Shown piece by piece: positions 1 through 39,743 of a stretch of DNA of 39,743 nt. Each line of letters begins with the position of its first letter. Position 1 is the first letter of the stretch. Made by a program: the position numbers and the translations under genes. The notes under the pieces were generated by a model. That model saw only the letters and a program-made list of their open reading frames with translations. It had not been told where the DNA came from and made no database searches. The stretch covers positions 1-39,743 of the forward strand of contig JAOAIH010000007.1 in assembly GCA_026414805.1 (NCBI GenBank), read 5' to 3'. The stretch comes from Spirochaetota bacterium. GTDB lineage: Bacteria; Spirochaetota; UBA4802; UB4802.

Positions 1-1432
1 CTATCATACCACTGACTAATCTATCTATCTCATCTATTGGATTTTCTTGTGCTAAAAGCTGCTGTTGCACATTTACACCTGTATCATCTATAATTAATAT
101 TTTCTGATTAGGCGTTATAGCTCTTGCCAGATCATCTGGAATAGTCTCTGTTTTTAATCGTGTATAATCTTTCATTAATTGTTCTGTACCAGATGCCTCT
201 TTAATAGTTGCGGTTGCATTTACTTTAGGTTCCTTGCTTATTTCTTCTTCCAAAGCAATGAATTCTATATTATCGGTTTTTGTCATTGATGATTGAGTTT
301 TTTTGGGAGGCTCTTTACTGGTCTCCGTTTCTTTTTTTGGTACTTCTTCAATTATTTCTTCAGTTACAACTTTCAATTCATCCAGTTTACGTTCTGTTAT
401 TGCTTCATCTTTTGAAATTTTTTTATCTTCTATTTTTTTCAATTCAGCTTTTTTGCTTTCCTTATCAGGTGTAATAGTAATTTGTTCTGAAAGTTTTGGT
501 TCTGGTGGTGTAACGTTAGCTTTCTTTTCTGGTTGTACAATTTTTGTATTGTGATGCACTTCTATTTTTTCTTTCTTTCTGTCTTTAGATTTTTTCTCAT
601 CCACTGCACTTTCAACAGGGATGAGGTCATATTCATCAAGCTCTTCAATTAAATCATCCTCAGAAAGAATCAATATATCTTCACTTGCTATTTGTTCAGC
701 TTCATCAAGATTTATAAATTGAAAATCTTCAATGTCCTTTTCTTCTATTTTATTTCTCACTTCAGGTGGTATCTCTATAGTAATAATATCAGTATCAGGC
801 TTTTTAATTTTAAACTCAGCTTTAGAGGGGATTTCTTTATCAACAAACACATCATCGTGTTTTATTCCATCTGCTTTCAATTCATCATTTGATAAAGCAA
901 ATTCTTTCTCATGCTGTTCTTCGCTAACAAGTTCTTCATCTTCGGAAATATCTTCGATTACAAGGGCATCAATATTTTTATCAAAATATATTTTACCTTT
1001 TATTTCTTTGTTTTCTTCATCTTTAGCACTATCTATATAACTCTCTTTAATTTGTATTTTATCGTTTGATTTGTGTGACTTTAAGGGTTCGGGTATACCT
1101 TCAAATATTCTTTCTTCTTTTTCTTTATGCAATTTATCGTGTGCTGAATCTTCAATAACTTTGATTGTGTTAACGGCATCAACGCGTGCAGTTATATCAA
1201 GAATATCATCATGATAGTCTTTTTGTATGTGCAGTGGAGGATTTTCATCTTCAACTATAATTGTTGAGGGAATAACTTCCTGCAAGCCTGTAATTTCTTC
1301 CAGTTGACCTGTGACTTTTTCTTCCTCCGGTATATCAATAATAAGATCTTCTTCGGTCAGATCAATAACAGGCTCTGGTATATCAGCAATTTCTTCTAGC
1401 TCCGGTGTTGTATGTTTCAATTCCTGACTCAT
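1..1432 (-). CDS. Long acidic, Glu/Lys-rich protein of unknown function (3' end outside window)
   Basis: Reading the minus strand from an ATG at 1430-1432, the frame stays open without a stop to the left edge, so at least 477 codons are visible and the C-terminus is missing. The protein begins MSQELKHTTPELEEIADIPE and is dominated by Glu, Asp, Lys and Ile, with many EE/DE pairs and no signal peptide or membrane segment in the visible part. It looks like an extended, low-complexity, probably cytoplasmic or linker-rich protein. The last visible stretch (about residues 430-477) is less charged and may begin a folded domain. No strong Shine-Dalgarno sequence lies before the ATG; an AGGA is about 25 nt away. 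I do not recognise a family. The open frame is long enough to be real, since the opposite strand here has only short frames. Confidence 0.75.
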   Translation of the reverse strand, partial: MSQELKHTTPELEEIADIPEPVIDLTEEDLIIDIPEEEKVTGQLEEITGLQEVIPSTIIVEDENPPLHIQKDYHDDILDITARVDAVNTIKVIEDSAHDKLHKEKEERIFEGIPEPLKSHKSNDKIQIKESYIDSAKDEENKEIKGKIYFDKNIDALVIEDISEDEELVSEEQHEKEFALSNDELKADGIKHDDVFVDKEIPSKAEFKIKKPDTDIITIEIPPEVRNKIEEKDIEDFQFINLDEAEQIASEDILILSEDDLIEELDEYDLIPVESAVDEKKSKDRKKEKIEVHHNTKIVQPEKKANVTPPEPKLSEQITITPDKESKKAELKKIEDKKISKDEAITERKLDELKVVTEEIIEEVPKKETETSKEPPKKTQSSMTKTDNIEFIALEEEISKEPKVNATATIKEASGTEQLMKDYTRLKTETIPDDLARAITPNQKILIIDDTGVNVQQQLLAQENPIDEIDRLVSGMI

Positions 1433-1671
1433 ATAGATAGTATAATTTTTACTTTTTCCTATTAAATATTCTGCTATATCATTAATATATAAAAAAATTA
1501 CTAAAAAATCTAATACTGCTCCCAAATAATAGACAAGCTATTAATATTAATTATTCAGTCATAATAAACATAATTTTGTCAATAGATATATACAACCCTT
1601 ACTGTACAATATCGGTTTATTTTGTATTATTATTGAGTAACTGCTAAATTGGCATATTTTAAAAAAAATCA

Positions 1672-1701
1672 TTGCACTTTCATTGTAGTATCAGGTACTA
1701 T
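1672..1701 (+). promoter_or_regulatory. Probable sigma-70-type promoter for the 1747 barrel gene
   Basis: TTGCAC (1672-1677) and TACTAT (1696-1701) are separated by 18 bp. The predicted start near 1708 gives a short leader before the strong ribosome binding site AAGGAGG at about 1729. The rest of the 1433-1746 gap is AT-rich and shows no gene. Confidence 0.5.
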
Positions 1702-1712
1702 CTCACAATATA

Positions 1713-1727
1713 TTAGTTCAAAACTAA
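1713..1727. promoter_or_regulatory. Inverted repeat TTAGTT-N3-AACTAA upstream of the barrel gene
   Basis: Arms TTAGTT (1713-1718) and AACTAA (1722-1727) flank CAA, just downstream of the predicted transcription start and just upstream of the ribosome binding site. The arms equal those of three other sites in the window that have a 2-bp spacer (32824, 36803, 37546). It could be an operator or a small leader hairpin. Confidence 0.35.
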
Positions 1728-1746
1728 AAAGGAGGAAATAGACTTT

Positions 1747-2319
1747 ATGAAGTTTACACACACGTTAGTATGCTTAGCGATAGCTCTATTGCTATTGCCA
1801 ACAGCTTCATATGCTATAGTTGATTTTGGCATGTATGGTGGATATACATTTGCTGGAAAAATAGACAACCCCACTATCAGTAATGCCGATACAAACGGCT
1901 GGCAATATGGATTTATTGGACACCTCAACGGCTCAGTAATTCCCATGGTGTTGAGTATGGGAATTGGTGGATTTTATCAGAAGTCACCACTGCAATATAC
2001 TGTTGCTGGTAAAGATTTTGACCTTACAAAGACCATGTACGGCATTGATGCGATAGTCATGTTAGAATTGCCTATCCTTATTCATCCGTATGCAAGGGCA
2101 GGAATTGCAATAAACGAAAAAGTTGAACTGAAAACTCCTTTAGGGACATTGTCTGATGAGAAGAAATTCAATTCATATTACTTTGGCTTAGGTGCGGCAT
2201 TTACAGTTTTTCCATTTGTACAGATTTTTGGTGAATATTTATACAATTACTCCAAGCTTGAAGACGATGGCACATTAAAGAGTAACTCCATTAATGTTGG
2301 AGCACGGTTAAATATTTAA
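1747..2319 (+). CDS. Outer-membrane beta-barrel protein (OmpW/opacity-like)
   Basis: A 190-residue protein with a clear signal peptide (residues 1-23, cleavage after ASYA). The mature part has alternating hydrophobic/polar segments rich in Gly, Tyr and Phe (GMYGGYTF, YYFGLGAAF, IFGEYLYNYS), typical of an eight-stranded barrel, and it ends with a strand-like INVGARLNI although the last residue is Ile rather than Phe. Length and pattern fit the small outer-membrane barrel families such as OmpW or the opacity-like porins; I cannot choose between them. AAGGAGG sits about 12 nt before the ATG. The gene stands alone between a promoter and a hairpin terminator, so it is probably monocistronic. Its ligand or role is unknown. 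Confidence 0.8.
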   Translation: MKFTHTLVCLAIALLLLPTASYAIVDFGMYGGYTFAGKIDNPTISNADTNGWQYGFIGHLNGSVIPMVLSMGIGGFYQKSPLQYTVAGKDFDLTKTMYGIDAIVMLELPILIHPYARAGIAINEKVELKTPLGTLSDEKKFNSYYFGLGAAFTVFPFVQIFGEYLYNYSKLEDDGTLKSNSINVGARLNI

Positions 2320-2332
2320 TTAATATAAAATT

Positions 2333-2381
2333 GGGGCTGCCTTAAAAGGCATTCCAAAAAACGGCTTATTTAAGCAGCCCC
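2333..2381. terminator. Hairpin between convergent genes, probable bidirectional terminator
   Basis: GGGGCTGC (2333-2340) pairs with GCAGCCCC (2374-2381), and the adjacent TTAA stretches extend the stem after a single bulged C. It lies between the stops of the plus-strand barrel gene and the minus-strand plsB. No long T-run follows on either strand, so efficiency is uncertain. Confidence 0.6.
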
Positions 2382-2388
2382 ATACTAT

Positions 2389-5007
2389 TTAAGCTCTAAT
2401 GCCATCAAGATAAATCTTAATCTTTTCAAACAATGTTTCCACTTTCTCTTGATTTATCAACTCAATAATAATATTTTTTCTTCCCACCTGTTTTTCGGAT
2501 AATGCTTTTTCCGAACGCAATAAGCTCAATGCATTTGTATAATTGGGTAGCGATAGCGATTCAGAAAGCATTATCTCACCTGTATGATACATTTTCACTC
2601 CATTTTTACGAATTTCGGTTAGGAGGTCTTTTTTCTGTATCTGAATTCGTTTCTTTGGCAACAGGGTTTTACATACTACATAGTACGATTCAAGATATTC
2701 TTGTAAAATTCTACCAAAAAATCTTAATTGGGCATCCATTTCCCTATCATCATTAATTGCTATACTGTTTTTTGTTATTGAAGCAAAACCTTTCAGTTGC
2801 ATATACTTAATGGCATCCTGTATCGACACCATCACATCTTCCAGCATATCTTCTGGATATATAAATTCCTTCATAAATAGATCACGAATATATACATATT
2901 CACTTCTGAATGAATCCAGCGATGTATCTTTATTTTTATTCATTATCCTTAATGCAAGTGAAGAAAATGTCAATGGGAGGAAATAATGTATGATAGAATT
3001 TTTATAAAAAATCATTCTAGGTCTGTTTTCCTCTGGGAGAACATACATATCTGGCATGGTTTCCAGTTTTTTCCCTTCACCCACTACTTTCAACGACTCA
3101 AGTATTTTATCTTCCTTGAATGACTGGATTACATAATCAATTATTTCGTCAAAATTATTTCGATTTTTAAGAGCGTCTGATAACTGATACCCCTTATATT
3201 CACAATAATCATACAGGGATTCAAAGTTACTTTTTACCATTTCCCGTGAAAAACCCTTTACCGATGACATCAGTATTGCTGTGGTTGTTAAAGAAAATGG
3301 AGTGATAGTCACTACCTCATTTATTTTTCTGACAATATTCATTGCAACTGCTTCAGGAACATTCACAGGATTAAATTTGTTTTTTATTTCTTTTAAAGTG
3401 AAAACACGATTGAAATTAATATAAACCATGCCATATTTGCGATTCAAAAGCTTACTGCTTTGCATCATACTTACTACTGATTCTTTCTCCTTTTCCTTAC
3501 CCTTAAGCTCCTGTACATAACTGGATTCTTCTAGAATACGGTCATAGTTTATTGAAATTGGTACAAAAACAAGATCAGTGTTGTATCCCTCATCAATGGC
3601 TTCAGTAATATAGCTCAAAAAACCCAATTTTGGGAATGCTACTTTTCCTGTCCTTGAACGACCGCCTTCAATAAAAAATTCAATTGTATAACCCTCTGAA
3701 ATGATAGTTTTAACGTATTGCTTAAAAACAGTGGGATATAGTTTTAGCCCTCTGAACGTACGCCTAATAAAAAAAGCACCAGAATGTCTGAATATAGTAC
3801 CCATAGGAAAAAATGAAAGATTTACTCCGGCAGCTATATACGGAGGGCTCATCTTGTTTTTATAAAATACATAGGATAGTAATAAATAATCAAGATGGCT
3901 TTTATGGCACGGTGTCAATACCAGAGGTCCTTTTGTAGCAGCTTGTCGTATTTCTTCAATAGCTTTTGGATCATATCGTATACCATCAAATATCTTCCTG
4001 AACATCCAGTCCAGTGCCATTTCAAAAAGCCTTATATAAAGTATAGAAAAATTGGCAGCTATCTCCTTAAAATATTTATATGCTTGTTTGCGTAATTTTG
4101 CTTCAGAAACCCCATCCTCCTGAGCTATTCGTTTGATCTCATTTTCAACATTTGGGTGATATAACACCCGCTCCATCATTTCTTGCTGCGATTTTAATAC
4201 TGGTCCTAATATTGTACGTTTTTCGTGGTAATAGTCCTCTAACAATTTGTTACGCAGCATTACCGCAAGCTGTCTGGTATCAGCAACCTTAGCGTTGGCT
4301 ATCTCCTCTTTTAAATTGATTGGTTGAGATATACGTACAAAAGGAGGTGTTGCACTCTTCATTATTGTAAGCCATGCAAAAAGCAATGATTTATCCCCTG
4401 TTGCCTGCGAACTTATAATTGAATACAAAGGCCCCAATGGCGAACCAGAGCGTTCGGGATTACGATTCCAGAATATCATTTCGGGCAATAGATAAATTGG
4501 ATCATCAATCCTTTTCTGAACTTCTATTAGATACCGAAGGGAGTCATATTTAACCTCAGTATATCGTTTAAGGAAATATCGCTTAGATAATAATGAAAAA
4601 AGTATGCTTTTATTATCTTTTATCAAACTTTCAACGTAATCAGTGTCCAAAACATATTCATACTGTTTACCCAACACAGTAGATGAAAAAAATTGCCACA
4701 ATCGCCTTGTAATAAACCCAATATCCTGAAACCAGAAGGGATTGTATTCTAATGCAAATACTGGAACAGGATATTTGTGTCTACGTAATAAATTATATAA
4801 TATCAACAAAGAAAGGTTTGAACTTTGAAATGAAGCATACACAATGTGCCCTTTTTTTGCACATTCTTCTATACGTGAGCGACTTTCATCATCAAAATCG
4901 ATAGTATTAAAAAGAACCAGAGCAAGCTTCTCCAGTAATGGATTGAGGCGTTCATAAATAACACCATCATATATGCCAGATGTTATTACACCATCACTTT
5001 TCTTCAT
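2389..5007 (-). CDS. plsB: Glycerol-3-phosphate 1-O-acyltransferase (PlsB)
   Basis: This enzyme acylates sn-glycerol-3-phosphate at position 1, the first step of phospholipid synthesis, at the inner membrane. The 872-residue product has the family motifs in order: HX4D block (CHKSHLDYLLLSY, near residue 367), the FFIRR block, the EGGRSRTGK block near 446, and the VPISINYD block. It is slightly longer than the E. coli enzyme (about 807 residues). I start it at the ATG at 5005-5007 because AAGGGG lies 8-9 nt upstream; a GTG nine bases earlier would overlap that site. It is the only gene of its unit, with a perfect 20-bp palindrome in its leader. The glpK in this window uses the same glycerol-3-phosphate pool but is not adjacent. 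Confidence 0.93.
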   Translation of the reverse strand: MKKSDGVITSGIYDGVIYERLNPLLEKLALVLFNTIDFDDESRSRIEECAKKGHIVYASFQSSNLSLLILYNLLRRHKYPVPVFALEYNPFWFQDIGFITRRLWQFFSSTVLGKQYEYVLDTDYVESLIKDNKSILFSLLSKRYFLKRYTEVKYDSLRYLIEVQKRIDDPIYLLPEMIFWNRNPERSGSPLGPLYSIISSQATGDKSLLFAWLTIMKSATPPFVRISQPINLKEEIANAKVADTRQLAVMLRNKLLEDYYHEKRTILGPVLKSQQEMMERVLYHPNVENEIKRIAQEDGVSEAKLRKQAYKYFKEIAANFSILYIRLFEMALDWMFRKIFDGIRYDPKAIEEIRQAATKGPLVLTPCHKSHLDYLLLSYVFYKNKMSPPYIAAGVNLSFFPMGTIFRHSGAFFIRRTFRGLKLYPTVFKQYVKTIISEGYTIEFFIEGGRSRTGKVAFPKLGFLSYITEAIDEGYNTDLVFVPISINYDRILEESSYVQELKGKEKEKESVVSMMQSSKLLNRKYGMVYINFNRVFTLKEIKNKFNPVNVPEAVAMNIVRKINEVVTITPFSLTTTAILMSSVKGFSREMVKSNFESLYDYCEYKGYQLSDALKNRNNFDEIIDYVIQSFKEDKILESLKVVGEGKKLETMPDMYVLPEENRPRMIFYKNSIIHYFLPLTFSSLALRIMNKNKDTSLDSFRSEYVYIRDLFMKEFIYPEDMLEDVMVSIQDAIKYMQLKGFASITKNSIAINDDREMDAQLRFFGRILQEYLESYYVVCKTLLPKKRIQIQKKDLLTEIRKNGVKMYHTGEIMLSESLSLPNYTNALSLLRSEKALSEKQVGRKNIIIELINQEKVETLFEKIKIYLDGIRA

Positions 5008-5030
5008 AACAATCACCCCTTACAAATGAA

Positions 5031-5050
5031 GGCTATGAGTACTCATAGCC
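5031..5050. promoter_or_regulatory. Perfect 20-bp palindrome in the plsB leader
   Basis: GGCTATGAGT is followed directly by its own reverse complement ACTCATAGCC. In RNA it forms an 8-bp stem with a GTAC loop about 10 nt upstream of the plsB Shine-Dalgarno sequence; in DNA it is a plausible dimeric repressor site. On the plus strand it is followed by T-rich sequence, but no plus-strand gene ends here. Confidence 0.55.
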
Positions 5051-5620
5051 ATTTTTGCATTTTATTTTTTAAATGTTTTATAAATTGATTATTATATTAT
5101 AATTTTAAATAATAATATACTATATTAGTGAAATACTCTATAATTAGCAATAATTTTATCAGTTTTTGTTATTCTAAATGACACCTGTTCCATTGCAAGT
5201 ACTTTTTTAAGATAATTGGACTGAAACAATGTACATATTTTAATGTACATTATTTTAATATATGACTATTATAATACCATTTTGTTACAATAATAAATAT
5301 AAATCATATAATACAGTTAAGAGAAATTTCTTTTACTATTCATGCAAATAATAACGGAATAATGAATAAAGAAAAAAATAATATAAGTTCATACATCATT
5401 TTATGACAAAAATTAGGAAACAAATGCAAAAAAATATTAAAAAAGATTTATTTTGCAAAATTATTAATACTGATAAAAAAATGTTTGATTTATACATGCC
5501 CTGTCTATACAATCTGCCCACATAAAGTAGAGTAGATAATGAGATTATCCATAACATGTAATTGTAGCACATAATACCTTACGAATTTCACGGATACTCA
5601 TAACAAACTACATATATTTT
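5051..5620. other. Long AT-rich intergenic region without a gene
   Basis: About 570 bp of very AT-rich DNA between the divergent plsB and tRNA-Pro units. It contains many TATAAT-like strings and two copies of AATGTACAT (5228-5236 and 5242-5250) spaced 14 bp apart, each containing the palindrome ATGTACAT. I see no convincing coding frame or RNA gene. Confidence 0.6.
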
Positions 5621-5648
5621 TTTACAAATAATTTTAATGGTATATAAT
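5621..5648 (+). promoter_or_regulatory. Probable promoter of the tRNA-Pro / RsbW-like unit
   Basis: TTTACA (5621-5626) and a perfect TATAAT (5643-5648) with a 16-bp spacer lie about 30 bp upstream of the tRNA 5' end. No other good promoter lies between the tRNA and the next gene. Confidence 0.55.
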
Positions 5649-5677
5649 TTGTTCTGAAACATGTGGAGATGTAACAT

Positions 5678-5752
5678 CGGGATGTAGCGCAGTCCGGTTA
5701 GCGCGCTTCGTTCGGGACGAAGAGGCCGGGAGTTCAAATCTCCCCATCCCGA
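5678..5752 (+). tRNA. tRNA-Pro, anticodon CGG
   Basis: A complete cloverleaf of 75 nt. The acceptor CGGGATG pairs with CATCCCG (5745-5751) and the discriminator is A5752. The D stem is GCGC/GCGC. The anticodon stem CTTCG/CGAAG holds the loop TTCGGGA, placing CGG at 5713-5715 with G37, as expected for proline. The T stem GGGAG/CTCCC holds TTCAAAT. The 3' CCA is not encoded and must be added enzymatically. The gene reads the codon CCG, which should be rare in this AT-rich genome. An RsbW-like gene starts 26 nt downstream on the same strand and may be co-transcribed. Confidence 0.96.
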
Positions 5753-5778
5753 AAGCGTTAATATATGTCGAGGGATTA

Positions 5779-6201
5779 ATGCTTAATTCTAAAATTACTT
5801 TATTAAAAGCAAAATACCCTACTATCAAAGAAATACGTAAGTCAATTGTGGACGACATCTTTACTGAATTGGCTAAAAATAGACTACAGGTACAACTTGA
5901 CAACCTTGAGCTGTATCTTATAATTGATGAAGCTTTAACCAACGCTATGGAACATGGCAACAATTGGAACCAGAATAAGTATGTCCACATTGAAGTGACA
6001 ATGGACACCAATCAATTATATATCACCATAACTGATGAAGGCAAGGGTTTTAGGCATCCTGATTCACATTTAGCCATGCATCTTAAGCCTCGTGGCAGAG
6101 GAATATTTATAATTAAGCAATTTGCTAAAGTTTCATGGAATAAAAAAGGCAACAGCATAACAATGGCAATACCAATAGCTCACACTTCTAATCCTAAATA
6201 A
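5779..6201 (+). CDS. RsbW/SpoIIAB-like serine kinase (HATPase fold)
   Basis: A 140-residue single-domain ATPase of the GHKL type. The N box is visible as EALTNAMEHGN near residue 55, the G1 box as DEGKGF near 88, and a G2-like RGRGIFIIKQF near 112. In partner-switching systems such proteins bind a sigma factor or other target and phosphorylate a STAS-domain antagonist; the target here is unknown. GAGGGA lies five bases before the ATG. It follows the tRNA by 26 nt and precedes a small membrane protein by 17 nt, with no STAS or phosphatase gene beside it. Its possible partners in the window are at 29586-32548 and 37755, all far away. Confidence 0.82.
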   Translation: MLNSKITLLKAKYPTIKEIRKSIVDDIFTELAKNRLQVQLDNLELYLIIDEALTNAMEHGNNWNQNKYVHIEVTMDTNQLYITITDEGKGFRHPDSHLAMHLKPRGRGIFIIKQFAKVSWNKKGNSITMAIPIAHTSNPK

Positions 6202-6218
6202 TGTAATGTAAAAATTAC

Positions 6219-6545
6219 ATGAAAAGGTATAACAGCACTCCTAACAGATTATCATATACCACAGGCAAACACAAACCTTCTGGTAAACGATATACTGTTA
6301 ATTGGTTACCACTATTTATAATTTTTGCGATAGCTCTAATTATAATGTCCTTAGTGTATAGAAGTTGTAATTGTGATAATAAGCATAAACCCCTAAAAAC
6401 CAAAAATACCTTAATACCAGACAAACCCATTATTAAACATAACGATGTGCGACATTCACAACACAAAAAATCAGAAATTCCAGCTGTTGCTTTGCCAAAT
6501 GATTCAATTCCACCCGAAACTAATCTCAAGATTATAACTGATTAG
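6219..6545 (+). CDS. Small single-pass membrane protein, unknown function
   Basis: A 108-residue protein with a basic, polar N-terminus (about 28 residues), one hydrophobic segment (LPLFIIFAIALIIMSLVY, about 29-47) followed by RSCNCDN, and a Lys/Pro-rich hydrophilic tail. This is a type II signal-anchor layout with the tail probably in the periplasm. There is no good Shine-Dalgarno sequence before the ATG, so translation may be coupled to the kinase gene 17 nt upstream. The Cys pair after the membrane segment could be a weak redox or metal site. I do not recognise a family. The opposite strand also has an open frame here, but its composition and lack of a start signal make it the less likely reading. 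Confidence 0.55.
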   Translation: MKRYNSTPNRLSYTTGKHKPSGKRYTVNWLPLFIIFAIALIIMSLVYRSCNCDNKHKPLKTKNTLIPDKPIIKHNDVRHSQHKKSEIPAVALPNDSIPPETNLKIITD

Positions 6546-6579
6546 TTAATTCAGATTTTATTAGAAAATCCTTGAGATT
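6522..6579. terminator. Weak inverted repeat at the convergent gene ends
   Basis: AATCTCAAG (6522-6530) and CTTGAGATT (6571-6579) form a 9-bp repeat across the junction of the 6219 and 6561 genes. The 40-nt loop and missing T-run make termination only a possibility. Confidence 0.25.
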
Positions 6580-8942
6580 CTAAACCACAATGCATTTATT
6601 GAAAAAGCAATCCGTGTGCTCATGCCAATTACCATTACTATGCAAAGCATCCCTATAGTATAGATTATGGTTACTATCTGCCTATCTTTAATCATTGAGT
6701 TAAGTCTTTCAGCATACTGCATCAATGGTGAAGAATATGGTGATTTTACAACAAGTGTAGTATAACTTGGTGTACTCCATTTATAAAATGCCCTTCCATT
6801 TTGATAGTATACATAACGCATTCGTGCAGTTATGGTATATTCACCGGGTTTTATATTTGTAAGCATTATTTCATTAGTGGGATGAGTGATAACAAAAGGG
6901 GGTACTTCTTTTTTGGATGAAACGACAACTGAATATCCTTTAACCTGTGATGCGATGATATATTTTGGTACTAAGGTAAATTTAAAAAATGGAGCTGCAT
7001 ATATTTCTTTAAACGGTATATTAAACATCACAACAGGATAATATAGTTTTAGTGCACCTGGACCCTTTTCAGGTAACACTTCTTGTTGCGGTTCTCCTTT
7101 TGCTAATTTTTCGTAATATGCTGCATCTGCCTTGCCTACATCCCCAATTACTATCTCATATGTGGCCATCCTACCTTTCATATCCGTCATATCAACAGGT
7201 CGAATACTGAAAAAATATCTTCCTTTTTGGAGGCTTTCAAGAGTTACTGAATCACCAGTTGTAAATGTAGTTGGTTCAACTATAGTATCTTTGGCAATAG
7301 AATAATAAAATCCTTTCAACCTTTCTTTCTGTTCAACCGTCCACTGCAACACCGCAACGGGATTATCAACCTGAGTAGCTTCAGGATGTGTTGGTGAACT
7401 CACTGTAGGCATTGGTAATGGAGTACTAGAAACCATCAAAGGATAATGAATAGTTCGGCTGTAATTTCCTGCCTTATCAATTGCACGAATATGAAAATAT
7501 GTTATACCATCTTTCAAATCAGGAATAACATATTTACGAATTGGTCCTTCAACATTTTGTACTGTGGGATCAAATGTTGGCAAGTCATTATAAATAACAG
7601 CATACCCCGCTATGCCAGATTCATCAATTGGGGTATCCCACTCAATGATAGCATTTGTTTGCCGTGTCCATACGTTTTCAGGATGTGTTCGCGAATAAAC
7701 CTTTGGGGGTAAAACTGAAATATCAGAAAATTTTGCAATAAGTCGCTGATTGCTATTCCAGAAAAGCAATGTCTGTTTATTGATAATTACCGGAAACTGA
7801 TCATACGATGCCACATTTGCATCTGAAATTCTTACTGCATCTGAAAGGGAGCCATCAACCAAAGAAAACTTTTTACCAAAGACAGCCTGGTAACGTTCTC
7901 GCATATCATGCCATACAATGAGCAGTTCATCTTCTGAAGGGGCCACCACACGGGGACTATAGCAGTCAATTTCTGCCCGTGTAATTATAATTGGCTGTTG
8001 ATCCCATTCTTTTCCCTTATTATATCCTCGTATAAGTCTCACTTCCCAGTGCTTCTGTTCATTATTCATATATACACAGTAAAGCACATCTTTATATAAA
8101 TACACATACGGAGAAGAATCATTTGCCGGGCTTGTAGTTATCCTTTTGGGAGTAGAAAAACTCTTACCACCATTGTGAGAATATACAAAGAACAAATCAT
8201 CAGATAATATACCTGCAGATAATAACTTTGCCTGAAAAACAATATATATTGAATCACCTTCAAATGCAATAGCAGGGAAGAATATACCCCTATATTCAGT
8301 TGTAATATCAGCAATAGTATCTATTCTTGTAAATTGCAGTTCATCTGGCGAAAAGGCATGATAAAGGGTAAGCCTGCCTTCAACCGAACCATGGTAAAAC
8401 AAATGTAACCCACCACTGTTATCATAGAAAACCTCGGACAGCATCGACTCATCCGTTAAAAGTGACAGTGCAACAGGTTTACCCCCCCCCCCCCCAAAAT
8501 CATTTGAAATTGTTAGAAAAATTTTACTTTTACTATCTACCAGGTTATGCCATGTGCATGCAATATGACCGTTATTTGATATTGCAACATGGGGTCTAAC
8601 AGCTACAGCAGGATCAATATCAGATAATTTATATGGTGGTAAAAAATCTTTGCCACCATTGAGTGAAAGTATTATATATATGCCGTGTTCATTTTTTTCA
8701 GAGCCTTCAAAAACTACAGCAACTACATTACCCTTGGCTACTGCAAAAGGTGATTTTATATTTAACGTATATGGTGTAATAACAACGCTTCGTTCCCAAC
8801 CTACTGGATATGTTACCACCTCTTCATAAAAGAGGTGGTAACCTGCATAGATGCATATACTAATAATTCCTGCCCATACAATATAACGCACGCGTGGGAA
8901 ACGAAATGCCAGTTCAAAAATATAGACTGAAAGCTTATTCAT
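6561..8942 (-). CDS. Membrane-anchored Asp-box (BNR) and FN3-like surface protein with a G14 tract
   Basis: A 793-residue protein with a hydrophobic segment near residues 19-37 and another near 755-775, so most of it should face the periplasm or outside. Residues about 90-400 hold Asp-box loops of the sialidase-type propeller (SLNGGKDF, SHNGGKSF, and SNDFGGGGG, where glycines replace the usual residues). Residues about 425-640 hold two FN3-like repeats, each starting with a THPE signature and containing a WD or WT strand. I do not see the FRIP arginine motif, so sialidase activity is not supported; binding or scaffolding is more likely. The glycine run at about residues 150-154 is encoded by 14 consecutive G. 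AGGAG lies only one base before the ATG, so the start is not secure. It follows the acyl-CoA ligase gene by 18 nt. Confidence 0.75.
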   Translation of the reverse strand: MNKLSVYIFELAFRFPRVRYIVWAGIISICIYAGYHLFYEEVVTYPVGWERSVVITPYTLNIKSPFAVAKGNVVAVVFEGSEKNEHGIYIILSLNGGKDFLPPYKLSDIDPAVAVRPHVAISNNGHIACTWHNLVDSKSKIFLTISNDFGGGGGKPVALSLLTDESMLSEVFYDNSGGLHLFYHGSVEGRLTLYHAFSPDELQFTRIDTIADITTEYRGIFFPAIAFEGDSIYIVFQAKLLSAGILSDDLFFVYSHNGGKSFSTPKRITTSPANDSSPYVYLYKDVLYCVYMNNEQKHWEVRLIRGYNKGKEWDQQPIIITRAEIDCYSPRVVAPSEDELLIVWHDMRERYQAVFGKKFSLVDGSLSDAVRISDANVASYDQFPVIINKQTLLFWNSNQRLIAKFSDISVLPPKVYSRTHPENVWTRQTNAIIEWDTPIDESGIAGYAVIYNDLPTFDPTVQNVEGPIRKYVIPDLKDGITYFHIRAIDKAGNYSRTIHYPLMVSSTPLPMPTVSSPTHPEATQVDNPVAVLQWTVEQKERLKGFYYSIAKDTIVEPTTFTTGDSVTLESLQKGRYFFSIRPVDMTDMKGRMATYEIVIGDVGKADAAYYEKLAKGEPQQEVLPEKGPGALKLYYPVVMFNIPFKEIYAAPFFKFTLVPKYIIASQVKGYSVVVSSKKEVPPFVITHPTNEIMLTNIKPGEYTITARMRYVYYQNGRAFYKWSTPSYTTLVVKSPYSSPLMQYAERLNSMIKDRQIVTIIYTIGMLCIVMVIGMSTRIAFSINALWFRISRIF
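8482..8495 (-). repeat. G14 homopolymer inside a coding region (possible phase-variation tract)
   Basis: Fourteen C on the plus strand are fourteen G on the coding strand of the Asp-box protein. The tract is in frame at this length (four GGG codons plus GGT). A change of one or two bases would shift the frame about one fifth of the way into the gene. Such tracts are very rare in an AT-rich genome. Confidence 0.9.
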
Positions 8943-8960
8943 ACTCCTATTATCGGAAAA

Positions 8961-10679
8961 TTATCCTGCATATTCTCCACGGCTGCGTAATTTTTCCTTT
9001 TCTTCTTCTTCAAGCACATTGAATGCTATTTTCCCTACTTTAGTCTTTGGCAACTCATCCCTAAACTCAATTTCCCGTGGGCAACTCCATTTTATCAGAT
9101 GTTCTCTGCAATGTCCAATTAATTCTTCTGCAAGAGCATTGCCAATTTTATCCTTATACTCCGGTTTAACCACTATAAATGCTTTCACCCTTTCAACCTG
9201 GGATTTATCCGGTACTCCAATGACACACGCCTGGTCTACCGCCGGGTGTTTCCGCAATACATCCTCCACTTGCGACGGATACACATTGAATCCAGAAGAT
9301 TTTATCATCCTCTTTAAGCGCAATTTGAAATAGAAAAATCCATCCTCATCCATTGTCCCGATATCACCGGTATGAAGCCACACCATTCCATCATCATGTT
9401 TCTGCAGTGTTTTTGCAGTCTCTTCTGGCTGATTAAGATACCCAAGCATCACAGCAGGCCCCGCAATACATATTTCACCTTCTTCACCACACGGCGCTTC
9501 TTCAGTTGTTCCCTGTTTTACTATTTTTGCCATCATATCTGGGAAGGGTATGCCAATACTGCCTTCACGGTATTCATTCATGGGCATTGCCATAATTGCT
9601 GTAACAGCTTCGGTCAATCCATATCCTTCGCGCAATTTTACATTACCACCCTGCCGCGCTACTACCTTTTCAAACTCCTCTTTTACTACACGCGGCAATG
9701 TATCGGCCCCACTGAATGCAGCCTTGATACATGAAAGGTCTGCTGAGCCAAACACTTTGTTTTTACTTAAAGCTTCAAACAAAGTAGGAACACCAATAAG
9801 AAAATTTGGTTTTTTCTGTTTTATAAGTTTTGCAACAATAACAGGATCAAACTGCGGCACCAGTATGCTTTTGCCACCACCCATAAAGAAAGCATTGACA
9901 CATACTCCAAGCCCAAAACCATGAAATATAGGCAAAATAGCAAGTATACTATCGTCTTCACTCATCTTGCCCCATGCTGCAACCTGCATACCCTCGCTGA
10001 TAAAATTCATATTTGATAACATAATACCTTTTGGCATACCTGTTGTTCCGCCACTGTATAAAATAACTGCCATATCATCAGTTTTCATGTTGGATTTGGG
10101 GACAGAGCTTGTCTTTTTCATCATGTCGGTCCACCATACCACACGCGGGTCTTTGGGCACTTTTGGAATCTTTCTTCCTTTAGTGATGTAAAATCCAAAT
10201 GCTTTAAGAGCCGGCAAAAAATCTGAAATTTTAGTCAAGATAAGCGTTTTGCATGGCGTTTTATCCATTATTTCTTTAAAAGCACCATAAAATGCATCAA
10301 TAGTAAGTGCAAATTTACTATTGCTTATATTCAGGTAAAATTCAATTTCTTTTGGGGGCGATAGCGGGTGAATCATGCTTGCCACTGCCCCAATCTTATT
10401 AACAGCATAAAAGCATATAATCCCCTGTGGTGTTGTTGGCATAGAAATAGTAATTGTATCACCCTCTTTAAGCCCTAATGCATGCAGACCTTGAGCACAC
10501 TGATCAATAAGCTGAGCAAATTCTTTATATGTTGCAGTATACCCCATAAAGTCCCATGCTATAGCGTTGGGTTTTCGTTCTACTGTTTTCATTAAGGCTT
10601 CATACATGGTAACCTTAGGATAATCTAATGTATGAGGCACATCTCCATAAAACTTCAGCCATGGCTTTTTTTCGTACAT
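8961..10679 (-). CDS. Acyl-CoA ligase (AMP-forming, class I adenylate-forming family)
   Basis: It activates a carboxylic acid to its CoA thioester through an acyl-adenylate. The 572-residue protein has the phosphate-binding loop YSGGTTGMPKG (about residues 207-217), the GYGLTEA motif, the hinge region TGDIGTMDEDGFFYF, and the C-terminal Lys motif PKTKVGKI. I start it at the ATG at 10677-10679, which has AGGAGGT 6 nt upstream; a longer frame from 10757 has no such signal. Sequence style is that of medium- or long-chain acid ligases, but the substrate cannot be read from sequence. It lies 108 nt downstream of two dehydratase/reductase-type subunits on the same strand, so it probably supplies their CoA substrate or a related intermediate. 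Confidence 0.88.
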   Translation of the reverse strand: MYEKKPWLKFYGDVPHTLDYPKVTMYEALMKTVERKPNAIAWDFMGYTATYKEFAQLIDQCAQGLHALGLKEGDTITISMPTTPQGIICFYAVNKIGAVASMIHPLSPPKEIEFYLNISNSKFALTIDAFYGAFKEIMDKTPCKTLILTKISDFLPALKAFGFYITKGRKIPKVPKDPRVVWWTDMMKKTSSVPKSNMKTDDMAVILYSGGTTGMPKGIMLSNMNFISEGMQVAAWGKMSEDDSILAILPIFHGFGLGVCVNAFFMGGGKSILVPQFDPVIVAKLIKQKKPNFLIGVPTLFEALSKNKVFGSADLSCIKAAFSGADTLPRVVKEEFEKVVARQGGNVKLREGYGLTEAVTAIMAMPMNEYREGSIGIPFPDMMAKIVKQGTTEEAPCGEEGEICIAGPAVMLGYLNQPEETAKTLQKHDDGMVWLHTGDIGTMDEDGFFYFKLRLKRMIKSSGFNVYPSQVEDVLRKHPAVDQACVIGVPDKSQVERVKAFIVVKPEYKDKIGNALAEELIGHCREHLIKWSCPREIEFRDELPKTKVGKIAFNVLEEEEKEKLRSRGEYAG

Positions 10680-10787
10680 AGACAACCTCCTATGAAAATT
10701 TCTATAATTGTACAGACGCTTAATGCTGCATTTTTGGACAAAGGCATAATTACGCATGGCAAGCTACAGATGCATTGCAACATGGCT

Positions 10788-12020
10788 CTACCTTTTATTA
10801 TCCTTAATGATTTCCATAAAGGCTTCAATGCGGGTCAACACCTGCGCTTCGCTGAAATTGCGCTCATCTACCATATCTGCCTCTATAATGAGTGATGGGA
10901 TACCTCGTTCTTTCTGCACTATACGCTGTATATCATACTGTCCCAGCGAATATGGCTTGCAACTTCGGTTAGAATGCATTACAAGACCATCAACATCATA
11001 TTTATCAATCATGCCAATCACAGCCTTTGCCATCTGGTCTACTGAAATATTTAAGTAAATAGCTGTATATCCTTCAACCATACTCTTTAAAAAGTCATTT
11101 TCATCCAGGTACTCTAACTGTCTGCACCATGCAGTGGTATAGGTATCAGCTACCAGACATGCATCATGCGCAGCAAATGTATCCGAGAGCCATTTAGTCT
11201 TGTACCACACTGGAAGATTGTCCCATAGCAATCGGTATTTTTCATTGGGAATTGCACTTATACCATTGGCAATGCGCTCTTTCATTTCATTTAGCAATTC
11301 AGTATAGTAATCCACCACAATCTGAGTACCACGTAATGTCACAATCAGAGCTAAGTGGAAAAACGCATCAAATGCACTCATGGGAGCAGGCTTATGCATG
11401 GCTGTATCAAGTACCGCCTGCCACAACCGCTGCCCTGCAATAGAAAGCTTACCTACTTCTTTGGCCTTGTCGTAATCAAATTTTTTGCCGCAATGCTCTT
11501 CCAGAAAAGCAATATACTCAAGTATCTGTGCTCCTACATATTCCTTTGCTTCCTGAGTCATTTCACTGTGACAAAAGGGTGTGTCAAAGATAAACAGCGG
11601 CACATTGAAATAGCGCGCCTGTACCTCATACCATTTGAGCACCGTGCCACAGATATTATTGCAACATACTAAAAAATCTGGCTTTGGCAATCCACCAATT
11701 GGCCCGCCATTGATAGGTGCCGCAGCAATATCCGAGCGTGCATATGAACACAGGTCGCGGCAGTAGCCCATTTCTTCGGCTTTTTCGCATAGCTGTACTC
11801 CCATCTTGGATGCACCCACCATTGCACCATGATTTTCAGGATATACCGGAATAACATCCATAACCAAAAGAGGCTCAACAGGGCCACCGCTGGTAATCCA
11901 CGCAACCTTTTTATTGTTCTGCGCAGCCGTTTTTGCCTCTATATAGTAATTGGTCATTATTTCCTTCATCCGTTTTACGGATTTTATTCTATTGTCCTTT
12001 TTTTCCTGTGCATCTGACAT
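10788..12020 (-). CDS. 2-hydroxyacyl-CoA dehydratase / benzoyl-CoA reductase family subunit (BcrB/HgdA-like)
   Basis: A 410-residue member of the family whose two subunits share a [4Fe-4S]-dependent radical chemistry: ATP-driven one-electron reduction of an acyl-CoA thioester. Candidate cluster ligands are in the Cys-rich stretches GYCRDLCSYARSD and VCCNNICGT. The C-terminal HSNRSCKPYSLGQYD motif is typical of the BcrB-like branch. GAGGTGA precedes the ATG by about 4 nt. It lies 19 nt after the BcrC-like subunit and 108 nt before an acyl-CoA ligase. The ATP-hydrolysing activator (HgdC or BcrA/BcrD type) is not in this window. Whether the complex reduces an aryl-CoA or dehydrates a 2-hydroxyacyl-CoA is undecided. 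Confidence 0.85.
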   Translation of the reverse strand: MSDAQEKKDNRIKSVKRMKEIMTNYYIEAKTAAQNNKKVAWITSGGPVEPLLVMDVIPVYPENHGAMVGASKMGVQLCEKAEEMGYCRDLCSYARSDIAAAPINGGPIGGLPKPDFLVCCNNICGTVLKWYEVQARYFNVPLFIFDTPFCHSEMTQEAKEYVGAQILEYIAFLEEHCGKKFDYDKAKEVGKLSIAGQRLWQAVLDTAMHKPAPMSAFDAFFHLALIVTLRGTQIVVDYYTELLNEMKERIANGISAIPNEKYRLLWDNLPVWYKTKWLSDTFAAHDACLVADTYTTAWCRQLEYLDENDFLKSMVEGYTAIYLNISVDQMAKAVIGMIDKYDVDGLVMHSNRSCKPYSLGQYDIQRIVQKERGIPSLIIEADMVDERNFSEAQVLTRIEAFMEIIKDNKR

Positions 12021-12039
12021 AACTTCACCTCGCTAATAG

Positions 12040-13146
12040 TTAAATCATATCAATAAATGCTTCTAATCGCGTCTTCACTTGCCCCTCTGACGGCAACTGT
12101 TGTTCCAGTTCAAGCAGTATTGAAGGAACACCAATTTCATCCAGGGCCTGTTTTAAATATGGATAGTCAAACGAATGCGGGTCACAAAACTTAAGGTACA
12201 GGAATATCGCACCTTGCACATTATGCTTTTTAATCATCGCTTTTATGGTTTCCGCGCGCGTGTAATAATCACGGTGTTTTGCTGGGCAAATATTTCTTTC
12301 ATAGTACCTGTCGGCTATGGCCTGCAATGGCTCCTTATCAGTTGCTATCGCCCCCTCAAAATACCGTGAGCCAGTACACAAATCATCCCACACCACCACA
12401 CCACCTGAAGCTTCAATATAATCATAAATATCAGGATGATTGCAAATACCACCAATAAGCATTATGCGTTTTCGCGTTTCATTTTGTGGCGATAGCTCAA
12501 TGGAAGGGATCAATGCTTTTAAATGATCTACCAGTTCATCACGGTCAATAATCATTGCAGCCTTAATGAGCGCATTCATCTGGCTTCCTGTGAGAGAACT
12601 TTTATTGTCACTTTTCAACTGCCAAATATTCTTTAAAAGTGATCGTATTTCATTGTAAGTAGCAACTGCCTTCTTTAAATTATCATTGGTAATTTTTATT
12701 CCAAAGCCTTGCTCAAGCTCCTTGACAAATCGCACCAGAACATCGTACATATATTTGCGGGCACTTGCAGTGTTAAGCTTAACAGCCCATACCACGTCAA
12801 AGTGGTGCTTCATGCCAGTGTTAAGACGCCACACGTCGGACAGCCGCTGAATGGAATCACACGTATGGGGAAACACAGCGCCATCAACAAATGACAGCTT
12901 GCCTTGAAGCGCATCCTCTAACGCCCCTCGTACTAGCGAACAGCTGTACGCCTGAAGATGAGCATCAGCTTTTGAAATTGTTTCCACTTGCCCAAATATC
13001 CTGAAAGGGTGCATCCCTGCGGCATAAATTATTTCTTCGGGAGTATACGAACACATATATGCCAGCACAGGTTTGCTGGTTTTCTTTTTCAGGTTGGACA
13101 CATATTCATACGGATTGCCCAATTCAAAAAATTTTTTGTTATTCAT
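12040..13146 (-). CDS. 2-hydroxyacyl-CoA dehydratase / benzoyl-CoA reductase family subunit (BcrC/HgdB-like)
   Basis: The 368-residue second subunit of the same complex type. Family signatures are YMCSYTPEEIIYAAG near the N-terminus, VFPHTCDSIQRLSDVW, an internal LIGGICNHPDIYDYIE, and LKFCDPHSFDYPYLK near the C-terminus; the Cys residues in these are likely cluster ligands. I start it at the ATG at 13144-13146 with CAGGAG 6 nt upstream. A longer frame from 13194 would place its first codons inside the IclR operator and is unlikely. As first gene of the unit it is read from the TTGACA/TATATT promoter at 13212-13240. Together with the 10788 subunit and the ligase it forms the core of an inducible acyl-CoA pathway. 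Confidence 0.85.
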   Translation of the reverse strand: MNNKKFFELGNPYEYVSNLKKKTSKPVLAYMCSYTPEEIIYAAGMHPFRIFGQVETISKADAHLQAYSCSLVRGALEDALQGKLSFVDGAVFPHTCDSIQRLSDVWRLNTGMKHHFDVVWAVKLNTASARKYMYDVLVRFVKELEQGFGIKITNDNLKKAVATYNEIRSLLKNIWQLKSDNKSSLTGSQMNALIKAAMIIDRDELVDHLKALIPSIELSPQNETRKRIMLIGGICNHPDIYDYIEASGGVVVWDDLCTGSRYFEGAIATDKEPLQAIADRYYERNICPAKHRDYYTRAETIKAMIKKHNVQGAIFLYLKFCDPHSFDYPYLKQALDEIGVPSILLELEQQLPSEGQVKTRLEAFIDMI

Positions 13147-13170
13147 GAGATGCTCCTGAAAATGTAGTTG

Positions 13171-13205
13171 ACAATGTACGATATTATCGTACATTGTACG
13201 ATAAT
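13171..13205. promoter_or_regulatory. Three-half-site operator, probably for the adjacent IclR regulator
   Basis: ACAATGTACGAT (13171-13182) and ATCGTACATTGT (13186-13197) form a perfect 12-bp inverted repeat around ATT. The right arm overlaps a second perfect repeat, ATTATCGTAC (13183-13192) with GTACGATAAT (13196-13205). This makes three copies of a TGTACGAT-like half-site in alternating orientation. It covers the predicted transcription start of the dehydratase operon, which suits repression. Three-part sites are known for IclR-family regulators such as PcaU. Confidence 0.75.
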
Positions 13206-13211
13206 GTTTTC

Positions 13212-13240
13212 AATATAAATTTGTATATGTCTACTGTCAA
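13212..13240 (-). promoter_or_regulatory. Strong promoter of the acyl-CoA reductase/dehydratase operon
   Basis: On the minus strand a perfect TTGACA (13235-13240) is followed after 17 bp by TATATT (13212-13217). The predicted start is near 13205, at the edge of the operator. The leader to the ATG at 13146 is about 60 nt. Confidence 0.72.
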
Positions 13241-13268
13241 CACATTTTTGTTATATAGTATTACAATT

Positions 13269-14039
13269 ATGAAAATTAAAAAAGGAAAGCTAATCCAATC
13301 CATCACCAAAGCACACGATATTCTTTCTATGTTTGTGAATGATAAAAGGCCACTTGGCATTAGTGATTTTTCCAGACGACTGTCCCTGCCCAAAACAACT
13401 GTGCAGGGAATTGTTAACACACTCTGCCATCTGGGATATTTGGAAAAGGATCACCACAGCGGCAAATACCGCCTTGGCCCGTATGTATTCCAGTTAGGCA
13501 TGAAATATGCCACCAACCTTGACCTGGTTAGCATTGGCAGGGTATGGGCCGAACGGCTGTGTTTTCAGTTTAGGCAACCTGTAAACATTGGAATGCTGGT
13601 TGGGGATAAGGTGGTGGTAGTACTTCGCGTTGAGCCTGAAAACAGGTTTATGTCCTATCCACAGGCTGGTTCGGTCATCCCAACACATACCACTTGTATT
13701 GGCAAACTGCTCTGTGCGTATATGGATAAAAAGCGCCTTGACGAGATACTTGCAAGTTATGAATTTCAACCACTAACTAAAAACTCAATTACAACAGCCC
13801 AAGAATTTTTACAAGAACTTGAAAAAGTAAGATCAATGGGAATAAGTTTTGACAATCAGGAATCAGTGATGGGATTGGCTGGCATTGGCGGGCCAATATT
13901 CAATTATACTGGCCAGATTATCGCTGCATTTGCAATTACCGGAGATGCTGAATTTATCCTACACCATAAACAGGATATCATTCAGGCAGTACGTGACACA
14001 TCATTGCAATTATCGGTTCAATTGGGTTATAATCCATAA
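13269..14039 (+). CDS. IclR-family transcriptional regulator
   Basis: A 256-residue regulator with an N-terminal winged helix-turn-helix (about residues 12-75, including ISDFSRRLSLPKTTVQGIVN) and a C-terminal IclR effector domain (about 90-255, with SYPQAGSVIPTHTTCIGKLL and GLAGIGGPIF). Effector domains of this family bind small organic acids or their CoA esters. I choose the ATG at 13269 because the product then has the usual length and starts just before the helix-turn-helix; no clear Shine-Dalgarno sequence precedes it. A frame open from 13194 would run through the operator. It is divergent from the dehydratase operon and shares the operator, so it most likely controls that operon and itself. 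Confidence 0.88.
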   Translation: MKIKKGKLIQSITKAHDILSMFVNDKRPLGISDFSRRLSLPKTTVQGIVNTLCHLGYLEKDHHSGKYRLGPYVFQLGMKYATNLDLVSIGRVWAERLCFQFRQPVNIGMLVGDKVVVVLRVEPENRFMSYPQAGSVIPTHTTCIGKLLCAYMDKKRLDEILASYEFQPLTKNSITTAQEFLQELEKVRSMGISFDNQESVMGLAGIGGPIFNYTGQIIAAFAITGDAEFILHHKQDIIQAVRDTSLQLSVQLGYNP

Positions 14040-14064
14040 AAAATAAAAGGCATTACAAAAATAC

Positions 14065-14093
14065 TTGACGTTATAATGAATAATTAGTATATT
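14065..14093 (+). promoter_or_regulatory. Sigma-70-type promoter attached to a CIRCE element
   Basis: TTGACG (14065-14070) and TATATT (14088-14093) with an exact 17-bp spacer. Transcription should begin near 14100, inside the CIRCE element. Confidence 0.7.
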
Positions 14094-14097
14094 ATTA

Positions 14098-14124
14098 TTA
14101 GCACTTTATATTAAAGAGTGCTAA
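14098..14124. promoter_or_regulatory. CIRCE element (HrcA operator) without a heat-shock gene
   Basis: TTAGCACTT (14098-14106), a 9-bp spacer, and GAGTGCTAA (14116-14124). The consensus is TTAGCACTC-N9-GAGTGCTAA, so 17 of 18 arm bases match. CIRCE normally precedes groES-groEL or hrcA-grpE-dnaK, but none of these lies here. Confidence 0.85.
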
Positions 14125-14174
14125 TGCAACCTATAACAGAAACTATAGCTCCCATTGGGGGGCTATTTTTTTTT
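14100..14174 (+). ncRNA. Candidate short HrcA-controlled transcript
   Basis: The promoter at 14065 and the terminator at 14145 delimit an RNA of about 75 nt. It consists of the CIRCE stem, a short linker starting ATGCAACC, and the terminator hairpin. It could be a small regulatory RNA, a decoy or leader, or the remains of a lost heat-shock operon. The frame from the ATG at 14124 reads through the terminator into sequence antisense to the next gene and is not a convincing peptide. Confidence 0.4.
14145..14174 (+). terminator. Intrinsic terminator after the CIRCE unit
   Basis: ATAGC-T-CCC (14145-14153) pairs with GGG-G-GCTAT (14158-14166) including one G-T pair, with a four-base loop and a run of nine T. 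It points along the plus strand and would also stop read-through from iclR. Confidence 0.8.
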
Positions 14175-14706
14175 AAAATCCACCACCATACAGAGCTTCC
14201 TGGTAATTTACTAAATCAATTGCAAAGGCTTTTATTCGTGTTGCACGTTCGTCAATTACAGCTGCATAGGATGGGTCAATTTTTACAATAGCATTTTTTA
14301 ATAACTGGCAGTATCGTTGTGTATCGGGGAGCAATGTATCGGTGTAGTAGTAATAAAACTTCCACTTTTTATTACTTTTAGCTATTGTAGCCATATACTC
14401 TAGCATATATGCTGAGCGTAAAAGTCGCTCATAAATGTAGATGATATCTTTAGAATTTGAAGCATACTCCCCGGCAATATATGCATTAAAGGCGTCTGCT
14501 TTTTTACTATCTGCAGGTTGATTACTCCAAAAAGTGATATACACTATCTGTTGTATTTCATCATAACCAGCTGAAGCCTGCACTATATCCGCAGAAGTCT
14601 TTAAAATTGACCGCTGTGTTTCGTTGAAAATATATTCTAAATCAAGTGCATATCCAAACCTAACAAATACTAATAACAACACTATACTCAATACACTTTT
14701 TTTCAT
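14173..14706 (-). CDS. Exported protein of unknown function
   Basis: A 177-residue protein that begins MKKSVLSIVLLLVFVRFGYA, a typical signal peptide with cleavage near GYA-LD. The mature part is mostly helical in appearance and rich in Tyr, Lys and Ala, with no Cys at the signal site, so it should be a soluble periplasmic protein. I start it at the ATG at 14704-14706 behind AAGGAAAG; a longer frame from 14805 adds a second hydrophobic stretch and has no ribosome binding site. Its stop codon touches the T-run of the terminator from the opposite strand. I do not recognise a family. Confidence 0.65.
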   Translation of the reverse strand: MKKSVLSIVLLLVFVRFGYALDLEYIFNETQRSILKTSADIVQASAGYDEIQQIVYITFWSNQPADSKKADAFNAYIAGEYASNSKDIIYIYERLLRSAYMLEYMATIAKSNKKWKFYYYYTDTLLPDTQRYCQLLKNAIVKIDPSYAAVIDERATRIKAFAIDLVNYQEALYGGGF

Positions 14707-14882
14707 CTTCTTTCCTTCATCCTTATATAATGTTTTTTTTATTAGTAACAATACTATTATTATTGTAACAATCAACTGCTGTTTTTTGCATGAAAGTAAT
14801 AGCAACTCATTATATTTTTTTTAAATTGTGTCAATCATTAATGAGTATATGGAATGCTAATTGAACTTCTTCTCTTCTATTC

Positions 14883-15950
14883 TTACTCCACATCATCCTT
14901 TAATACAGGCATGTCCTTTGTAATAGTACGCATTACTTTTTTCCCCACTATATCTTCTATATATAATGGCGATAGTCCCACTCCCGGCCGCTTTACAATA
15001 ATATCACTGTATTGAATTTTTGTTCCAGCTGGTATATCACGTGCAGCAAAAATGCTTCGTCGTGCCGAGCGGGCAACCATTGCTTCATCATTGCTATAAT
15101 CAACTGAGCCATCCCCCATCATTTCACATGCTTCAGTAATATCGGCAACATAATCCTTGAATTCTTCCGGTGTTAGCGATACATTCTTGTCTACACAATC
15201 ATGGTCACTTGATAATTTAAAATGCTTTTCAAACACACGTGCACCCAATGCAACAGCCATAATTGAAGCACGATTATCATTTGAATGATCCGAAAATCCT
15301 ACCGGTACGTTGAACAATTGTTGCAACGTGTGTATCCGTGATATATTAACTACACTGTGTGGCACAGGATATAGCGAAACACAGTGCAACAATACAATAT
15401 GACATTTTTCTTTCTGGAACAAGTGTACTGCATGAGCTATCTCATACTGAAATGATATACCGGTTGAAACAATAACAGGCTTGTGTGTGGAGGCAATCTT
15501 TTTCAACAATGGAACATTGGTAATTTCTGAGGATGCTATTTTATACAGCGGCACTTCAAGGCATTCCATCATATCAAAAGAATCATCATCAAAACAAGAT
15601 GCAAAAAACACAACGCCATTGTCAAATGCAACCTGCTGCAATGTTTTGTAATCATCAAACGAAAGCTCAAACTTTTTAAAAAAATGCATGGCCCAATCAT
15701 CGTAATGTGGCTCTTCATTGTTGATCAGTGAGTTTGCATACACCGAATAAAATTTTTCAGCATTAAAGATCTGAAATTTCACAAGGTCAGCACCTGCCTC
15801 TGCTGCTTTTTTAACAAGGTCAATAGCTTCTTCTAATCTGCCATTATGGTTAAGTCCTATTTCGGCAATGAAAACTGGTTGTCCCTTTTGCAATTTATTG
15901 AGATATCGTGCATTATATAAATCCATATTCATACAATAATAACCTTTCAT
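14883..15950 (-). CDS. neuB: NeuB-family sialic/nonulosonic acid synthase
   Basis: This family condenses phosphoenolpyruvate with an N-acetyl hexosamine (ManNAc or a related sugar) to give a nine-carbon acid used in surface glycans. The 355-residue protein has FIAEIGLNHNG near residue 30, the DLVKFQIF block, a TIM barrel to about 285, with the metal-site region GFSDHS and FEKHF, and a C-terminal SAF domain (RSIFAARDIPAGTKI onward). The specific sugar (sialic, legionaminic or pseudaminic) cannot be assigned. The ATG at 15950 has a close AGG; an alternative ATG at 15932 is 18 bases downstream. No cytidylyltransferase or epimerase gene lies nearby. Confidence 0.87.
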   Translation of the reverse strand: MKGYYCMNMDLYNARYLNKLQKGQPVFIAEIGLNHNGRLEEAIDLVKKAAEAGADLVKFQIFNAEKFYSVYANSLINNEEPHYDDWAMHFFKKFELSFDDYKTLQQVAFDNGVVFFASCFDDDSFDMMECLEVPLYKIASSEITNVPLLKKIASTHKPVIVSTGISFQYEIAHAVHLFQKEKCHIVLLHCVSLYPVPHSVVNISRIHTLQQLFNVPVGFSDHSNDNRASIMAVALGARVFEKHFKLSSDHDCVDKNVSLTPEEFKDYVADITEACEMMGDGSVDYSNDEAMVARSARRSIFAARDIPAGTKIQYSDIIVKRPGVGLSPLYIEDIVGKKVMRTITKDMPVLKDDVE

Positions 15951-16300
15951 TACCTGTTTTGCATACTTACATAATATGTTGTTTTACTGCAAATTCTTTA
16001 GCACTTACTTCAGTGATTGGCACAATGTATGCACCATAGTATCAGCATGAGCACACCATATAATGAACCATTTATGGAATTTGCCAAACAACTGTTTATG
16101 TTAGGCAGCATCTCATGCAATCAAAATTCTGCTTGCTCTAAAATGCATGCTCAGAATGCAACATTGCAAAACATGTATGCAGTATCACTATCTCTCACAA
16201 TTGCAAAACAATAGTTGTTTGGCAAGATATTTTTGTTAAATTACATGTAACAGATGTTATAAATGCTCTGCCCCCACTATTAATTCTAATTAAAATTTTA
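15951..16300. other. Intergenic region with a spaced inverted repeat
   Basis: Between divergent neuB and glpK. TTGCCAAACAACT (16081-16093) and its exact reverse complement (16213-16225) flank 119 bp that is rich in ATGCA strings. A 65-codon open frame (16017-16214) starts with TTG, has no ribosome binding site and looks non-coding. The stretch could be a structured RNA, a small non-autonomous element or a relic; I cannot decide. Confidence 0.4.
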
Positions 16301-16330
16301 TTGACAAATAACATTTTAAAAATGTAGCAT
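16301..16330 (+). promoter_or_regulatory. Possible glpK promoter
   Basis: A perfect TTGACA (16301-16306), 18 bp, then TAGCAT (16325-16330). The leader to the glpK ATG is about 115 nt and contains an imperfect dyad TGAAT-N6-ATTCA (16380-16395). Confidence 0.45.
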
Positions 16331-16452
16331 TAGCTTCTATCGCTTCACAATTGTGTTTTCTTTTTGTCAAACATCTCAATGAATACGTACATTCAATCGT
16401 ATAAGATTCATGTATAGTAACTATCTCTTAAAAAAATAAAAGGGGTTATAGT

Positions 16453-17937
16453 ATGGGTAAAAAGTTTCTCATTGCTATTGATTTAGGTACCACCGGCAAC
16501 CGCGTGTTTTGTTTTGATGAACATGGATTGCCAATTTCAAGTAGTTACGCCGAATTTACACAGTATTTCCCCAAACCCGGCTGGGTGGAACATGATGCTA
16601 ATGAGATATGGGAGTCAGTAGTAAAGCTTTTACCTGAAGCAATACAAAAAGGAAATTTAGATCCAAAAGATGCGATAGCTATCGGCATTACCAACCAGAG
16701 AGAAACCTCAGTATTATGGAATGAGGAAACCGGAAAGCCAATTCACAATGCAATCGTGTGGCAATGTCGAAGAACAACTGATATATGCAATCGGCTTAAA
16801 GAAGCTGGTCACCAGCAACTATTTCGTGAAAAGACTGGTCTTGTGATTGATGCGTATTTTTCCGGTACAAAAGTTAAGTGGCTTCTTGATAATGTACCTG
16901 GAGCACGTGACCTTGCTAAAAGCGGTAAATTATTATTTGGGACTATCGATACATGGATTTTATGGAAGTTAACTGGCGGCAAATCACATAAAACCGATTA
17001 TACTAATGCTTCACGCACACTGATGTTTAATATTAAAGAAAAAGTGTGGGACCTGGATATCCTTGAAATACTGAATATACCGCGCACTATTCTACCTGAA
17101 GTACGGGAATCTGCATCATATTTTGGCGAAACATACGGTGTTCCGAGCTTGCCTGATGGTATCACCATAGGTGGCATTGCTGGCGACCAACAGGCAGCTA
17201 TGGTTGGCCAGAACTGTGTGTTTGAAGGAACATCAAAAAATACATACGGTACTGGCTGCTTTATGTTGCTTAATATGGGCAATGAATGGATGCTCTCTCA
17301 GCATGGATTGCTCACTACATTAACATGCGATAATAAGGGGCAGCCTGTGTATGCATTTGAGGGATCAGTATTTATTGGTGGCGCTGTGGTACAGTGGCTT
17401 CGTGATTACATGAAATTCATTGAAAAGAGTTCAGACGCTGAGAAGGTAGCGCTCTCGGTTACAAAAGAGGATGAAGTAGTGGTAGTTCCTGCATTTGTGG
17501 GATTGGGTGCCCCTTACTGGAAGATGGATGCACGTGGAGCAATTTTTGGGCTTACTCGCGATACTACTCCACAGCAGATTGTTCGTGCTGCAGTAAAATC
17601 AATTGCACTACAATCATACGACGTTCTGGAAGCAATGCAAAATGACTCAGGCAAACAAATTCATGAACTGAGGGTTGATGGCGGAGCAACAAGAGATATG
17701 TATTTGATGCAGTATCAGGCTGATATACTCGGTATACCAGTACTATTGCCAGAAGTAACCGAATCAACAGCATTGGGTGCTGCATACTTAGCTGGTATTA
17801 CCGGTAAAGTATATAACACCATTGATGAGGTGGCAAAGTTCAATAAGATTGCAAAACGTTTCAACCCCTCCATGAATGATGCAGCGCGTAAACGCGAAAT
17901 AGCACTGTGGAAAGATGCAGTAAGACGGTTATTATAA
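16453..17937 (+). CDS. glpK: Glycerol kinase
   Basis: It phosphorylates glycerol to sn-glycerol-3-phosphate with ATP in the cytoplasm. The 494-residue protein has the FGGY-kinase hallmarks: phosphate loop DLGTTGNRVFCFD near residue 11 (most relatives have DQGTTSSR), substrate block NQRETSVLWNEETGKPI, VWQCRRT, DYTNASRTLMFNI, GIAGDQQAAMVGQNC, KNTYGTGCFML, and the C-terminal RVDGGATRD-type loop. Length is normal for GlpK. AAAGGGG lies 8-9 nt before the ATG. No glycerol facilitator or glycerol-3-phosphate dehydrogenase gene is adjacent; the next gene is a small MshEN protein 66 nt downstream. Confidence 0.95.
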   Translation: MGKKFLIAIDLGTTGNRVFCFDEHGLPISSSYAEFTQYFPKPGWVEHDANEIWESVVKLLPEAIQKGNLDPKDAIAIGITNQRETSVLWNEETGKPIHNAIVWQCRRTTDICNRLKEAGHQQLFREKTGLVIDAYFSGTKVKWLLDNVPGARDLAKSGKLLFGTIDTWILWKLTGGKSHKTDYTNASRTLMFNIKEKVWDLDILEILNIPRTILPEVRESASYFGETYGVPSLPDGITIGGIAGDQQAAMVGQNCVFEGTSKNTYGTGCFMLLNMGNEWMLSQHGLLTTLTCDNKGQPVYAFEGSVFIGGAVVQWLRDYMKFIEKSSDAEKVALSVTKEDEVVVVPAFVGLGAPYWKMDARGAIFGLTRDTTPQQIVRAAVKSIALQSYDVLEAMQNDSGKQIHELRVDGGATRDMYLMQYQADILGIPVLLPEVTESTALGAAYLAGITGKVYNTIDEVAKFNKIAKRFNPSMNDAARKREIALWKDAVRRLL

Positions 17938-18003
17938 TACTAGACATTTATTACAAGATTTAATATACTATTACTTTTAATCATTCTTTTGCAAGGAGGC
18001 AAT

Positions 18004-18201
18004 ATGGCTAAGCCATTATTAGGAGAATTATTAGTTGAAGATGGTGTGATTACACAAGACCAGTTAAATCAAGCTCTCTCCATCCAAAAGAAAGAAGGTG
18101 GCCTTATTGGCATAATACTCATGAATTTGGGTTTTATTGACGAACCAACGCTGGTTAAATACTTGGCTTTACAGGCTGAACGTGTGATAAAATCCGAATA
18201 A
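18004..18201 (+). CDS. Stand-alone MshEN-domain mini-protein
   Basis: A 65-residue protein consisting of one MshEN (GspE N-terminal) domain and nothing else. Two 24-residue motifs are visible, LLGELLVEDGVITQDQLNQ plus ALSIQ and LIGIILMNLGFIDEPTLVK plus YLALQ, separated by five residues (KKEGG), the spacing known for c-di-GMP-binding MshEN domains. The conserved Arg of the RLG start is Leu in both halves, so binding may be lost or altered. AAGGAGG precedes the ATG at 18004. The gene converges with a hybrid histidine kinase, with only 4 nt between the stop codons. It probably acts as a soluble partner or adaptor. Confidence 0.72.
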   Translation: MAKPLLGELLVEDGVITQDQLNQALSIQKKEGGLIGIILMNLGFIDEPTLVKYLALQAERVIKSE

Positions 18202-18205
18202 GGTT

Positions 18206-19810
18206 TTAATCCTGTAATGTATTATACCTTCGTGCCATTATTTCATTGGTAAGCTTGATAATTGTTTCTATTTTAAAGGGTTTTCTCAACACACCTTCAA
18301 GCCCCATCATCAGCAGTTTGTCAATATCAGGAATTGAATCAACACCGGTAATAAATACAACATCTGTTTTAGGGCTTACCTGATGGATTGATTTAAAAAC
18401 GGCATCACCTTTATATCCAGGCATTAAATAATCTAAAAAAACAATATCAATATCCTCAAAGGTGCATATATCAATTGCTTCCTGTCCATTATCAGTAGTG
18501 AGCACCTGATAGCCCATTCGCTCAAACGCAGATGACAAAAACTGGCGAATTGGCTCCTCATCATCCACTATCAATATCCTTACCTCGCCCAAATACAGCA
18601 TCTCTTTTTCTTCTTTTTTATCAACACTTTCAAATGCAGGGTTAAAACGTTTGAAATACAATGTTACCTCATTACACCTTGACGGGTCATGGCATAACGT
18701 CATATCCCCACCATGACTTTGCATTATGCCATACGCAATTGCTAAATTAATGCCGTTGCCCACACTATCAACCCCATTGCTGCCTTTGGCTTTTTGCTCT
18801 TCACCATTTTCCCAGCAACTGGGAACACCGTCATTCACCAATTTGAGCATAACAGCATCACGGTTAAATGATGTTTCAATGGTGATAGTTCCTTTTTTAT
18901 TTGGCTTGATTGCAGAGCGAGCATGTGTAACCAGGTTAAGTAGCACTTCTTTAATCTGACGGGGATCTACAAATATTTCGGGTATCTTACCTAATTTCAA
19001 CCTGCATTCAATTGATTCTTTTTCCAGTGTAAACCTTTGCAAATCTACTATCTCTTTAATTAAATCATTAAGCGAACAGTACTCAAATGAAATATCTTTA
19101 CCAGTAACAAATACGCTTAACCTGTCAATAAGGGAAGAGCCTCTTGTAGTTTGCTTGTCAATAATTGCTACTGCTTCTTTTACTGATTCATCAATTGCTT
19201 CATTCATAAGTAAAAGCTCAGCATATCCTTTTATGACTGCCAAAATATTATTGAATTCATGAGCAACACCCTGAGCCAGTACCCGTAAACTTGTTATTGT
19301 TTTTTCAAATTCTTCTTCGGCAGTATCTGGTCTAGTCACTTTAAGGTTTGTTTGATAGTACCGTATGGTTCCGGCAATTTTCCCAATGAGGGTAAAAAAT
19401 GGAGCATTGTTCTGCAAATACTGTAGTTCCTCTAAAGGGAAAACTAAGCATACCATGCCAACAACAATATCTGCATGCAAAAGCGGAATAATTACTACAG
19501 AGATATCTGTTTCATCATTCTGGAAAGGTTTAGCAGTAGGTAAAAATAAAACGCTTTTCTTTTTAATTGCTTTTCGTACAACTAACGAAAAGTTATAAAT
19601 TTTGACCACAAGTTCATCAAAATTTTTGCCAGCTTCATGATGCAGTACAAGGCGTTCATCACCAACGAGTGTGTAAACCGACACTGCTATAGGTTTTAGC
19701 TCACTATGCAGCAAATCTACAACATCAGAAAGAAATGTATCGCTGTTTTTTGTGGTATGAGCTGTTTTAAAAATATCAAGCAATATTCCATATTGCTGTT
19801 TGCTTAACAT
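18206..19810 (-). CDS. Hybrid sensor histidine kinase with C-terminal receiver, ATP-binding site degenerate
   Basis: A 534-residue cytoplasmic protein without membrane segments. Residues about 1-155 look like a GAF-type sensor. A HisKA region follows, with a standard H box (GVAHEFNNILAVIKGYAELL; His near 182). The ATPase region (about 250-385) is unusual: the N box reads LNLVTHARSA, with His where the second Asn binds Mg, the G1 region reads NDGVP, and the G2 region reads GNGINLAIAYG. A complete receiver domain follows (about 408-530: ILIVDDEEP, phospho-Asp in VFLDYLMPG near 459, and LRKPF). It may be a weak or inactive kinase whose receiver is phosphorylated by another kinase. No clear Shine-Dalgarno sequence precedes the ATG. 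Confidence 0.85.
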   Translation of the reverse strand: MLSKQQYGILLDIFKTAHTTKNSDTFLSDVVDLLHSELKPIAVSVYTLVGDERLVLHHEAGKNFDELVVKIYNFSLVVRKAIKKKSVLFLPTAKPFQNDETDISVVIIPLLHADIVVGMVCLVFPLEELQYLQNNAPFFTLIGKIAGTIRYYQTNLKVTRPDTAEEEFEKTITSLRVLAQGVAHEFNNILAVIKGYAELLLMNEAIDESVKEAVAIIDKQTTRGSSLIDRLSVFVTGKDISFEYCSLNDLIKEIVDLQRFTLEKESIECRLKLGKIPEIFVDPRQIKEVLLNLVTHARSAIKPNKKGTITIETSFNRDAVMLKLVNDGVPSCWENGEEQKAKGSNGVDSVGNGINLAIAYGIMQSHGGDMTLCHDPSRCNEVTLYFKRFNPAFESVDKKEEKEMLYLGEVRILIVDDEEPIRQFLSSAFERMGYQVLTTDNGQEAIDICTFEDIDIVFLDYLMPGYKGDAVFKSIHQVSPKTDVVFITGVDSIPDIDKLLMMGLEGVLRKPFKIETIIKLTNEIMARRYNTLQD

Positions 19811-19869
19811 ATAAATAAATCCATAGTAGTTTATATCTATTACAGACTATAGCACTAAGGAATATTAAT

Positions 19870-20290
19870 TCAACAAATGTGGATTGTATTATCAGCCTTT
19901 TTGTAAAAAACCTGTCCTACTCTTTTTATATGGTCAAGAACGTCATGGTCTTTTATATAATGTAACAAGTAAATATCAAGAGAATATGGTAATGAGGTTT
20001 TGGCTTATGATCATATCCATCCATATTGCACCATTATCAATTAGCTCCCTTTTAAAGCTTGTCGAGTAGTATCTAGAACTATATAAATGTAAAACACTCT
20101 GTTCTTCAAGAAAATCTTTAAAAACATTCCATGCTAATTCATGTGTATACTCAAATGTCTGTATTAAACCCTGCTCTTCCAGATCCGACAAAGCTCGCTG
20201 ATTATATGTTTTAACAGCATCTTCTAATCTGTGAAAGGCAAGCATAAAATGGTTAAATCGTTAAATCCATCTAACATCCTGATTTTTCAT
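19870..20290 (-). pseudogene. Remnant of an HI0074/HI0073-type (HEPN-like/MNT) gene pair
   Basis: From ATG 20290 the minus strand reads MKNQDVRWI, then TAA, then RFNHFMLAFHRLEDAV and on to FEYTHELAWNVFKDFLEE and GAIWMDMIISQNLI. This is the NTase substrate-binding family (HI0074) with a nonsense codon at position 10. The expected SHTY end is missing. In another frame the sequence continues TSLPYSLDIYLLHYIKDHDV and DHIKRVGQVFYKK, which matches the C-terminal end of the companion minimal nucleotidyltransferase (HI0073), stopping at 19870. An internal deletion has therefore joined the two genes and removed most of the nucleotidyltransferase. The intact 89-codon frame from 20245 is only the middle of this relic. 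Family assignment is from memory of the motifs. Confidence 0.72.
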
Positions 20291-20321
20291 AAAAGCAGTT
20301 ACTATCTAAATGTGCACTGCG

Positions 20322-21365
20322 TTATGATATTTTAATCTCATGCAACCATCCAAATGTGTCGTTTATTTCACCTGTTTGTAATTTTGTTAGGTATTCATAT
20401 AATCGAGTAATGGCAGGACCTGCTTTCTCTTCATCACAGAATGTGAACACCTTATCCCTATAATGAATGCTACACACTGGCGTAATAACAGCTGCAGTAC
20501 CTACTGCACCAACCTCATCAAAGTGTTGCACCTCATCTATCGTTATTGGCCGTTTTTCCACATTCATGCCTAAAAGCGCAGCTATGTCCATGAGGCTTTT
20601 GTTGGTTATACTTGGTAAAATGGAATTTGATTCAGGTGTTAGATAGGTATTCCCTTTTATTGCAATAAAATTTGATGTTCCAAATTCATCAACATATTTC
20701 TTTTCTTTTGGGTCAAGATACAATGGGATAGGGAATCCCATCTTTTTGGCATATTCCCCACCACGCAACCCGGCTGCATAATTGCCACCAACCTTACAAT
20801 CGCCCACCCCGTTAGGAGCAGCCCTATCATATTGTTCAACTACAAGAGCTTTTACCGGTTTAAAGCCCCCCTTGTAATAGGGACCAACAGGAGTAACAAA
20901 TACAATAAATACATATTCATCTGCTGGGCCAAGTCCAACTCTTGCCCCCGCACCATAGATAACCGGACGCACATAAAGACTTGCACCGGTTCCAAATGGC
21001 GGAACATATTTGGCATTTGCTGCTACAACCCGGTCAACTGCATCAATGAACATATCAACTGGCACTTCAGGAATAAAAATCCTTTCACAACTGCGCTGCA
21101 TTCGTTTTGCATTTTCATCGGGTCTGAATGCCACAATTCTGCCATCTGCTGTTTCAAATACTTTTAAACCTTCAAAAGCTTGCTGACCATAATGTAGGCC
21201 TGGTGCAGCTATATGAATTGGTATTGTCTCTTCTGTTGAAAGCTCACCTGCAGACCATTTACCATCTTTATAAAAATATCTGATATTATAGTCTGTTTTG
21301 ATGTATCCAAACGGTAAATTTTGCCAGTCTAAATCACTTTTAACACGTTGTGTTTGCATACCCAT
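20322..21365 (-). CDS. ilvE: Branched-chain amino acid aminotransferase
   Basis: A PLP enzyme of fold type IV that interconverts Leu, Ile and Val with their 2-oxo acids, using glutamate/2-oxoglutarate. The 347-residue length and motifs fit the longer BCAT type: HYGQQAFEGLKVF, RPDENAKRMQRSCERI, GAGARVGLGPADEYVFIVF, the PLP lysine in GDCKVGGNYA, DEFGTSNF, and the phosphate-binding VGAVGTAAVITPV. AAGGG lies 3 nt before the first ATG and about 9 nt before a second ATG two codons later, so the protein may begin at residue 3. No other branched-chain biosynthesis genes are near. Confidence 0.93.
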   Translation of the reverse strand: MGMQTQRVKSDLDWQNLPFGYIKTDYNIRYFYKDGKWSAGELSTEETIPIHIAAPGLHYGQQAFEGLKVFETADGRIVAFRPDENAKRMQRSCERIFIPEVPVDMFIDAVDRVVAANAKYVPPFGTGASLYVRPVIYGAGARVGLGPADEYVFIVFVTPVGPYYKGGFKPVKALVVEQYDRAAPNGVGDCKVGGNYAAGLRGGEYAKKMGFPIPLYLDPKEKKYVDEFGTSNFIAIKGNTYLTPESNSILPSITNKSLMDIAALLGMNVEKRPITIDEVQHFDEVGAVGTAAVITPVCSIHYRDKVFTFCDEEKAGPAITRLYEYLTKLQTGEINDTFGWLHEIKIS

Positions 21366-21383
21366 AAACCCTTATAAAAAAAT

Positions 21384-21411
21384 AAAAACCATCGTTCATT
21401 GTATGGTTTTT
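21384..21411 (-). terminator. AT-rich hairpin upstream of ilvE
   Basis: AAAAACCAT (21384-21392) and ATGGTTTTT (21403-21411) form a 9-bp stem. On the minus strand it is followed by a T-rich run, so it may end transcription of the ABC ATPase unit before ilvE, or act as a leader attenuator. Confidence 0.45.
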
Positions 21412-21499
21412 GCATCATAATTTATTTACAATCATTGTAGCAACATAATTTTATTGTGTCAAATATATTTTATTCATAATGATACTCCTCTCTCATATC

Positions 21500-22252
21500 T
21501 TATATAGTGTCAATTGGGCCTTCACTGTCTCCATCAATGAACTGCTTAGCATAAGGGTTGCTCCTTGAAAAAAATTCTTCATTTTTTAAATCAACAACAA
21601 TTGTTCCATTATGTAGTAAGCCAATTCTGTGAGCAACTTTTTGAGCCACTGCCAGGTCCTGTGTTACCATAATTGAAGTCATCTTAAACTTATTGTGAGT
21701 AGCCACTATTAAATCCGAAATTGAATCGGCAAGAACCGGATCAAGTCCTGCAGTTGGGTCATCATACAATATAATTGATGGTGATAAACAAAGTGCACGC
21801 GCAAGCCCCACTCTCTTTTGCATACCGCCACTAAGCTCTGAAGGCAATTTTTGCTCAGAACCACGCAGACCCACCCATTCAAGAGCTGCCATTACCTTTT
21901 CAGTTACTATCGCCTCATCTTCCTTACGCCGTCTCAATCCAAACGCCACATTATCAAACACATTCATTGAATCAAAAAGGCCACCTTTTTGAAATACATA
22001 CGCCATAGTAATATTGCGATTTATTTTTTCTTCTATGGTAAGCGTAACATACTGCTTTAAGGGAATTCCTGCTATGGCGATAGTTCCTGTAAAATGAAGA
22101 TACAAGCCAGCGATTGTTTTTAGCAACACTGTTTTACCACTGCCGTTTTTGCCAAGAACGACATACATGATACCTTTTGGCACTGAAAGACTTACATCCT
22201 GCAAAACAGCTATAGTATTAAATGTTACACTAACATGTTCTACATTTATCAT
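21500..22252 (-). CDS. ABC transporter ATPase, Mla/Ttg2A-like
   Basis: A 250-residue ABC ATPase resembling MlaF, which powers lipid movement between the membranes together with an MlaE permease and an MCE protein. Walker A is GKNGSGKT (about 34-41), the Q loop AYVFQKGGLFDSMNV, the signature LSGGMQKRVGLARAL, and the Walker B region ILYDDPTAGLDP. The usual catalytic Glu after Walker B is Asp, and the switch His is Gln (MVTQDLAVAQK). Both changes would lower ATP hydrolysis in a normal ABC protein. The start overlaps the rsgA stop by 4 bp (ATGA), so the two genes are translationally coupled. No permease or MCE gene is in the window. Confidence 0.82.
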   Translation of the reverse strand: MINVEHVSVTFNTIAVLQDVSLSVPKGIMYVVLGKNGSGKTVLLKTIAGLYLHFTGTIAIAGIPLKQYVTLTIEEKINRNITMAYVFQKGGLFDSMNVFDNVAFGLRRRKEDEAIVTEKVMAALEWVGLRGSEQKLPSELSGGMQKRVGLARALCLSPSIILYDDPTAGLDPVLADSISDLIVATHNKFKMTSIMVTQDLAVAQKVAHRIGLLHNGTIVVDLKNEEFFSRSNPYAKQFIDGDSEGPIDTI

Positions 22253-23181
22253 GAGTACATCGTTGCGTAATATTCTTTTAATGAATACAGAATATTGAGA
22301 TATGAAATATACCGTTCTTCAAAAATTACACCTTTTGTAACCAAGCGTTTGACCTCACATTCAGGCTCATGGTCATGTGTACATGGTTTAAATCCGCATT
22401 TGTGAGAATATTGCTCAAACTCATAAAAATATTTACTCACCAGATGCGGTTCAATATCCATAATACCAAATTCCCGCAGGCCCGGAGTGTCAATAATGCG
22501 TGTATTTTCATCAGCTATTATCATAGTAACATTGGTAGTGGTATGCTTCCCTTTACCTGTACTTGCGGAAACCTCAGCCACCCTGAGTGATAAATGGGGA
22601 TACATTGCATTCAACAAACTTGTTTTGCCAACCCCTGAATATCCAACAATGACCGAAGTTTTATTATGCAAAACATTTTGAATTTTATCAATATGGTAGC
22701 TAGTTTTAGCACTGGTCATTAGTATACTGACATTAGCATTTTTATAATAGTGAGTGATATAAACAATATCCTCTTTAGTAGCCAGGTCATATTTATTAAT
22801 ACACAAAATCATTGGTATTTTTTGCTGGCCACACCTCACAGCAATTCTATCGGCAAATCTCAAATTTAATTTTGGCTGTGCAAATGACTGCATCACCACC
22901 ACGCAATCGCAATTTGCAGCAATAATATCAATTTTTCTATGCTTGCCCTTTTCCTTCCTGGAAAAATAGTTTTTTCGTGGAATGATATCTTCAATAACTC
23001 CTGTACCGTCAGCTGCTATACTTATCGTTACTTCATCTCCCACTGCAACTGGATTGGAAAATTTTTCATTTTCAGATTCAAATGTTTGCCGTAATTTTCC
23101 TCTCAGTACACAATTAGTGTAACAAGAATCATGATATACCGTATAATAAAGCCCCATTACTTTTGTAACTACACCACGCAT
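22249..23181 (-). CDS. rsgA: Ribosome small-subunit-dependent GTPase A
   Basis: A circularly permuted GTPase that acts in late 30S subunit maturation. The 310-residue protein has an N-terminal OB fold (about 1-70), then the G motifs in permuted order: G4 INKYDLA, G5 SAKT, G1 GYSGVGKTSLLN, G3 DTPGLREFGI, and a C-terminal zinc-binding region with CGFKPCTHDHEPEC. I use the ATG at 23181; a GTG at 23190 is also possible, and neither has a clear Shine-Dalgarno sequence. It precedes and overlaps the ABC ATPase by 4 bp. Confidence 0.93.
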   Translation of the reverse strand: MRGVVTKVMGLYYTVYHDSCYTNCVLRGKLRQTFESENEKFSNPVAVGDEVTISIAADGTGVIEDIIPRKNYFSRKEKGKHRKIDIIAANCDCVVVMQSFAQPKLNLRFADRIAVRCGQQKIPMILCINKYDLATKEDIVYITHYYKNANVSILMTSAKTSYHIDKIQNVLHNKTSVIVGYSGVGKTSLLNAMYPHLSLRVAEVSASTGKGKHTTTNVTMIIADENTRIIDTPGLREFGIMDIEPHLVSKYFYEFEQYSHKCGFKPCTHDHEPECEVKRLVTKGVIFEERYISYLNILYSLKEYYATMYS

Positions 23182-23207
23182 AATGAACACGCCATTATAA
23201 AAATAAA

Positions 23208-23235
23208 ATAGAGCCAGTCTTACAACTGGCTCTAT
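23208..23235 (-). terminator. Intrinsic terminator of the OmpA lipoprotein gene
   Basis: A perfect 11-bp stem, ATAGAGCCAGT (23208-23218) with ACTGGCTCTAT (23225-23235), and a 6-nt loop. On the minus strand TTTTATTTTTA follows. It separates the lipoprotein gene from rsgA. Confidence 0.85.
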
Positions 23236-23270
23236 ATTTATACTCCAACATAATTAAACGTTAATCTGCA

Positions 23271-23768
23271 TTACTTCTTAGGGACAACTTTAAAGGTTAC
23301 TCGCCTGTTTGCACCATCGCGTGGATCAACACCAGGAAGCAGTTCAGATGAACCAACACCTTTATATGTCATTTTTGGAGAATCAATTCCTTTTGCCTTC
23401 AAAGCATTGTATACTGCTTTTGCTCTATCAGTAGATATTTTGATGTTGCCAGGTTTGTTACCAACAGGTTCTTCAGGTCCTGAGGCATCTGCATGACCGG
23501 TTATCTGCAGTACATAGCCTTCAGGCAATTTGTTTAATACTTCTTTTACTACAGGTGCAGCTGCAGTTGCCCATTTATCCCACTCCTGTTTTGGCAATAC
23601 TGCACTCTTATAGGCAAAACCGGTCACGGGTATTTTTTCAAGCTGTTTGTTCTGTGCATTAACTAATGCCACGTTTGGATCCCCAGTCTGCTGTACTTCC
23701 GGTGTACTCCCACATGCAACCATTGCTGCAACTGAAAAAACAACCAACATTGTTGCAAATTTCTTCAT
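23271..23768 (-). CDS. OmpA-family peptidoglycan-associated lipoprotein
   Basis: A 165-residue protein with a lipoprotein-type signal peptide (MKKFATMLVVFSVAAMVAC; lipobox MVAC, Cys 19). Residues about 60-162 are an OmpA C-terminal domain that binds peptidoglycan: LQITGHADASGPE, STDRAKAVYNALKAKGI, GVGSSELLPG, and DGANRRVTFKV with the conserved Asp and Arg. It should tether the outer membrane to the cell wall, like Pal or Loa22. AGGAGA precedes the ATG by 7 nt. It has its own promoter and terminator, so it is monocistronic and probably abundant. Confidence 0.88.
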   Translation of the reverse strand: MKKFATMLVVFSVAAMVACGSTPEVQQTGDPNVALVNAQNKQLEKIPVTGFAYKSAVLPKQEWDKWATAAAPVVKEVLNKLPEGYVLQITGHADASGPEEPVGNKPGNIKISTDRAKAVYNALKAKGIDSPKMTYKGVGSSELLPGVDPRDGANRRVTFKVVPKK

Positions 23769-23834
23769 TGGTACTCTCCTTTCGATTAATTTTTTTTATT
23801 AGAAAAATAAGTTTTTTAATATTGTTTGTTTTTA

Positions 23835-23864
23835 AATATAATTTTTATTTATTAATCGTGTCAA
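23835..23864 (-). promoter_or_regulatory. Promoter of the OmpA lipoprotein gene
   Basis: A perfect TTGACA on the minus strand (23859-23864), 18 bp, then TATATT (23835-23840). The leader is about 60 nt. Confidence 0.65.
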
Positions 23865-23929
23865 GAAGTTTTTTTAATAAAACAATTTATTTTTGTAAAG
23901 AATTTTAATAAATTTTCCGATATTGCTAA

Positions 23930-24053
23930 CAGACAGGAGCACAGAAGTAAATCCCTCCCGATCATTACTTTTTGTGCTCAAGGCACTGCGCATACGTTTA
24001 CCCATTTAGGGGAAGGCAGGATAGCCGCCCAGCTATCTTGCCTTTCGTTTTTT
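23930..24053 (+). ncRNA. Candidate small RNA with C-rich loops and terminator
   Basis: A plus-strand stretch with no gene, more GC-rich than the surrounding intergenic DNA. Hairpin 1: GAGCACA...TGTGCTC, extended by GAAGTAA with TTACTTT (23937-23979), with a loop containing CCCTCCC, a potential anti-Shine-Dalgarno sequence. A short single-stranded stretch follows, then a strong terminator (24013-24053) whose loop is CGCCCA. Size (about 120 nt), C-rich loops and a 3' terminator resemble trans-acting small RNAs of other bacteria. It matches no family I recognise. No clear promoter was seen upstream; the nearest genes on both sides are on the minus strand. Confidence 0.5.
24013..24053 (+). terminator. 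Intrinsic terminator of the candidate small RNA
   Basis: AAGGCAGGATAGC (24013-24025) pairs with GCTATCTTGCCTT (24032-24044) with one G-U pair. The loop is CGCCCA, and TTTCGTTTTTT follows. It points along the plus strand, away from any annotated plus-strand gene. Confidence 0.85.
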
Positions 24054-24060
24054 ACTGCTG

Positions 24061-24420
24061 TTATGGCAATTTGTTTACTATTGCCGGTTCAAAATATTTC
24101 AGCTCAGCAATTACTTCTTTTAAATTTCCCACACCTTTGACTGTGAACGTTACATTGTATTCCATCCCGGGATGAAGATTTAACTTTTGCTGAATGAACC
24201 ATGGTTTCTGTAAAAGTTCTATACAGTCAAACGTAATATCATGATTTTTTTTGTCATAAAACGTTATCACTTGAAATACAGTATCATAGCGTTTCAACTT
24301 TAATATCATTGTAATCTGCTTATTTTTATAATTATCAATATTGTCCGATAGCTCATAGAGATAAGCTTGTGGAGAAGCTGTTGTTGTGATGAATAATACC
24401 AGTAGTAGTAGCTTTTTCAT
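24061..24420 (-). CDS. Small exported protein of unknown function
   Basis: A 119-residue protein with a signal peptide (MKKLLLLVLFITTTASPQA). The mature part (about 100 residues) is rich in beta-type segments (KQITMILKLKRYDTVFQVIT, then MEYNVTFTVKGVG) and may be an OB-like fold. One Cys is present (TFDCIELL). AGGAGG lies 6 nt before the ATG. It stands alone: a minus-strand terminator (24500-24530) separates it from the gene upstream. I do not recognise a family. Confidence 0.7.
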   Translation of the reverse strand: MKKLLLLVLFITTTASPQAYLYELSDNIDNYKNKQITMILKLKRYDTVFQVITFYDKKNHDITFDCIELLQKPWFIQQKLNLHPGMEYNVTFTVKGVGNLKEVIAELKYFEPAIVNKLP

Positions 24421-24499
24421 ACATTCCTCCTGAAAACTGTTTTTTTAATAAGTAAATGCATTACAAGTTCCTGGCAATCATTATTAACTATCGTACAAA

Positions 24500-24530
24500 T
24501 AAAAAAACTGCAGCTTAAAAAAGCTGCAGT
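24500..24530 (-). terminator. Intrinsic terminator after the small membrane peptide gene
   Basis: ACTGCAGCTT (24507-24516) and AAGCTGCAGT (24521-24530) form a perfect 10-bp stem with a 4-nt loop; on the minus strand seven T follow. Confidence 0.85.
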
Positions 24531-24595
24531 AGAATATAAAAAACTGGGATTGATTGTTATGAATAAACGGATTGTATCCTGCCGGATATGCTACA

Positions 24596-24703
24596 TTAAT
24601 GACCTCGTTTTTGACTTCGATACACAATATATTCAATGATAACCCAAAGAAGCACACACACCCAAAAAAGCACAAAAACCTGTATGATTGGTATATTCAT
24701 CAT
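24596..24703 (-). CDS. 35-residue single-pass membrane peptide
   Basis: A very short gene supported by a strong GAGGAG 8 nt before the ATG at 24701-24703 and by a good terminator downstream. The product begins MMNIPIIQVFVLFWVCVLLW, is almost entirely one membrane helix and ends with a basic tail (YRSQKRGH), so the C-terminus should be cytoplasmic. It lies 190 nt downstream of the czcA-like pump gene on the same strand. It might be a small accessory subunit or regulator of a membrane complex. A longer frame from 24832 covers the same region but has no start signal. Family unknown. Confidence 0.6.
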   Translation of the reverse strand: MMNIPIIQVFVLFWVCVLLWVIIEYIVYRSQKRGH

Positions 24704-24893
24704 GGTTATGCTCCTCAATCGTTCTAATAAAATAATAAGCAATATTTGTGCCAAAATTATTAGTTCCTGGAAGTAACAAAAATGCTGGATTTTCGAGGTT
24801 TTTTGAATGGTTATATATTCAACTTTTAACAATATAGCTCTTTTTTACAATAATTATGCTACACCGTGTCATTTTTGCAACATATAGAACCTT

Positions 24894-27800
24894 TTACTCT
24901 TGACCAAACAGCTTTTCTACCCACAAATAGAGGGCAGGCAACAGAAGCAGCGTTAGTATTGTAGATGATACCAGCCCACCAATAACAACTGTGGCAAGAG
25001 GCCTTTGAACTTCTGCACCTATACCAGTATTAAACGCCATTGGCACAAATCCAAGGCTTGCAACAAGTGCAGTCATTAGTACCGGTTTTAAACGAATCAA
25101 CGTACCTTCATATACAGCTTTTTCAAGTTTCATACCTTGTGCCCTCAGCTGATTGAAGAAATTAACCAGCACCATGCCATTAAGTATTGCTATACCAATA
25201 AGCGCTATGAAACCAATACCAGCTGAGACACTCAGTGGTATCCCTCTCACATATATAAAAATAATCCCACCGGTGAGAGCAAAAGGTATACTATTAAATA
25301 CTAGTAAGGTTTGAGTAATGCTTTTAAACGTTCGTATTAAAATAATAAAAATAATAGCTAATACCACAGGTATGATAATAAGCAAACGAAACCGTGCTGA
25401 CTCAAGATTTTTAAATTGACCACCCCAATGTAGTATATACCCTGAAGGAATATTCAATGCCTTGACTTTTTCTTTTGCTTCATTCACAAAGCTTTGCGTA
25501 TCTCTGTTCTTTAAATTTATTGAGACTGCAGCGTAGCGTTGTCCTCTTGTTCGGGCAATTGTTGTTATTTGTTGCTTAGGCTCAACAGAAGCAATTGTAC
25601 CAATTGGTATAGTACCACCATCGGGAAGACCAACAGGAATTTTTGCAATATTAGCTATGTTATTACGGTATCTATCACTTATCCTCACCACTATAGGGAA
25701 TCGTTTATCAGCATCATACAAATAACCAACCTGCATGCCACTCATGGCAATGGAAAAAGCGCTGTTAACATCATTGACGTTAACACCATATCGAGATATT
25801 TTGTCATAATTGAGCACTACATCAATAATTTCACTTTTTTTAAGCGCAGTGAGTGGATCCAGTTCAACAGTTGAAGCACCTTTAATGCTTTCAAGAACTG
25901 GAATGGATTTGTTCGATAGCTCATATAATTTATCTAAATCCTGTCCAATAATCCGCAGGGTAATATCGGCACGGTTACCTTCAAGAATTTCGTTGAAGCG
26001 CATCTCAATAGGTTGTGTAAGTGAGATTTCCTGACCTGGCACCTGCTCTTCAATCTTTTGAGCTATCGCCTCAAAAAGCTCTAACTTGTTTGGCTGTTTG
26101 CCATTATATATGCCCCATTTTGTTTTATCCTTTTCAAGGATAACAAAGGTGTCGGCAAAATTTACTCCCATTGGATCAGTTGCCGATTCAGGGGTTCCCA
26201 TGCGTGAAAAAACAGTGCGCACTTCCTTGAACTGAGCTATGGCTCTATCACTTTTTTTCTGAATCTCAAGTGAGGCATCAAGCCCAATAGTCTGGTCACG
26301 CACCAAGCCTATAACCATATCTCCTTCATCAAGCCGTGGAATAAAATCAGACCCAAGATTAAAAAACATAATAATTGAAACCACTGCAATTAACAGCGGT
26401 GGCAGAGTTGTCTTAAATGGATGGCGCAATGAATAAGTTAAAAAAGGCGTGTACACTTTTGATAGCATGCGGAAAAACAGTGGTTCTTTTTCTTTTTTCC
26501 CCGGTGAAATAAAATAATATGCTAGCACTGGCATTACAAACATGGCAATCAAAATACTTCCACCCAATGCATATAATACAGTTTCGGCCATTGGTCTAAA
26601 CATTTTACCTTCTATACCTGTCAAACTCAACACTGGAACATAAACAACCATAATAATAAGTATACCCAGAAAGACAGGCTGGCTAACTTCTTTAGCGGCT
26701 TCTTCGATTATTTTTATTTTTTCCTTTTTTGTAATTGTTGTGTTTTTCAATTCATTGAGATGTCGCACAATATTTTCAATCATTACCACCGAACCATCAA
26801 CAATAAGGCCAAAGTCAATAGCACCCAAACTCATAAGGCTGGCTGCAATGCCACTTGCAAGCATTCCTCCTCCTGCAACAAGCATTGACAAAGGTATTGC
26901 CAGTGCAACGAGAAATGCAGCCGTAAAATTTCCAAGAATTAGGAAAAGTATTGCAATGACAAGCAGTCCACCCTCGGTTAAGTTGCGAGCAACAGTTTTT
27001 ATGGTTGCATTAACTAGAAAACTACGTGTATAAAGCTCCTTTATAGCAACATCTGGTGGCAGAGGTATTTCCTTTATAAATTTTTCAACTGCAAGAGCTA
27101 CCTCACGGCTGTTGGCATTAATACGCATGAGTACTGTCCCAAGTACTGTTTCTTTTCCGTTAAGTGTTGCTGCACCCAAGCGCTGCTGGCTTCCTACCAC
27201 AACATCCGCAACCTGCCGTAACCGTACTGGTGCTCCATAAACATTCAATTTCACAGGAATATTTTTAATCTGTTCAAGCCCTGTAATGGTACCAAAGGTG
27301 CGTACTATAATCTGTTTGCCCTCAACCTGGATATAACCACCACCATAGTTTTGCCCAATGTTTTGCAAAGCATTTACAAGTTGATGGCATATAATACCAT
27401 GCTGTTCCATTCTAACAGGATCAACATTTATATGAATTTCTTTTTTATAACCACCATTTGATTCCACTTCTGCAACACCAGGAACACTCTTTAATGCTGG
27501 CTTTATAATATAATCCTGCACAGTTCGTAAATAAGTAAGCTGTTCCTTTTCCGGTAATGTAGATAACGCACTCCCCTCTTTTGCTGTCACCGCATACATG
27601 AAAATCTCTCCAAGCCCGGTAGAAACAGGACCAAGTTCAGGAGAAAGTCCTTCAGGCAACTTATCGCGGATTGATTGTATTCGTTCATTAACCAATTGTC
27701 GAGCAAAGTATATATCGGTGCTATCCGAAAATACAACAATAACCTGAGAAAGGCCATACTTAGATAACGAGCGTATATCCTGTACATCAGGCAAGCCCGC

Positions 27801-28019
27801 CAGTTCTGATTCTATTGGGAACGTGACTGTTTTCTCAACTTCTTCAGGAGCCAGTGCACCTGTTTTTGTATTTACCATTACCGATACATTGGTAATATCC
27901 GGTACCGCATCTATTGATAATTTGCTAATTGAATAGACCCCAGAAATGATTACAGCAATTGTTAACAGGATCACCCATAATCTTCCACGTAATGCCTTTG
28001 CTATCCATTCTGATATCAT
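24894..28019 (-). CDS. czcA: Heavy-metal efflux RND pump (CzcA-type)
   Basis: The inner-membrane proton/metal antiporter of a tripartite efflux system. The 1041-residue protein begins with a membrane helix (about 12-30) followed by the large periplasmic loop starting DAVPDITNVSV. The fourth membrane helix carries DFGLIVDGSVVMIEN (about 398-412), with the Asp/Asp/Glu pattern of divalent-cation (Zn, Co, Cd or Ni) pumps rather than the Cu/Ag pump CusA. A second periplasmic loop begins near 560 and a second set of helices near 870. Its start overlaps the stop of the channel gene by 4 bp (ATGA) with GGAG upstream. The adaptor protein that should bridge pump and channel is not encoded next to it. 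Confidence 0.9.
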   Translation of the reverse strand: MISEWIAKALRGRLWVILLTIAVIISGVYSISKLSIDAVPDITNVSVMVNTKTGALAPEEVEKTVTFPIESELAGLPDVQDIRSLSKYGLSQVIVVFSDSTDIYFARQLVNERIQSIRDKLPEGLSPELGPVSTGLGEIFMYAVTAKEGSALSTLPEKEQLTYLRTVQDYIIKPALKSVPGVAEVESNGGYKKEIHINVDPVRMEQHGIICHQLVNALQNIGQNYGGGYIQVEGKQIIVRTFGTITGLEQIKNIPVKLNVYGAPVRLRQVADVVVGSQQRLGAATLNGKETVLGTVLMRINANSREVALAVEKFIKEIPLPPDVAIKELYTRSFLVNATIKTVARNLTEGGLLVIAILFLILGNFTAAFLVALAIPLSMLVAGGGMLASGIAASLMSLGAIDFGLIVDGSVVMIENIVRHLNELKNTTITKKEKIKIIEEAAKEVSQPVFLGILIIMVVYVPVLSLTGIEGKMFRPMAETVLYALGGSILIAMFVMPVLAYYFISPGKKEKEPLFFRMLSKVYTPFLTYSLRHPFKTTLPPLLIAVVSIIMFFNLGSDFIPRLDEGDMVIGLVRDQTIGLDASLEIQKKSDRAIAQFKEVRTVFSRMGTPESATDPMGVNFADTFVILEKDKTKWGIYNGKQPNKLELFEAIAQKIEEQVPGQEISLTQPIEMRFNEILEGNRADITLRIIGQDLDKLYELSNKSIPVLESIKGASTVELDPLTALKKSEIIDVVLNYDKISRYGVNVNDVNSAFSIAMSGMQVGYLYDADKRFPIVVRISDRYRNNIANIAKIPVGLPDGGTIPIGTIASVEPKQQITTIARTRGQRYAAVSINLKNRDTQSFVNEAKEKVKALNIPSGYILHWGGQFKNLESARFRLLIIIPVVLAIIFIILIRTFKSITQTLLVFNSIPFALTGGIIFIYVRGIPLSVSAGIGFIALIGIAILNGMVLVNFFNQLRAQGMKLEKAVYEGTLIRLKPVLMTALVASLGFVPMAFNTGIGAEVQRPLATVVIGGLVSSTILTLLLLPALYLWVEKLFGQE

Positions 28020-29260
28020 TGTGCTATCTCCATAAGCAAATTAAAGTCATTTGTAATACATGCAATTGCCGCTATAGTCTTTACAAGCTCAAGTTGTGTT
28101 GTATAAATCCTTTCAAGTGTTTCATGTGTCTGTACATCAAGTTCCAGATACGACTGAAATGTTATTGTTCCCTTTTGAAACTCGCCATCTGCGTAATACA
28201 TAGTATTTTCTAATTCCTGTTCTATACCAGGAGGGTATAATGATAAAAGATTACGGTAATATTCATAATGTGCAAGCGTTGTACGTATATCTGCTTCTAT
28301 CATCTTTTCAATATATTGCATCAGGTATTCTTCCTGTTTTGCTCTTGCAGTAGTAGCTTTTATCTGATTTTGATTTTGATTATACACTGGTATAGGAATG
28401 CTCAACCCGCCCCAGATAGTTTGCTCTTTTTCAGCTACTTTTTCATAATCATAATTTATTATAAGACCAATATCTGGAAATGCATTTCTCTGTGCCAGTG
28501 CCACCTCTTTTGATGCAGCAAGTAGTAACTCCTTTTGTTTTTTCACCAGCAAACTTTCAGTTTTTGCTTTTTTAACCACCTCATCTACATCAAACACTTT
28601 GGGATTCTCAATCCAGCGTACATGTAATTGCAAATCAGGACCACCTATGCGAGTATACAGCTTTAAGCGTTGCAACCAAACAACCTGATCTGTTTTTATT
28701 TTATATATCTCAGATTCCAGCATACGTAGTGTATTTTTAACAATTGCTGCTTCAACTTTTTTTTGGGGGGATACGATAGGCCTTGCAGACATATAGGTAT
28801 TTATTAATTTGAGACGTTTTATGCGTGTTGCTATATGAGATGACTTGCGCTGGCTGACAGCGTATTCATAACCAAGATTTAAAACAGTGGAGGCAATAAC
28901 ATATTTCATTTCCTGGTGCGATAGTAACTGATAATTTTTCTTGTAGCGATAAATTTCATCAGCAAGCGATAGTTTTCCAGGAAAATACAATGGTTGAAGC
29001 ACTGAGACTCCTGCTACATTTCCTTTTTGTGAATCGATTGATTTACTGCCATAGTATGCCGATACTTCAGGATTTTTCCACTGCGTTTCAAATTTCCTCA
29101 ATGCTTCCAATTCATCTATTTTTAGCTCTTCAGCCTTTATTAGTTCAAATGATTGAAGGGCGCTTCCGATGAGCTGTTGTAATGACAATGATGATTGAGC
29201 AAACCCTGAAGCAAGCACACCACATATACACGCTGCTATTACTATTAGCTTTTTTACCAT
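28016..29260 (-). CDS. TolC/CzcC-family outer-membrane efflux channel
   Basis: A 414-residue outer-membrane channel protein with a signal peptide (residues 1-21, ASGFAQ). The two halves show the usual long helical repeats: LQQLIGSALQSFELIKAEEL and VAGVSVLQPLYFPGKLSLAD in the first, SLLVKKQKELLLAASKEVAL and WGGLSIPIPVYNQNQNQIK in the second. It is the first gene of a two-gene unit with the CzcA-type pump and is read from the promoter at 29328-29356. Length is typical for CzcC/CusC relatives. No strong Shine-Dalgarno sequence precedes the ATG. Confidence 0.85.
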   Translation of the reverse strand: MVKKLIVIAACICGVLASGFAQSSLSLQQLIGSALQSFELIKAEELKIDELEALRKFETQWKNPEVSAYYGSKSIDSQKGNVAGVSVLQPLYFPGKLSLADEIYRYKKNYQLLSHQEMKYVIASTVLNLGYEYAVSQRKSSHIATRIKRLKLINTYMSARPIVSPQKKVEAAIVKNTLRMLESEIYKIKTDQVVWLQRLKLYTRIGGPDLQLHVRWIENPKVFDVDEVVKKAKTESLLVKKQKELLLAASKEVALAQRNAFPDIGLIINYDYEKVAEKEQTIWGGLSIPIPVYNQNQNQIKATTARAKQEEYLMQYIEKMIEADIRTTLAHYEYYRNLLSLYPPGIEQELENTMYYADGEFQKGTITFQSYLELDVQTHETLERIYTTQLELVKTIAAIACITNDFNLLMEIAQ

Positions 29261-29327
29261 AACAACACCATCTAATAGAATATATCAATATCATAAGCAT
29301 TATAATGATTTTAAACTAATGCGTATA

Positions 29328-29356
29328 TAATAACATAAAAATATGTTATATGTCAA
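29328..29356 (-). promoter_or_regulatory. Efflux operon promoter with an inverted repeat in its spacer
   Basis: On the minus strand TTGACA (29351-29356) and TATTAT (29328-29333) are 17 bp apart. Between them lies a perfect 8-bp inverted repeat, ATAACATA (29331-29338) with TATGTTAT (29342-29349), separated by AAA. A repressor bound there would block RNA polymerase. The rest of the gap 29261-29585 is AT-rich with no gene. Confidence 0.65.
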
Positions 29357-29585
29357 ATTAAATTATTGCAAAAATGTTTATTTGTCTTGTGATGCCTTAA
29401 ACACTTTTTAGCAAAAGTGACTTTAGAATAAATGCAGTAATTTTTAATATCAAAAAGTGGTGATTATATTTAGCTTTTATTAGTAATTACCAAAGAAATT
29501 ATAACTTAATCTAATAGCATATATAAGAATCCTGTGAAAATGATACCATTGCTACAAATACAACATAATATTTATATCAGTTAAA

Positions 29586-30164
29586 TCAAAAATGCATTAA
29601 TGATATAACACCTTTATTATAAAACTTCATCCATTCTTCAATATTTATCCGTCTCCCCACTGCTACTGCATTTCTAGTAGTATTAAAAACAACTCCCATA
29701 TTCCAATATTCTACTGCCGCAAAAAGAGCGTTGCCACCATCCTCGTCTGTGCTTTTGGAAGTTCTGTATGAAAAATAACGAATCATGTCTTCAACATTTC
29801 CATTACAAAAGCATTCCTCCCTTTTTTTATTAAATTCATTCCATGCCTCAATATCATTGAAACCCTCACCCTGATCCTCTACTATTAATCGCACTTCTTC
29901 AGTGGTAAAGCTATACCATACTTTAATGATTTTTGAGGGATCTTTTTTATTACCATGTTTGATTGCATTTTTTATTAATTCACTTATTTGTTGTTCTAAT
30001 AGATTATGTTCTTTTACTATAATTGGTACCTTTTGCATAATAACACGGGAATAGTATCTTACAAATCTATAATCACTAACAAATTCTTTATAATATAATG
30101 TATCTTTGTTAAACAGATAATGATTGTCATCTATTTTAATTTCATTTACCTTTCGCATTAACAT
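29586..30164 (-). CDS. RsbW-like HATPase-domain kinase
   Basis: A 192-residue GHKL-type ATPase, longer than usual. The N box is ELIKNAIKHGN (near residue 62) and the G1 box VEDQGEGFND (near 95), while the region from about 105 to 190 carries an extra insertion with Cys-containing ECFCNGN before DGGNALFAAVEYW. It should bind and phosphorylate the STAS protein encoded 18 nt upstream. GGAGGG lies 3 nt before the first ATG and about 9 nt before a second at codon 3, so the protein may start at the second. It is the last gene of the FeoA-like/RsbU/RsbV/RsbW unit. Confidence 0.8.
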   Translation of the reverse strand: MLMRKVNEIKIDDNHYLFNKDTLYYKEFVSDYRFVRYYSRVIMQKVPIIVKEHNLLEQQISELIKNAIKHGNKKDPSKIIKVWYSFTTEEVRLIVEDQGEGFNDIEAWNEFNKKREECFCNGNVEDMIRYFSYRTSKSTDEDGGNALFAAVEYWNMGVVFNTTRNAVAVGRRINIEEWMKFYNKGVISLMHF

Positions 30165-30182
30165 AGACCCTCCATCATAACA

Positions 30183-30518
30183 TTATTTTTTGGTGCTCAG
30201 TGCATCAATGGATGGCGCAATTGGCAAAAATTGGTGTAATTTGGTTAGTTTAATTAATTTCATCACCGGTTCCGTTATATTAGTAAATGTTAATAATATA
30301 TTTGAATCCTTTGCTATTTTATAAATAGTGATAATGGCATTAATTCCACTAGAATCGATATACGTTACCCCATCCAAACTCAGTATCAGTTGATTTATTT
30401 TGTTGTTATTTATCTGAAACAAAATATTATTTTTAAACTCGGTAGCAGAATATAAATCTATTTCCCCTTCAACATATATTATTGTGTTATCACCATGATT
30501 TTCAATAGCAATTTTCAT
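30183..30518 (-). CDS. STAS-domain antagonist (RsbV/SpoIIAA-like)
   Basis: A 111-residue single STAS domain. The phosphorylation loop VTYIDSSGINAI (Ser near residue 57) is intact, after VEGEIDLYSATEF at about 15-27. In partner switching this Ser is phosphorylated by the RsbW-like kinase and dephosphorylated by the SpoIIE-type phosphatase. AGGAG sits 6 nt before the ATG, inside the end of the phosphatase gene, and the start overlaps its stop by 4 bp. Both expected partners are its direct neighbours, which makes the assignment strong. Confidence 0.92.
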   Translation of the reverse strand: MKIAIENHGDNTIIYVEGEIDLYSATEFKNNILFQINNNKINQLILSLDGVTYIDSSGINAIITIYKIAKDSNILLTFTNITEPVMKLIKLTKLHQFLPIAPSIDALSTKK

Positions 30519-32548
30519 ACTTTACTCCTAACTTTAATTAATGATTCTAATTCATCTTCAGTTGTTACATTTACATTTTCAGCTTCGTTTATATTTTTAT
30601 CACTAACCATATTTATTTTTAAAACAATAAAAGACTGATCATCATGAGGTGCAACCACACCCTGAAACTGTTCTATTAACGCACAAATTTTTGACTGTAT
30701 TTCATCCGCATTTAAATCTATATTTTCTTTTAACATTTGTATTATGGGTTCTATACCCAGTTGCTTCTTATAACTGTTCATTGCTTCAGTTATTCCGTCA
30801 GAATAAAGAAATATAACGTCTCCATCATGTACTCTCACCGCCATAGACTGATAATCAGAGTTTTTTTCTATACCCAGTGGAAGTCCATCCGTATCTAGAT
30901 ACATAACTTTTCTGTTTCTATTTTTCACAAGCAAAGCAGGTAAATGCGCTGCATTAGTATATTCCAAAATTCCAGTTTCAGGATCATATACTAAAAGATA
31001 AGCAGTTGCAAACTGATCACATCCCAGATTACAAATACTACGATTGAGTAATCGAATAACAGATGAAGTTTTCCAATTTTGGTTGGCAACAAGGTGCATA
31101 ATTGTACGAATGATCGTCATAATTAAACCAGCGGCAACTCCCTTACCAACTACATCGCAAATAATTATTGCGATTTTACCTGAATTCAATGTGAATATGT
31201 CTAGGTAATCACCAGTTAAATATTTTGCAGCTTTTGAATACAATGAAAGCGTAAATTTGTCAGAAACAGGTATTGATGACGGTAAAAGTGTTTTTTGGAT
31301 TTCCGATGCCAGATAAATATCACGTTCAAGCTCTTTTTTTATCAAAAGTTCTTTATGCATTACTACGTTTCTCAGCAACAATTCTGCATATACGGTCAGA
31401 GATCGTGCAGTGTTGTAGTTTTCGTTTTCAAAATAACGGCCGGGGGTATTCTTTGTAAGACATACCAATCCTATCCTTTTATCATTCAGTTGGATAGTAA
31501 TCATGATAATTGAACTAATAAACAAAATATTATCGTATGTATTATCCTTAAATAATGGGTGATGTCTCATGGAATAATAATCTTTTATGAAAAGGTCTTC
31601 ATTCTTAAAAAATGTTACATACGCAAGACTATCTCTAGGAACGGTTTTGCCTTTAAAAAAAAGATTTGTTAGATGTATACTTTTGCTCCGCATATCTTTT
31701 CCCAATGCACCAGGAAGCACAAAATTCTCAGCCATAGCGGAAATATATAGTTTGTCTTCAGATTCATCATAAATTAAAATAGCTCCGGTCTCTGCCTCGG
31801 TTTTTTCAATTAACTGAGTTAGAATATATTCATTAACTTCTTCAAATGTCTTATTTTCCATAATGATTTTACCAATGTTCTCAAAAAAGAGCAATGTTGA
31901 TTGTTTTTCATTTTTCAAAAATCTAATCAATCGTTGATTATTCCAAAACTCCCATTCGGTTAGTAATATAACAATATAGAAATTTAAAAAATACAACAAT
32001 GGTGTAATATATATATGGCTGTGCAGTACATCATTTGAAAAGGCTACAACAAATGAGTATAACACTAATATACCCAAAGCAATGTTCCGAAATTTAGCAA
32101 CTATCTGATCAGCAGTATTCCTCTGTATAAATAAACGATATATTATGATGATAGAAATTGAAATAAGAAATATTTTATACACTAATATGGAAACGCTTTC
32201 AGAGACATATCCATTTAAAAATATGAATATAGCATGGAAAAAAACAAACATTCTATAGCTATTTACATCAATTTTATGTTCACCAAATAGTCTTACTGCA
32301 AAATAATAATAGCTGGCTAATTGAACAGCATCGGAAAACAGCAAAATCCAGTGATTTTTGTAAAATACAACTATAAAATCGCGTACCAAAATCAAGGCCA
32401 ATATTATCTGAAAAACTTTAATATATTTTTGAGTAACGGTAACTGTAGTAACTCTTTTTGCAATGATAGATAAGAAAAAAATGATAAACGACGAAAAGAT
32501 TTTAAAAATCACAAAGATGGAGTTGTAATGGTCAACATATTTTTCCAT
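30515..32548 (-). CDS. Membrane GAF-SpoIIE phosphatase (RsbU-like)
   Basis: A 677-residue PP2C-type phosphatase that should dephosphorylate the STAS protein encoded immediately downstream. Residues about 1-200 contain seven or eight membrane helices. A GAF-like sensor covers about 215-385. A short coiled linker (ERDIYLASEIQKTLLPSSI) leads into the SpoIIE domain (about 410-650) with TGDYLD, CDVVGKGVAAGLIM, ATAYLLVYD, TNAAHLPALLV, LYSDGITEAMN and a final HDDQSFIVLKI. The first motif has Thr where GGDYYD is usual, but the metal-binding Asp residues are there. The gene starts 3 nt after the FeoA-like gene, so translation is probably coupled. Signals sensed by the membrane and GAF parts are unknown. 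Confidence 0.9.
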   Translation of the reverse strand: MEKYVDHYNSIFVIFKIFSSFIIFFLSIIAKRVTTVTVTQKYIKVFQIILALILVRDFIVVFYKNHWILLFSDAVQLASYYYFAVRLFGEHKIDVNSYRMFVFFHAIFIFLNGYVSESVSILVYKIFLISISIIIIYRLFIQRNTADQIVAKFRNIALGILVLYSFVVAFSNDVLHSHIYITPLLYFLNFYIVILLTEWEFWNNQRLIRFLKNEKQSTLLFFENIGKIIMENKTFEEVNEYILTQLIEKTEAETGAILIYDESEDKLYISAMAENFVLPGALGKDMRSKSIHLTNLFFKGKTVPRDSLAYVTFFKNEDLFIKDYYSMRHHPLFKDNTYDNILFISSIIMITIQLNDKRIGLVCLTKNTPGRYFENENYNTARSLTVYAELLLRNVVMHKELLIKKELERDIYLASEIQKTLLPSSIPVSDKFTLSLYSKAAKYLTGDYLDIFTLNSGKIAIIICDVVGKGVAAGLIMTIIRTIMHLVANQNWKTSSVIRLLNRSICNLGCDQFATAYLLVYDPETGILEYTNAAHLPALLVKNRNRKVMYLDTDGLPLGIEKNSDYQSMAVRVHDGDVIFLYSDGITEAMNSYKKQLGIEPIIQMLKENIDLNADEIQSKICALIEQFQGVVAPHDDQSFIVLKINMVSDKNINEAENVNVTTEDELESLIKVRSKV

Positions 32549-32551
32549 AAA

Positions 32552-32809
32552 CTATGATTGATATAATTTCTTTACAATAATGTTTTTACTAACTGCCCAG
32601 GTAAGCGCTATTTTGCTTCCTGCAAAATCCACTATATATGGATAATTCTTAGATCCAGAAATTACTGTAATGATATTACCTGGTGCAATACCGATATTGA
32701 TCAAGCTGACTGTAAGCTTATGACTCCCATTTATCCTTGATATCATCACAGTTTCACCTTGTTGAATGTCTATTAAAGAGCATTCCATATATTTTTTTTC
32801 TTGAACCAT
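32552..32809 (-). CDS. FeoA-domain protein heading the partner-switching operon
   Basis: An 85-residue protein with an SH3-like FeoA domain: SLIDIQQGETVMISRING at the start, SLINIGIAPGNIITVIS in the middle and DFAGSKIALTWAVSKNIIV at the end, which is the pattern G-x-x-IAL-x(3)-A-x-x-I of FeoA. It is not next to a FeoB but 3 nt before an RsbU-like phosphatase. AAGGAG precedes the ATG. FeoA domains are known as FeoB partners and as C-terminal modules of DtxR-type iron regulators. Here it may couple iron state to the phosphatase, an inference from position only. Confidence 0.82.
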   Translation of the reverse strand: MVQEKKYMECSLIDIQQGETVMISRINGSHKLTVSLINIGIAPGNIITVISGSKNYPYIVDFAGSKIALTWAVSKNIIVKKLYQS

Positions 32810-32823
32810 GTAACACTCCTTAA

Positions 32824-32842
32824 TTAGTTATAACTATTATAA
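32824..32842. promoter_or_regulatory. Dyad TTAGTT-N2-AACTAT overlapping a Per/Fur-like box and a -10 site
   Basis: TTAGTT (32824-32829) and AACTAT (32832-32837) make a 6-2-6 dyad with one mismatch. Overlapping it, TTATAAC-T-ATTATAA (32828-32842) matches the Bacillus Per-box consensus TTATAAT-N-ATTATAA with a single difference. The minus-strand -10 hexamer TATAAT is at 32836-32841. A bound repressor would cover the promoter of the FeoA-like operon. The rest of 32843-33153 is AT-rich and I see no gene in it. Confidence 0.5.
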
Positions 32843-33153
32843 TTAAACACATCTAACATATAAGCAAAAATTTTTCTTAAATTTTAAATAAACGTTCATG
32901 ATTCGATAGAGCATTAAATCAAAAATACCTTCCTCAATATGAAAGTCTAGTTACTTATTGTGTGAGTTTTAAAGAAATACCAAACATTTTGCATAATACC
33001 ATCATGTCAATAAATTACATTTACCTACACATAAACTCATATAAACATCTTTAGTAAAATACCTTTGCCACCCTTTCTGAAAATCTTTTAAAAAATGCAT
33101 GCACATACTATCTTTATTATGAAATAACTCTATTGTCACAAATACTGTAATTG

Positions 33154-33384
33154 TTATTTTAAACGAAATACAACAATGTTTTGACAACACATGCCAGAAT
33201 AACAGCCACCGCAATTACAAGCACACTTTTTTGCTGTATATACCTGTCTTTCAATTATCCCTTTTTGTTCAAGCATATACAATATTGCTTCTGCCATATC
33301 CCTTTGAATATTGCAATTAACACAAATGTCAGCAACACTGACCTCTTTGTTCTGTTTAATATACAACAAAACTTTTGAAACCAT
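33154..33384 (-). CDS. feoC: FeoC-like winged-helix protein
   Basis: A 76-residue protein with a winged-helix N-terminus (VSKVLLYIKQNKEVSVADIC through KGIIERQVYTAK) and a C-terminal cluster of five Cys residues (CACNCGGCYSGMCC) that could bind an iron-sulfur cluster, as FeoC does. AAGGAGG lies 8 nt before the ATG, inside the feoB end, and only 3 nt separate the genes. It probably tunes FeoB activity or stability in response to iron or oxygen. Confidence 0.8.
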   Translation of the reverse strand: MVSKVLLYIKQNKEVSVADICVNCNIQRDMAEAILYMLEQKGIIERQVYTAKKCACNCGGCYSGMCCQNIVVFRLK

Positions 33385-33387
33385 ATT

Positions 33388-35682
33388 CTAAACCTCCTTG
33401 ATTTTTACAATATCGTATTTCCCAATAATATAAAACATTGTTACAATTACCAAAAAAGTCATAATGGCAATTGAAATCCACAGGATACTATGCCCCTCTA
33501 CCAACTGATAAAAAAGTGTGGCCACTATCCAGGCAAAAAAAGTTAGATACAGTGATGTAATAGTTGAAAAAAATATTCCGGATTCCTTGACCATTGCGCC
33601 AAATGCTGCAACGCAAGGGAAATAAAGAAGGACAAATAACATAAATGCATACGCCTGGTAAGAATTAAAATAGCTTTTCAAAATTACAAATGTAGAAGAA
33701 TCAACTTCTATTTCTTCAGCTATATCCTCAACTTCCGCAGCTTCTGCGATCACATCTATTCCAAGGGGATCAATCAGTCCTTTATGAATTTGAGAAAGAT
33801 TCTGTGGTATGGTTTCTAATGCTTGTTGCAAGCCGCTTACAATACTAAAATCTTCTTCTGATATTTCTTGCTGCACATCTTCATTGCGAGTGTAGAGAGT
33901 ATTCAATGTACCTACAACTGCTTCTTTTGCAAAAAGCCCAGTAATTACTGCAATGCCTGCTGGCCAGTTATCGTTTTCAACCCCCATCGGTTCAAGAACG
34001 GGAGTGATAGCTTTAGATACTACTGCAAGAATTGATTTTTCGCTATTTTCATTACCAAATGTACCATCCAGTGCTGTTGAATTTAACAACGTCAAAATAA
34101 ATACTGCAGTTATTATCACTTTACTAGCACGCAATAAAAACATTTTAAGTCTGTTCCATGTATGAATAAAAATATTTCCCGGGCGCGGTAGATTATACAA
34201 TGGGAGCTCCATCACAAAATGTGATATTTCACCCCTGAAAAGTGCAACTTTCATAATAAAACCCGAAATGATAGCTGCTACTATCCCCACTATATAAATG
34301 GAAAACACAACTAAACCTGTATTATTAGGAAAGATAGCAGCAGAAAATAATACATATACGGGAAGTTTTGCACCACATGACATGAACGGGGTCATAAATA
34401 TCGTAAACAGCCTGTCTTTTTTTGTATCTAAAGTTCTTGAACCCATTATAGCAGGGACAGAACAGCCAAACCCTACTATTAATGGCACAAATGCTTTGCC
34501 TGGCAACCCAATAGATCGCATGAATCTATCCATTACAAATGCAGCACGAGCCATATAACCTGAGTCTTCAAGTATTGATAACATAAAAAACATTATAAAA
34601 ATAACTGGAATGAATGTTGCCACGGTTTGTATGCCCGAACCAATGCCATCACCTATAAGTACCATTAACCATTGAGGAGCATTTGCAAGGGATAATAAAT
34701 ATTTTGGAAAATCAACAAATATGGTTCCTGCTGCAATGTCAAAAAAATCGATAAATGCACTTCCTACCGTAACCGTTACCCAGAATAACAAATACATTAC
34801 CAAAAGAAAGACCGGTATACCTAAAACTCTGTTTAGTACTATAGTGTCGATGAAATCTGTAGTTTGTGATCGTATGCCCTTGCTTATTACTACATCACGT
34901 ACCAATCCATGTATATATGCATATCGAGCATCAGCAATTTCAATATCAGGTGTTTCTTCCAGGTGTTGTCTGAGTTCATCAATTTCTGAAAGCATTCTTT
35001 CCTTTTTGAACTTGTCAACACCAAGTCTTGATTTTTCTATCAAATCCAGCTCACCTTCTATCACCTTTAATGAAAGCCATTTTTTTGCTTGTTTAAATTC
35101 TTGAAATAACGATTCATCTGCATTCCATTTATTTATAATTTCCTCAATTAGATCAGGATAATTAATACTAATTGATGGGTACGGTGGTGTATCAACAATT
35201 GAAAAAAGAGTTTCAGCTATCTTTACTATGTCGGTGGTGTGAATGGCACTTGCTAATAAAACAGTACAATTTAAATGCTTAGCAAGATGCTCTATATCTA
35301 TTTGTATTCCATTTTTTGTTGCAATATCCGCGCGATTTAATACTATAAGCATTGGTACTCCCATTTCTGCTAATTGCACTGTAAGATAAAGATTTCTTTC
35401 AAGGTTTACGGCATCAACAACATTAAGTATAAGATCCGCTTTGCCACTTAAAATATAATCTCTGGCAATTTTTTCATCCTCAGAATGCGCTGAAAATGAA
35501 TAAATACCTGGAAGATCAACTAGAATTATTTCTTTATTGCCCTTCCTAACCCTACCTTCTTTTTTTTCAACAGTAACACCTGGCCAATTCCCTACTTTTT
35601 GCTTTGAACCAGTTAATCCATTAAAAAGTGTAGTTTTCCCACAATTGGGATTACCAGCTATCGCTACAGTATATACCTTCAT
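33388..35682 (-). CDS. feoB: Ferrous iron transporter FeoB
   Basis: The inner-membrane Fe(II) transporter with a cytoplasmic GTPase domain. The 764-residue protein has G1 GNPNCGKTTLFN (about 9-20), the switch region GNWPGVTVEKKEG, G3 DLPGIYSF, G4 NRAD, a helical GDI region to about 270, and membrane helices with the two gate motifs GFGCSVPAIMGSRTL and SCGAKLPVYVLF, and FAKEAVVGTLNTLY near 590. I start it at the ATG at 35682 with AAGGG 8 nt upstream; a GTG at 35691 would overlap that site. It follows feoA by 5 nt and is followed by feoC after 3 nt, giving a compact feoABC operon. Confidence 0.96.
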   Translation of the reverse strand: MKVYTVAIAGNPNCGKTTLFNGLTGSKQKVGNWPGVTVEKKEGRVRKGNKEIILVDLPGIYSFSAHSEDEKIARDYILSGKADLILNVVDAVNLERNLYLTVQLAEMGVPMLIVLNRADIATKNGIQIDIEHLAKHLNCTVLLASAIHTTDIVKIAETLFSIVDTPPYPSISINYPDLIEEIINKWNADESLFQEFKQAKKWLSLKVIEGELDLIEKSRLGVDKFKKERMLSEIDELRQHLEETPDIEIADARYAYIHGLVRDVVISKGIRSQTTDFIDTIVLNRVLGIPVFLLVMYLLFWVTVTVGSAFIDFFDIAAGTIFVDFPKYLLSLANAPQWLMVLIGDGIGSGIQTVATFIPVIFIMFFMLSILEDSGYMARAAFVMDRFMRSIGLPGKAFVPLIVGFGCSVPAIMGSRTLDTKKDRLFTIFMTPFMSCGAKLPVYVLFSAAIFPNNTGLVVFSIYIVGIVAAIISGFIMKVALFRGEISHFVMELPLYNLPRPGNIFIHTWNRLKMFLLRASKVIITAVFILTLLNSTALDGTFGNENSEKSILAVVSKAITPVLEPMGVENDNWPAGIAVITGLFAKEAVVGTLNTLYTRNEDVQQEISEEDFSIVSGLQQALETIPQNLSQIHKGLIDPLGIDVIAEAAEVEDIAEEIEVDSSTFVILKSYFNSYQAYAFMLFVLLYFPCVAAFGAMVKESGIFFSTITSLYLTFFAWIVATLFYQLVEGHSILWISIAIMTFLVIVTMFYIIGKYDIVKIKEV

Positions 35683-35687
35683 AACCT

Positions 35688-35936
35688 TCACCCTTCATTC
35701 AATTTTTTAATTAGTAAAATTTCAGATTCTTCCTTGCGAAGTGATAGTTTAAACCCTCTTACTTCTATTTCTATTGGATCCCCTAATGGTGCTATTTTTG
35801 TTATTGTAAAAACAGTTCCTTTAACCAATCCCATTGAAAGAAGTTTATCCCTATATTTTTTGTTTTTGTTTTTAAATCCAACAATTAGTGCTTTTTGGCC
35901 TACTAATAGAGCTGATATTGTATTATCAGTATGCAT
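35688..35936 (-). CDS. feoA: Ferrous iron transport protein FeoA
   Basis: An 82-residue SH3-like protein that supports FeoB: VGQKALIVGFKNKNKKYRDK, LLSMGLVKGTVFTITKIAPL and EVRGFKLSLRKEESEILLI are the standard blocks. The ATG at 35934-35936 has GGAGG 4 nt upstream and is preferred over an earlier in-frame start at 35957. It opens the feoABC unit. A 12-bp palindrome lies 25 bp upstream. It is only distantly similar to the second FeoA-domain protein at 32552, so the two are not a recent duplication. Confidence 0.92.
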   Translation of the reverse strand: MHTDNTISALLVGQKALIVGFKNKNKKYRDKLLSMGLVKGTVFTITKIAPLGDPIEIEVRGFKLSLRKEESEILLIKKLNEG

Positions 35937-35960
35937 ATAGCCTCCATAATAATTCAATTT

Positions 35961-35972
35961 TTAAGATCTTAA
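35961..35972. promoter_or_regulatory. 12-bp palindrome in the feoABC leader
   Basis: TTAAGATCTTAA, perfect and 25 bp upstream of the feoA start. It could be part of an iron-responsive operator. It does not match the Fur or DtxR consensus sequences I know. Confidence 0.35.
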
Positions 35973-36013
35973 CACACAAACTCTCTTAATTCGTTACTTT
36001 TCATATATTTAGT

Positions 36014-36667
36014 TTATAATTGCTCAATCGCTATGGGACTGCACGCTTCTAAGTCCCCATCATAAATTATATTCATTAAAAGATCATATTTATTAACATA
36101 CACAGAAGAAAATGCATCTACTACTAGTGGATGATATAGTTTTCCACGATACTGCAGCAACTGATTATAAGCAACATCGGGAAGAATGCTATTCTTATAT
36201 GGCCTATATGTAGTCATAGCGTCAAAAACATCAGCTACCGCAATTATTGCTGCATCTAATGGTATATCTTGACTTGATAATCTGTCAGGATAACCGCTTC
36301 CATCAAATCGCTCATGGTGATGTCGTATAGCCATAGCGATGCGTTCAAAACCTTTAATGTCTTTTACAATATTGGCACCTATGACAGGGTGTTGTTGGAT
36401 AACCATATATTCAGCTTTAGTTAATGAAGAATGCTTTAGCAAAATACCATCCGGGATACCAATTTTACCAATATCATGCAAATGTGCTGCAATATTAAGA
36501 CATTCTCTTTCATATTCAGAAAATCCTAATTCCAAAGCTAATAAATTTACTATATTCGAAACCCTTTTAGAGTGTCCTGCAGTATGACTATCTTTTGCTT
36601 CAATAGCTTTTGAAATACTTTCAAAAAAACCGTAAAAATCTAACTGATGATAAATTGTTTGATACAT
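36014..36667 (-). CDS. HD-GYP-domain phosphodiesterase (probably c-di-GMP)
   Basis: A 217-residue protein made of one HD-GYP domain with a short N-terminal helix and no sensor domain. Motifs: HTAGHSKRVSNI (about residues 28-39), the HD pair in AAHLHDIGKIGIP, HHHERFDGSGYP with the intact GYP, and AVADVFDAMTTYRPY. All metal ligands are present, so it should hydrolyse c-di-GMP. I start it at the ATG at 36667 behind GGGAGA (7 nt). A longer frame begins five codons earlier without a good site. It sits between feoA and a barrel gene. The nearest possible c-di-GMP target in the window is the MshEN protein at 18004. Confidence 0.88.
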   Translation of the reverse strand: MYQTIYHQLDFYGFFESISKAIEAKDSHTAGHSKRVSNIVNLLALELGFSEYERECLNIAAHLHDIGKIGIPDGILLKHSSLTKAEYMVIQQHPVIGANIVKDIKGFERIAMAIRHHHERFDGSGYPDRLSSQDIPLDAAIIAVADVFDAMTTYRPYKNSILPDVAYNQLLQYRGKLYHPLVVDAFSSVYVNKYDLLMNIIYDGDLEACSPIAIEQL

Positions 36668-36802
36668 AGCAGATTCTCCCATTTACCAATTTTAGTTGGA
36701 AAAGAGAATAGCCCCTAATACATTTTACTCTAACATCGCTTTCTTGAAGCCATCCTCTTTTCTTATCAATTATTACCAATTAATTATGTATTTCTATTAT
36801 TA

Positions 36803-36816
36803 TTAGTCATAACTAA
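36803..36816. promoter_or_regulatory. Dyad TTAGTC-N2-AACTAA upstream of the HD-GYP gene
   Basis: The 6-2-6 dyad has one mismatch (C for T) and lies about 135 bp upstream of the HD-GYP start, between it and the stop of the barrel gene. It shares its consensus with sites at 32824 and 37546. Confidence 0.35.
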
Positions 36817-36835
36817 TTTTTATTACAAAAAAAAT

Positions 36836-37522
36836 TTACATGATTACCGATAGCCCTGCCGTTGCAATTACATTTCGCTCATTGCTCCATCTGTCCATCC
36901 AGCAACATCCCATAGCTGCATCAAAAGCAACTCGATCAATTAAAGGAATAATTACCCCGCCAAGTGCTTGATAATAAGTAGCCTTGTTAAAATATTCAGA
37001 AAAAAAATCTATAATTATATTGAAACCTTTAATAACAGAAAAATCAAATCCCAGTCCACCAAAAAACCCATCATTATCAAAGTTGCTCATCCAGCCTGCC
37101 TGTATATGTACCAAGCCCAATCCAAATGAATATGATACGGCAGTACTTAGGCTATACATATCGGACCTGTACATATACTCAGTTTTTAAAACAACACCAG
37201 CATCATCCTTCCCCGCTACTCTGATTTTTCCAGCAATTCCAACATCCTGTAATCCCTTATCTTCGCCCTCTTCGTTACTGTTAATACAATATGGGCTTTC
37301 AATCATCAATTCAGCTTTACCTAAACCAATACCTACAAGAAATGCAAAATTGTTGCTATCGATACTATTTGCATGTATCCCTGCTGCTTCATACCCTAAT
37401 TCTATCTTGTTTTCGCCTAAGTGAGCAACGCCAGCGTCCTCTGTTGCAAAAGGTCTGTAGGCATAAAGAGCATGGTTAAAAAATACAAAAATTGTTAGAT
37501 ACAAAAACAACTGACCTTTCAT
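36836..37522 (-). CDS. Putative outer-membrane beta-barrel protein
   Basis: A 228-residue protein with a signal peptide (residues 1-21, ending ALYA). The mature protein starts RPFATEDAGVAHLGENKIEL, which resembles the opening of the phenol-degradation MetA-type / transporter-like barrel family (xPxxTxDAG...G). Alternating strands rich in Gly, Phe and Tyr follow to the end, though the last residue is Met. AGGAGAC lies 6 nt before the ATG. It has its own promoter region with a dyad. A link to iron or metal handling is possible from context but not shown by sequence. Confidence 0.7.
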   Translation of the reverse strand: MKGQLFLYLTIFVFFNHALYAYRPFATEDAGVAHLGENKIELGYEAAGIHANSIDSNNFAFLVGIGLGKAELMIESPYCINSNEEGEDKGLQDVGIAGKIRVAGKDDAGVVLKTEYMYRSDMYSLSTAVSYSFGLGLVHIQAGWMSNFDNDGFFGGLGFDFSVIKGFNIIIDFFSEYFNKATYYQALGGVIIPLIDRVAFDAAMGCCWMDRWSNERNVIATAGLSVIM

Positions 37523-37539
37523 AGAATGTCTCCTATCTA

Positions 37540-37559
37540 ATTATATTAGTTGAAACTAA
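37540..37559. promoter_or_regulatory. TATAAT plus perfect dyad TTAGTT-N2-AACTAA upstream of the barrel gene
   Basis: On the minus strand TATAAT (37540-37545) is directly preceded by the perfect dyad (37546-37559), which therefore fills the -10/-35 spacer. No good -35 hexamer is visible. The remaining gap to 37754 is AT-rich, without a gene. Confidence 0.5.
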
Positions 37560-37754
37560 CTTTATTAGACGTAATAATTTATATTCTTTTTTGTCAAGTA
37601 AAAAATGATTTTTTTATTCAATTCAATATATTTTGCTATACTTTTGCCTGTCTTTTGTTGAAAGCTAATAGTATTTTTTATATATATCGCTATAGCTGCC
37701 GGGAATTGATTGTGATGTATAACGAACGGTATGAACTACGTATAATACTCTTAC

Positions 37755-39728
37755 TTATTGAATTTCAATCATTATCAGCGTAACATCATCTTCAAGAAAT
37801 GAAGCATCTCCAATAAATTGTATTAATTCTGAATAAATTTTTTCAATTGCTTCTTTACTTGGATATATGTTTGTAGCAGTTATAACACTTATTAATCGCT
37901 CTATCCCAAACATTTCCTTATTACAGTTAATGGCCTCAATAATGCCATCTGTATAAATAAAAACTCTGTCACCGGGAGATACTGAAATATTAATTGTTTC
38001 AAATGTATTGTCGGTCTTTAATCCTAATGCTTTGCCTTTGGGAACATATTCTTTGACATTGCCATCATTTTTCTGAATGATAACTGATGGATGCCCTGCA
38101 CGTGCAAGGCGGATGAACTTTTCGTAGCGATTAATATATAAGCAGGCAGCTGTTACAAATGTCTGAGGGAGCATATTGCATATATTTACGTTGAGGCTTT
38201 TAAGTAGCAATCCTGGATCAACCGATAACATGTGAAACATCTTGAAGAGTATATTTATCATTGAAGCTATCATGGCTGCAGGTATTCCATGGCCAACTAC
38301 ATCTGCACAAAATATTATAACGCCATCCTTTAACTTAAATATGTTATATATATCTCCACCTATCCGCAAAGCTGGCTGAAATTTTACTGCTATATCAAGT
38401 CCTTTAATGTCAGGTATTGTTGAAGGGAGCAATTGACTCTGAATTGCACGAGCAATCTCAAGTTCTTTTTCAAGAAAAGCCAATCGCTTTATATCTTCAA
38501 GTAATTGCTGCAATTGGAAATTAAGCTGTTTAGACTGGCGCAATGCTGTGATAAAAATATTTACCAGGTATATTGCGATAATAAAAAGCAGAAAAGGCAA
38601 ACCATATACATATAATACAATATTTGATGGAATTATTTTAAATCCAAAAGCAAGTACATCATGTAGCCCCAGCAATACCATGGGAGCTATCCCAACAAAA
38701 ATAAGTAATCCAGCTTTTTTACGCTGTAGCAACTGCAGGCCTGACGCTATGAACAAATCAATCATAAATAAAAGAGACACAATAAGTGAAATATTCCGTA
38801 TAAATAGTATGTTGCTGCGACTATTCTGAAAAATTAGCGCACATGTCAAAACAACAGGAATAATAATGTAGATGATTGTAATCCATTTTTTATTTCTTCC
38901 CACATGGTGCCGGTAAAAGAGGTTCAAAAATGCAGGAAAGAAAAGTAGCCCTGGTTGGGATACCTTCAATACTGTATTGGATGAATATGTCAAATTGGGA
39001 TATAGATTTTCAAAAAAATGTAGTAGTTGCGGAAATGCAACTGTTATACATGATAGCCCAAAGAAAAGATATTCCAAAGAATCCCTTTGATAATAAAACA
39101 TCACTAAGAAGAGAATAGCCAGTGTAAGCATAATAAAGAACAACGCCTGCATCAAATGAATACGCATAAAATTAATATAATCGTACAATGCTTTACCAGA
39201 GCTATCGCCTACTAAACGTATGGGAGCGTGTATCCAGAATTCAGCATCATAGTATATTCGTATGCTTATCAGATTTTTCCCTTTCTTCAGAACATCCCCA
39301 GGGATAGTATAATGTCTAAATTGATTCCATGCTGATTTAAAGTGTGGGGGAAATCTTCCACACCTGCCTATCACAATGCCATTGCAATACGTTATATCTG
39401 CATTCATTACTTCCCCAATCTGGAGTGCAACGATATTGGTGGGTATGGTATCCATGACAAATTCTTTCTGAATCCATACATACCCACTTTCAGGTAATGT
39501 AATAGTTCTTGGCGAATTTTCATCTTTAAGGATAGCGGGAAGTGTAATTACGCAGGGCAGTGTAACTGAAATGCCATCATCATTGATTATATGTGCATTA
39601 TCATCCGTGTCAGTTGTTGTCAGCTGCCATACGCCTTCAAGCAATTGAACCTCTTCAACATGCGGTCCACAGCCTGTCAGGGTTATAGCAATAAGAAACA
39701 GGATTAGTGTAACAGCTATTGGTTTCAT
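37755..39728 (-). CDS. Lipoprotein-like receptor SpoIIE phosphatase (7TMR-DISM type)
   Basis: A 657-residue protein. It begins MKPIAVTLILFLIAITLTGC, a lipoprotein-type signal whose LTGC box would lipidate the N-terminus. Residues about 25-185 form a beta-rich periplasmic domain of the galactose-binding-like 7TMR-DISM type (VWIQKEFVM, GEVMNADITYCNGIVIGRCG, GKNLISIRIYYD). Seven or so membrane helices follow (about 190-400), then a coiled linker (LEKELEIARAIQSQLLPSTI) and a SpoIIE/PP2C domain (about 430-655) with IGGDIYNIF, CADVVGHGIPAAMIA, RAGHPSVI, IYTDGIIEAIN and EDDVTLIMIEIQ. It should relay an extracellular ligand to an unknown STAS protein. The start is close to the right edge; ATG 39728 suits the signal peptide, GTG 39737 is possible. 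Confidence 0.85.
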   Translation of the reverse strand: MKPIAVTLILFLIAITLTGCGPHVEEVQLLEGVWQLTTTDTDDNAHIINDDGISVTLPCVITLPAILKDENSPRTITLPESGYVWIQKEFVMDTIPTNIVALQIGEVMNADITYCNGIVIGRCGRFPPHFKSAWNQFRHYTIPGDVLKKGKNLISIRIYYDAEFWIHAPIRLVGDSSGKALYDYINFMRIHLMQALFFIMLTLAILFLVMFYYQRDSLEYLFFGLSCITVAFPQLLHFFENLYPNLTYSSNTVLKVSQPGLLFFPAFLNLFYRHHVGRNKKWITIIYIIIPVVLTCALIFQNSRSNILFIRNISLIVSLLFMIDLFIASGLQLLQRKKAGLLIFVGIAPMVLLGLHDVLAFGFKIIPSNIVLYVYGLPFLLFIIAIYLVNIFITALRQSKQLNFQLQQLLEDIKRLAFLEKELEIARAIQSQLLPSTIPDIKGLDIAVKFQPALRIGGDIYNIFKLKDGVIIFCADVVGHGIPAAMIASMINILFKMFHMLSVDPGLLLKSLNVNICNMLPQTFVTAACLYINRYEKFIRLARAGHPSVIIQKNDGNVKEYVPKGKALGLKTDNTFETINISVSPGDRVFIYTDGIIEAINCNKEMFGIERLISVITATNIYPSKEAIEKIYSELIQFIGDASFLEDDVTLIMIEIQ

Positions 39729-39743
39729 ATCGTGCACGTTTTT

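Follow-up and report, generated by a model that had tools for sequence, protein, structure and literature searches.

The uncultured spirochaete-related bacteria described here appear to place under HrcA control a tiny RNA predicted to bind the clpB message, instead of clpB directly. HrcA is a known repressor of chaperone operons, of which its operator, the CIRCE element, is typical. In the window, that is, the whole stretch of 39,743 nucleotides that was analysed (contig JAOAIH010000007.1), one CIRCE is part of a short unit whose features, and those of its neighbours, are the following.

14065 to 14093, forward strand: promoter TTGACG-17-TATATT, recognised by sequence, with TTGAC, the -10 and their spacing kept across five species
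14098 to 14124, forward strand: CIRCE (HrcA operator), TTAGCACTTtatattaaaGAGTGCTAA, over the predicted transcription start, recognised by motif match and fold
14100 to 14174, forward strand: putative small RNA gene of about 75 nt, the start inferred from the -10 and the end from the terminator
14116 to 14142, forward strand: predicted clpB-pairing region, GAGTGCTAATGC (3' CIRCE arm) followed by the linker AACCTATAACAGAAA, recognised by complementarity to the clpB leader
14145 to 14174, forward strand: intrinsic terminator, a 9-bp stem and T9 tail, recognised by sequence, position kept in five species
13194 to 14039, forward strand: upstream neighbour, an IclR-type regulator, synteny marker outside the unit, by flank homology
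14173 to 14805, reverse strand: downstream convergent neighbour, a hypothetical protein without Pfam match, synteny marker outside the unit, by flank homology

The unit, its conservation and its covarying complementarity to the clpB leader can be read from the genome sequences compared. On this basis it is likely that HrcA represses a trans-acting small RNA, and that stress releases this RNA to pair with the leader of clpB, most likely raising ClpB synthesis.

The earlier note on this DNA had described a TTGACG-17-TATATT promoter, a CIRCE in which 17 of the 18 arm bases agree with the consensus, and a strong terminator, and all of them are found in place, forming a free-standing unit. The -35 TTGACG (14065-14070) and the -10 TATATT (14088-14093) are separated by 17 bp, and the CIRCE, with 17 of the 18 arm bases of TTAGCACTC-N9-GAGTGCTAA, is located 5-31 nt 3' of the -10. 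It is the sole CIRCE in the window when up to three mismatches are allowed, the expectation from 100 shuffles being 0.00. The promoter hexamers taken alone occur at about the chance level of this AT-rich region, with 6 promoter-like sites against 5.5 expected; the promoter is accepted nonetheless because -35, -10, CIRCE and terminator are all kept in five species, which chance does not give. The terminator stem (14145-14166) has nine pairs and is followed by T9. With transcription taken to start near 14100, where the -10 would place it, and to end near 14174, the length of about 75 nt proposed for the transcript is obtained. The RNA from 14090 to 14174 is predicted to fold with -28.8 kcal/mol (z = -5.2), and the CIRCE, as RNA, makes a hairpin of 9-12 bp at its 5' end. 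A search of the whole window with the Rfam 15 covariance models at gathering score returned a tRNA only, and the small RNA matches no family. On the other side of the IclR regulator and divergent from it, the reverse strand of the window (8961-13194) carries what is likely a pathway cluster of the acyl-CoA dehydratase or reductase kind, with two D-component proteins of 2-hydroxyglutaryl-CoA dehydratase and an AMP-binding enzyme of the acyl-CoA ligase type.

Conservation was analyzed in five genomes of the genus, four of them closely related: G000, which is the genome of the window (3.24 Mb in 186 contigs, 95.6% complete), and G001 to G004. All five carry the unit in the same syntenic place and with the same parts, promoter, CIRCE, linker and terminator. 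TTGAC, the -10 TATATT and the spacing between them are unchanged in all five species and the CIRCE is near-perfect in each, while the bases around the unit drift to about 69% identity. When 46 genomes of the order were searched with a covariance model, strong matches appeared in the five of the genus (E 1e-19 to 1e-25) and none of comparable strength in the other 41; the weaker matches inspected were ordinary CIRCEs of hrcA, hsp20 and groES. GTDB genomes were also scanned for GAGTGCTAAT-N(2,10)-CTATAMCA, and the only true relatives among the matches listed were UBA2205 and CALEUQ01. Almost all the matches listed belonged to Lachnospiraceae and were discarded as unrelated, being promoters with CTATAACA as -10; many of these (L072-L151, among the matches listed) have a CIRCE inside the spacer between a TTGAC -35 and the CTATAACA -10.

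These comparisons bear on what the unit may be if it is not an RNA gene. The typical association of CIRCE with chaperone operons had suggested that the site could be a functionless scar left by an operon that moved away, and a comparison of this spacer among relatives had been proposed. The same orphan unit, terminator included, is present in the five species, and groES or any other chaperone gene adjoins it in none of them. Since the unit is kept with all its parts in the genus and has no strong match elsewhere in the order, it is to be regarded as a genus-level small-RNA gene, and the scar, to which we give hardly any credence, is rejected within the genus. It is also very improbable that the site serves as an HrcA decoy or titration site, or gives a tiny protein-coding transcript. 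The CIRCE is indeed intact, and four species have an ATG 3' of it; however, a decoy has no need of promoter, terminator and conserved linker, and coding was discarded because G001 lacks the ATG and the other species do not share a reading frame behind it. The unit has thus its own promoter and terminator and no conserved frame across the species compared, as an independent non-coding transcription unit would have.

The small RNA would be one member of an HrcA regulon, the CIRCE being located at promoter and start in a genome that has an hrcA gene and other CIRCE operons. The strict CIRCE sites of G000 are three: that of hrcA, whose contig also carries dnaK 2 kb further downstream, that of the hsp20 operon, and 14098-14124. 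In the four relatives whose assemblies include it, G001-G004, the groESL operon has its own CIRCE, in which the spacer is shorter. The suggestion that all CIRCE sites be listed, and groESL and dnaK checked for their own, therefore comes out in favour of a small RNA, as do the syntenic conservation of the unit in the five genomes and its covarying partner, the clpB leader. Both groES and groEL are absent from the 95.6% complete G000 assembly and present in the four relatives, most likely because of an assembly gap. A weak CIRCE match on contig C59 sits within a ribosomal protein operon and was discarded as chance. The clpB leaders of the five genus genomes contain no CIRCE, and neither do those of families f4-f7 of the same order. 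In contrast, the sister families f2 and f3, also of this order, have a full CIRCE directly at clpB (3/3 and 2/3 of those checked, respectively; L049, L054, L067, L239, L240).

In all five genus genomes the clpB leader carries a complement of about 27 bp to the 3' CIRCE arm and the unstructured linker of the small RNA. With the small RNA as BLAST query the leader was found, antisense each time, in four genomes at E values of 7e-5 to 1e-3, and in the fifth, G001, the complement is present too, as was seen after its clpB was located. In G000, GAGTGCTAATGC and AACCTATAACAGAAA are predicted to pair with the leader (G000:C63:11127-11156) with -40.0 kcal/mol, a 3-nt bulge in the target being the only interruption; across the genus the core duplexes range from -35.6 to -43.6 kcal/mol. 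The promoter of the leader is again TTGACG-17-TATATT, without CIRCE. The pairing site is located some 15-80 nt into the clpB transcript, not over the Shine-Dalgarno but about 30 to 75 nt 5' of it. Targets in G000 were sought by pattern and BLAST searches, in which the exact 13-nt linker complement, TTTCTGTTATAGG, turned up nowhere but in the clpB leader and in the gene of the RNA itself, and none of ten one-mismatch sites preceded a likely gene start. The CIRCE arm, which makes up half of the complementarity, is constrained anyway as operator, so that the linker carries most of the evidential weight; only 0-14 of 5000 shuffled linkers paired with the leader as well. The small RNA offered as one option by the earlier note is hence supported, and the link to clpB had escaped its reader.

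Covariation between RNA and leader is, at the sequence level, the main evidence for RNA-RNA pairing. Both partners have changed at five columns: G001 accounts for four of these and G004 for one, an A to C in the RNA that is accompanied by the matching change in the leader. The G004 RNA is predicted to bind its own leader with -43.6 kcal/mol and the others with -36.9 or weaker, and the G001 RNA its own with -41.2 kcal/mol and the others with -36.0 or weaker, while the G001 leader reaches only -25 to -29 kcal/mol with the RNAs of other species. In these two divergent species, then, the own leader is bound best and the own RNA is also the best binder of each leader. The linker is three bases shorter than its target, having lost them at one of two places according to the species, and stays complementary each time. 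The complementarity to an mRNA encoded elsewhere is consequently conserved with compensatory changes at five columns. The shared sequence could instead be the DNA operator of some regulator acting at both promoters, the RNA-RNA complementarity being incidental, given that both copies lie 3' of a TTGACG-17-TATATT promoter and that a CIRCE half-site makes up part of the match. We consider this very improbable: in each of the five genomes the orientation is antisense, the operator of a conserved regulator would have no need of the five columns at which both copies changed in step, species by species, a third copy of the exact 13-mer is absent in G000, and the leader copy is some 15-80 nt inside the clpB transcript.

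Pairing in trans, which is the preferred reading, would operate as follows. In the unstressed cell, HrcA bound to the CIRCE at the start of transcription would keep the small RNA off, and loss of HrcA upon heat or folding stress would allow the RNA of about 75 nt to be made. In this RNA an open linker would join a CIRCE-derived 5' hairpin to a terminator hairpin with a U tail. Through the linker the RNA would pair with the long 5' leader of the clpB mRNA, transcribed from its own CIRCE-less promoter, and the pairing could then zip on into the 3' arm of the CIRCE, to a total of about 24-28 bp. The most likely outcome would be a raised ClpB output, which would bring ClpB into the HrcA response alongside dnaK, groESL and hsp20. 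Transcription, binding and control by HrcA, and activation rather than repression, are what we infer from the arrangement of the sequences. In favour of activation are the role of ClpB as a heat-shock chaperone, the direct CIRCE at clpB in families f2 and f3, and the position of the pairing site, upstream of the Shine-Dalgarno rather than over it. An HrcA-controlled RNA that pairs with the clpB mRNA to repress or destabilise it, for instance in a late shut-down of ClpB, would draw on the same duplexes and covariation, and RNase III is generally known to cut long perfect duplexes. It is nevertheless unlikely, since the site is not over the Shine-Dalgarno and repression of a heat-shock chaperone by an RNA that heat induces would go against the direct CIRCE at clpB in the sister families.

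As to how activation might be achieved, one route would be the freeing of the Shine-Dalgarno from a CUCUCC adjoining the pairing site. In G000, G002 and G003 the adjoining CUCUCCAU (CUCCCCAU in G000) is predicted to pair with the Shine-Dalgarno AUGGAGG, and blocking the pairing site leaves the latter freer. In G004 blocking the site was no better than blocking other windows, and in G001 the release is absent, blocking the site changing nothing. The effect being exceptional in neither of these two genomes, release of the Shine-Dalgarno is only partly supported and not general, and stabilisation of the clpB mRNA would be the alternative route.

The link between HrcA and clpB looks like one that has been rewired, the sister families having CIRCE directly at clpB. 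We give an even chance to the whole of this proposal, namely that HrcA controls a dedicated small RNA, that the operator hairpin was reused as the strand invading the clpB leader, and that control by a CIRCE in cis was replaced by RNA in trans in the genus. The ClpB tree does not single out any one family as the nearest to this genus, which leaves the cis-to-trans replacement no more than plausible. Conserved elements of other kinds are found in the clpB leaders of two further families, a nearly invariant one of about 30 nt, GTGCTTGCAGTATACCATCCGGCATC, in genus g13 of family f6 (L053, L058, L059, L060, L068), and CCTGTTGCTTTTTAATCCTTGCATTATT, just 3' of the promoter, in genus g22 of family f7 (L051, L056, L057, L063, L064). 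BLAST gave no trans partner RNA for either of them.

To our knowledge no HrcA-controlled small RNA acting on a chaperone mRNA is known, and none was found in the open-access literature, subscription papers being mostly outside the coverage. The unit shares with the HrcA/CIRCE regulon (groESL, hrcA-grpE-dnaK) the operator sequence, its place over the start site and a genome with hrcA and CIRCE operons, and differs in that what is controlled would be a non-coding RNA and not a chaperone mRNA. The trans-encoded base-pairing RNAs of the DsrA-rpoS type act on mRNA leaders, and the small RNA resembles them in that its gene is short and stands free, its seed is open, its terminator has a U tail and its sequence is complementary to a 5' leader, as well as in the presence of Hfq, encoded in the five genus genomes. 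It differs in that a heat-shock repressor would drive the RNA, the operator hairpin would join the pairing, the predicted target is clpB and the pairing is unusually long. With the direct CIRCE of families f2 and f3 it would share the coupling of clpB to HrcA, there in cis at the promoter and here in trans via RNA. A CIRCE with a role in RNA has a precedent in Rhodobacter capsulatus groESL, where, according to a citation in PMC3207917, it stabilises the 5' end of the mRNA, although there in cis on its own message. A link between a small RNA and HrcA exists in mycobacteria, but in the opposite direction, the RNA F6 acting on HrcA (PMC11188477).

The five natural pairs of small RNA and leader, with their compensatory changes, provide ready test material. 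If the proposal is true, an operator would have been turned into an RNA-pairing element, and a single regulatory link, from HrcA to ClpB, would have been retained while its wiring shifted from a DNA operator to a small RNA.
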